Positions 1 to 35,424 of a DNA stretch of 35,424 nucleotides are shown in pieces; positions within the stretch are counted from its first letter, which is position 1; the number at the start of each line of letters is the position of its first letter. The position numbers were made by a program, and so were the translations under genes. The DNA comes from Bacteroidales bacterium (GTDB taxonomy: Bacteria > Bacteroidota > Bacteroidia > Bacteroidales > UBA7960). Under the pieces are notes generated by a model. The model made no database searches. It worked only from the letters and a program-made list of their open reading frames with translations, and was not told the origin of the DNA. The stretch spans positions 64,306 to 99,729 of the forward strand of contig SKVW01000053.1 in the NCBI GenBank assembly GCA_007129255.1, read 5' to 3'.

Positions 1-196
1 TGGTTTCGGGAGATTCTTCCGTTTTTTTGGAAGCAACGGGTTTCTTCTCTTTTTTCAGAGTTTCCGTTTCCGTGGTTTTGTTTTCTTCAGAAGTTTGTTT
101 TGTGCTTTTTTCGGTGTTTTCAACCGAAGTCAGGTTCTCCTCCCTGTTCTGATCTTTATTCTCAGCATTGGGATTCGTTTGTTCCTTATTTTCCAT
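1..196 (-). CDS. N-terminal part of an acidic/lysine-rich protein (truncated by window edge)
   Basis: An ATG at 196 opens a minus-strand frame that stays open to the window edge, giving the first 65 residues. They are a low-complexity, charged, probably disordered stretch rich in Glu, Lys, Thr and Asn, with no hydrophobic segment and no signal peptide. Such N-terminal tails occur on several Bacteroidota cytoplasmic proteins, for example DUF349 proteins, but nothing in the visible part identifies the family. A TATGTTTG box lies about 65 nt upstream on the same strand. The function cannot be assigned from this fragment. Confidence 0.6.
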   Translation of the reverse strand, partial: MENKEQTNPNAENKDQNREENLTSVENTEKSTKQTSEENKTTETETLKKEKKPVASKKTEESPET

Positions 197-261
197 CAGA
201 AAAAAATTAAAAAATTATTACTAATTAAAGTTAAAGAAGGATGTCTTCATAAAAATACACT

Positions 262-269
262 CAAACATA
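262..269 (-). promoter_or_regulatory. Candidate -7 box (TATGTTTG) for the truncated gene at 1-196
   Basis: The minus strand reads TATGTTTG, a match to the Bacteroidota -7 consensus TAnnTTTG. No TTG was found at the consensus distance upstream. A second match, TATTTTTG at 333-340, is an alternative. The rest of 197-481 holds only AT-rich sequence and the terminator at 393-420. Confidence 0.3.
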
Positions 270-392
270 AGTGTGCGTTACCAAAAAAACCGGTATTATC
301 AGGTTTCCATCAACACAAATTAAAATGGCTCACAAAAATATAAAATTATTTGTTTGAAGGTGCATCTTTTTTGTTCATTTTAAACCAATTAA

Positions 393-420
393 CAAAAAAT
401 GCCCGGAATATTTTCCAGGC
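393..420 (-). terminator. Rho-independent terminator downstream of the PLP-enzyme gene
   Basis: On the minus strand an 8-bp stem (413-420 pairing with 401-408, including one U-G wobble) with a 4-nt loop is followed directly by a run of six T (ATTTTTTG). It lies about 60 nt past the stop codon at 482 and would end the secA-to-PLP-enzyme transcript. Confidence 0.65.
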
Positions 421-481
421 TGGCGTTAAATTTTTAAAGAAAGCGATATTTACAAAGCTTTCAAAAGCACAGAATTTCAGG

Positions 482-1663
482 TTATATCTTGTTCAGGGCT
501 TGTTTGAGGTCGCTAAGGAGGTCTTCAACATTTTCAATACCCACTGAAAACCGAACCAGGCCATCGGTAATTCCTGCATTTTCCCTGTCATTTTTAGCCA
601 TTTTGGAGTGCGTCATGGAAGCCGGGTGCTGAATAAGGGTTTCTACACCACCCAGCGAAACAGCCAGGATGCAAAGTTTTACATTGTCCATCAGCACCTT
701 ACCTGCTTTCAGACCGCCTTTCACTTCAAAACTGATCATGGCCCCGGACCCCGACATTTGATTGGCTGCCAGCTCAAACTGCGGATGGGATTTGAGGCCG
801 GGATAACGGACCCAATCAATTTTTGGGTGACTTTCGAGGAATTGGGCGATTTTCAGGGCGCTTTCCTGGGATTTTTCCAGGCGCAGGGACAGGGTTTTGA
901 GTCCCCTGATCACCAGGTAAGCCTGATGGGGATCCATATTGCAGCCCAGATTGACCATCATGGGCCGCAGGATATCATGCAATTCTTTTTCCCTGGTAAC
1001 AAGGACCCCTCCTACCACATCAGCGTGCCCGTTGAGGAATTTGGTGATGGAGTGAAAGACAATATCGAAGCCGGACTCAAGCGGCCTTTGCAGATATGGG
1101 CTGCAAAAGGTATTGTCGGCAACAGTGATCAGATTGTTTTCCCTTGCGATTTTTACCACTTCTTTCAGATCTGTGATATCCATGGTGGGATTGGAAGGGG
1201 TTTCAATAAAGATCATCCGGGTATTCGGCCTGATGGCCTTTCGTATGTTTTCTGCATTGGTTGTATCCAGGTAGGTGGATTCAATGCCAAATTTGCTGTA
1301 ATGTTTTTCCATTACCACCCTGGAGGGGCCATAAACGGCAGCGGTACTGATCATGTGATCTCCCTGCTTTAAAAGGCCCATATAAATGGTGTTTACCGCC
1401 CCCATTCCGGAGCTGGTGGCTACGGCCCTGTAGCCGTTTTCCAGGCTTGCCATTTGTCTTTCCAGGGCATCGATGGTGGGGTTGTTGATGCGGGTGTAAA
1501 TGTATCCATCCGAATCACCCGAAAAACAGGCTGCTCCATGATCGGCATTTTTGAATTTAAACGTACTGGTCTGGTAAATCGGTACGGTGGCGCTGCCAAA
1601 CTTGTCATCTATTGTTCCGGCATGAATGAGTTTGGAGTCAAATCCAAGATCTTTGGGTTCCAT
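482..1663 (-). CDS. Cys/Met metabolism PLP-dependent enzyme (methionine gamma-lyase / cystathionine gamma-synthase family)
   Basis: This 393-aa fold-type I PLP enzyme belongs to the Cys/Met metabolism family, which carries out gamma- or beta-elimination or replacement on cysteine, homocysteine, cystathionine or methionine. The PLP lysine is K208 in the motif SITK. Y56 and R58 (YTR) are the phosphate-binding residues contributed across the dimer, and Y111 is the stacking tyrosine. After Y111-G the residue is Pro (YGPS), whereas classical methionine gamma-lyases have a Cys, so the exact substrate is uncertain. The length is typical. The ATG at 1663 was chosen over an in-frame TTG six bases upstream. 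It is the last gene of a minus-strand string and is followed by a terminator. Confidence 0.88.
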   Translation of the reverse strand: MEPKDLGFDSKLIHAGTIDDKFGSATVPIYQTSTFKFKNADHGAACFSGDSDGYIYTRINNPTIDALERQMASLENGYRAVATSSGMGAVNTIYMGLLKQGDHMISTAAVYGPSRVVMEKHYSKFGIESTYLDTTNAENIRKAIRPNTRMIFIETPSNPTMDITDLKEVVKIARENNLITVADNTFCSPYLQRPLESGFDIVFHSITKFLNGHADVVGGVLVTREKELHDILRPMMVNLGCNMDPHQAYLVIRGLKTLSLRLEKSQESALKIAQFLESHPKIDWVRYPGLKSHPQFELAANQMSGSGAMISFEVKGGLKAGKVLMDNVKLCILAVSLGGVETLIQHPASMTHSKMAKNDRENAGITDGLVRFSVGIENVEDLLSDLKQALNKI

Positions 1664-1747
1664 TGGCAATAAAAATTTTAAAATTGAGAAAACCCGTAAT
1701 GATTTTCTGTCAGGGAATTCGTTACGGGAGAAATTTGGTTTATAGGT

Positions 1748-2113
1748 TTAATATTCATCCATATCGAGCATCACCAGGGTGCAATCCTCAATGGTTTCAA
1801 TGCCAGCTTCCCTGGCCATGTCATCCAGTTTGCGGTTGTAGGTGCCCGGGTTAAAAATAATCCGCCGGGGTTTCAGCGACAGGATATAGTCCAGGTATTC
1901 TTCCTGATTGTCGGGGTTCAGGTAAAGGGTAACAGTGTGTATATTTTCAAACTTTGGAGTTCCCTTATAAACTTTAACTTCTTCGATTTCAGTTTCCCTT
2001 TTTCCAATAGCACAAACTTCCACATTATATTTCAAAAGCCTTTTAACAGCTTTGTGGGAATACCGCATTGGGTTTTGACTGGCACCGATTACAAGGGTTT
2101 TTTTATTATTCAT
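1748..2113 (-). CDS. CoA-binding domain protein (YccU-like)
   Basis: A 121-aa single-domain protein with a Rossmann-type CoA-binding fold (CoA_binding_2 family). The N-terminal strand-loop TLVIGASQNPMRYS carries the nucleotide-binding GAS motif. The late segment FNPGTYN, followed by EAGIETIEDCTLVML, is typical of the family, whose small free-standing members have no firmly known role. The ATG at 2113 was preferred to the GTG just before it. It sits 11 nt downstream of the OsmC-like gene and is probably co-transcribed with it. The family call is secure; the function is unknown. Confidence 0.85.
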   Translation of the reverse strand: MNNKKTLVIGASQNPMRYSHKAVKRLLKYNVEVCAIGKRETEIEEVKVYKGTPKFENIHTVTLYLNPDNQEEYLDYILSLKPRRIIFNPGTYNRKLDDMAREAGIETIEDCTLVMLDMDEY

Positions 2114-2124
2114 CACAAATAAGT

Positions 2125-2514
2125 TTACCTGGTATTTACAACAAATTCTGGTGCATCGGCAATGTGCTTTTTTACCGTACAGGCTTCTGCAGCTTTGATC
2201 AGGGAATGTTTATATTTTTCAGGAAAACCATCAGGCACGATGATGTCTATTTTTACTTTTGAGATCATCTTTTTTACAGGGTCCCGTTGCATTTTTTGGA
2301 TGATGCGAATGCCTTTTTCCGGAAGATCTCTTTGCTGACAGAAGGACTTAACGTAAAATCCTGCACAGGTGGCCACCGAAGCCAAAAACAAATCAAAAGG
2401 AGATGGGGCGCTGTTGTCTCCTCCGGCTTTTTCAGGTTGGTCGGTTTTAATCACAAACCCCTTATAAAGTGCATCAACTTTTTGATTTTCACCTAAAACA
2501 ACTTCAATATCCAT
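2125..2514 (-). CDS. OsmC family protein
   Basis: A 129-aa OsmC/Ohr-fold protein. The two family cysteines are visible, C50 in ASVATCAG and C112 in EACTVKKH; in characterised OsmC and Ohr enzymes this pair reduces organic peroxides. The pattern SAPSPFDLFLAS before C50 is characteristic. It lies in a minus-strand string between a thioesterase and a CoA-binding protein, with gaps of 46 and 11 nt. A peroxide or reactive-electrophile detoxification role is inferred from the family only. Some OsmC-like proteins of anaerobes have no proven peroxidase activity. Confidence 0.88.
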   Translation of the reverse strand: MDIEVVLGENQKVDALYKGFVIKTDQPEKAGGDNSAPSPFDLFLASVATCAGFYVKSFCQQRDLPEKGIRIIQKMQRDPVKKMISKVKIDIIVPDGFPEKYKHSLIKAAEACTVKKHIADAPEFVVNTR

Positions 2515-2560
2515 TTCTTTAAGTTTTATATTCTGATTATTATTCAGGCCGGGAAATTAA

Positions 2561-2968
2561 TTAATTGAATTTTTCCCTTAGTTTCTCCACGAACCAATCG
2601 GGCGCACCACAGGGTCTTCCCGTTCCTTTTTTTACAAAAGCAAGAACAGTTTCCCCAATATTTAAAAGGGTTCCCTTTTCATTGTAAATTTCGTAAATAA
2701 AATGCATCCGGGAGCCGGGTATTTCCTTTACGATGGTTTTAACTGTCAGGAGGTCATCATAAAATGCCGGGCGGATGTATTTGCAGTTCATGGTGGCAAT
2801 GGGCATGATCACTCCTTTTTCTTCCATTTTGCGGTAGGTCATGCCCAGTTGGCGCATGGCATCTGCCCTTCCTACTTCATAATACTGGGCATAGTTGCCG
2901 TAATAAGCAAACCCCATCTGATCCGTTTCGGCATATCTGACCCGCAAGGTTATTTCCGATACAAACAT
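2561..2968 (-). CDS. Acyl-CoA thioesterase, hotdog fold (YbgC/FadM type)
   Basis: A 135-aa 4-hydroxybenzoyl-CoA thioesterase-like hotdog protein. The active-site signature is near the N-terminus, YAETDQMGFAYYGNY, with D16 the likely catalytic aspartate. This is followed by the helix YYEVGRADAMRQLG and the strand motif KYIRPAFYDD typical of the YbgC/FadM group. These enzymes hydrolyse acyl-CoA thioesters in the cytoplasm, and in some bacteria YbgC associates with phospholipid metabolism. It starts 42 nt after secA on the same strand, suggesting a shared transcript. The acyl substrate cannot be read from the sequence. Confidence 0.88.
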   Translation of the reverse strand: MFVSEITLRVRYAETDQMGFAYYGNYAQYYEVGRADAMRQLGMTYRKMEEKGVIMPIATMNCKYIRPAFYDDLLTVKTIVKEIPGSRMHFIYEIYNEKGTLLNIGETVLAFVKKGTGRPCGAPDWFVEKLREKFN

Positions 2969-3010
2969 TGTTCTCAGAATTTTTGTTCAACAAAGCCTGG
3001 TATCTGCAAA

Positions 3011-6000
3011 TTATGCCTTACCATGACATTGTTTGTATTTTTTACCGCTGCCACAAGGACAAGGTTCATTTCTTCCCACCTTCTTCTCCACCCTCACGGG
3101 CTCAGCTTTTTTTTGTCCGGCCCGTTGGCCTGGCAGGTCACTCCTGGTGGTTTGCAATTTGCTCATATCGGTTTTTTCCCGGGCAGCAGCCTGTTGTACC
3201 TGGTCGGGATCCTGAATGGGCAAACGCGCTTTTCCAAGGAAGGAAATAATGTCTTTATTGACTTTCTGTATCATCCTTTTGAAGAGTTCAAAGGATTCGA
3301 ACTTGTAGATCAGCAAGGGGTCTTTCTGCTCATAGGCAGCCCCCTGGACCGACTGCTTCAAATCATCCATTTCGCGCAGGTGATCCTTCCAGGCATTGTC
3401 AATAATAGCCAGGGTAATTCCTTTCTCGATGGAAAGGGCCACTTCTCTTCCTTCAGTTTGATAAGACTTTTCAAGGTTTGCAAGGATGTTTAAAGTTTTA
3501 ATACCATCCGTTATCGGAACCGCAATGTTCTGGTATTTCTGGGCGGCCTTTTCATAAACCTCCTTGATTACCGGGTAAGCCTTTTGGGCAATGATATTAT
3601 TTTTCTCTTTATAGGTTTTAATGGCTTCCAGGTAAAGCTGTTCAGTAAGTTTTTCGGATTTGGATTCCAGAAATTCCTGTTGATTGAAGGGGGGTTCCAT
3701 GCCGAGGGTGCGGATCAATTCAAATTTGAATCCTTCATAATCGGCCTGATCCTGGTATTCAACCACCATGTAATCACAGGTATCATACATCATGTTGGCA
3801 ATATCTACGGCAAGTCTTTCACCAAAAAGGGCATTGTGCCTTTTTTTGTAGATAACCTCGCGCTGGGCATTCATCACATCATCGTACTCCAGCAATCTTT
3901 TTCTGATACCAAAGTTGTTTTCTTCAACTTTTTTCTGTGCCCTTTCAATGGACTTGGTGATCATGGAATGCTGGATCACCTCCCCTTCCTGAAGTCCCAG
4001 CCGGTCCATGATGCGGCCGATCCTTTCGGAGCCGAACACACGCATGAGGTCGTCTTCCAGGGAGACAAAGAACTGGGATGAGCCTGGGTCTCCCTGTCGT
4101 CCGGCGCGACCCCTGAGCTGGCGGTCGACCCTTCTCGATTCGTGGCGCTCGGTACCAACAATGGCCAAACCGCCGGCTTCCCTAACCCCGGATCCAAGCT
4201 TGATGTCAGTACCCCGCCCGGCCATGTTCGTGGCAATGGTCACCGTTCCGGCCTGCCCCGCCTCCAGAACGATCTGGGCTTCTTTCTGGTGTTGCTTTGC
4301 ATTGAGTATGTTGTGTTTAATACTACGCAGTTTAAGCATGCGGCTAAGCAACTCGGAAATCTCCACAGAGGTTGTCCCCACAAGCACAGGCCTTCCGGCC
4401 TTTACCAAGTCGCTGATTTCATTGATAACGGCATTGTATTTTTCCCTTTTGGTTTTAAATACCAGGTCTTCCCGGTCAATACGTATAATGGGGCGATGAG
4501 TAGGGATAACTACCACATCCAGTTTGTAAATATTCCAGAACTCTCCTGCTTCGGTTTCGGCGGTACCGGTCATACCTGCCAGTTTTTCGTACATCCTGAA
4601 ATAATTCTGCAGGGTAATGGTGGCATAGGTCTGTGTGGCAGCCTCAACCTTTACGTTTTCCTTGGCTTCAATGGCCTGGTGCAAACCATCAGAGTACCTT
4701 CTTCCCTCCATGATCCTTCCGGTTTGCTCATCAACGATTTTTACCTTATTGTCCATGATCACATACTGATCATCTTTTTCAAATATGGTATAGGCTTTCA
4801 AAAGCTGGTTGATGGTATGCACCCGCTCACTTTTAACAGAAAAATCATTGAGCAACTGGTTTTTCTTTTCCAGTTTTTCCTGGGGAGGCAGATCTGATTT
4901 TTCCAGTTCCGCAACTTCCGATCCCATGTCAGGCAGGATAAAGAACCCCGGATCATCTGTCTGGCTGGTGATCAGGTCAATGCCTTTATCGGTCAACTCA
5001 ATGGAATTATTTTTTTCTTCGATGACAAAATAAAGCTCGTCATCAATAATATGCATATGTTTATTTTGCTCCTGCATATAATAATTCTCCGTTTTCTGCA
5101 GTATGGTTTTCATACCGGGCTCGGAGAGGAATTTGATCAACGCTTTATTTCTTGGCAGTCCCCTGTGGCAGCGAAGCAGGAGCTCGCCTCCTTTCTTTTC
5201 ATCGGGTTCACCTTCTTTGGGTAGCAAAAGTTTCCGGGCTTCGGCAAGTAAATTGGTTACCAGGTGGCGTTGTGCATTAACCAGTTTCTCTACCTTTGGT
5301 TTCATTTCATGAAACTCATGCTTTTCACCCTGGGGTGTTGGACCGGAAATAATAAGGGGTGTACGGGCGTCGTCAATCAGCACAGAATCGACCTCATCCA
5401 CGATAACGTAATTATGCTTGCGTTGAACCAGGTCATCCGGGCTGTTTGCCATGTTGTCCCTGAGGTAATCAAACCCGAATTCGTTGTTTGTGCCATAGGT
5501 GATATCTGCAAGATAGGCATTCCTTCTTTCCTGAGAGTTTGGCTGGTGTTTGTCAATACAATCCACCTTTAACCCATGGAACTCGAAGAGCATGCCCATC
5601 CATTCGGAGTCACGTTTGGCAAGGTAGTCGTTAACCGTAACAATATGAACTCCTTTACCGGCCAAGGCATTTAAATATACCGGCAGGGTTGCTACCAATG
5701 TTTTTCCTTCCCCGGTGGCCATCTCTGCAATTTTTCCTTTATGCAGGTGAATGCCACCGATAAGCTGCACATCGTAGTGAACCATGTCCCAGGTGATCAT
5801 GTTTCCCCCGGCGATCCACTGGTTTTTATAAATGGCCTTATCGCCTTTTATTTCAATGCTTGGGCGGCTGGCAGCAAGGTTTCTGTCAAATTCATTAGCT
5901 GTTACTGTTATTTCTTTTTCCTCTTTAAAACGACGGGCTGTTTCCTTGATAACGTTAAAAGCTTCGGGTAGCAGTTCCAATAAAACTTCACCTGTTTTTT

Positions 6001-6292
6001 CCTGCTGCTGTTTTTCGAGGACATCAATGCGGGTGTAAATTTTTTCCTTTTCCTCTACCTCCATTTCATATTTTTCATCCACCTGCCTGCGCAATTTATC
6101 AATTTCCTGCTGTTCGGCATCCACATGTTGTTTGATCCTTTGACGAAGCTCCAGGGTTTTTTCCCTCAGTTGGTCATTGTCCAGGCTTTTAATTTCTTCG
6201 TAATTATCAAAAATTTGCTGTAATAGGGGTTTTATTTCACGGTAATCCTTTTCAGCTTTGGTACCAAAAATCTTTTTAATAAGATTGAGCAT
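3011..6292 (-). CDS. secA: Preprotein translocase ATPase SecA
   Basis: This 1093-aa SecA is the motor ATPase that drives unfolded preproteins through SecYEG. Walker A is MATGEGKT (191-198) and Walker B is DEVD (299-302), followed by the SecA signature [10 protein letters not shown]. The second nucleotide-binding fold carries [10 protein letters not shown] and [13 protein letters not shown]. The C-terminus ends in a zinc-binding [14 protein letters not shown] motif of the kind that binds SecB and lipid. The protein is longer than the ~900-aa E. coli form because of insertions around residues 60-100 and 330-450, as is usual in Bacteroidota. It heads a minus-strand gene string and is preceded by a TAACTTTG box. 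Confidence 0.97.
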
Positions 6293-6344
6293 ATAAGGTT
6301 GATTTGCGTTTAATTATGTTTTGCCGTCATCAGAATAAGGAAAG

Positions 6345-6352
6345 CAAAGTTA
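6345..6352 (-). promoter_or_regulatory. Candidate -7 box (TAACTTTG) of the secA transcript
   Basis: TAACTTTG on the minus strand matches TAnnTTTG and lies 53 nt before the secA ATG, between it and the terminator of the upstream gene. No TTG was seen at the usual -33 spacing. Confidence 0.4.
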
Positions 6353-6388
6353 ATCCAATTAGATAAAAATAAAAAAGCCTTGGGCAAT

Positions 6389-6415
6389 TAAAAAAAAACC
6401 GGCCCTGGAGCCGGT
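6389..6415 (-). terminator. Rho-independent terminator of the DUF2795-like gene
   Basis: On the minus strand the perfect 6-bp stem ACCGGC/GCCGGT (6410-6415 with 6398-6403) and 6-nt loop are followed by eight T. It lies 34 nt after the stop at 6449 and separates this gene from secA. Confidence 0.8.
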
Positions 6416-6448
6416 ATTATACTTTTTAGAAGATCCCATTTAATTCTG

Positions 6449-6670
6449 TCAATATTCATCTTCATGAAAAAAGAAATCATCTTTGGTTGGATAGTCCGGC
6501 CAGATGTCTTCAATGCTTTCATAAACGTCCCCTTCATCTTCAATTTCCTGAAGATTTTCAATAACTTCCATCGGGGCACCCGAGCGCAAAGCATAATCAA
6601 TAAGCTCTTCTTTGGTGGCGGGCCATGGTGCATCTTCCAGTTTTGAGGCTAATTCTAAAGTCCAATACAT
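6449..6670 (-). CDS. DUF2795-like conserved small protein
   Basis: A 73-aa acidic protein that begins MYWTLELASKLEDAPWPATK and has the helical segment ELIDYALRSGAP followed by EVIENLQEIEDEG. The C-terminus is very acidic and aromatic (DDFFFHEDEY). The sequence resembles a small protein that is highly conserved across Bacteroidota and usually annotated DUF2795; its role is unknown. It is a stand-alone gene with its own strong promoter (6693-6722) and terminator (6389-6415), which suggests high, independent expression. A competing ORF in another frame over the same bases is a shadow. Confidence 0.82.
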   Translation of the reverse strand: MYWTLELASKLEDAPWPATKEELIDYALRSGAPMEVIENLQEIEDEGDVYESIEDIWPDYPTKDDFFFHEDEY

Positions 6671-6692
6671 AAGTAAAGGGTTTTATTTTTTG

Positions 6693-6722
6693 CAAAAGTA
6701 TATTTTTTTATAAATAACACAA
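6693..6722 (-). promoter_or_regulatory. Bacteroidota-type promoter of the DUF2795-like gene
   Basis: On the minus strand TTG (6722-6720) is followed after exactly 19 nt by TACTTTTG (6700-6693). This matches the phylum consensus of a -33 TTG, N19 and a -7 TAnnTTTG. The ATG lies 23 nt downstream of the -7 box. Confidence 0.65.
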
Positions 6723-6770
6723 CTTTTTTTTACTTGTTTTGAAAGATATGTGATTAATTTTTATTTTAAA

Positions 6771-6832
6771 AAAAGCCAAATTGGTTGTAATTATTGTTTT
6801 TCCGGTTTCACAGAATTCGGTATTTGGCTTTT
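6771..6832. repeat. Perfect 11-bp inverted repeat with a 40-nt spacer
   Basis: AAAAGCCAAAT at 6771-6781 is the exact reverse complement of ATTTGGCTTTT at 6822-6832. It sits in the divergent gap between the DUF2795-like gene and smpB. On the minus strand the distal arm runs into seven T, as in a terminator, but no minus-strand gene lies upstream that would need one. Its role is unknown. Confidence 0.55.
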
Positions 6833-6926
6833 CAGGGCGCTAATAATCAATTTTTTATGCGTCTTAATCCCGGATAAACACAACCCCCTTCCACCTGCTT
6901 ACCCCTGATCGCTGAATGATTTTTCG

Positions 6927-6934
6927 TACATTTG
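6927..6934 (+). promoter_or_regulatory. Candidate -7 box (TACATTTG) of smpB
   Basis: TACATTTG fits TAnnTTTG and ends 18 nt before the smpB ATG. The -33 position at N19 spacing holds CTG instead of TTG. Confidence 0.4.
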
Positions 6935-6952
6935 TCACTCGAAAAATAGCTT

Positions 6953-7399
6953 ATGGGTTCCAACATAAAAATAAAAAATAAAAAAGCATCTTTTGAATAT
7001 TTCCTGCTGGAAAAATTCATTGCCGGAATGGTTCTTACGGGTACGGAAATAAAATCCATTCGTAATGGGAAAGCAAGCATTAATGAGGCTTATTGTGCTT
7101 TTACCGGAGATGAATTGTTTGTGAGGAACATGCATATTTCGGAATATGATTATGGGACTTATAATAATCATGATCCCAAACGCGACCGAAAACTTTTATT
7201 GACTGCCCGGGAACTGAAACAGCTCAAATCTAAACTGGAGGAAAAAGGCCTTACCCTTGTACCAACCCTTCTTTTTATTAATGAAAAAGGCCTTGCAAAG
7301 CTTGAAATCGCTCTTGCCAAAGGAAAGAAACTTTATGATAAGCGTGATACCCTTAAGAAAAAGGACATTCAGCGGGAAATAGACCGGGGCACTTACTGA
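6953..7399 (+). CDS. smpB: SsrA-binding protein SmpB
   Basis: A 148-aa SmpB, the protein partner of tmRNA in trans-translation rescue of stalled ribosomes. Family landmarks are present: KKASFEYFLLEKFIAGMVLTGTEIKSIRNGKASINEAYC near the N-terminus, the H-I-S-E-Y segment, HDPKRDRKLLL (about 76-86), and the basic C-terminal tail KGKKLYDKRDTLKKKDIQREIDR that folds in the ribosome. The length is standard. It is a single plus-strand gene, convergent with the rhomboid gene with only 2 nt between the stops. The tmRNA gene itself was not found in the window. Confidence 0.96.
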   Translation: MGSNIKIKNKKASFEYFLLEKFIAGMVLTGTEIKSIRNGKASINEAYCAFTGDELFVRNMHISEYDYGTYNNHDPKRDRKLLLTARELKQLKSKLEEKGLTLVPTLLFINEKGLAKLEIALAKGKKLYDKRDTLKKKDIQREIDRGTY

Positions 7400-7401
7400 T
7401 C

Positions 7402-8190
7402 TTAATCCGGACCGGCACCCCTGGGCTTGGATTTGAAAACATAATTAATTTTACCTGCATTTGTAGCATTCGGGTTCGTTTCCCTGCCCGACCCTTTTTC
7501 TTTTTCAAAACGATGCCATACAGGCCCTTCCGGATGATTTTCCTCATCATCCTCTTCTTCCTCTGCTTCTTCTTCCAACTCCCAGGAGTATTTTTTTCTT
7601 TGCGGTCCATGACGCCTAAAATGAAAAGCCAGCAAAACCCCGGAAATCATGCCCATCAGATGAGATTCCCATGACACACCCTCTTTTATGGGAAAAACTC
7701 CCCATACCATTCCGCCATAAAGAAAAGCCACCAGAAGAGAAAGCGCCATTAAGCGGGGATGCCTGCGGATGACCCCACTGGTAAACAAAAATGCAGCCAG
7801 GCTATATAAAATTCCGCTTGCGCCAATATGAAAAGAAGGGCGGGCAACTATCCAAACCCATAAACCGGTGATGATCAGGGCAAGAAAAAAAACTTTGTGT
7901 GCCACATCGCGGTAAAAATAATACAATGCCACCCCAAGAACCAACAGGGGGATGCTGTTGGAAATCAGGTGCGAAAAACTGCCATGAATAAAGGGAGAAA
8001 AGATAATTCCTCTTAGCCCTTTAATATCCTGAGGGAATATACCGTATTGATATAGTTCCAGGTCAAAGAAAATTTCTACGGCCTTTACCAGCCACAAAAC
8101 AATAATAAAAGCCAGGGGATAGATCAGGCTGCTGAAAAACCTTCGTTTTTCAACTTTTTTTAGTTCTTTATGTGAGAGATTTTCCTGCAG
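7402..8190 (-). CDS. Rhomboid family intramembrane serine protease (start codon uncertain)
   Basis: A polytopic membrane protein with a rhomboid core. The motif HGSFSHLISNS lies in the loop/TM2 region, the nucleophile Ser is in HIGASGILYS, and the catalytic His is in SWESHLMGM. A charged 60-residue tail with a run of Glu follows the last helix. The first in-frame standard start is a TTG at 8097, but that would begin inside the first transmembrane helix. The frame stays open upstream to a stop at 8205-8203 and encodes a plausible N-terminus (about 31 residues ending FFSSLIYPLAFIIVL). It contains no ATG, GTG or TTG, so a CTG at 8190 or an ATA at 8196 must be considered. The protease call is firm; the start is not. 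Confidence 0.82.
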   Translation of the reverse strand: MQENLSHKELKKVEKRRFFSSLIYPLAFIIVLWLVKAVEIFFDLELYQYGIFPQDIKGLRGIIFSPFIHGSFSHLISNSIPLLVLGVALYYFYRDVAHKVFFLALIITGLWVWIVARPSFHIGASGILYSLAAFLFTSGVIRRHPRLMALSLLVAFLYGGMVWGVFPIKEGVSWESHLMGMISGVLLAFHFRRHGPQRKKYSWELEEEAEEEEDDEENHPEGPVWHRFEKEKGSGRETNPNATNAGKINYVFKSKPRGAGPD

Positions 8191-8263
8191 ATTTATGATT
8201 TTTTAAAGTTTCAGGTAAAACGCTGGTTTTGTTTTTGCAATCAAATTTGGTAATTTACCGTTA

Positions 8264-8309
8264 AAAAACCTAACAACAGACCATGAATTTTTTCTTATAA
8301 AAACCTAAC
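8264..8309 (+). repeat. Direct repeat of AAAAACCTAAC upstream of the S41 protease gene
   Basis: The 11-mer AAAAACCTAAC occurs at 8264-8274 and again at 8299-8309, 35 bp apart, just upstream of a TACTTTTG box. It could be an operator, but this is weak evidence. Confidence 0.35.
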
Positions 8310-8322
8310 CCCCATATTTTGT

Positions 8323-8330
8323 TACTTTTG
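8323..8330 (+). promoter_or_regulatory. Candidate -7 box (TACTTTTG) of the S41 protease gene
   Basis: TACTTTTG matches TAnnTTTG. It lies 130 nt before the ATG, implying a long leader in which no further feature was recognised. No -33 TTG is seen at the consensus distance. Confidence 0.35.
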
Positions 8331-8460
8331 TAGCTTGAAATGCAGCCGGGTATTTTACGTTAAATAAACAAATTGGTATTAAGTGAAGTTTTTAATAATG
8401 CAGGATAAATTCCCGGCAACGTTGAAAAAATAAATTTCTTAACCAGAACAGACCGAAATA

Positions 8461-10068
8461 ATGAAATTATTTAAGCAATCTTTTTTAGCAGTATTGGTTT
8501 TTTTCTTTGTGGGTTTTACTTCAAACCAAGAGGTTAAAGGCCAGGTAAGTGAAGAACAGGTCGAAAAAATAGTTCGTGCTTTGCAGGTGATAGAATTTGC
8601 CTACATAGACTCTGTAAGCGATGAAGCCCTTGTGGAGCATGCAATAAGGGGGATATTAAAAGAGCTGGATCCCCATAGTATGTATCTTTCGGCCGATGAG
8701 CTTCGCCGTGCCAATGAACCTTTGGAGGGAAGTTTTGAAGGAATTGGAGTGCAGTTCAATATTCTGAACGACACCATCGTTATTGTCAGTCCCATTCCGG
8801 GAGGTCCTTCCGAAAAGGTCGGCATTATGCCTGGAGATAAAATTGTAACCATTGAAGGAGAAAAAGCCACGGGTAGCCATGTAAATAATGAAATGGTTCA
8901 GCGTAAGTTGCGTGGAGACCGAGGCTCCAAAGTAACCGTAGGCATTTACCGCAGAGGTGCACCCGAGATATTGGATTTTACCATAACCCGCGACCGGATT
9001 CCCATCAACTCGCTTGATGCGGCATTTATGGCCACCCCTGAGATCGGTTATATCAAGCTGAACCGTTTTTCACGCACCACCATGCGCGAATACCGGCAGG
9101 CCATAGACGAGCTAAAAAAGGAAGGGATAAAACACCTGATCCTTGATCTGAATTATAATTCGGGAGGATTTTTGGATGTGGCCATTGACCTGGCCGACCA
9201 GTTTCTTGAAAGAAATAAGCTGATCGTGTATACTGAAGGTCATTCGGCACCAACACAGCGTTTTAACAGCTCTTTCCGTGGGAACTTTAAGGAAGGAAAA
9301 GTGGTGGTTTTGTTAAACGAAGGCAGTGCCTCTGCCAGTGAAATTGTTGCCGGTGCACTGCAGGACTGGGATCGCGGCCTGCTTGTCGGGCGGCGTTCAT
9401 TTGGGAAAGGCCTGGTGCAAAGACCATTTGACCTGCCCGATGGTTCTGCCATACGGTTGACCACCGCCAGGTACCACACCCCCACAGGAAGAAGCATTCA
9501 AAAGCCTTACGATGAAGGCACCGATAAATATTATGCCGATCTTACCACCAGGTTGCAAAACGGTGAATTGGTAAGTCCCGAAAACATTACTTTTCCCGAC
9601 TCCCTGAAATATTTTACCAAAAACAACGAGCGCGTTGTATATGGTGGGGGCGGTATCATGCCCGACTTTTTTATCCCCATTGACACCAACAGGGTTTCGG
9701 ATTATTACGGCAGACTTATCAGAAGGGGCATTATGAATAGTTTTGGGATCAACTATACCAATGATAACCGTGAAGCTTTCAGCCAAAAGTATCCCGATGT
9801 AGAAACCTTTATTGCAGAATTTGAAGTGGATGACGAATTGCTGGAAAAACTTTATAATTATGCAGCCAGCCAGGATGTAAAGAGAGATACTGACGAAGCC
9901 GATGCTTCTGAAAAATTCATGAAAAACCAGCTGAAAGGACTGATTGCCAGAAACCTGTTTGATTTCAGCGCTTTAATTCAGGTATCCCTTAAGTTGGATG
10001 AAGCATACCTGAAAGCCATTGAAATACTGGAAGATGATACTTTTGACCGGCTAAATATCCACCATTAA
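8461..10068 (+). CDS. S41 family C-terminal processing peptidase
   Basis: A 535-aa exported Ctp-type protease. The N-terminus has a signal peptide (a hydrophobic stretch ending near KGQ, about residue 28). A PDZ domain at about 85-170 contains IGVQFNILNDTIVIVSPIPGGPSEKVGIMPGDKI-type sequence. The protease domain carries the Ser/Lys dyad: S291 in GSASASE and K316 in RSFGKGLVQ, 25 residues apart as in E. coli Prc. The family cleaves substrate C-termini in the periplasm, and in Bacteroidota the substrates are mostly unknown. The gene stands alone and is convergent with the HAD gene, 23 nt apart. Confidence 0.93.
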   Translation: MKLFKQSFLAVLVFFFVGFTSNQEVKGQVSEEQVEKIVRALQVIEFAYIDSVSDEALVEHAIRGILKELDPHSMYLSADELRRANEPLEGSFEGIGVQFNILNDTIVIVSPIPGGPSEKVGIMPGDKIVTIEGEKATGSHVNNEMVQRKLRGDRGSKVTVGIYRRGAPEILDFTITRDRIPINSLDAAFMATPEIGYIKLNRFSRTTMREYRQAIDELKKEGIKHLILDLNYNSGGFLDVAIDLADQFLERNKLIVYTEGHSAPTQRFNSSFRGNFKEGKVVVLLNEGSASASEIVAGALQDWDRGLLVGRRSFGKGLVQRPFDLPDGSAIRLTTARYHTPTGRSIQKPYDEGTDKYYADLTTRLQNGELVSPENITFPDSLKYFTKNNERVVYGGGGIMPDFFIPIDTNRVSDYYGRLIRRGIMNSFGINYTNDNREAFSQKYPDVETFIAEFEVDDELLEKLYNYAASQDVKRDTDEADASEKFMKNQLKGLIARNLFDFSALIQVSLKLDEAYLKAIEILEDDTFDRLNIHH

Positions 10069-10091
10069 CCATTGGCCAGAATAAAACGTAA

Positions 10092-10745
10092 TCAGGGATG
10101 CCCGTTCAGGTGCTTCAGTAACCGGCTGAAGTCTTCAAAGACCGGGCATCCTGTTTTTTTCAGACGGGCATGATGCTGATGTCCCCTGCTTACAAGGAAT
10201 GTTTTTATACCCAGTTCTTCGGCTACCTCAAAATCATGAAGCGTATCCCCAACCATCAGCGTTTTTTCCGGATCAAGTGCTTTTCGTTGAATGAGGTCTT
10301 TGCCCCGGTGCACTTTTGAAAAGGCCAGGTTGTCCTCAACACCGCAAATCTGATCAAAAAACTTACTGACTCCCCATTGCTTAACCGAATCCTCCAGGGC
10401 ATTCTGCTCCATAGCGCTGATGATAAATTGCCGAAGACCCTTTCTGCGAAACAGCTCAAGGGTATCAAATACATCTTCAAAAAGGGAGGCTTTATTTAAC
10501 AAACTTTTGTACTCCAGGATAAATTCTTCGGCAGGGGTTTCAAATGGCTCCTCTTCAAAATTAAACCCTGCTGCCAGGTAATAATCTTTTACCGGGAAAG
10601 TAAAAATGTTGCGGTATTTCTCTTTATTTAACTCAGGAAGGTTCCTTTTAACAAGCAGCCTGTTGATGCCTAAAAGGCAAATATCCGTATCGTTTAAAAG
10701 GGTTCCGTTCCAGTCCCAGAGAATGGTGTTGATAGTATGAATCAT
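10092..10745 (-). CDS. HAD superfamily hydrolase (phosphoglycolate-phosphatase-like)
   Basis: A 217-aa haloacid-dehalogenase-fold phosphatase. Motif I is ILWDWNGTLLND, with nucleophile D11; the +2 residue is Asn13 where most HAD phosphatases have the acid/base Asp, a variant also seen in other WDWNGTL proteins. Motif II is FIISAM, and motif III/IV is K, then MVGDTLHDFEVAEELGI with the Mg-binding Asp pair. A helical C1 cap fills residues 17-85. The substrate is not identifiable. The gene is single, between the S41 protease (convergent) and the second rhomboid (divergent). Confidence 0.88.
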   Translation of the reverse strand: MIHTINTILWDWNGTLLNDTDICLLGINRLLVKRNLPELNKEKYRNIFTFPVKDYYLAAGFNFEEEPFETPAEEFILEYKSLLNKASLFEDVFDTLELFRRKGLRQFIISAMEQNALEDSVKQWGVSKFFDQICGVEDNLAFSKVHRGKDLIQRKALDPEKTLMVGDTLHDFEVAEELGIKTFLVSRGHQHHARLKKTGCPVFEDFSRLLKHLNGHP

Positions 10746-10918
10746 TTGTTTTTTTGGTGGATAAAAATACCAAAAGGAAAATTAAATCCTGAACCTTTTG
10801 AAAAGAAATACGGGAAAAATCCGTGTTTTTTTAAAACCACTTCCGTTATAAACATTCATATAGTTAATTTTTTATAATAATAACACAAGGGTACCCTCAG
10901 GATTTTCTCAGGAAAAAG

Positions 10919-10926
10919 TATCTTTG
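10919..10926 (+). promoter_or_regulatory. Candidate -7 box (TATCTTTG) of the rhomboid/aminotransferase transcript
   Basis: TATCTTTG is a full match to TAnnTTTG and ends 17 nt before the ATG at 10944, giving a short leader. No TTG was seen at N19 spacing. Confidence 0.45.
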
Positions 10927-10943
10927 CAAAAACTGCAGAAACT

Positions 10944-11552
10944 ATGAGCATCACTGTATTCATCATTATTTTAACCGTATTGGTGTCTGTTACCGCTTTC
11001 AGCAAGCCCCATATTTTTGAGCGAATGAAGTTCAATGCTTCGTTGATTGACAGCCAGAAAAGTTTTTACCGGTTCCTTACCTACGGGCTGCTGCACGTGG
11101 ATTACATGCATCTTTTGGTAAATATGTTTGTGTTGTTTTCTTTTGGGCGCATGGTTGAGCAGATCTTTGAAATGCACTTCGGGCCTTCCGGTCAATTGTT
11201 TTTTGTATTGCTTTATGTTGGGGGCCTGGTTTGCAGTGTGATCCCCTCCTACTTCAAACACCGGAAAAATTACTATTATAACTCTGTCGGGGCCAGCGGA
11301 GCAGTTTCTTCGGTGCTTTTTGCCAGTATCATAGTATATCCACAGGGGTCAGTAATGTTCATATTCTTTCCCGTCCCTATTCCGGCTTTTATTTTCGGGA
11401 TACTTTACCTGGCCTACTCTGCATATATGAGCAAAAGGGGGACAGATAACATTGGACACGATGTACACTTCTGGGGGGCCATTTTCGGGGTGCTGTTTAC
11501 TATTGTGCTGGAGCCGGCTTTTCTTACCAATTTTCTGAATCACATTTTCTGA
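10944..11552 (+). CDS. Rhomboid family intramembrane serine protease
   Basis: A 202-aa six-helix membrane protein. The catalytic pair is S118 in SVGASGAVSS and H175 in HDVHFWGA, and the HVDYMHLLVNM segment in the second helix is the usual rhomboid loop/TM2 motif. Rhomboids cleave transmembrane substrates within the membrane, and the substrates are unknown here. It is the first gene of a two-gene unit, with the aminotransferase starting 10 nt after its stop. A second, unrelated-looking rhomboid lies 2.8 kb upstream on the other strand. Confidence 0.92.
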   Translation: MSITVFIIILTVLVSVTAFSKPHIFERMKFNASLIDSQKSFYRFLTYGLLHVDYMHLLVNMFVLFSFGRMVEQIFEMHFGPSGQLFFVLLYVGGLVCSVIPSYFKHRKNYYYNSVGASGAVSSVLFASIIVYPQGSVMFIFFPVPIPAFIFGILYLAYSAYMSKRGTDNIGHDVHFWGAIFGVLFTIVLEPAFLTNFLNHIF

Positions 11553-11562
11553 TCCGTGGTTT

Positions 11563-12411
11563 ATGGCATTATATATCTCATACAACGGGGAGTTGATAAA
11601 TCGGGATACTTTTCAAATTTCACCGGAAAACCGGGTTTTCAGGTATGGGGATGGGGTATTTGAAACCATAAGGCTTGAAAACGGAAAGATATTGTGGGCA
11701 GAGAAACATTATCAACGGTTAAAAAAAAGCGCCGGGGTATTAAAAATGAACTTTCCTGCCGGTTTTTCTCTTGAGCAGTTCACCACGGAACTTTTGCGGG
11801 TTTACCAAAAGAATCATCCTGATGGGGGACCTGCCCGTGCAAGGCTGGCCATGTTCCGCAAAGAAGGGGGTTATTATGCCCCGGCTACCAACGAAGTTTC
11901 CTTTTTTATCGAAACGGTTTCCCTGGAAAAAACAGGGTTTTACCTGAATAAAAAAGGTTTATTGATAGATATCTATCCCGACACTGCTAAACCGGTAAAC
12001 AGGCTTTCTCCCCTGAAATCATCCAACAGCCTTTTGTTTGTTTTGGCGGGAATTTTTTGCAAAGAAAGAAAACTGGATGATTGTTTGATTATCAATGAAG
12101 CCGGCAACTTTGCAGAGGCCTCCAGTTCCAATATTTTTCTGGTCAAAGGCCGGGAGCTGCAAACTCCTTCCCTGGATCAGGGCTGTGTGGAAGGGGTGAT
12201 GCGATCGGTTATCCTGGATATAGCCCACCGGGAGGGTTTGCCAACCAGGGAAAAAAAGATTGACATTGCGGACATCCTGCAGGCCGATGAACTTTTTCTT
12301 ACCAACAGCATAAAGGGAATAGCCTGGGTGCTTGGCTTCCGGCAGAAACGTTTTTACCATAAAACCGCGCATTGGCTTAACGGAAAGCTGAATCAATATG
12401 CAAGGGGGTAA
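11563..12411 (+). CDS. Aminotransferase class IV (branched-chain aminotransferase / aminodeoxychorismate lyase type)
   Basis: A 282-aa fold-type IV PLP enzyme. Family marks are VFRYGDGVFETIRLENGKI near the N-terminus (about 25-45), the PLP lysine in LSPLKSSNS, and the cofactor-binding segment INEAGNFAEASSSNIFL. The C-terminal DELFLTNSIKGIAWV strand is typical. Members are branched-chain or D-amino-acid aminotransferases or 4-amino-4-deoxychorismate lyases (folate synthesis). The short length and residue pattern do not settle which. It is probably co-transcribed with the rhomboid gene 10 nt upstream. Confidence 0.88.
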   Translation: MALYISYNGELINRDTFQISPENRVFRYGDGVFETIRLENGKILWAEKHYQRLKKSAGVLKMNFPAGFSLEQFTTELLRVYQKNHPDGGPARARLAMFRKEGGYYAPATNEVSFFIETVSLEKTGFYLNKKGLLIDIYPDTAKPVNRLSPLKSSNSLLFVLAGIFCKERKLDDCLIINEAGNFAEASSSNIFLVKGRELQTPSLDQGCVEGVMRSVILDIAHREGLPTREKKIDIADILQADELFLTNSIKGIAWVLGFRQKRFYHKTAHWLNGKLNQYARG

Positions 12412-12501
12412 CTTCGGAAGATGACTCTTCTTCCATGGATTTATTAACAAATGCTGTTAAAAACTTTGGCTTCCGGTTCATAACAAAACCTGCCATTTAA
12501 A

Positions 12502-12509
12502 TAATTTTG
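12502..12509 (+). promoter_or_regulatory. Candidate -7 box (TAATTTTG) of the TPR-SPOR gene
   Basis: TAATTTTG fits TAnnTTTG and lies 40 nt before the chosen ATG at 12550. The -33 element is not at consensus spacing. Confidence 0.35.
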
Positions 12510-12549
12510 CAGCGATATCCAAGGTTTGATACAAACAGACAAAACTGCC

Positions 12550-13776
12550 ATGAAAAAAACGATCCTGTTCTTGATAATATTTTTATGCGGAGGCTTCCGG
12601 ATGGTCCATGCACAAACCAGCATGGAAGAGATTAACAAAGCCAACAGTATTTTTGCGGAAGGAGTAAAAATGGGTGTTAATAAGGATTTTGAGCAGGCCC
12701 TTTATTTTTTTAATGAGGCCATAGAGATTTACCCTTTGTATGCCGAAGCTTTTTTATACCGGGGAATTGCAAAAACTGAACTCAGGGATTATGAGGGAGC
12801 CGTTAAAGATTTTAATATTTCCATAGAAATTGATCCGGGATATTCAGACCAGGCATATTATTTTCGCGGGCTTGCCAGATACCTGAATGAAGATTATGAA
12901 GAAGCCATTCAGGATCTGAGTCTTGCCATCAGGTTAGATCCCCACTATGCCTCTTTTTTTCAAAGGGGGCGCTGCAATTTTGAGTTGGGGGAATTCCAGG
13001 TTGCATTGAAAGATTTTGAAATCGCTTTGCGGCTGGAACCCGGATTTGAACAAGGTATCCTTTACCGGGGCAAAGCTTTGTGCGAAATACGAATTTATGA
13101 TGAAGCCCTTGAAGACCTGAAAAGGGCAGCCGGTTTTTTCCCGAATAATGCATCGGTATATTATTACAAAGCCATTGCATATCGTCAGACGGGAAGAAAA
13201 TCGGCTTCAAGGAAAAATCTTCGCAAGGCCGTGGAAATAGACCCGGCATTGTCCGACCAGTTTGCCATGCACCTGGATCTTCATCAGCAGGACCCGCAAA
13301 CCATTCAACAGGGATCCACCGGGAGGGATTTGCCGGTTTTTCAAGAGTCCACCTCCCCCATTGAAGCAGAAACCGTTACTCTTTCAGAGGCTTTTTCCAG
13401 AAAAGAAAGGGAAGAACAGTTGTTAGGCGAATATCAGCAAGAGAGCCAAAGACCTGCAGTAAGCGACTCAAAAGATCCGGAGGTCGTTGATTCGGGGTTT
13501 TACAACAGTGAGTTTAAAGCAACCAGTCCCATGGGATTTGGGGTGCAGCTGGCATCTTATCATAACACGGACAATCTTTCAAGGCTTGCCAGAGCGTATG
13601 AAGAGGAATATGAAAATCCGGTTTTTATAAATGTTTCCAGGGTAAATGGACGCAGGCTATACAGGCTGATCATCGGAACTTTTCCTGAGCGTGAAGGGGC
13701 GGAAAGCCTGCGGGATGAAATGCGGGGCAAAGGTTTTGCTGACAGCTTTTTGGTGATCTTTGAACGGATGAATTAA
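12550..13776 (+). CDS. Exported TPR repeat protein with C-terminal SPOR domain
   Basis: A 408-aa protein. The ATG at 12550 starts a clear signal peptide (MKKTILFLIIFLCGGFRMVHAQ); an in-frame TTG 24 nt upstream would spoil it. Residues about 28-245 are six or so tetratricopeptide repeats with recurrent A-x-x-x-RG/YR and A-x-x-D patterns. A linker of about 80 polar residues follows. The last 75 residues (GFGVQLASYHNTDNLSRLAR, then YRLIIGTFPEREGAESLRDEM) look like a SPOR domain, which binds denuded peptidoglycan glycan strands. A periplasmic scaffold linked to cell-wall or division sites is likely. The gene is convergent with the ZIP transporter gene. Confidence 0.88.
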   Translation: MKKTILFLIIFLCGGFRMVHAQTSMEEINKANSIFAEGVKMGVNKDFEQALYFFNEAIEIYPLYAEAFLYRGIAKTELRDYEGAVKDFNISIEIDPGYSDQAYYFRGLARYLNEDYEEAIQDLSLAIRLDPHYASFFQRGRCNFELGEFQVALKDFEIALRLEPGFEQGILYRGKALCEIRIYDEALEDLKRAAGFFPNNASVYYYKAIAYRQTGRKSASRKNLRKAVEIDPALSDQFAMHLDLHQQDPQTIQQGSTGRDLPVFQESTSPIEAETVTLSEAFSRKEREEQLLGEYQQESQRPAVSDSKDPEVVDSGFYNSEFKATSPMGFGVQLASYHNTDNLSRLARAYEEEYENPVFINVSRVNGRRLYRLIIGTFPEREGAESLRDEMRGKGFADSFLVIFERMN

Positions 13777-13793
13777 CCGGCCTTTAATTCCTT

Positions 13794-14630
13794 TTACATA
13801 AAAAATACCAGGCTTAACGCCATCACAGCCATTCCCCCCATCAGTCCATAAAGGGAAAGATGCGGCTCGCCGTATTCCCTTGCGGCCGGAAGCAGGTTAT
13901 CTATGGAAATGAATACCATAATACCTGCCACGGAAGCAAATAAAAACCCAAACACCACGTCTGACATAAACGGCAGCAGCAACAGAAAGCCCACCACTGC
14001 TCCCAAAGGTTCGGCAAGTCCTGAAAGGAAAGAGTATTTAAAAGCTTTTCTTTTGCTGCCTGTGGCATGATAAATAGGTACCGAGATGGCAATGCCTTCA
14101 GGGATGTTGTGTATGGCAATGGCTATGGCGATGGGCAAACCTAGCTTGATATCCTGCAATGCAGCCAAAAAAGTGGCCAATCCCTCTGGAAAGTTGTGAA
14201 TGGCAATGGCAAAAGCAGACATCATGCCCATCCGGTAAAGCCTGCTGCGCTTAATATCTTCCTCGGTGGGTTCGAGTTGTTCTACCTTTTTAAGTTCATG
14301 GGGGTTTTCAAAAGCCGGCACCAGTTTATCGATAACGGCGATAAGGATCATTCCGGAAAAAAAAGCCACAACCGTAAGCAGGTACCCGGGCCTTTGCCCC
14401 AGGTCAGCGGCAAGTATTTCATGGGCCTTTACGAAAATCTCTACAAAGGAAATATAGATCATCACCCCGGCAGAAAAACCAAGAGAAACAGAAAGAAATT
14501 TGGTATTGGTTCTTTTGGCAAAAAAAGCAATGGCGCTGCCAATACCGGTTGCCAGGCCGGCAAAAAGAGTCAGGGTAAAGGCAATAAGTATGTTTTGAGG
14601 GTCGGCTAAAATTTCATTAACACTATCCAA
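13794..14630 (-). CDS. ZIP family metal transporter (ZupT-like)
   Basis: A 278-aa membrane protein with about eight helices. The ZIP metal-site helices are IAIHNFPEGLATF and IAIHNIPEGIAISVP (HNxPEG motifs), and an SFVEIF helix lies earlier. ZIP proteins import zinc or other divalent metals. The N-terminus after the chosen TTG reads DSVNEILADPQNILIAFTL, typical for the family; longer versions would add about 23 residues encoded inside dxs. The TTG at 14630-14628 overlaps the dxs stop by 8 nt, suggesting translational coupling. The metal specificity cannot be told from the sequence. Confidence 0.88.
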   Translation of the reverse strand: MDSVNEILADPQNILIAFTLTLFAGLATGIGSAIAFFAKRTNTKFLSVSLGFSAGVMIYISFVEIFVKAHEILAADLGQRPGYLLTVVAFFSGMILIAVIDKLVPAFENPHELKKVEQLEPTEEDIKRSRLYRMGMMSAFAIAIHNFPEGLATFLAALQDIKLGLPIAIAIAIHNIPEGIAISVPIYHATGSKRKAFKYSFLSGLAEPLGAVVGFLLLLPFMSDVVFGFLFASVAGIMVFISIDNLLPAAREYGEPHLSLYGLMGGMAVMALSLVFFM

Positions 14631-16572
14631 TGGGAATATTTTTTTTGGTTTGTGGAAGTTTAAAATTCTGTTTACAAACGCCTTCAATGGTTGATACAAT
14701 AGCTTCCTGATCTATCTGGCAAAGCCCGTGGAGCTGATCAAGCGTTCCCTGTTGAATAAACTCATCAGGGATGCCCAGCCTTTTAACTGTTGCCTGGTAT
14801 TCATTATCTGCCATAAACTCCAGGATGGCACTACCTACACCACCGGCCAAAGCGTTGTCTTCAAGGGTAATGATTTTTGAGTACCGGGAGAAAATATGAT
14901 GCAACATTTTCTCATCCAAAGGTTTCACAAAACGCAGGTCAAATAGGGCAATGCTGTATCCTTTTAATTTTTCAATGGTATTGCAGGCCTCCAGGGCTGT
15001 ATTGCCAATATGCCCTACTGAGATAATGGCAGCATCCGTTCCATCTTTCACTTTCCTTCCTTCTCCGATCTCCATTGCCCGGAATGGGGTTTTCCAGTTT
15101 TTCAAAACCCCATGTCCGCGGGGGTACCTGATCACAAAAGGGCCTTTATTTTGTTGTGAGGCCGTAAACATCATGTTGCGCATCTCTTCCTCGTTCATGG
15201 GTGCGGCAACGATTATATTGGGAATGCATCTTAAAAAAGAAAGATCAAAACTGCCGTGATGGGTCGCACCATCCTCCCCTACCAGCCCTGCCCGGTCAAG
15301 ACACAACACTACTGGCAGGTTTTGAAGGGCCACATCATGCACAATCTGGTCAAAAGCCCGCTGGGCAAAGGAAGAATAAATATTGCAAAAGGGTATAAAC
15401 CCCTGGGCAGCCAGTCCGGCAGAAAAGGTTACGGCATGTTGCTCAGCAATACCTACGTCAAAAGCCCTTTCCGGGATCTGTGCCATCATAATATTCAGGG
15501 AACAACCCGTAGGCATGGCTGGGGTGATACCCACAATGCGCGGATTTTTACCGGCAAGTTCCAAAAGGGTTTTTCCAAATACCACCTGGTATTTTGGAGG
15601 TTTATCTTTTTCGCAGGGGGCTACTTTTATTTCTCCTGTTTTTTTGTTGAAATACCCTGGTGCATGAAATTTTGTCTGGTTTTTTTCTGCAAAAGAAAAC
15701 CCTTTGCCTTTGACGGTAACGATATGAAGGAGCTTTGGGCCTTTAATGTCTTTCAGGTCAGAGAGAATACGGCTTAAATAATGCACGTCATGACCGTCAA
15801 CGGGCCCGAAATACCTGAAGTTGAGCGACTCAAAAAAATTACTTTGCTTTAACAAAGTTGTTTTTATGGCATTATCGAGTTTTTGAATGATGGCCCTGGT
15901 ATCGGGGCCATATTTGCTGAGGGATCCAAGGATGTTCCAAATTTCGTCTTTAATCCGGTTATACGTTTTGGAAGTGGTAATATCGGTAAGATATTCCTTG
16001 AGGGCTCCTACATTCTGGTCAATGGCAATGCCGTTGTCGTTGAGGATTACCAGAATGTTGGAGTTAGCCACCCCGGCATGGTTAAGGGCTTCAAAAGCCA
16101 TTCCTGCAGTCATGCTGCCGTCACCAATTACGGCAATATGCTGGCGATCGGACTCATTTTTCAAGCCGGAGGCAACCGCCATTCCCAGTGCTGCAGAAAT
16201 ACTGGTTGAGGAGTGGCCGGTACCAAAAGCATCGTAAGCACTTTCACTCATTTTCGGAAAACCACTGATCCCTTTAAAGCAGCGGTTGGTATGGAACTTC
16301 TCTCTGCGGCCGGTAAGTATTTTATGGGCATAAGCCTGGTGGCCTACATCCCATATGAGTTTATCGTAAGGGGTATTGAAAACCTTATGGATGGCAACCG
16401 TGAGCTCAACAACACCCAGGCTGGCACCAAAATGGCCGGGATTAAGACTTACAGAATCGATGATGAACTGCCGTAATTCCCCACAAAGGGTTACCAACTC
16501 CTCCGGGTTCAACCTTTTCAGATCTTCCGGAGAATTAATCCCGGATAACAAGTCACCTGCTTTTAGGGCCAT
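14623..16572 (-). CDS. dxs: 1-deoxy-D-xylulose-5-phosphate synthase
   Basis: A 649-aa thiamine-diphosphate enzyme that condenses pyruvate and glyceraldehyde-3-phosphate, the first step of the MEP isoprenoid pathway. Landmarks are the phosphate-contacting segment DVGHQAYAHKILTGR, the ThDP motif IGDGSMTAGMAFEALNHAG followed by LNDN, and the catalytic glutamate in the transketolase-like DVGIAEQHAVTFSAG. The length is normal. It is 165 nt downstream of the Rrf2-type gene on the same strand and is followed with overlap by the ZIP transporter. A TATTTTTG box upstream suggests its own promoter, so it is probably not part of the hydrogenase operon. Confidence 0.96.
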   Translation of the reverse strand: MALKAGDLLSGINSPEDLKRLNPEELVTLCGELRQFIIDSVSLNPGHFGASLGVVELTVAIHKVFNTPYDKLIWDVGHQAYAHKILTGRREKFHTNRCFKGISGFPKMSESAYDAFGTGHSSTSISAALGMAVASGLKNESDRQHIAVIGDGSMTAGMAFEALNHAGVANSNILVILNDNGIAIDQNVGALKEYLTDITTSKTYNRIKDEIWNILGSLSKYGPDTRAIIQKLDNAIKTTLLKQSNFFESLNFRYFGPVDGHDVHYLSRILSDLKDIKGPKLLHIVTVKGKGFSFAEKNQTKFHAPGYFNKKTGEIKVAPCEKDKPPKYQVVFGKTLLELAGKNPRIVGITPAMPTGCSLNIMMAQIPERAFDVGIAEQHAVTFSAGLAAQGFIPFCNIYSSFAQRAFDQIVHDVALQNLPVVLCLDRAGLVGEDGATHHGSFDLSFLRCIPNIIVAAPMNEEEMRNMMFTASQQNKGPFVIRYPRGHGVLKNWKTPFRAMEIGEGRKVKDGTDAAIISVGHIGNTALEACNTIEKLKGYSIALFDLRFVKPLDEKMLHHIFSRYSKIITLEDNALAGGVGSAILEFMADNEYQATVKRLGIPDEFIQQGTLDQLHGLCQIDQEAIVSTIEGVCKQNFKLPQTKKNIPIG

Positions 16573-16605
16573 GTTGAATATGCTGTTGAAAATAAAACAG
16601 AGTTA

Positions 16606-16613
16606 CAAAAATA
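16606..16613 (-). promoter_or_regulatory. Candidate -7 box (TATTTTTG) of dxs
   Basis: TATTTTTG on the minus strand fits TAnnTTTG and lies 33 nt before the dxs ATG. At N19 spacing the -33 triplet is TTC rather than TTG. Confidence 0.4.
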
Positions 16614-16737
16614 TAAAATTAAACGCTCAGGTGAAATTTAAACGGCAGGCAGAAAAACTTGAATTTCCTGTAAAAAAGTAACCCCTTCGTATAAAAAGGT
16701 TAAATAAAAACCGTAAAGATTAACTTACCCTGAAATA

Positions 16738-17148
16738 CTATTCAGGCTTACTCAGAAACATTTCCAGGGTTTGTTCCTTAAAGTATTCCTTAAACTGCAA
16801 AGTAACATCTTTCACCAGGCCACCCATCAGGCATTTGTTGAAAGGACATATTTGCCTGTCCAGCGGACATTCCTGCACGTCAATTTTGCCTTCTATGGCC
16901 TCATAAATTTCCAGGATGGTTATTTCTGAAGGTTTTTTATTCAACACAAAACCTCCACTGGGTCCTCTTACCGACCGCAGGAAGTTATACTTTACCAGTT
17001 GTTGCAACACCTTGGCCAGGTGATTGCGGGAGGCACCCATTTTTTCTGCCAGTGTGTTAACGTTTACGTGTTTATCAGATTTTGCGATAAGTACCATTGC
17101 ATGTAGTGCAAGGGAAGCAGCTTCTGAAAAGTGAACCAGTTTGGCCAT
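16738..17148 (-). CDS. Rrf2 family transcriptional regulator with Fe-S type cysteines
   Basis: A 136-aa winged-helix regulator of the Rrf2 family (IscR, NsrR and RsrR relatives). The recognition-helix region is ASRNHLAKVLQQLVKYNFLRSVRGPSGGF. Three cysteines, C94, C101 and C106 in ECPLDRQICPFNKC, match the cluster-ligand loop of Fe-S-containing members, so it is probably a redox, NO or iron-sulfur sensor. The ATG at 17148 gives the canonical start; an upstream extension is unlikely. It is the last gene of the hydG-regulator string, 22 nt after a TM1266-type gene, so it may control maturation genes. Its targets are not visible. Confidence 0.9.
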   Translation of the reverse strand: MAKLVHFSEAASLALHAMVLIAKSDKHVNVNTLAEKMGASRNHLAKVLQQLVKYNFLRSVRGPSGGFVLNKKPSEITILEIYEAIEGKIDVQECPLDRQICPFNKCLMGGLVKDVTLQFKEYFKEQTLEMFLSKPE

Positions 17149-17170
17149 AATTTTTCTATGTTTAATTTTT

Positions 17171-17422
17171 CTAGAATACCATTTTTTGAACCTTTGTCCC
17201 GTCAATGGCCCAAAGCTCATTTTCGAGGCGCATACATTCTTCCGGGTCTCCCATCAACTCGAGCAAAATCAAGCCGCAGTCCCTGCAGTGGTCCATATCC
17301 AGTTCATTAAGGCCCAGCCTGGTTTTGATGGTACAACCATATTTGGTTAAAACTTCCTGAACCTGAATGGCAGCTTTACTCCTTTCGGCAACCAATACCC
17401 CAAGAATTCTGATTTCGGACAT
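17171..17422 (-). CDS. Putative iron-only hydrogenase system regulator (TM1266 type), cysteine-rich copy
   Basis: An 83-aa protein resembling the TM1266 family, small ACT/NikR-C-like ferredoxin-fold proteins that co-occur with [FeFe]-hydrogenase maturation genes. The start is ILGVLVAERSKAAIQVQEVL, then YGCTIKTRLGL. Unlike its upstream neighbour it contains C30, H45-C46, C49 and C63, a possible metal or cluster site. It lies 3 nt after the paralog and 22 nt before the Rrf2-type gene. The family link is based on length, fold pattern and position. The molecular role of the family is not established. Confidence 0.75.
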   Translation of the reverse strand: MSEIRILGVLVAERSKAAIQVQEVLTKYGCTIKTRLGLNELDMDHCRDCGLILLELMGDPEECMRLENELWAIDGTKVQKMVF

Positions 17423-17425
17423 AAT

Positions 17426-17701
17426 TCAGTTTTTTTCGAGTAAATAATCAAATTTCATTTTCTGTATTTCTATTCCACCGATTTCTCCGAGGTCTTTTTC
17501 CAGTTGTTCCCATTTTTCTGGGTTTCCCTGCAATATTAGCAATATGGTGCCCACCCTGCTGCAAACGTCTTCGGACAACTCATGAAAACCCAGACGGGTG
17601 CGAATCACCCCGGCATGTTTTGTCAAAACTTTTTGAGTTTTTCCGGCTTCTTTGATCCGGTCAAAAACCAATATTCCAAGCATCATGGTTTTTTGCTGCA
17701 T
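17426..17701 (-). CDS. Putative iron-only hydrogenase system regulator (TM1266 type), second copy
   Basis: A 91-aa paralog of the next gene, sharing the pattern LGILVFDRIKEAGKTQKVL, IRTRLGFHELSEDVC and a final strand IEIQKMKF. It has a single cysteine (in EDVCSRVG), so it lacks the extra Cys/His set of its neighbour. It follows hydG by 12 nt and precedes the other copy by 3 nt, so all three are almost certainly co-translated. It may act as a ligand-binding regulator of hydrogenase expression or maturation. That is inferred from gene context only. Confidence 0.75.
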   Translation of the reverse strand: MQQKTMMLGILVFDRIKEAGKTQKVLTKHAGVIRTRLGFHELSEDVCSRVGTILLILQGNPEKWEQLEKDLGEIGGIEIQKMKFDYLLEKN

Positions 17702-17713
17702 ATTTGTTGTGTT

Positions 17714-19141
17714 TTAGAAATATAAATCTCTTTTGCCTTGTTTAACCTGTTGGATCTTTTCCTTGAGTTTATCGGTTTTTTGAGTTTTGGACAGATCTTT
17801 AACCTTATCTTCTATCAGCTTATAGCCTGCATTTTTGGTTTCTTCGGGTGCATAGTCTTCCAGGTATTCGGCAAGGGTAAGTAAAGCATTGGGAGAGCAA
17901 TACCTTTTAATAAAACCCGGTACGGAAAACTCCATAAAATGTTCACCGGTGCGGCCCAGCCTGTAGCAAGCGGTGCAAAAAGAAGGAATGTAACCCGATT
18001 TGATCAGTTCGTCCATGATCTCGTTCAAAGAACGGGTATCGTTTATCTGGAACTGTTCTATACTCAGGTCCTGGTCGGGTTTTCTTTCTTTGGAATAACC
18101 GCCAAGCTCCAGATTGGTTCCTCCATCGATCTGGGAGACCCCGAAGCGCAGGATCTGGCTCCTGGTGTGGGCCGGCTCACGCGCAGTAAGGATCATACCG
18201 GTATAAGGTACCGCCAGGCGGAGAATGGCCACCAGTCTTATAAATTCCTCATCCTTAACAATGTTGGTTTTGTCAATGTCCAGCGACATGGCATTTTGTA
18301 TCCTGGGAAAGGAAATGGTGTGGGGTCCCACGTTATAAACCGCCTCAAAATGATTGACATGCCTTACCAGGCTCATGACTTCAAACCGCCAGTCGTAAAG
18401 CCCAAACAATGCCCCGATGCCTACGTCATCAATTCCGGCTTCCTGCGCGCGGTCCAAAGAGGTAAGCCGCCACTCATAATTCCTTTTTACACCGCCCAGG
18501 TGAACTTTTGCATAAGTGGGTTCATGATAGGTTTCCTGGAATATCTGGTAAGTACCAATACCTGCATCCTTTATGGTACGGAAGCCCGGGATGTCAAAAG
18601 GAGCGGCATTGATATTCACCCTGCGTATCTCCCCTTTGTTGTGTTTGGCACTGTAGACAATTTTCACGGTTTCGGCAATGAACTCCGGTGAATATTTCGG
18701 ATGCTCGCCATAAACCAGGATCAACCGCTTATGTCCCTGATCAATGAGTGCTTTGGTTTCGGTAAGCAGTTCCTCAGAACTAAGGGTTAATCTTTTGGTT
18801 TTTTTATTGGATGAACGAAATCCGCAATACTGGCAATTATTGGTGCACAGGTCGCCAACATAAAGGGGTGCAAACAGCACGATCCTTTCCCCGTAAACTT
18901 TTTCTTTCAGGGTGCGGGCACCCTCCTTAATTTCTTCAATTAAATCTGGATCGGTGGCATTAAGCAAAACGGCTGTTTCTTCCAGCGAAAGTCGTTTTTT
19001 ATCAAGCGAGGCCCTGATCACTTCCCTGACCAGGGCCTTGTCGGCCCTGGTATTGTTAATGTAATCCCATATTTCACCGGGATCGATAAAAGGCTGCATT
19101 CGCCTGTCTTTAATGCGATATTGCTGAGGATAATATATCAT
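17714..19141 (-). CDS. hydG: [FeFe] hydrogenase H-cluster maturase HydG (tyrosine lyase)
   Basis: A 475-aa radical SAM enzyme that cleaves tyrosine to make the CO and CN ligands of the H-cluster. The SAM-cluster cysteines are C99, C103 and C106 (CTNNCQYCGF). The C-terminal auxiliary cluster signature C389-x2-C392-x22-C415 (CTACYRLGRTGEHFM to RYC) is the feature that separates HydG from ThiH and HydE. The ATG at 19141 was chosen over a TTG nine bases upstream. It leads the unit hydG, two TM1266-like genes and an Rrf2-type gene. The partner maturases HydE and HydF are not in the window and must lie elsewhere if the system is active. Confidence 0.95.
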   Translation of the reverse strand: MIYYPQQYRIKDRRMQPFIDPGEIWDYINNTRADKALVREVIRASLDKKRLSLEETAVLLNATDPDLIEEIKEGARTLKEKVYGERIVLFAPLYVGDLCTNNCQYCGFRSSNKKTKRLTLSSEELLTETKALIDQGHKRLILVYGEHPKYSPEFIAETVKIVYSAKHNKGEIRRVNINAAPFDIPGFRTIKDAGIGTYQIFQETYHEPTYAKVHLGGVKRNYEWRLTSLDRAQEAGIDDVGIGALFGLYDWRFEVMSLVRHVNHFEAVYNVGPHTISFPRIQNAMSLDIDKTNIVKDEEFIRLVAILRLAVPYTGMILTAREPAHTRSQILRFGVSQIDGGTNLELGGYSKERKPDQDLSIEQFQINDTRSLNEIMDELIKSGYIPSFCTACYRLGRTGEHFMEFSVPGFIKRYCSPNALLTLAEYLEDYAPEETKNAGYKLIEDKVKDLSKTQKTDKLKEKIQQVKQGKRDLYF

Positions 19142-19162
19142 TCTTAACAAATGTTTATATTA

Positions 19163-19170
19163 CAAAATTA
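19163..19170 (-). promoter_or_regulatory. Candidate -7 box (TAATTTTG) of hydG
   Basis: TAATTTTG on the minus strand fits TAnnTTTG, 22 nt before the hydG ATG in the 100-nt gap after the MBL-fold gene. No TTG was seen at N19. Confidence 0.4.
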
Positions 19171-19241
19171 CGGAAAGTTTTCAAGGTGAAAGCCTTAAAT
19201 CCTCAAAAAAGTGCAATTCATAATTTAAATGCCTGAAATAC

Positions 19242-20021
19242 TTAAATATCAATTTTCAGGCCGTCATATGCAAGGAAGATGTTCTCAGGCAGGGTTTCCT
19301 GGATTTGACTGTGAACGCCCATAAAATGGCTCAGGTGGGTAATATAGGCCTTCTTCGGTTCAATTTCCCTGATTTCCTGCAAAGCCTCTTCCAATGAAAA
19401 GTGGGAAATGTGTTTTGACTTTCGCAGGGCATTGATCACCAGTACTTCAGATCCGGATATTTTTTTCTTTTCTTTTTCAGGAATATGACTGGCATCGGTA
19501 ATGTATGTAAAGTCGCCAATCCGAAAGCCAAATACAATCATTTTATGATGCAGCACTTCAATAGGCAAAATGGGCAAGCCGTTAATGGAAAATGGCTCGT
19601 TTTTAATGATATTGAATCTCAGCTGCGGGGCGCCAAAAAACCTTTTTTCGTGCAGGATATAGGGAAATTCTTTGTTAATGGAGTCTATTACGGCCTGAGT
19701 GGCATAAATATCTACAGTTTTGTTCAGTACATAATTGAATGCCCTCACATCATCCAGCCCTGCGATATGATCGCGGTGTCCGTGGGTAAAAAGAATAGCC
19801 GATATATCCTCCACCTTTTCCCGGATCATCTGATAGCGAAAATCAGGACCGCAATCAATAATCACTCTGTGGTCATTAACTTCTACCATCACAGAGGTTC
19901 TGAGCCGGTGATCGCGCTTGTCTTTGCTTGAGCAAACTTTACAATCGCATGCAACTACTGGAACCCCGGTGGAAGTACCGGTTCCAAGAAAAGTGACGGT
20001 AATTTTCTGTTTGTCGGACAT
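19242..20021 (-). CDS. Metallo-beta-lactamase-fold hydrolase (PhnP/RNase Z-like)
   Basis: A 259-aa MBL-fold protein. The first strand motif is TFLGTGTSTGVP, and the metal-binding signature is FTHGHRDHIAGLDD (HxHxDH). Later ligands are the Asp in YITDASHIP and the histidine in THLSHFMGVHS. An early cysteine pair, DCKVCSSKDKRDHRLRTS, is like that in PhnP-type phosphodiesterases, which often bind an extra zinc there. A cyclic or nucleotide phosphodiester substrate is plausible. It starts 23 nt after ribF on the same strand and may share its transcript. Confidence 0.88.
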   Translation of the reverse strand: MSDKQKITVTFLGTGTSTGVPVVACDCKVCSSKDKRDHRLRTSVMVEVNDHRVIIDCGPDFRYQMIREKVEDISAILFTHGHRDHIAGLDDVRAFNYVLNKTVDIYATQAVIDSINKEFPYILHEKRFFGAPQLRFNIIKNEPFSINGLPILPIEVLHHKMIVFGFRIGDFTYITDASHIPEKEKKKISGSEVLVINALRKSKHISHFSLEEALQEIREIEPKKAYITHLSHFMGVHSQIQETLPENIFLAYDGLKIDI

Positions 20022-20044
20022 CAGGAAAAGGCCTTTCTCATTTT

Positions 20045-20965
20045 TCAGTATATCAATTCTTCAATCATTTCCCGGGCTTCATTCACCTTTGTTCTGGAGA
20101 CCTCCCCGTTATTTAAAGGGTTGCCGTCTGTGATCTTTTTATAGAAATATAAAGTGCCATGGTTAATTTTTTCATCGAAGGGATCATAAACCAGGGCAGA
20201 TTCAACAAACCGTTTACCATGCTCATTTTCCAGCACAAAACTCATGGATTTGAGCCACTTTCCACCCTGCAATAAATTGGTGGCATAGATACCGGGAGGA
20301 GGAATGAGTTTTTCTTCTTCTGTAATTAAAGACCTTATGGTTTTTAATTCGTTCATTCCCGGTAAGCCTTGCCCGTTAATGAGCCCTGATGAAATAATGT
20401 ATTGGTGGTCGAGATAGGCGTTGGCCCGTTGGATGTTCCCTTCAAGAAGAGCCTTCCGGATTTTTGTGGAGCTAACCGTTTCGTTTTCGATATCTTTTAG
20501 CGGGATTTCTTCCACCCCAAAACCATATTCTTTACTTAGGGCATGCAGGTAAGAATAATCACCCTTGCGGTTGTGCCCAAAATGATGATTGTGACCAATG
20601 ACCACAATCCTGGCACCCAGTTCACCAATTAGGATTTCCGTGACAAAGTCATGGGAGGAGGTTTTACTGAATTCCACTGAAAACGGTATGACAATCAGGT
20701 TATCCAGCCCTGCCTTTGAAAGCAATTCAATTTTTTCTTCCTGGGAGTTGATCAGCTTCAGATCTTTTTGCTCAGGATAAAGGACTTTCCTTGGGTGGGG
20801 ATGAAAGGTTATCAGAACCGATTCTCCGTCCTGATCTCTGGCCAGCTGGTTAAGCCGGTTGATAATGACTTTATGGCCAATGTGCACCCCGTCAAAGGAG
20901 CCGGTAGTGACAACGGCATTTTTTATTTTTCCGGTTGCCTTGCTTGTGCTGTTAAAAACTTTCAT
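20045..20965 (-). CDS. ribF: Bifunctional riboflavin kinase / FMN adenylyltransferase RibF
   Basis: A 306-aa FAD synthase that converts riboflavin to FMN and then FAD. The N-terminal nucleotidyltransferase half has TTGSFDGVHIGHKVII, HPHP, and the SSTKIRKALLEGN motif. The C-terminal riboflavin kinase half has GLPGMNEL, PPPGIYATNLL and the strand VFENEHGKRF-type region. The length is standard. Flavin supply suits its neighbours, since HydB needs FMN, but ribF is a housekeeping gene and the linkage may be incidental. It lies 62 nt after rex, with a TAATTTTG box at 21010-21017 overlapping the gap. Confidence 0.95.
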   Translation of the reverse strand: MKVFNSTSKATGKIKNAVVTTGSFDGVHIGHKVIINRLNQLARDQDGESVLITFHPHPRKVLYPEQKDLKLINSQEEKIELLSKAGLDNLIVIPFSVEFSKTSSHDFVTEILIGELGARIVVIGHNHHFGHNRKGDYSYLHALSKEYGFGVEEIPLKDIENETVSSTKIRKALLEGNIQRANAYLDHQYIISSGLINGQGLPGMNELKTIRSLITEEEKLIPPPGIYATNLLQGGKWLKSMSFVLENEHGKRFVESALVYDPFDEKINHGTLYFYKKITDGNPLNNGEVSRTKVNEAREMIEELIY

Positions 20966-21027
20966 GAATGAATTTTTTTGGTAATTTGCTGCGATAATAG
21001 ACTTAAAAGCAAAATTACAAGGGATTT

Positions 21028-21660
21028 CTATTTTTTTACCAGGAAAGCCAGTTTTTCCAGTGAAGTAACAATGTCATATTCTTCCAGATGTACATTTTCG
21101 GGAACGGTGAGCGGCACCGAAGTATAGTTTAAAATTCCTTTAATTTCAGCATCCAGCAGCATTTTTGCCACATTATGTGTTGCTTCCGGGGCTACGGTAA
21201 GTACCGCTATTTGGATGTTTTCCTTTTGAATGACTTCTTTTAACTGGTTCACGTGGTGACATGGAACACCGGAAATGATGCGGTCGGTTTTTTGAGGGTC
21301 ATTGTCAAAAACGGCGGCAATGGAAAGTTTTTCCCTTTTACCGGTAAAGTAGCTGGTAATGGCGCGTCCGAGATTTCCCATACCGACAACGGCAATTTTC
21401 TCGCCTTCCTCGCTGTCAATGATTTGTCCAATCAGGGCGATAAGGTCTTTGATGACATAGCCTTTGCTCTGGCTTCCGGAATACCCGATCAGCATCAGGT
21501 CTCTTCTCACCTGCACGGGGGTAAGATTCATCATTTTGGCCAGTTCGTGGGAGTAAATGTTTGTTTTGCCCTCCTCAATACTATTATATAAAACTCTTCG
21601 GTATTGACTCAGCCTTTCAACGGTTTTTCCGGGGAGATCCGGGATTTTATTTTTTGCCAT
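21028..21660 (-). CDS. rex: Redox-sensing transcriptional repressor Rex
   Basis: A 210-aa Rex. The N-terminal winged helix contains YRRVLYNSIEEGKTNIYSHELA and LTPVQVRRDLMLIGYSG. The Rossmann domain binds NADH/NAD+ through VVGMGNLGRAI, then FDNDPQKT. Rex senses the NADH/NAD+ ratio and usually represses fermentation and NADH-oxidising hydrogenase genes, so its place in the hydABC gene string makes direct control of that operon likely. The ATG at 21660 gives the canonical N-terminus; a longer frame upstream would run into the preceding kinase gene. The gap to that gene is 25 nt. Confidence 0.95.
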   Translation of the reverse strand: MAKNKIPDLPGKTVERLSQYRRVLYNSIEEGKTNIYSHELAKMMNLTPVQVRRDLMLIGYSGSQSKGYVIKDLIALIGQIIDSEEGEKIAVVGMGNLGRAITSYFTGKREKLSIAAVFDNDPQKTDRIISGVPCHHVNQLKEVIQKENIQIAVLTVAPEATHNVAKMLLDAEIKGILNYTSVPLTVPENVHLEEYDIVTSLEKLAFLVKK

Positions 21661-21685
21661 TTTTTTTGGTACTGGTTTTTTAAAA

Positions 21686-22807
21686 TTACTCTTCTTTAAA
21701 TTTGATGGTAAAGCAGCTGCCCCTGCCGGGCGTGCTTTCAACAGAAATTTCACCTTTATAAAAATCGGTTAGTTTTTTTACGATGGAAAGTCCCAGGCCG
21801 CTGCCACTGATATTTTTGGTTTCTTCACTTTTAATCCTCACAAAATCCTCAAAAAGTTTTTCTTTATCTTCAACTTCCATCCCGATTCCGGTGTCCTCCA
21901 CGCTGATGATAATCTCATCATCCTCTTTGGAAAGGTTAACATCTACCCTTCCTCCCTGTTTGTTATACTTTATTGAGTTGGATATGAGGTTGTTAAAAAT
22001 GATCTCCATTTCCTGCTTGTCGGCTTCCATTTTTATTTTTTCCGAACAATTCAGGTACACATCCACGTCTTTTTGTATGGATAGGGGTTGGAAAGAATCA
22101 ATGCTTTGCCTGGCAACTTCGCAAAGAAGCAAAGGCTCGATATTGCGGGATTTTTTTCCGGATTCAATGCGGGTGAAATCCAGCATGTCAAGGATAAGGT
22201 TTCGCATGCCCTGGATCCTGAACAAAGCCCTGTCAATCATTTCCATGTAATCGTCAAGGTTATCCCCGGCTTTTTTCTCCTGCATCATTTTCAGGTAACC
22301 TTCCACTGCATTAATGGGAGATTTTAATTCATGTGAGAGTACTGAAAGGAATTGAAACCGCACCTGCCGGCCTTCAACATTGAGTTTTTGGGTCATGCGC
22401 TGAAGAAACAACTGCTTGGTAATGGTTTCGACCGATGTTCGCAATTCTTTTGGGGTAAACGGTTTGGGCACAAAATCATAGGCTCCCTGTTTGGTAGCTT
22501 TAACGGCCAGTTCAAGAGATGCATAAGAGGTGATCATGACCACAACAATATCCAGTTGTTTTTTATTGATGTATTCCAGCACATCAATGCCTTGAATTCC
22601 GGGTAGTTTGTTGTCAAGCAATACGATATCGTAGGGTTTCTTTTCAATAAGTTCCAAAGCCTCTTCTCCTGTTGCAGCTTCATCAATGCTAAATTCAAAA
22701 TCTTCATCCATAAAGGGATAACTCACCGAAAAATTCTCCAGGATTCGCGTAACCCCTCCCCTGATCCCCGGTTCATCATCCACTACCAACAGGTTGAGTT
22801 TTTCCAT
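21686..22807 (-). CDS. Receiver-histidine kinase protein (REC-HisKA-HATPase)
   Basis: A 373-aa cytoplasmic two-component protein with inverted hybrid order. The receiver domain (1-125) has D10/D11, phospho-acceptor D65 and K115. The HisKA domain has H159 in SHELKSPINA. The HATPase domain has N-box NLISNSIKYN, G1 DTGIGM and G2 GSGLGL. No membrane segment or DNA-binding domain is present. It starts 2 nt after the stand-alone receiver and continues the hydABC string. It could accept phosphate from the hydrogenase-like kinase and pass it on, or act as a phosphatase for it. The wiring is inferred. Confidence 0.92.
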   Translation of the reverse strand: MEKLNLLVVDDEPGIRGGVTRILENFSVSYPFMDEDFEFSIDEAATGEEALELIEKKPYDIVLLDNKLPGIQGIDVLEYINKKQLDIVVVMITSYASLELAVKATKQGAYDFVPKPFTPKELRTSVETITKQLFLQRMTQKLNVEGRQVRFQFLSVLSHELKSPINAVEGYLKMMQEKKAGDNLDDYMEMIDRALFRIQGMRNLILDMLDFTRIESGKKSRNIEPLLLCEVARQSIDSFQPLSIQKDVDVYLNCSEKIKMEADKQEMEIIFNNLISNSIKYNKQGGRVDVNLSKEDDEIIISVEDTGIGMEVEDKEKLFEDFVRIKSEETKNISGSGLGLSIVKKLTDFYKGEISVESTPGRGSCFTIKFKEE

Positions 22808-22809
22808 GG

Positions 22810-23208
22810 TTAAATTTTTAAAAGTTTATTGATTTCTTTGTGCAATTGATCCATACGGATTCCTTTATCCAGAAAAAGGTCGGCTTTAATCCAGTCCTGT
22901 TCTTCCTGGGTTGTGACGTCAAAAAGCATCCCGGTTTCAGCGGTAACGGCCGAAGCAATGATGATGGGTACCTTGGGGTATTTATCCTTTATTTTGTGGC
23001 AAAGGATAAATCCGGTATCCTGATTTTCCATCATCAGGTCGAGAATGGCCAGATCAGGACGGGTTTTTTCGATAATGGCTTCAGCTTCTTTCTGGGTTTC
23101 TGCCGTAATAACCTCAAAACCCATATCCTGAACAGCTGCCTTCATCTGGAACAAATAATCTATGTCGTCATCAACAATCAGTATGGTCTTTTTCTCTTTT
23201 TTAAGCAT
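22810..23208 (-). CDS. Stand-alone response regulator receiver protein
   Basis: A 132-aa single REC domain: acidic pair D13/D14, phospho-acceptor D57 in LAILDLMMEN, S86 and K115. Residues 94-112 (MLFDVTTQEEQDWIKADLF) form a longer than usual beta4-alpha4-beta5 region. There is no output domain. It starts 5 nt downstream of the hydrogenase-like kinase and ends 2 nt before the receiver-kinase, so it is probably the direct phospho-acceptor of the former, acting by protein contact or as a relay shuttle. Confidence 0.92.
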   Translation of the reverse strand: MLKKEKKTILIVDDDIDYLFQMKAAVQDMGFEVITAETQKEAEAIIEKTRPDLAILDLMMENQDTGFILCHKIKDKYPKVPIIIASAVTAETGMLFDVTTQEEQDWIKADLFLDKGIRMDQLHKEINKLLKI

Positions 23209-23213
23209 GGCGT

Positions 23214-25271
23214 TTATATTTTATCTTCCTGATTATTTTTTTCAATGGATTCGGGTTTGCTATCCGATTTTCTTGGGAGGGTCAGAATAAATTTTGTTCC
23301 GGTTGGGCCGGCATTGGGATCATTATTGGATTCTACTTTAATACTTCCCCGGTGCATTTTTACTATACCATAGATGATCGGGAGGCCGAGACCGGTGCCT
23401 TTCCCGTTCTCCTTGGTGGTAAAAAACGGCTCAAACATCCTGTCCAGATTTTCTTTGGAAATGCCTGTGCCGGTATCCTCAATTTCAAATTTTATTTCAT
23501 TGCCTGCAGCATGGTCTTCTGCGATAATGGTCAGTTCACCGCCCCCGGGCATGGCATCTATGGCATTCTTAAACAGGTTGGAAAAAACCTGCACCATTTG
23601 ATCCTTGTCGCATTCAATTACAGGATTGGGTGTTTTTATCCTGGTATCCAGCTTTACATTTGCCGGCATGACAAAAGCTTTAAGCCCGTCTTTAATCAGT
23701 CGCTTGATGGGCACTTCACTAATGGTTACCTTACTTTTCCTGGCAAAGTTCAGCAATCCGCCCACGATTTTTTTACATCGGTTGGCCTGCTCCACAATCA
23801 GTTTAAGATCCTTGTAAATAGGAGAACTGTTATCTATTTCATCCAGAAGGATGTGACTGTACATGATAACCACACCCAGAGGGTTGTTTACCTCGTGGGC
23901 GATGCCGGCGGCCAGCTGCCCCATGGAAGCCAGTTTCTCGCTTTGCTTAAGGGCTGCCTGGGTTGAAGCCAGTTTTTGGTTTGAAATATCCAGTTCGTCA
24001 ATGTATTTATGCAACTTGTCAATGGTATATGGCAGGCACATTTCGGTTTCGGCAATACCCTGCAGGATGGCAGCTGCATGCTCATAACAGGTATCATAAC
24101 CACAGGCACCACAGTTCAACTCATCTTCAGGGACCTTTTTTCCAAGGTCTGCCAGCACCTTTCTGATTTCTTCGCTATCGGGTGGATCGGGAAAACGCTG
24201 ATCATCAACCTGGAACTGGCGTGAAAGAGAAAGCTCCAGGAAAGTATCAAGATTTTTTTGCCATTGCTTCAGATCCAGACGGTCGAACTTGCGTTTGGCA
24301 AAATTCGAGATATTTTTTCTTTTGTGGAAAAACTGGTGTTTGTGGCTCATCCCAGGTCCGTTGATGCATCCGTTGCAACAAAGCAGGTCAAACATTTTCG
24401 CCTCCAGGTGGCCTTCCTCAAATTCCCGCAATACTTCAATGATATCATGGCGGCCTTCTGCCACCACGATCTCCCCTTTAATGAAGTCTTCTTCCAGGTC
24501 AACGGTTTGAAGCATACCGCCACTGATGGGAAAGACGGATCCTTTTCCGGCAATGGGGGGATCGAACTCCGAAGGACTTACATTGAATTCATTGATCCCT
24601 TTTTCAGAAAACATACGACGAAGTTCAATAAAAGAGATCACCACGTCAATAAAACCCTTGAATTGTTCGTTGGCCGCTTCTCCCTTTTTGGCAATGCAGG
24701 GACCGATAAAAACAATGCGAAGATCCTCGCCATGCATCTTTTTCAGGACTTTTGCAATAGCTACCATGGGAGAAACCACCGGGATAAGAGAGTCCACAAT
24801 ATTGGGATGGTGTTTCTCTACATAGCTAACAATGGAAGGACAACTTGTGGAAATGAAAGGGCGGTCGGAACCGGCCTGTAAAAGCTCTTTGTATTTATGG
24901 GCCACCAGTTCGGCGCCAAAAGCCACCTCGTTTACATAATCAAAACCCAGGGCTTTGATCATGCCAACAAAGTTGTGATAATCGGAAATGTCGGTAAATT
25001 CTCCGGCAATACTTGGGGCCACAATGGCCGCCACTTTTTCTCCCGATTGCAAATGTTTTTTCACCTGATCAATAGAAAAGGAAAACATTTTGGCGTCCCG
25101 GCTGCATACGCGCACGCAATTGCCGCAGGCAATACACCGGTTGCCAATGATCTCTGCCTGCCCGTTAATGATCTTAATGGCTTTGGCAGGGCATTCCCTA
25201 ACGCAGGTATAGCAAACCTTGCATCGATCCTTTACGGTGTATATGAACTGATTTTGATCTTTTTTTTGCAT
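23214..25271 (-). CDS. Sensory [FeFe]-hydrogenase-like protein fused to histidine kinase
   Basis: A 685-aa cytoplasmic fusion. Two ferredoxin clusters are complete (C17/C20/C23/C27 and C46/C49/C52/C56). An [FeFe]-hydrogenase large-subunit domain follows (70-340), with C144 (TSCPS), C192 (GPC), C298 and C302 (LCCNGC) at the four ligand positions of the [4Fe-4S] half of the H-cluster. The proton-shuttle Cys that normally precedes the first ligand is S143. An FeS domain CGACGYDTC with C412 is next, then HisKA with H459 (AHEVNNP) and HATPase (GTGLGL). This matches the histidine-kinase-linked sensory [FeFe] hydrogenases (HydDB group C1). It lies 25 nt after hydA. It probably reports H2 or ferredoxin state to the adjacent receivers. 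Confidence 0.9.
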
Positions 25272-25296
25272 GCTTTGTTTTTTGAGAAAAAACCTG

Positions 25297-27024
25297 CTAC
25301 TTCATCACTTCTCTTTTACGGAAATGCGTATGGAACCAGTCTTTTATTTTTTCTGATCCTGGAGAAGCATCTTTATTTTTGTACAGATCCAATACAAATG
25401 GATTTTCACCGGCTGACTTAATGGGAGAAATTTTTACCATTTCCTGGCAAAACTTTTTACGGTTTTTAGGCTTTTCAGGATTACGGCTGATGGGTTGTCC
25501 ACCGCCCCCGGCACAACCTCCAGGGCAGCCCATCACTTCAAGGTATTGGATATCGGTTCGGTTTTCTTCCAGGAGTTGTTGAAGGTAAGTATCGGCTTCT
25601 TCAATGCCACTGGTCCAGGCAAACCCAAATTCTTCATTTCCGGCCTTAAGCTTGGTTTCCTTTTTACCGGCAAGGTTTTTTGAAACCGAAAACTTAAATC
25701 CATCCTGGTTGCCATTGTTTTTCATTTTATACAACTCCAGGGCAATGGCCTCTGCTTTTCCTCCGGAATATCCCATCTTCCATGCAGAAGCGGATGATCT
25801 TTCAAAAGGGGTATCCAATTGCCCCGCCTTCAGACTTCTCAAATCGATTCCGAAGGTTCTCAGCAACCTGAAAAGTTCCCTTACGGTTAAAACGGCATCC
25901 ACTTCCGAAATGCCCTGGTGGGTCATTTCTTCCCTGGAAGCTTCAAATTTTTTGCCAACACAAGGCATTACCGCCACGCTGAAAACCTGGTCGGGATTTA
26001 ACTTTTGTGAATTGGTATAATGAGTTTTAAGCAAGTTACCAAAAATCTGTTGCGGAGATTTGGAACGAGCTAAAAAGGGGAGCCATTCGGTGCGAAATTC
26101 TTCAAGATATTGCACCCATGCCGGACAGCATGAAGAAATCATGGGCATGGAGGGATTTGTTGCCATGTGCTCATTTAGCAGGGCCGTTTCCTCAAGGATA
26201 TTGATGTCGCAGGCAAAACCAAGGTTAAATACCTTGTTGACCCCGCATTTTTTCAGGGCGGTATTGATCATTCCGGTAACATCCTGTTGGCTTTTGAGCC
26301 CGACCTGCTCTGCAACGGAGGCAACTGTGGAGGGAGAAAGAAAAAACAAGACTTCCTTGTTATCGCTTTCCAGTTCAGCCTGAATTTTCTCAAGGTGAGA
26401 AATATCAAGCAAAGCCCCGGTGGGACAAACCATGATACATTGTCCGCAGTTGATGCAGCTGGAAACGTTCAACCCTTTGTGAAAAGCACTGTTTACTTTG
26501 GTTTGGTTTGCCCTGGAAATAAAATCAATGGCAGTAACTTTCTGCACTTCTTCACACATTCTCACACAGCGGCTGCACAATACACATTTGCCGGGATCGC
26601 GAAAAACGCTGGTGCTAGAGTGGTCGGGGTAGTCTGCATTTTTTTCACCAAAAAATTTTCTCTCCTTTACATTCATTTCTTCGGCAAGCCATTGCAATTC
26701 GCAATTTCCATTTCGCTGGCAGTAAAGGCAGTCGTCGGGGTGGTTGGAAAGCAATAATTCCACCAGGGCTTTCCTTGCTTTGATAACCCTTGGAGAATTG
26801 GTTTTTACTTTCATGTTTTTTTCCACAGGGTAGGAACAGGAAGTGATCAGATCCCGCTTTCCTTCCACTTCCACCACACAAAGCCTGCAGGCCCCGGTAG
26901 GAGAAAACCGGTTCATATGACACAGCGTAGGCACCTTAAAGCCATTGCGCCTAAGGGCCACCAGTAAGGTTTCTCCTTCATGAACACTGACCGGGTTATT
27001 ATTTACTTCAATTTTAAAATCCAT
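25297..27024 (-). CDS. hydA: [FeFe] hydrogenase catalytic subunit HydA
   Basis: A 575-aa catalytic subunit of an NADH-linked, presumably electron-bifurcating trimeric hydrogenase. In order: a [2Fe-2S] domain (C35, C46, C49, C63), a His-ligated [4Fe-4S] (H95, C99, C102, C108), two ferredoxin clusters (C147/150/153/157 and C190/193/196/200), and the H-domain. H-cluster motifs are complete: SSCCPAW (C299, C300), MPC (C355) and EVMGCPGGC (C500, C504). The C-terminus extends about 70 residues and ends without a further [2Fe-2S] domain. Two residues of the clostridial CpI proton path (E282 and S319) appear as Leu and Ala. It lies 19 nt after hydB. Confidence 0.95.
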   Translation of the reverse strand: MDFKIEVNNNPVSVHEGETLLVALRRNGFKVPTLCHMNRFSPTGACRLCVVEVEGKRDLITSCSYPVEKNMKVKTNSPRVIKARKALVELLLSNHPDDCLYCQRNGNCELQWLAEEMNVKERKFFGEKNADYPDHSSTSVFRDPGKCVLCSRCVRMCEEVQKVTAIDFISRANQTKVNSAFHKGLNVSSCINCGQCIMVCPTGALLDISHLEKIQAELESDNKEVLFFLSPSTVASVAEQVGLKSQQDVTGMINTALKKCGVNKVFNLGFACDINILEETALLNEHMATNPSMPMISSCCPAWVQYLEEFRTEWLPFLARSKSPQQIFGNLLKTHYTNSQKLNPDQVFSVAVMPCVGKKFEASREEMTHQGISEVDAVLTVRELFRLLRTFGIDLRSLKAGQLDTPFERSSASAWKMGYSGGKAEAIALELYKMKNNGNQDGFKFSVSKNLAGKKETKLKAGNEEFGFAWTSGIEEADTYLQQLLEENRTDIQYLEVMGCPGGCAGGGGQPISRNPEKPKNRKKFCQEMVKISPIKSAGENPFVLDLYKNKDASPGSEKIKDWFHTHFRKREVMK

Positions 27025-27043
27025 ATAAATACTATTGATGATC

Positions 27044-28993
27044 TTATTTAATAATCACCGCATTGAACTTACAAACCTCGTAACAGGTTCCGCAACCAAT
27101 ACATTTTTCTTCCACAATAAAATGAGGGTAGCGCGGAGAGCCGATAATGGCATCTACCGGGCATTTTTTAAAGCAGGCTGCACAACCGGTGCATTGCTCC
27201 ACATCTATCACGAAAATGCGCAAATCCCTGCAAACATTGGCCGGGCATTTTCTTTCAAAAATATGGGCATCAAATTCTTTTTTAAAATTTTTCAGGGTAT
27301 TCAGGATCGCATTGGTTGAAGACTTACCAAGGGAGCATAATGAGGTGTCCTTAATTACTGAAGAAAGCCCTTTGAGTTGCATAACTCCCTTAAATCTTTC
27401 CAGAGGCTGGTGAGATTTTTTTCCAACAGGGCGACGGGTTGCTCCCTGCATAACTTCCAGCATTCTTGCAGTACCCTCACGGCATGGAATGCATTTTCCG
27501 CAACTTTCTTTCTGGAAAAAGGCGGTAAAAAATTTTGCAAGGTCAACCATGCAGGTGCTGTCATCTACAACCACACATGCACCGCTACCAAGGGCAGAAC
27601 CGATTTTTCGCAGGGCCTCAAAATCAACTTGCACATCCAGGGTTTCCTCCACAATATAGCTTCCGCTGTTGATGCCCAGGACAATGGCTTTAAAGTTTTT
27701 CCCATTGCTCATTCCCCCTCCGATCTTATCAATGATCTCCCTGAATGTGATCCCCATTGGAACCTCAATGGTTCCGTAATTCTTTACCTTCCCCGAAAGG
27801 GTAAAAAGCTTGGTTCCCTTACTGCTCTCATTTCCGGTTTTCCGGAACCACTCTGCCCCGTTTTTTATGATCAGGGGAACATTGTAAAGAGTTTCCACAT
27901 TGTTTACAATGGTGGGTTTGTTCCACAATCCTTTCACCGCCGGGTATGGGGGCTTGGAGGTGGGCATGGCCCTTTTGCCTTCTATGCTGTTGATCAGGGC
28001 GGTTTCTTCGCCGCAGACAAAAGCCCTCGCACCTTCTTTGACAATGATATCGATATTTACCCCGGAGTCAAAAATGTTGTGCCCGATCAGGCCGTATTCT
28101 TTGGCGTTTACGATGGCTTTTTTTAAGCGCTCGATAGCCAGCTTAAATTCTTTCCTGATAAAGATATAAGCTTTGGATGCACCTACAGCGTAAGCAGCCA
28201 AAAGGGCAGCTTCCACCAGCCCATGGGGATTGCTTTCGATGATGGCCCGGTTCATGTAGCTGCCGGGATCGCTTTCAACAGCATTGCATACGAAATATTT
28301 TTGCTCGCTGATGGCGTTCAGGGTGGCAGCCCACTTTTTCCCGGTAGAAAAACCACCCCCTCCGCGACCGGCCAGGCCACTTTTTTCAATTTCCCCACAA
28401 ACCTGTGCTGGGGTTAAACGGGCAATGGCACTTGAAAATGCCTGGTATCCGCCCCTGGCAATGTACTGATCAACAGCTACCGGGTCAATAATGCCACAAT
28501 TTTTCAGTAAAGTCTTTTGCTGGCCGGAAAAAAAGGGGTGCTCCTCAATAAATTTGACACCTTCCCAGGGTTGCTGAATATCACTTTGGTATTGTCCGAT
28601 GATATTTAATTCCGGGAGGTGGTTATTCATTACCTCATCGAGCAGATGTTCAACCTGGTCTTCTGTTATGTTTGAAAAGGATAAGCGGGTCTTCCCGGGA
28701 AGCTGGATATCCACTATGGGTTCTGCCGAACAAAGCCCGACGCATCCCCCTTCGGTAAGCTGAACTTTAAGCTGGTGTTCGTTCAGGTAGTTTTTAATGG
28801 CCTCATAGGTTTTAGATGCACCCGCAGCCCTTCCACATGTGGCCATTCCAACATAAATAACAGGCTCATGAACCCTTTCCCTGCCGATATATGAAAGTTC
28901 CTTTTTAAGTTCGTGCGAAGGCTCATTAACAGGATCGGACAGCACCTGCTCTTTAAGTAGTTTTTTTATGTCTTCGCTGGTTTTAGCTTTCAT
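27044..28993 (-). CDS. hydB: NADH-binding hydrogenase subunit HydB (NuoF-like)
   Basis: A 649-aa flavoprotein subunit where NADH meets the iron-sulfur chain. The N-terminal thioredoxin-like domain (about 40-125) has C53, C84 and C88; the partner of C53 is replaced by Ala in CGRAAGA, a variant seen in many NuoF-like proteins. The NuoF core has GLAGRGGGGFSTGKKW (FMN/NADH), and the [4Fe-4S] ligands are C498, C501, C504 and C543. Two C-terminal ferredoxin clusters follow (C601/604/607/611 and C631/634/637/641). The ATG at 28993 overlaps the hydC stop by 11 nt, implying translational coupling. The set is the usual one for HydABC. Confidence 0.95.
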   Translation of the reverse strand: MKAKTSEDIKKLLKEQVLSDPVNEPSHELKKELSYIGRERVHEPVIYVGMATCGRAAGASKTYEAIKNYLNEHQLKVQLTEGGCVGLCSAEPIVDIQLPGKTRLSFSNITEDQVEHLLDEVMNNHLPELNIIGQYQSDIQQPWEGVKFIEEHPFFSGQQKTLLKNCGIIDPVAVDQYIARGGYQAFSSAIARLTPAQVCGEIEKSGLAGRGGGGFSTGKKWAATLNAISEQKYFVCNAVESDPGSYMNRAIIESNPHGLVEAALLAAYAVGASKAYIFIRKEFKLAIERLKKAIVNAKEYGLIGHNIFDSGVNIDIIVKEGARAFVCGEETALINSIEGKRAMPTSKPPYPAVKGLWNKPTIVNNVETLYNVPLIIKNGAEWFRKTGNESSKGTKLFTLSGKVKNYGTIEVPMGITFREIIDKIGGGMSNGKNFKAIVLGINSGSYIVEETLDVQVDFEALRKIGSALGSGACVVVDDSTCMVDLAKFFTAFFQKESCGKCIPCREGTARMLEVMQGATRRPVGKKSHQPLERFKGVMQLKGLSSVIKDTSLCSLGKSSTNAILNTLKNFKKEFDAHIFERKCPANVCRDLRIFVIDVEQCTGCAACFKKCPVDAIIGSPRYPHFIVEEKCIGCGTCYEVCKFNAVIIK

Positions 28994-29462
28994 AAGTATT
29001 TTGCTCTTTTTCCCGGAAATCTGCAAGGATGTCCTTTATTTTTTCCAGGTTCAGATGAGTAAAATATTCTTCATTGATTTCTAGCAGGGGCGCCAATCCA
29101 CAGGCGCCGATACAGGAAACCACTTCCAGGCTGAACAATCCTTCTTTGTCGGTTTCACCTGGTTTGATGCGCAATTGCCTTTCCAGCTCCTGCAGGATGG
29201 TGGATGTACCCGCAACATGGCAGGCGGTTCCGTGGCATACCCTGATATGATAACGGCCAACCGGGCCAAAACGGAAGTTATCATAAAAGGTTGCTACCCC
29301 ATAAATCTTGTTAATGCTTATATCCAGGTATTCTCCCACCCCGGTAATGATTTCTTTGGATAAAAATCCAAAATCATCCTGGATTTGCTGTAATAAGGGA
29401 ATCAAATCTTCCCGCTGGCGGTTGGGGAATTTTTGGAAGATTTCTTCTAATTCAGGTTTCAT
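28983..29462 (-). CDS. hydC: Hydrogenase subunit HydC (NuoE-like [2Fe-2S] protein)
   Basis: A 159-aa NuoE homologue. The N-terminal helical bundle (QREDLIPLLQQIQDDFGFLSKE) is followed by a thioredoxin-like fold holding one [2Fe-2S] cluster through C76, C81 (CHGTAC), C117 and C121 (CIGAC). In HydABC hydrogenases it sits next to the flavin of HydB and takes part in electron bifurcation. It is the first gene of the minus-strand hydrogenase operon, which then runs through hydB, hydA and the sensor kinase. The 300-nt upstream region is shared with the divergent ferredoxin-sensor-phosphatase genes. Confidence 0.95.
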   Translation of the reverse strand: MKPELEEIFQKFPNRQREDLIPLLQQIQDDFGFLSKEIITGVGEYLDISINKIYGVATFYDNFRFGPVGRYHIRVCHGTACHVAGTSTILQELERQLRIKPGETDKEGLFSLEVVSCIGACGLAPLLEINEEYFTHLNLEKIKDILADFREKEQNTYES

Positions 29463-29535
29463 GGATGGAAGTTGATATTTTTTTCACAATGATAAGGCCA
29501 ATAATGTTTTTTAAGGAAAATTTCAGAGAAAAAAC

Positions 29536-29544
29536 GTTGTTAAC
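29536..29544. promoter_or_regulatory. GTTGTTAAC element, copy 1 (possible redox-regulator half-site)
   Basis: GTTGTTAAC here is repeated exactly at 29689-29697, so one copy lies on each side of the divergent promoters. It contains TTGTTAA, the half-site of Rex operators reported in several anaerobes (TTGTTAA, N4, TTAACAA). The second half is not present, so assignment to Rex is tentative. Confidence 0.3.
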
Positions 29545-29573
29545 GGCCTGTATAATTGTAGTTTTGTTTTCCA

Positions 29574-29581
29574 CAAAAATA
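29574..29581 (-). promoter_or_regulatory. Candidate -7 box (TATTTTTG) of the hydCBA operon
   Basis: TATTTTTG on the minus strand fits TAnnTTTG and lies 111 nt before the hydC ATG. The leader would contain GTTGTTAAC copy 1, where a bound repressor could block transcription. No consensus -33 TTG is visible. Confidence 0.4.
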
Positions 29582-29688
29582 ATCAAAAATTTACGAATTA
29601 GCTAAGTAATTCCCATTAAAACAGAGGCTAAAACTCTTAATGTTATTTAGATTAATTCTTAAAAACGATTCTGTCTGCAAGATGTTAA

Positions 29689-29697
29689 GTTGTTAAC
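29689..29697. promoter_or_regulatory. GTTGTTAAC element, copy 2
   Basis: Exact second copy of GTTGTTAAC, preceded by GTTAA (GTTAAGTTGTTAAC). It lies 23 nt upstream of the plus-strand TATTTTTG box, in the -33 region, a good position for a repressor of the ferredoxin-sensor-phosphatase genes. Confidence 0.3.
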
Positions 29698-29720
29698 TAT
29701 TTTTTTCGGAAAGGATTCAG

Positions 29721-29728
29721 TATTTTTG
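29721..29728 (+). promoter_or_regulatory. Candidate -7 box (TATTTTTG) of the ferredoxin-sensor-phosphatase unit
   Basis: TATTTTTG fits TAnnTTTG and is the same octamer as the divergent hydC box. It ends 40 nt before the ATG at 29769. The -33 position holds T-rich sequence without TTG. Confidence 0.4.
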
Positions 29729-29768
29729 TTTCCATAACGAAATAACTCACAGGAAAAAACCTTTGGTC

Positions 29769-30032
29769 ATGAGTAGCCTAACCACTGAAATTATTATTTG
29801 CATGGGCAGTAGTTGTTTTTCTAGAGGCAATAAAAAAACCCTTCAGATTATTCAGGAGTATTTAAAAGAGAAAGGCCTGGAACATAAAGTTTTATTCAGG
29901 GGCTCCCATTGTTTTGGTGAGTGCGAGCATGGCCCCATTCTTAAAATTGGAGAAAAGATTTACCGAAAGGTTGATACAAATTCCGTTCAGGACATTCTGG
30001 ACCAGTTATTGGTTGTATTGAGTTCCCAATGA
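29769..30032 (+). CDS. Thioredoxin-like [2Fe-2S] ferredoxin (NuoE C-domain type)
   Basis: An 87-aa free-standing thioredoxin-like ferredoxin with all four cluster cysteines, C11 and C16 (CMGSSC) plus C48 and C52 (CFGEC). It corresponds to the C-terminal half of HydC without the helical bundle. The ATG at 29769 is preferred to a TTG six bases upstream. It is the first gene of the plus-strand unit and is followed 68 nt later by the hydrogenase-like sensor, so it is probably that protein's electron-transfer partner. That pairing is inferred from order only. Confidence 0.88.
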   Translation: MSSLTTEIIICMGSSCFSRGNKKTLQIIQEYLKEKGLEHKVLFRGSHCFGECEHGPILKIGEKIYRKVDTNSVQDILDQLLVVLSSQ

Positions 30033-30100
30033 AGTTTTGGTTTTAATGCTTGCTTTCTAATTGCTAAATACCAGATTAATAATTAACCCATCCAGGCAAA

Positions 30101-31954
30101 ATGGAAGTCATAGAAATAGATCATTCCCGTTGTACCCAGACCTATGCCTGTATAAGGGCATGCCCGGTACATGCAATCGTTGCCCGCGACAGTGACGGAA
30201 TGCCGGAGGTAAACCACCAACGATGCATTGGTTGTGGCAGCTGCCTATCGGTTTGTAGTGCGGATGCAGTTTCCTATGTCAGTTCGGTAAAAGAAACCAT
30301 CAAACTGCTTGAATCCGGAGAGCAGGTTGCCGCCATAGTGGATCCCGCCATTAGCGGGGAATTTCCTGACATTACCGATTACCGGAAGTTTGTAGAGATG
30401 ATCCGGACCATTGGCTTTGACTTTGTCAGTGAAGTATCTTTTGGGGTGGACCTGGTTGCCAGAAAATACCATGACCTGATCGGGAACTTTAAGGGAAAGT
30501 ATTATTTGTTAGCCAATTGCCCCACTTTGGTAAGTTACGTTGAAAAGTTTTACCCTGAATTGACCGATAATCTTGCCCCCATTGTTACCCCCATGACTGC
30601 CACCGCCAAGGTAGTCAGAAAAGCATACGGCAAAGGGCTTAAAGTGGTTTTTATAGGACCGTGTTTATCCACAAAACATGAAGCCAAATTATTTGATGAT
30701 GACGGGAAAGTGGATGCAGTGCTTACCTTCCAGGAGTTGCGCCAAATGTTCAGGCATTACAACATCAAGGAAAGCAAAGTGGAATATTCGGATTTTGACC
30801 CTCCAATCGGCAACCTTGGTTCACTTTATCCACTAAGCAGCGGTATTTTGTATGCTGCCGGCATTGATCAGGATTTGCTCAAAGGGATGGTGATCACTAC
30901 CGAGGGCAAAAACAATATGCTGGAAGCAGTGGAAGAGTTTAATGAAAGCACTGAATTTATCCGAAAGCATTTCAATATTTTTTATAATGAAGGCTGCCTG
31001 ATGGGGCCGGGTAATACCGATAAATCTAAAAAATTCCTCCGCAGAACCCTGGTTGTGGATTATGCCAATAAAAGGCTGAAAGATTTTGAGAAAGAGAAAT
31101 GGGACGCCAATATGAAAGCATTTCTTTCCCTTGATTTTTCAAGGACTTTTAAGAAGGATGATCAGCGCCTGCCATACCCTGGAGACGACCGTGTTGAAGA
31201 AATCCTGAAAAGCCTTGGCAAAAGCCCGGATGAAAAAGCTTCCTGTAACGCCTGTGGATATAGAAGTTGTCGTGAATTTGCTGCTTCCATCAGCCAGGGA
31301 TTGACCAAACCGGAGATGTGCCTTAATTACTCCCTGAAAAGCAAACAGGATTATATTAAAACCCTTAAAAACAAGAATGAAAAACTAAAAAAGCAAGTGG
31401 ATGCCCTTAAGGAAACGGAAGGGACTCTTGCCAATGAAAACCAGAAAATAAAACTGGCCCTGGAAACCACTTCTGCCCTGCTTCAAAATCTTCCTTCGGC
31501 AGCGGTAATCGTTAATGAAAAATTAAAAGTAATAGAATCCAATGGCAGTTTTGTGAAAGTACTGGGAGAAGATGCAGAGATGGTCAATGAGGTGATTCCC
31601 GGGCTGAAAGGGGCCGATTTGAAAACCCTGCTGCCTTATAACATTTACAACCTGTTTACTTATGTGCTGGAAAATGATGAAAACATAACAGGTAAGGATG
31701 TGCAATATGGAGAAGGCCTGCTGAATGTCAGTGTTTATTCGCTTAAGCCCGGGAAAATTGTCGGGGCGGTATTCCGGGATATGTATGTTGCAGAAGTGCG
31801 GCAGGAAGAGATCATCAACCGGGTAAGCGAAGTAATTGATGAAAACCTGAAAATGGTTCAGAATATTGCCTTTTTGCTTGGAGAGGGCGCCAGCAATACC
31901 GAAAAAATGCTCAACTCCATTATAGAAACTTACAGCAAGATCAAAAAGCCCTGA
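30101..31954 (+). CDS. Sensory [FeFe]-hydrogenase-like protein with PAS domain, phosphatase-linked
   Basis: A 617-aa homologue of the kinase-fused sensor with a different output. The first ferredoxin motif has C11, T14, C17 and C21, so one ligand is lost; the second is complete (C42/45/48/52). The hydrogenase-like domain keeps C140 (ANCPT), C188 (GPC) and C299 (NEGC), but the ligand four residues before C299 is Y295. The FeS domain is CNACGYRSC plus C407. A coiled coil (about 412-450) leads to a PAS domain (about 455-570) and a C-terminal helix. It resembles phosphatase-linked sensory hydrogenases (HydDB group C3) and precedes a SpoIIE-type phosphatase by 8 nt. H2 catalysis is unlikely with these losses. 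Confidence 0.88.
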   Translation: MEVIEIDHSRCTQTYACIRACPVHAIVARDSDGMPEVNHQRCIGCGSCLSVCSADAVSYVSSVKETIKLLESGEQVAAIVDPAISGEFPDITDYRKFVEMIRTIGFDFVSEVSFGVDLVARKYHDLIGNFKGKYYLLANCPTLVSYVEKFYPELTDNLAPIVTPMTATAKVVRKAYGKGLKVVFIGPCLSTKHEAKLFDDDGKVDAVLTFQELRQMFRHYNIKESKVEYSDFDPPIGNLGSLYPLSSGILYAAGIDQDLLKGMVITTEGKNNMLEAVEEFNESTEFIRKHFNIFYNEGCLMGPGNTDKSKKFLRRTLVVDYANKRLKDFEKEKWDANMKAFLSLDFSRTFKKDDQRLPYPGDDRVEEILKSLGKSPDEKASCNACGYRSCREFAASISQGLTKPEMCLNYSLKSKQDYIKTLKNKNEKLKKQVDALKETEGTLANENQKIKLALETTSALLQNLPSAAVIVNEKLKVIESNGSFVKVLGEDAEMVNEVIPGLKGADLKTLLPYNIYNLFTYVLENDENITGKDVQYGEGLLNVSVYSLKPGKIVGAVFRDMYVAEVRQEEIINRVSEVIDENLKMVQNIAFLLGEGASNTEKMLNSIIETYSKIKKP

Positions 31955-31962
31955 TATTTCCC

Positions 31963-33147
31963 ATGAATGAGCTGTTTTACATAGAAGTCGGTTCCCAGCA
32001 AAAAAGCCATAGCGGAGAAAGAATTTGTGGGGATGTCTTTGTTTCCCAAAAGGTAAAAGAAGAGGGCCGAACTGTTGGGGTACTTTCTGACGGGATGGGT
32101 CATGGAGTAAAGGCAAACCTGCTGGCCTCTTTAACAGCGACCATGGCCCTGAACTTTACCAAAGAGCACAAAGACGCCCACAAAATTGCAGAAATAATTA
32201 TGAATACACTGCCCGTCTGCAGTGAAAGAAAAATCAGTTATTCCACTTTTACCATAATCGATATTGAGCAATCGGGGCAAACTACCATTATTAATTATGA
32301 CAATCCGGATAGTATTGTACTTCGGGGTGAAGATTTCTTTGAACCCGAATGGCAGGTTATCACGCTTGAAAACGGAGACAATGAAGGAAAGGAAATAAAA
32401 GCCTGTACTTTTAAAGCCCGGAAAGAAGACCGCATTTTATTGCTTTCCGACGGGATAACCCAGTCCGGCCTGGGAAAAGGAAAGTTTCTGCTTGGTTGGG
32501 GCCTGGAAAATGTTAGATCCCTTGTAAAAAAGAGTGTGGAGGACAATCCGGGGATTTCTGCTGATCGGCTGGCCGCTACCATCGTTAATAAAGCCCATTC
32601 CAATGATGGCTACCAGGCCAAAGATGACATCAGCACTGTGGTCTTTTATTTCAGAGAACCCCGCCGGTTGTTGCTTTGTTCGGGTCCGCCTTTTGAAAAG
32701 CAAAAGGATAAAGAACTGGCCCAGGTGGTAAAGGATTTCTCAGGGAAGAAAATTCTTTGTGGAGGTACTACAGCCGATATTGTATCAAGGGAGCTGGATA
32801 TTCCCATTGAAGATTTCCTGGAATTTGACGACCCGGATCTACCCCCTGTTTCTCATATGGAGGGAATTGATCTGGTAACTGAAGGCATTTTAACCCTGAG
32901 TAAAGTGTCAGGAATTCTGGAAAAGCATAGTGACCGAACCGATCTTGGAAAAGGCCCTGCCGATCGTATTGTTAAAATGATACTCGACAGCGATGAAATC
33001 AGTATCTGGGTTGGAACAGCCATTAATGTTGCCCACCAGGACCCTAACCTGCCCGTAGAATTGGAAATTAGGCGAACTGTCATGAAAAAGATCGCCCGAA
33101 TTTTGGAGGAAAAGTTCCTGAAAGAAGTCCGTTTGCAGTTTATTTAA
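31963..33147 (+). CDS. SpoIIE/PP2C-type serine phosphatase with uncharacterised C-terminal domain
   Basis: A 394-aa cytoplasmic protein. The PPM phosphatase domain (1-232) has the metal-binding acids in GERICGD (D24), LSDGMGHG (D43), LLLSDGITQSG (D163) and KDDIST (D221/D222). After it come about 155 residues with no recognised motif beyond SGKKILCGGTTADIVSREL (259-277). SpoIIE/RsbU-type enzymes dephosphorylate anti-anti-sigma (STAS) proteins to release sigma factors. No STAS, RsbW-like kinase or sigma factor is in the window, so the substrate is unknown. It is coupled to the sensor gene 8 nt upstream, which probably regulates its activity. Confidence 0.9.
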   Translation: MNELFYIEVGSQQKSHSGERICGDVFVSQKVKEEGRTVGVLSDGMGHGVKANLLASLTATMALNFTKEHKDAHKIAEIIMNTLPVCSERKISYSTFTIIDIEQSGQTTIINYDNPDSIVLRGEDFFEPEWQVITLENGDNEGKEIKACTFKARKEDRILLLSDGITQSGLGKGKFLLGWGLENVRSLVKKSVEDNPGISADRLAATIVNKAHSNDGYQAKDDISTVVFYFREPRRLLLCSGPPFEKQKDKELAQVVKDFSGKKILCGGTTADIVSRELDIPIEDFLEFDDPDLPPVSHMEGIDLVTEGILTLSKVSGILEKHSDRTDLGKGPADRIVKMILDSDEISIWVGTAINVAHQDPNLPVELEIRRTVMKKIARILEEKFLKEVRLQFI

Positions 33148-33157
33148 TTTTTTGCTG

Positions 33158-33182
33158 TTTATTTATCTATATTATAAATAAA
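33158..33182 (+). repeat. AT-only inverted repeat after the phosphatase gene
   Basis: TTTATTTAT (33158-33166) and ATAAATAAA (33174-33182) are perfect complements with a 7-nt loop. It begins 10 nt after the stop. With no G-C pairs and no following T-run, it is a doubtful terminator. Confidence 0.4.
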
Positions 33183-33314
33183 TATTGTCTTTCACTTCAA
33201 ATTATATTTCACATAGACATTGTTTATTACCTATTATTAAAGTAGTTATAAAATCCTGAATAAACTTTGGGTTTGATTTTGTTCAAAAATATCCCTGCAT
33301 TTCCCTTATTTAAA

Positions 33315-33440
33315 ATTAGTCTAAATATAAATTTGTGTTTCCTGAACAGAAATTTGTTTTCAGAAGCTGTTGTTTTAGCCTGAAATTTAGCCTGTTGACG
33401 GAAAAAGTTTTTTAGTCTAACTTTTTCTTTAGTATGTCTA
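33315..33440 (+). repeat. Array of short direct repeats TTTAGYCTR upstream of the PAS kinase gene
   Basis: In the 388-nt gap after the phosphatase gene the motif occurs as TTAGTCTAA at 33316 and at 33412, as TTTAGCCTG at 33374 and 33386 (12 bp apart), and as a decayed TGTCTAA near 33435. All copies face the same way and stop just before the promoter at 33451. An imperfect repeat (AAATTTGTGTTTCCTGA / AAATTTGTTTTCAGA) lies within the same region. This may be a regulator-binding array. Confidence 0.4.
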
Positions 33441-33450
33441 ACCAAATTGC

Positions 33451-33480
33451 TTGGAAAACGATTATTATTTTGTATATTTG
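33451..33480 (+). promoter_or_regulatory. Bacteroidota-type promoter of the PAS kinase gene
   Basis: TTG at 33451-33453, exactly 19 nt, then TATATTTG at 33473-33480. This fully matches the phylum consensus (TTG, N19, TAnnTTTG). The GTG start is 55 nt downstream. Confidence 0.65.
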
Positions 33481-33535
33481 TGGCTGTAAATACTTGTTTG
33501 TCCGACAGGTCATAATGTTAAACTAAACCCATTGC

Positions 33536-35424
33536 GTGAAAAAACTTTTACTCTTTGTAATAAGTTGCTTAATTTTATACTGTTCCTTTTCCGAAACCCG
33601 CCCTGGGTTTCTCTCTGCTGAATATAAGGATCAGTCCCTGAATAAAAAGCAATCCCTCTTTTCAGATTCCGGAATTTTTACTGAGAAGAATAAGGAAGCT
33701 TATTTTCCTTTTTCCGGTACCTTGCCTGGTGAGCGTATTGCTTTTAAAGCAGGACTCTTTTCACCAATAAAAAATGCTACTGCATTTTCTCCGGAAGCAC
33801 TGATGCTTCAAATAAAAGGTATTCCATTGGTCGCCGTATTTGATTTATTTGTAATCATGGTGCTGGTATTGGTGGTATTACTTGTGTTGCTGGGTTTTTT
33901 CATTATCAGGCAAAGCCTTTATGGAGGGAAAAAGCAGGGCAGCGAGCTTCGTTTTGAAGAAATGATGGATGCCTCCCCCACGGGGATGATCATTTTCCAG
34001 GATTACAATTTAAAATATGCCAACCAGGCCCTTGTAAAACTTACCGGTTTCAGCCGCGAAGAGTTGCTTTCGATGGAAATATGGGAACTCATTCACCCCC
34101 ACAGCCTGAAGGAACTCAACACGGAAAACTGGTTTTTGAAGCGAAATGGTAAAGGGATGCGCCTGGAGTTTCAGTTAAAAACAAAATCCAACCGGGAAGT
34201 ATGGGTAGATTTTGCTGCCCAGTTAATTGATTATCAAGGCAAATCTGCATATCTTGCCACTGCCCTGGATATCACCGAAAAAAAGAAGTTTGAACAGCAA
34301 CTCATTGAAGCCGAAGAAAGGTATTCCTTGATTGTTTTGGCAACCAATGATGGGATTTCCGACCACAACCTTGAAAGGGATGAGATCTACCTCTCCCCCC
34401 AATGGAAGGAAATGCTGGGATTCAAAGATTCAGAGGTGCCCAACCGGCTCGATGCCTGGCTTGAACTGATCCATCCCGAAGACCAGGAAGTGATCCGGAA
34501 CCTATTGGAAAAACTTCGCAAAGGAGAAGTTCCCAATTATGATACCGATCATCGCCTGAGGTGTAAAGACGGGAAGTACAAATGGATCCATTTGCGCCTG
34601 ACCGTTATTTTTGATGCCGATTCCAGGCCGGTCAGGGTACTGGGAACCCATACCGATATTACCGAAAGGAAATACGCGGAGGAAATGCTTCGTGAGAGTG
34701 AGTACCGTTACAAAAGTCTTTTTTCAAAAAATTCAGCGGTGATGTTGATTTTGAATCCCGACAGCGGAAAAATCCAGGATGTCAACCAGGCTGCCTGCAA
34801 TTATTACGGATATGCACCGGAAGAACTTAAAGGATTAAATTACAAGGACATCAATATTCTTACCCGGGAAGAAATGATCAGAGAAGAGCAACTGGCAAAA
34901 CAGGAAGGCAGAAGCTTTCATTTGTTAAGGCACCGGTTGAAGAACGGAGAGATCAGGGATGTGGAAGTTTATAACAGCCACATTGAAATAAAGGGGAAAA
35001 TGCTGGTTCACACTATTATTTACGATGTTACCCATCGAAAAAAGATGGAGAGTGAACTTAAGGTGGCAAAAGAAAAAGCTGAAGAGGCAACCAGGGCAAA
35101 ATCCACATTTATCTCCAGCGTTAGTCATGAAATCCGCACTCCGCTCAATGCCATCATCGGGCTTACCGATCTTTTGATGCAGGAAACAGAACTGAGTCCC
35201 TACCTTGAAGAAAACCTCAAATCCATTAAATTTTCATCCGATCATTTGCTGGATATTCTTAATGATGTGCTTGATTTTTCTAAGTTGGAGGCCGGTCACC
35301 TTAAGCTGGACAAAAACGAATTTAACCTTGAAGACCTGGTAAAAGGTTCTGTAAAAGCTTTAGAATATAAAGCCCGAGAAAAACAAATTGACTTGAATTA
35401 TAAAATCCATCCAGACATTCCCCC
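33536..35424 (+). CDS. Multi-PAS sensor histidine kinase (3' end beyond window)
   Basis: From a GTG at 33536 the frame stays open for at least 629 residues to the window edge. An N-terminal hydrophobic segment (KKLLLFVISCLILYCS) is a signal peptide or anchor, followed by about 75 extracytoplasmic residues. A strong transmembrane helix lies at about 97-124. Three PAS domains follow (about 140-255, 260-385 and 390-510), the first two ending in DITEKK/DITERK-type linkers, then HisKA with H531 (SVSHEIRTPLNAIIGL) and the start of the HATPase region. The HisKA type is common in hybrid kinases, so a receiver may follow. It has its own promoter; a tie to the hydrogenase sensors is unproven. Confidence 0.88.
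   Translation, partial: MKKLLLFVISCLILYCSFSETRPGFLSAEYKDQSLNKKQSLFSDSGIFTEKNKEAYFPFSGTLPGERIAFKAGLFSPIKNATAFSPEALMLQIKGIPLVAVFDLFVIMVLVLVVLLVLLGFFIIRQSLYGGKKQGSELRFEEMMDASPTGMIIFQDYNLKYANQALVKLTGFSREELLSMEIWELIHPHSLKELNTENWFLKRNGKGMRLEFQLKTKSNREVWVDFAAQLIDYQGKSAYLATALDITEKKKFEQQLIEAEERYSLIVLATNDGISDHNLERDEIYLSPQWKEMLGFKDSEVPNRLDAWLELIHPEDQEVIRNLLEKLRKGEVPNYDTDHRLRCKDGKYKWIHLRLTVIFDADSRPVRVLGTHTDITERKYAEEMLRESEYRYKSLFSKNSAVMLILNPDSGKIQDVNQAACNYYGYAPEELKGLNYKDINILTREEMIREEQLAKQEGRSFHLLRHRLKNGEIRDVEVYNSHIEIKGKMLVHTIIYDVTHRKKMESELKVAKEKAEEATRAKSTFISSVSHEIRTPLNAIIGLTDLLMQETELSPYLEENLKSIKFSSDHLLDILNDVLDFSKLEAGHLKLDKNEFNLEDLVKGSVKALEYKAREKQIDLNYKIHPDIP

Follow-up and report, generated by a model that had tools for sequence, protein, structure and literature searches.

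Sensory [FeFe]-hydrogenases are labelled in HydDB according to output, as 'histidine kinase-linked' (C1) or 'phosphatase-linked' (C3) (PMC5037454). They are still called putative, and their output pathway is not demonstrated in the cited literature. A two-sensor layout around HydABC has already been published for Bacteroidota: in Perlabentimonas gracilis, Tenuifilum thalassicum and Williamwhitmania taraxaci, two bfuT genes of group C3 flank bfuABC, and the published account calls the implications of the two copies unclear (PMC11406978). A second described system, hfsABCD of Thermoanaerobacterium, comprises a PAS hydrogenase (hfsB), a serine phosphatase-like protein (hfsC) and a HydA2-like hydrogenase (hfsD) (PMC11837493), and deletion of hfsB altered ethanol yield and hydrogenase activity (PMC5707799).

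We analysed a window of 35,424 nucleotides from a Bacteroidales assembly (contig SKVW01000053.1), in which a HydABC operon is accompanied by two proteins related to sensory hydrogenases, one fused to a histidine kinase (HydSK) and one encoded beside a SpoIIE-family phosphatase (HydSP). By the published description, bfuT/bfuABC is alike in having one sensory hydrogenase downstream of hydA and another upstream of hydC, of the PAS and histidine-kinase types. The phosphatase, the thioredoxin-like ferredoxin (TLF), the receivers, the Rex box and the loss of H-cluster residues from the PAS type lie outside that paper's discussion of the two copies (PMC11406978). What this analysis adds is that the phosphatase-linked HydSP has repeatedly lost H-cluster residues, next to a kinase-linked sister, HydSK, that is intact.

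Table 1. Features of the hydrogenase locus (positions within the window).
Feature	Position	Strand	Evidence
hydG: H-cluster maturase, same-strand gene string	17714..19150	-	TIGR03955 509 bits
rex: NAD(H)-responsive repressor	21028..21753	-	NF003995 206 bits, over cut-off
RRHK: receiver + HisKA (H159) + HATPase_c	21686..22807	-	domain scan
Lone receiver, phospho-acceptor D57	22810..23208	-	PF00072
HydSK, 685 aa: 2x[4Fe-4S] + hydrogenase domain + FeS domain + HisKA + HATPase_c	23214..25271	-	domain scan, motifs, model
hydA: catalytic [FeFe]-hydrogenase	25297..27024	-	PF02906 2e-65; motifs
hydB: NuoF-like FMN/NADH subunit, C-terminal 2x[4Fe-4S]	27044..29026	-	PF01512, PF10589, Fer4
hydC: HydABC subunit, NuoE-like, [2Fe-2S]	28983..29462	-	PF01257 5e-49; TIGR01958 over cut-off
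Divergent promoter region, exactly 300 nt	29463..29762	.	
Rex-like box TTGATATTTTTTTCACAA, ~10 nt upstream of hydC	29472..29489	.	cross-species footprint; predicted
Second candidate Rex-like box ATGTTAAGTTGTTAACTA	29682-29699	.	predicted
TLF: thioredoxin-like [2Fe-2S] ferredoxin, four Cys (C13, C18, C50, C54)	29763..30032	+	PF01257 6e-10
HydSP, 617 aa: ferredoxin-type + hydrogenase fold + FeS domain + coiled helix + PAS + C-terminal helix	30101..31954	+	domain scan, motifs, model, Foldseek
SpoIIE-family Ser/Thr phosphatase + unnamed conserved C-terminal domain	31963..33147	+	PF07228 9e-17

The original prediction, made from this DNA alone, described hydCBA followed by a hydrogenase-kinase fusion, two receivers and rex, with a ferredoxin, a hydrogenase-like protein and a SpoIIE phosphatase diverging across a 300-nt gap. 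ORFs and domain scans bore out the gene order of the first string, and that of the second also held, but the second 'receiver' is a kinase (RRHK) and the 'ferredoxin' is a thioredoxin-like [2Fe-2S] protein that matches the C-terminal half of HydC/NuoE. The rex gene probably starts at an internal ATG near 21660. Beyond it, the minus-strand string continues with ribF, an MBL hydrolase, hydG, two small CPF_0552/TM1266-like proteins and an Rrf2 regulator. The genome's closest relatives are Bacteroidales MAGs, the top one having a SpoIIE 95% identical.

A motif-complete hydA (L1 SSCCPAW, L2 MPCVGKK, L3 EVMGCPGGC) lies in one operon with NuoF-like hydB and NuoE-like hydC, identifying a trimeric HydABC of the group A3 type. 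Since HydF and HydE are encoded elsewhere in the genome, besides hydG, the organism should be able to build the H-cluster.

The L1, L2 and L3 cysteines and the lysine after the L2 cysteine are common to catalytic and sensory [FeFe]-hydrogenases; this lysine is Lys358 in C. pasteurianum CpI. According to PMC10055695, sensory enzymes, TmHydS among them, retain both the ligands and the residues that bond [2Fe]. HydSK has all of these H-cluster residues (L1 C144; L2 C192 with K195; L3 C298/C299/C302), and the L1 cysteine, GPCxAKK and (C)CxGC were kept in every HydSK relative examined, although the L3 loop lacks one residue relative to group A and its cysteine register is ambiguous (CCxGC). With the H-cluster cysteines and the Lys358 equivalent present and the C299, M353 and M497 equivalents replaced, and with a C-terminal Cx2Cx4Cx16C FeS motif (CGACGYDTC...C) leading to a HisKA/HATPase output, HydSK has the features of a sensory group C protein. 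TmHydS and TamHydS share the two N-terminal [4Fe-4S] clusters, the H-domain and the same C-terminal FeS motif (PMC10055695, PMC8163306). Both have likewise lost the C299, M353 and M497 equivalents (PMC10055695, PMC8163306). TmHydS carries a PAS domain where HydSK has the fused kinase. The HydSK model (m58b1f1e462fa, pLDDT 79.5) shows a long helix running from the FeS domain into HisKA, this linker being of low confidence. The phospho-acceptor of HydSK is H459, and D57 of the lone receiver was conserved in 47 aligned relatives.

HydSP is recognizable as a relative of the same proteins by its hydrogenase fold, C-terminal FeS motif and PAS domain. Foldseek matched its AlphaFold2 model (m71d51a8ef9e4, pLDDT 86.3) to [FeFe]-hydrogenases in the PDB. 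In the model, a long helix (residues 408-462) is followed by a five-stranded PAS-like stretch (467-560) and then by a helix at the C-terminus. The window protein itself scored below threshold for PAS (Pfam PAS E=0.025), but PAS_8 was detected in 50 of 57 alignment members. Window HydSP keeps L1 C140 and L2 C188 (motifs ANCP and GPCLSTK) and C299, but the Lys358 equivalent is T191 and the first L3 cysteine is replaced (Y295 N296; YNEGC), so that it lacks the full set of H-cluster cysteines and lysine that defines group C. The second cysteine of its first [4Fe-4S] ferredoxin motif is T14. The H-cluster losses are not peculiarities of one genome: the lysine was absent from 86 of 87 HydSP relatives, the first L3 cysteine was lost in 41 of the 87 (window included) and 13 additionally lacked the L2 and last L3 cysteines. 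Loss of the first L3 cysteine required at least three changes on the tree, and probably five. Two other FeS motifs, the second of the ferredoxin type and the C-terminal one with four cysteines, were nearly invariant. Three of the four [4Fe-4S]H cysteines remain in the window protein, and all four in about half of its relatives, so some form of the cluster may persist. TmHydS and TamHydS are slow hydrogenases with their H-cluster ligands in place (PMC10055695, PMC8163306), unlike HydSP, which lacks one ligand and the lysine. The original prediction had called both proteins hydrogenase-like sensors, whereas only the kinase-linked one has a complete H-cluster residue set. We also considered whether motif loss is confined to loci with HydSK, as expected of specialization after pairing, and rejected this, since many of the most degenerate HydSP occur in loci without HydSK.

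The proteins encoded around HydSP show no comparable decay. The four putative metal-binding aspartates of SpoIIE (D24, D43, D163, D222) were conserved in 109 aligned sequences and the four TLF cysteines in 86; even among the 14 loci whose HydSP has decayed furthest, both proteins kept all four residues, which argues that the phosphatase branch is maintained. The C-terminal 162 aa of SpoIIE had no Pfam match.

The TLF-HydSP-SpoIIE half is the known hydS/hfsABC cassette, with TLF, hydrogenase-PAS and SpoIIE on one strand. It shares the order of ferredoxin, hydrogenase-PAS and SpoIIE with R. albus 7, Monoglobus and Thermoanaerobacterium hfsABCD (PMC11837493, PMC5707799), as well as the same SpoIIE C-terminal extension and a nearby rex or predicted Rex site. 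In those systems the cassette precedes a HydA2/HfsD hydrogenase; the window copy instead diverges from hydABC, and no HydA2/HfsD follows position 33147 in the window. On R. albus 7 plasmid pRUMAL01, the order is rex, adhE, phosphotransferase, TLF, TLF, HydS, SpoIIE, HydA2, and in Monoglobus TLF-HydS-SpoIIE is followed by a 4Fe-4S dicluster protein. TLF-HydS-SpoIIE-HydA2 loci are also found in Bacteroidales (L165, L166, L168 and L169 among others). In contrast to the degenerate window HydSP, HydS of R. albus and Monoglobus has the complete H-cluster motif set; the cysteines are kept in HydS of R. albus, Monoglobus, Acetoanaerobium and the hfs-like Bacteroidales, as is the lysine, with the exception of one Arg. 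Phyla beyond Bacteroidota entered this comparison through plasmid records only. No HydSP homologue was found in the 'Desulfobacteraceae' MAG of locus L144.

A tree built from the hydrogenase part placed HydSP in one clade (100/100) that grouped with HydSK (97/100), apart from the R. albus-like and hfs-like HydS (99/92). HydSK and HydSP are thus close sister lineages, and what separates the kinase type from the phosphatase type is a switch of output module among near relatives. The original prediction had assigned them to C1 and C3 as different sensor groups. The descriptive HydDB labels (PMC5037454) fit the two output types, but sequence relationship divides the proteins otherwise, and in the classification given in PMC11406978 the PAS-bearing and kinase-bearing types are both filed as C3. 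On the tree and this published classification, we reject the reading of the two as distant groups C1 and C3.

We then assessed, across 149 genomes from this bacterial order, how often the two halves occur together. HydSK was present in 48 and HydSP-type SpoIIE in 44; both halves were found in 27, the kinase alone in 21, the phosphatase alone in 17 and neither in 84. The halves are positively associated (odds ratio 6.4, Fisher p 2e-6, uncorrected for shared ancestry). All 19 same-contig pairs were divergent, with a spacing of 7.5-8.1 kb. In at least four further genomes (G040, G061, G116, G124), the sensors are divergent on one contig, with HydSK of G061 partial at a contig end; contig breaks slightly blur the counts, since G040, G124 and G061 were scored as single-type genomes. 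We found the same gene order again in dozens of Bacteroidales contigs. The loci come in three forms: HydCBA-HydSK-RR-RRHK alone; TLF-HydSP-SpoIIE with HydCBA-rex but without the kinase; and both together. Kinase-only loci have a second lone receiver upstream of hydC. Because each half often occurs alone, neither needs the other. The original prediction had staked itself on the outcome of such a synteny search; the association it called for exists but is not obligate.

A Rex-box search of the window alone returned 11 matches against 11.4 expected, which is not significant. Across 59 divergent promoters, however, the best Rex match averaged 2.15 mismatches compared with 3.99 for permuted palindromes, and none of 120 permutations was as good as the Rex consensus; because the 59 loci are related, the trials are not independent and the result is a footprint. 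A Rex-like box with at most two mismatches was present in 41 of the 59. In eight kinase-only loci, we found neither such a box nor a rex gene adjoining the operon. With rex in the operon and a predicted Rex box in the promoter, the window locus has the make-up of a Rex regulon, and for hfsABCD of T. saccharolyticum a Rex site of like form has been predicted (PMC5886521).

We consider it probable, by a modest degree, that the locus combines an H2 sensor-kinase, HydSK, with an FeS/PAS redox switch, HydSP, that acts on SpoIIE, both under Rex. Gene order, domains, residue losses, the tree, co-occurrence and the conserved Rex-like box are observed; from these we infer the cofactors, ligands, signalling direction and targets. 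A HydABC operon of group A3 would accordingly carry two modules that descend from sensory hydrogenases and have diverged in sensing. As its H-cluster site is kept, HydSK most likely binds H2 there; a redox or conformational change would pass through the C-terminal FeS domain and coiled helix to its own HisKA/HATPase, and the phosphoryl group would move to the lone receiver, the RRHK receiver domain or both. Having lost H-cluster residues, HydSP is most likely no longer an H2 sensor as such. It may read electron pressure, either through FeS clusters possibly fed by TLF or HydABC or through a PAS ligand, and its PAS and coiled-coil end would switch the SpoIIE Ser/Thr phosphatase. At low NADH/NAD+, Rex, encoded by the last gene of the hyd operon, would repress the shared divergent promoter. 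As a tentative extension, the pair could act as a comparator, in which HydSK reports H2, its H-cluster-free sister HydSP reports electron pressure to the phosphatase and the cell weighs both in setting HydABC, the H-cluster having been lost several times in Bacteroidales.

The original prediction had instead proposed a two-branch circuit driven by the same redox or H2 cue. Its architecture is supported by both sensors beside the catalytic enzyme, the recurrent divergent layout, the association of the halves and the conserved Rex-like box; the common cue is not supported. That both proteins sense H2 or one redox cue by an H-cluster, driving parallel kinase and phosphatase branches, agrees with the hydrogenase fold, N-terminal FeS motifs and C-terminal FeS domain kept in both, with the four candidate cysteines retained in about half of HydSP relatives and with the fixed divergent geometry. 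We nevertheless regard it as unlikely: HydSP has lost H-cluster residues that HydSK keeps while the SpoIIE aspartates are invariant, one clade combines total loss with a retained cassette, and the halves are often found alone.

Less likely again, in our judgement, is that HydSP serves as a structural adaptor whose degenerate hydrogenase domain docks on HydABC, HydSK or TLF, leaving SpoIIE controlled by protein contact. Such a role would suit a protein that has lost cluster ligands yet keeps its fold, coiled helices and SpoIIE partner, but the near-invariant second ferredoxin motif and four-Cys C-terminal FeS motif suggest that HydSP carries electrons. Finally, that the halves are independent modules linked by the promoter only, adjoined by insertion or a common demand for Rex control, is improbable, for although they are separable and hfs-like copies occur elsewhere with HydA2, their divergent geometry is fixed, they are positively associated, and HydSP and HydSK are sisters, closer to each other than to hfs-type HydS.

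A pairing of intact and degenerate sensors, with single-ligand losses along the tree, offers a direct way to probe what the H-cluster contributes to signalling, and the locus lets one ask whether H2 is required for the phosphatase branch in the first place. For metagenome surveys, it warns against naming every group C protein an H2 sensor. Should the comparator reading be true, HydSP would be a hydrogenase turned into an H-cluster-free signalling protein.

Regarding outputs, no DNA-binding output of the His-Asp branch is encoded within the locus, RRHK itself having no DNA-binding domain, and neither a phosphatase target nor a partner kinase for SpoIIE was seen there. The best stand-alone match to an RsbW-like kinase lies on another contig (C86), inside the genome's second hydrogenase cluster, and is noted as a lead.

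The C-terminal 162 amino acids of the SpoIIE protein are conserved with the HydS-partner phosphatase of R. albus (HydS being a sensory hydrogenase), with which they share the motifs CGGTT and NxAHQxPDLP. This segment had no Pfam match and constitutes an unnamed domain. About 390 nt downstream of SpoIIE, and sharing its strand, lies a multi-PAS histidine kinase, relatives of which also follow SpoIIE in four other loci (L069, L077, L082 and L084). In L164, two tandem HydS-SpoIIE pairs adjoin a single HydA2 hydrogenase gene.

Coordinates of features in the window and on contig C86
Feature	Sequence	Position
Tandem CPF_0552/TM1266-like small proteins (two), adjoining hydG	window	17171-17701
SpoIIE C-terminal domain	window	32659-33147
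Multi-PAS histidine kinase (incomplete at window end)	window	33536-35422
Second hydrogenase cluster (L007/L008)	G000 contig C86	13853-26158

In loci with only the hydrogenase-kinase fusion (HydSK) half (L152-L159), hydC is preceded by another stand-alone receiver, the second in the locus and ~170 aa long, at the position occupied by the TLF-HydSP-SpoIIE cassette in dual loci. Two HydABC loci, L181 and L182, lack HydSK while retaining the receiver and rex, and L182 also retains the receiver-kinase protein RRHK, as if the kinase sensor had been lost first.

Beside hydG, the tandem pair is followed by an Rrf2-family regulator. The C86 cluster contains two hydB/hydA pairs, a second rex copy, a HydS-like protein of 459 aa whose branch in the tree is very long, and a stand-alone RsbW-like kinase, the sole match of that kind above the Pfam cut-off.

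Follow-up and report, generated by a model that had tools for sequence, protein, structure and literature searches.

Sensory [FeFe]-hydrogenases that carry a PAS domain and are paired with a Ser/Thr phosphatase have been described as HfsB-HfsC, from hfsABCD of Thermoanaerobacterium, and as HydS of Ruminococcus albus (PMC5707799, PMC11837493, PMC6776011). Deletion of hfsB increases the expression of adhE (PMC5707799), HfsC is described as homologous to serine phosphatases (PMC11837493), and HydS of R. albus has been reported with its phosphatase (PMC6776011). For HfsB and HydS, which we liken to our protein by their descriptions, sensing of H2 or of redox state via the H-cluster has been proposed. 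Further sensory hydrogenases likewise contain two N-terminal [4Fe-4S] clusters and an H domain followed by a Cx2Cx4Cx16C motif, and they have no Cys at the position of the proton-shuttle Cys299 of CpI (PMC10055695, PMC8163306).

The window analysed here is a stretch of 35,424 nt (GCA_007129255.1, SKVW01000053.1, positions 64,306-99,729 of the forward strand) from a Bacteroidales genome of 3.14 Mb that is 95% complete, and the named neighbours in the comparison are Bacteroidales MAGs. Its hydrogenase locus encodes on the minus strand HydC, HydB and HydA, a histidine-kinase-linked sensory hydrogenase, response regulators, Rex and HydG. Lysine 358 of CpI is the residue that contacts a cyanide of [2Fe]. 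The kinase-linked sensory paralogue (23214..25271, minus strand), which has all four ligand Cys and the K358 equivalent, and the bona fide HydA (25297..27024, minus strand), in which SSCCPAW (L1), MPCVGKK and MGCPGGC are intact, served as comparison controls. The plus strand, running divergently, carries a small thioredoxin-like [2Fe-2S] ferredoxin gene (29763..30032) upstream of the gene studied here, a HydS/HfsB-like sensory [FeFe]-hydrogenase homologue of 617 aa with three Cys in its H-cluster ligand set (30101..31954). The initial annotation had ended this gene at 31021, and the intact open reading frame is longer. A SpoIIE/PP2C-family Ser/Thr phosphatase of 394 aa with five catalytic Asp (31963..33147, plus strand) begins only 8 nt downstream, as expected of a phosphatase-linked group C protein. 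The C-terminal ~165 aa of this phosphatase (32650-33144) match no Pfam family, and the segment EGxDLVTEGxxTL within them is shared with the distant phosphatases of L100 and L102. No STAS or RsbW-type target of the phosphatase was found in the locus except the HATPase of two-component proteins, and the STAS matches lie on other contigs. Elsewhere in the same genome, an RsbW-like HATPase_c_2 gene (G000:C86:18704-19051, L253; also L006) adjoins a 460-aa ferredoxin-hydrogenase-FeS protein and is a possible kinase counterpart to the phosphatase.

The sensor has the [FeFe]-hydrogenase fold, as judged by its match to PF02906 (2.2e-36, 126 bits; cut-off 22.1) and by its best Foldseek matches, which are the [FeFe]-hydrogenases TmHydABC, DdHydAB and CpI. 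Its domain order is two [4Fe-4S] ferredoxin motifs, the Fe_hyd_lg_C domain, a Cx2Cx4Cx16C cluster motif (C382, C385, C390, C407; 31244..31321, plus strand) and a coiled coil with a PAS-like region (31418..31954, plus strand). This is the arrangement of the phosphatase-linked members of group C, with a PAS match (PF00989, E 0.005) that is weak and below the Pfam cut-off, and the Cx2Cx4Cx16C motif is typical of sensory hydrogenases of groups C and D (PMC8163306). An AF2 model built from 34 sequences (mean pLDDT 71.5) places a long helix and then an alpha/beta fold at the C-terminus; residues 286-313 have pLDDT <50, and the geometry of the L3 loop could not be used.

All of the residues and codons that had been read in the initial annotation are correct. 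The first ferredoxin motif, C11-x2-T14-x2-C17-x3-C21 (30131..30163, plus strand), has Thr (ACC, 30140-30142) in place of its second Cys, and the second motif (C42/C45/C48/C52; 30224..30256, plus strand) is intact and invariant in the family. The H-cluster motifs all lie on the plus strand. In L1 (30515..30520) the ligand C140 is preceded by N139 at the proton-shuttle position (C299 of CpI), which lacks its Cys in characterised sensory hydrogenases too (PMC8163306); in L2 (30662..30673) the ligand C188 is followed by T191 at the position of K358. The third motif, L3 (30983..30997), reads Y295-N296-E-G-C299 and retains C299, the equivalent of the bridging Cys. Thus, C140, C188 and C299 are present, as claimed, and one of the four Cys ligands of [4Fe-4S]H, which are described as conserved in the sensory type (PMC10055695), is missing.

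The identity of the missing ligand depends on the register of the alignment. The initial annotation had taken Tyr295 (TAT, 30983-30985), four residues before C299, as the substituted ligand. In the family and in 38/38 kinase-linked sensory paralogues, however, the ligand Cys stands at column 296, spaced as C-x-x-C299 and not as C-x-x-x-C299, and MAFFT aligns the Cys of bona fide HydA to this column too. Tyr or Phe fills position 295 in 142 of 149 orthologues, those with all four Cys among them, so that Tyr295 is not a substitution, and its role as a replacement ligand in a cluster held by three Cys plus Tyr can be dismissed. The loss of one ligand Cys therefore stands, and the residue concerned is Asn296 (AAT, 30986-30988), one position onward. 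A nearby Cys taking over as ligand would speak against the initial reading. The family does have such a Cys, at column 296 instead of the canonical position, but the window sensor has Asn there, and a scan of all alignment columns revealed no compensating Cys. A sequencing artefact does not explain Asn296, since it recurs, together with Ser14, in the orthologue L037, which is 94% identical, and N, H or D occupies column 296 in 35/35 members of the window clade.

The family consists of 149 orthologues, gathered from 393 genomes of the same order, 38 named loci and retrieved regions; a second phosphatase-linked family (L100-L102) was left out of it. All four ligand Cys (C140/C188/C296/C299) are present in 83 of the 149. 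A group of 55, which includes the window sensor, has only three, and column 296 is then restricted to N (25), H (18) or D (12), while C188 and C299 are kept in 55/55 and C140 in 54/54 readable sequences. Such a restriction beside three invariant Cys argues for the upkeep of a site that has changed but is still occupied. In the AU test, a single clade for the three-Cys group was not rejected (p 0.91, the constrained tree scoring higher), which allows one loss of Cys296 followed by interchange of N, H and D; we therefore do not claim many independent losses. The trees were built by a quick method, and their deep nodes are weak. Glu99 (30395-30397) occurs in 47/55 three-Cys proteins vs 2/86 four-Cys proteins and could either mark a clade or pair structurally with residue 296, the independent contrasts being too few for a test.

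The remaining 11 of the 149, which belong to families f8, f42 and f94, have decayed further and have lost two to four ligands. Seven of them lack all four (five in f42 and two in f8: L147, L153, L151, L159, L162, L163 and L168, from genomes G125, G007, G384, G247, G042, G153 and G322), three in f8 lack C188, C296 and C299, and L129 lacks C188 and C296. In the seven proteins with no ligand left, C140 has become Asp and C188 has become Leu, Asp, Gln, Glu or Asn; the Cys of the ferredoxin and C-terminal clusters and the phosphatase have been kept. In f8, f42 and L129 the decay occurred separately from the three-Cys group and with different replacements.

One might suppose that these are pseudogenes drifting without function, given that otherwise conserved ligands have been lost. 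This explanation is hardly credible and is already contradicted by the open frames, found in essentially all orthologues, and by the conserved gene order. Between the window sensor and L037 dN/dS is 0.03, and in the decayed pair L147/L153 the whole gene gives 0.03 and the H domain 0.07, which points to strong purifying selection. A caveat on these ratios is that dS is high or saturated, and close to saturation in most comparisons. The partner phosphatase is likewise intact. It is found downstream in 137/151 checked loci (the three loci of the second family counted in), and with all of its catalytic Asp in 52/54 three-Cys loci and 11/11 decayed loci; in every partner phosphatase found, the catalytic Asp are intact. 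The thioredoxin-like [2Fe-2S] ferredoxin gene also precedes 11/11 decayed homologues.

The erosion is not a general property of sensory or of phosphatase-linked hydrogenases. Kinase-linked sensory paralogues keep every ligand Cys and the K358 equivalent even in the same genomes, and in G007 and G125 a kinase-linked paralogue with all ligands lies ~5 kb from a phosphatase-linked one with none. The second phosphatase-linked sensory family, L100-L102, also has four ligand Cys and the K358 equivalent (3/3). Because both controls keep the ligands and the Lys, the erosion is specific to the family of the window sensor. It extends beyond the ligands: Lys at column 191, the K358 equivalent, is found in 2/149 orthologues vs 38/38 paralogues, and A81 and G247 are altered in most orthologues and kept in the paralogues.

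At the first ferredoxin site, among the 146 readable orthologues, column 14 is Cys in 97, Ser in 47, Asn in one and Thr in the window sensor, with approximately seven changes on the tree and Ser in nearly all of the window clade; it is Cys in 38/38 other sensory paralogues, which bears out the reported loss of this Cys. The Cys of the N-terminal and C-terminal clusters are otherwise essentially invariant, the decayed group included. At the level of sequence, replacement of the second Cys of CxxCxxCxxxCP by T14 is of the 7Fe/[3Fe-4S] ferredoxin type, and the suggestion that the site may hold a [3Fe-4S] or labile cluster fits chemical precedent. According to one explanation, the protein is an O2 or NO sensor in which a weakly ligated fourth iron, together with the Ser/Thr14 cluster, would be lost on oxidation, and this loss would be the signal. 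Two cluster sites with a non-Cys fourth position are in keeping with it, as are NsrR, which senses NO through a cluster held by three Cys and Asp (PMC5411485), and Nar1, whose clusters are O2-labile (PMC12621388). However, no coupling of the Cys14 and Cys296 losses was seen on the tree, Cys14 is retained in 10/11 decayed homologues, and nothing in the locus points to a response to O2 or NO. We consider this explanation improbable.

A stronger rival is that the protein still functions as an H2 sensor, through an H-cluster in which one ligand has been swapped: three Cys and Asn, His or Asp would hold the [4Fe-4S] part, and [2Fe]H would be bridged via C299 and installed by HydEFG. HydE, HydF and HydG are encoded in the window genome and also where decayed copies occur. 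Delivery of [2Fe]H is therefore conceivable, and for this reason we regard this explanation as the main rival; moreover, the locus adjoins HydABC and HydG. The bridging-position C299 is invariant in the 138 non-decayed orthologues, and H or D at column 296 would be a plausible Fe ligand. An H-cluster might still form after one Cys has been lost, because Cys-to-His variants at a [4Fe-4S]H ligand are reported to be hydrogenases whose bias is shifted and whose activity is altered rather than absent (PMC11376134). Against this explanation, the K358 equivalent has been lost in 147/149 and A81 and G247 have changed in most, all of which the paralogues keep, and some homologues without any ligand have retained the phosphatase, so that H2 binding is dispensable in those lineages. 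On balance, a ligand-swapped working sensor seems to us possible but unlikely.

The presence of maturases carries weight in that argument, and their absence could not be used in the opposite direction. In eight genomes (G233, G375, G136 and G311, f23; G043 and G154, f43; G050 and G003), most of them 92-100% complete, HydE, HydF and HydG all fall below the model cut-off. Even so, HydA-type proteins are encoded in them, and several of these have canonical ligands (TSCCPAW, MPCLAKK, MACPGGC); absence of the maturases was therefore rejected as proof that an H-cluster is lacking. Either the maturases of these genomes are unusual or absent, or their HydA-type proteins function without [2Fe]H. Other unusual hydrogenases were encountered in the comparison. 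A HydA-like family (L001, G000:C86:15731-16639; L193, L195-L198, L208 and L210) has TSCSPGW in L1, with Ser for the ligand Cys (C300 of CpI) and the other motifs intact. In f8, the HydA-type proteins L225, L227, L229 and L230, which adjoin decayed sensors, carry CTAAK, with Ala where K358 would stand, and their L3 motif is shortened to CDGC or CRGC.

We lean towards the view that the window sensor is an HfsB/HydS-like sensor that is becoming a pseudo-hydrogenase, within a hydrogenase-phosphatase signalling pair of a Bacteroidales family. The residues, the family pattern, selection, the gene pairing and the retained catalytic residues of the phosphatase were observed directly; from these, we infer the cluster type, the absence of [2Fe]H, the signal and the direction of regulation. 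Because column 296 is only N, H or D beside three invariant Cys, a cluster with a non-Cys fourth ligand or an open site, as in NsrR, is indicated, and the missing K358 equivalent speaks against a [2Fe]H subsite; Nar1 demonstrates that a hydrogenase-like protein can exist without [2Fe]H. Taken together, the loss of K358, the restricted residue 296 and these two precedents favour a sensor of redox state or cluster occupancy acting on the phosphatase. Relatives without any ligand and with an intact partner phosphatase suggest that an enzyme has been made into a sensor and has ceased to act on hydrogen.

On this pseudo-hydrogenase model, C140, C188 and C299 of the H domain would probably hold a cubane whose fourth iron binds Asn296 or solvent, with the [2Fe]H subsite missing. 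Electron exchange with ferredoxin would take place at the N-terminal ferredoxin clusters, of which one has Ser/Thr14, and the occupancy or redox state would change the H domain and the C-terminal cluster. Through the coiled coil and the PAS-like region, the signal would then reach the neighbouring PP2C phosphatase and determine how active it is. For the family as a whole, we see about an even chance that it is one of pseudo-[FeFe]-hydrogenases in which the fold and the phosphatase have been kept and the [2Fe]H site given up family-wide, with one Asn/His/Asp-[4Fe-4S] branch and some ligand-free branches. The idea of a pseudo-hydrogenase, already raised in the initial annotation, gains strong support from the no-ligand relatives, purifying selection, the intact phosphatase and the family-wide loss of the K358 equivalent. 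Its companion claim, that a standard H-cluster is improbable, is plausible on the same grounds.

Group C hydrogenases are assumed to be H2 sensors, and the phosphatase-linked subfamily described here keeps its signalling output as it dismantles the H2 site stepwise. It thus offers a natural series (four Cys; three Cys with N, H or D; none) in which to ask whether the signal is H2, redox state or cluster occupancy. Annotation pipelines may be counting non-hydrogenases as H2 sensors.

Compared by description with HfsB and HydS, the window family lacks the K358 equivalent, and the window branch also lacks one ligand Cys. The sensory hydrogenases of PMC10055695 and PMC8163306, unlike the window sensor, conserve the ligand Cys, and a functional H-cluster forms in them. 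Within Bacteroidota, L100-L102 have the same domain order, with a SpoIIE phosphatase 54-74 nt downstream, but they are only 25-28% identical and keep the four ligand Cys (with CxxxC spacing), Cys14 and K358. Nar1/CIAO3/IOP1 is likewise a hydrogenase-like protein without [2Fe]H (PMC12621388); it differs in that it serves Fe-S trafficking in eukaryotes, retains both [4Fe-4S] sites and has no phosphatase partner. Although NsrR is an Rrf2 transcription factor of unrelated fold, it resembles the proposed state of the window sensor in that its sensory [4Fe-4S] cluster is held by three Cys and a non-Cys fourth ligand, Asp (PMC5411485).
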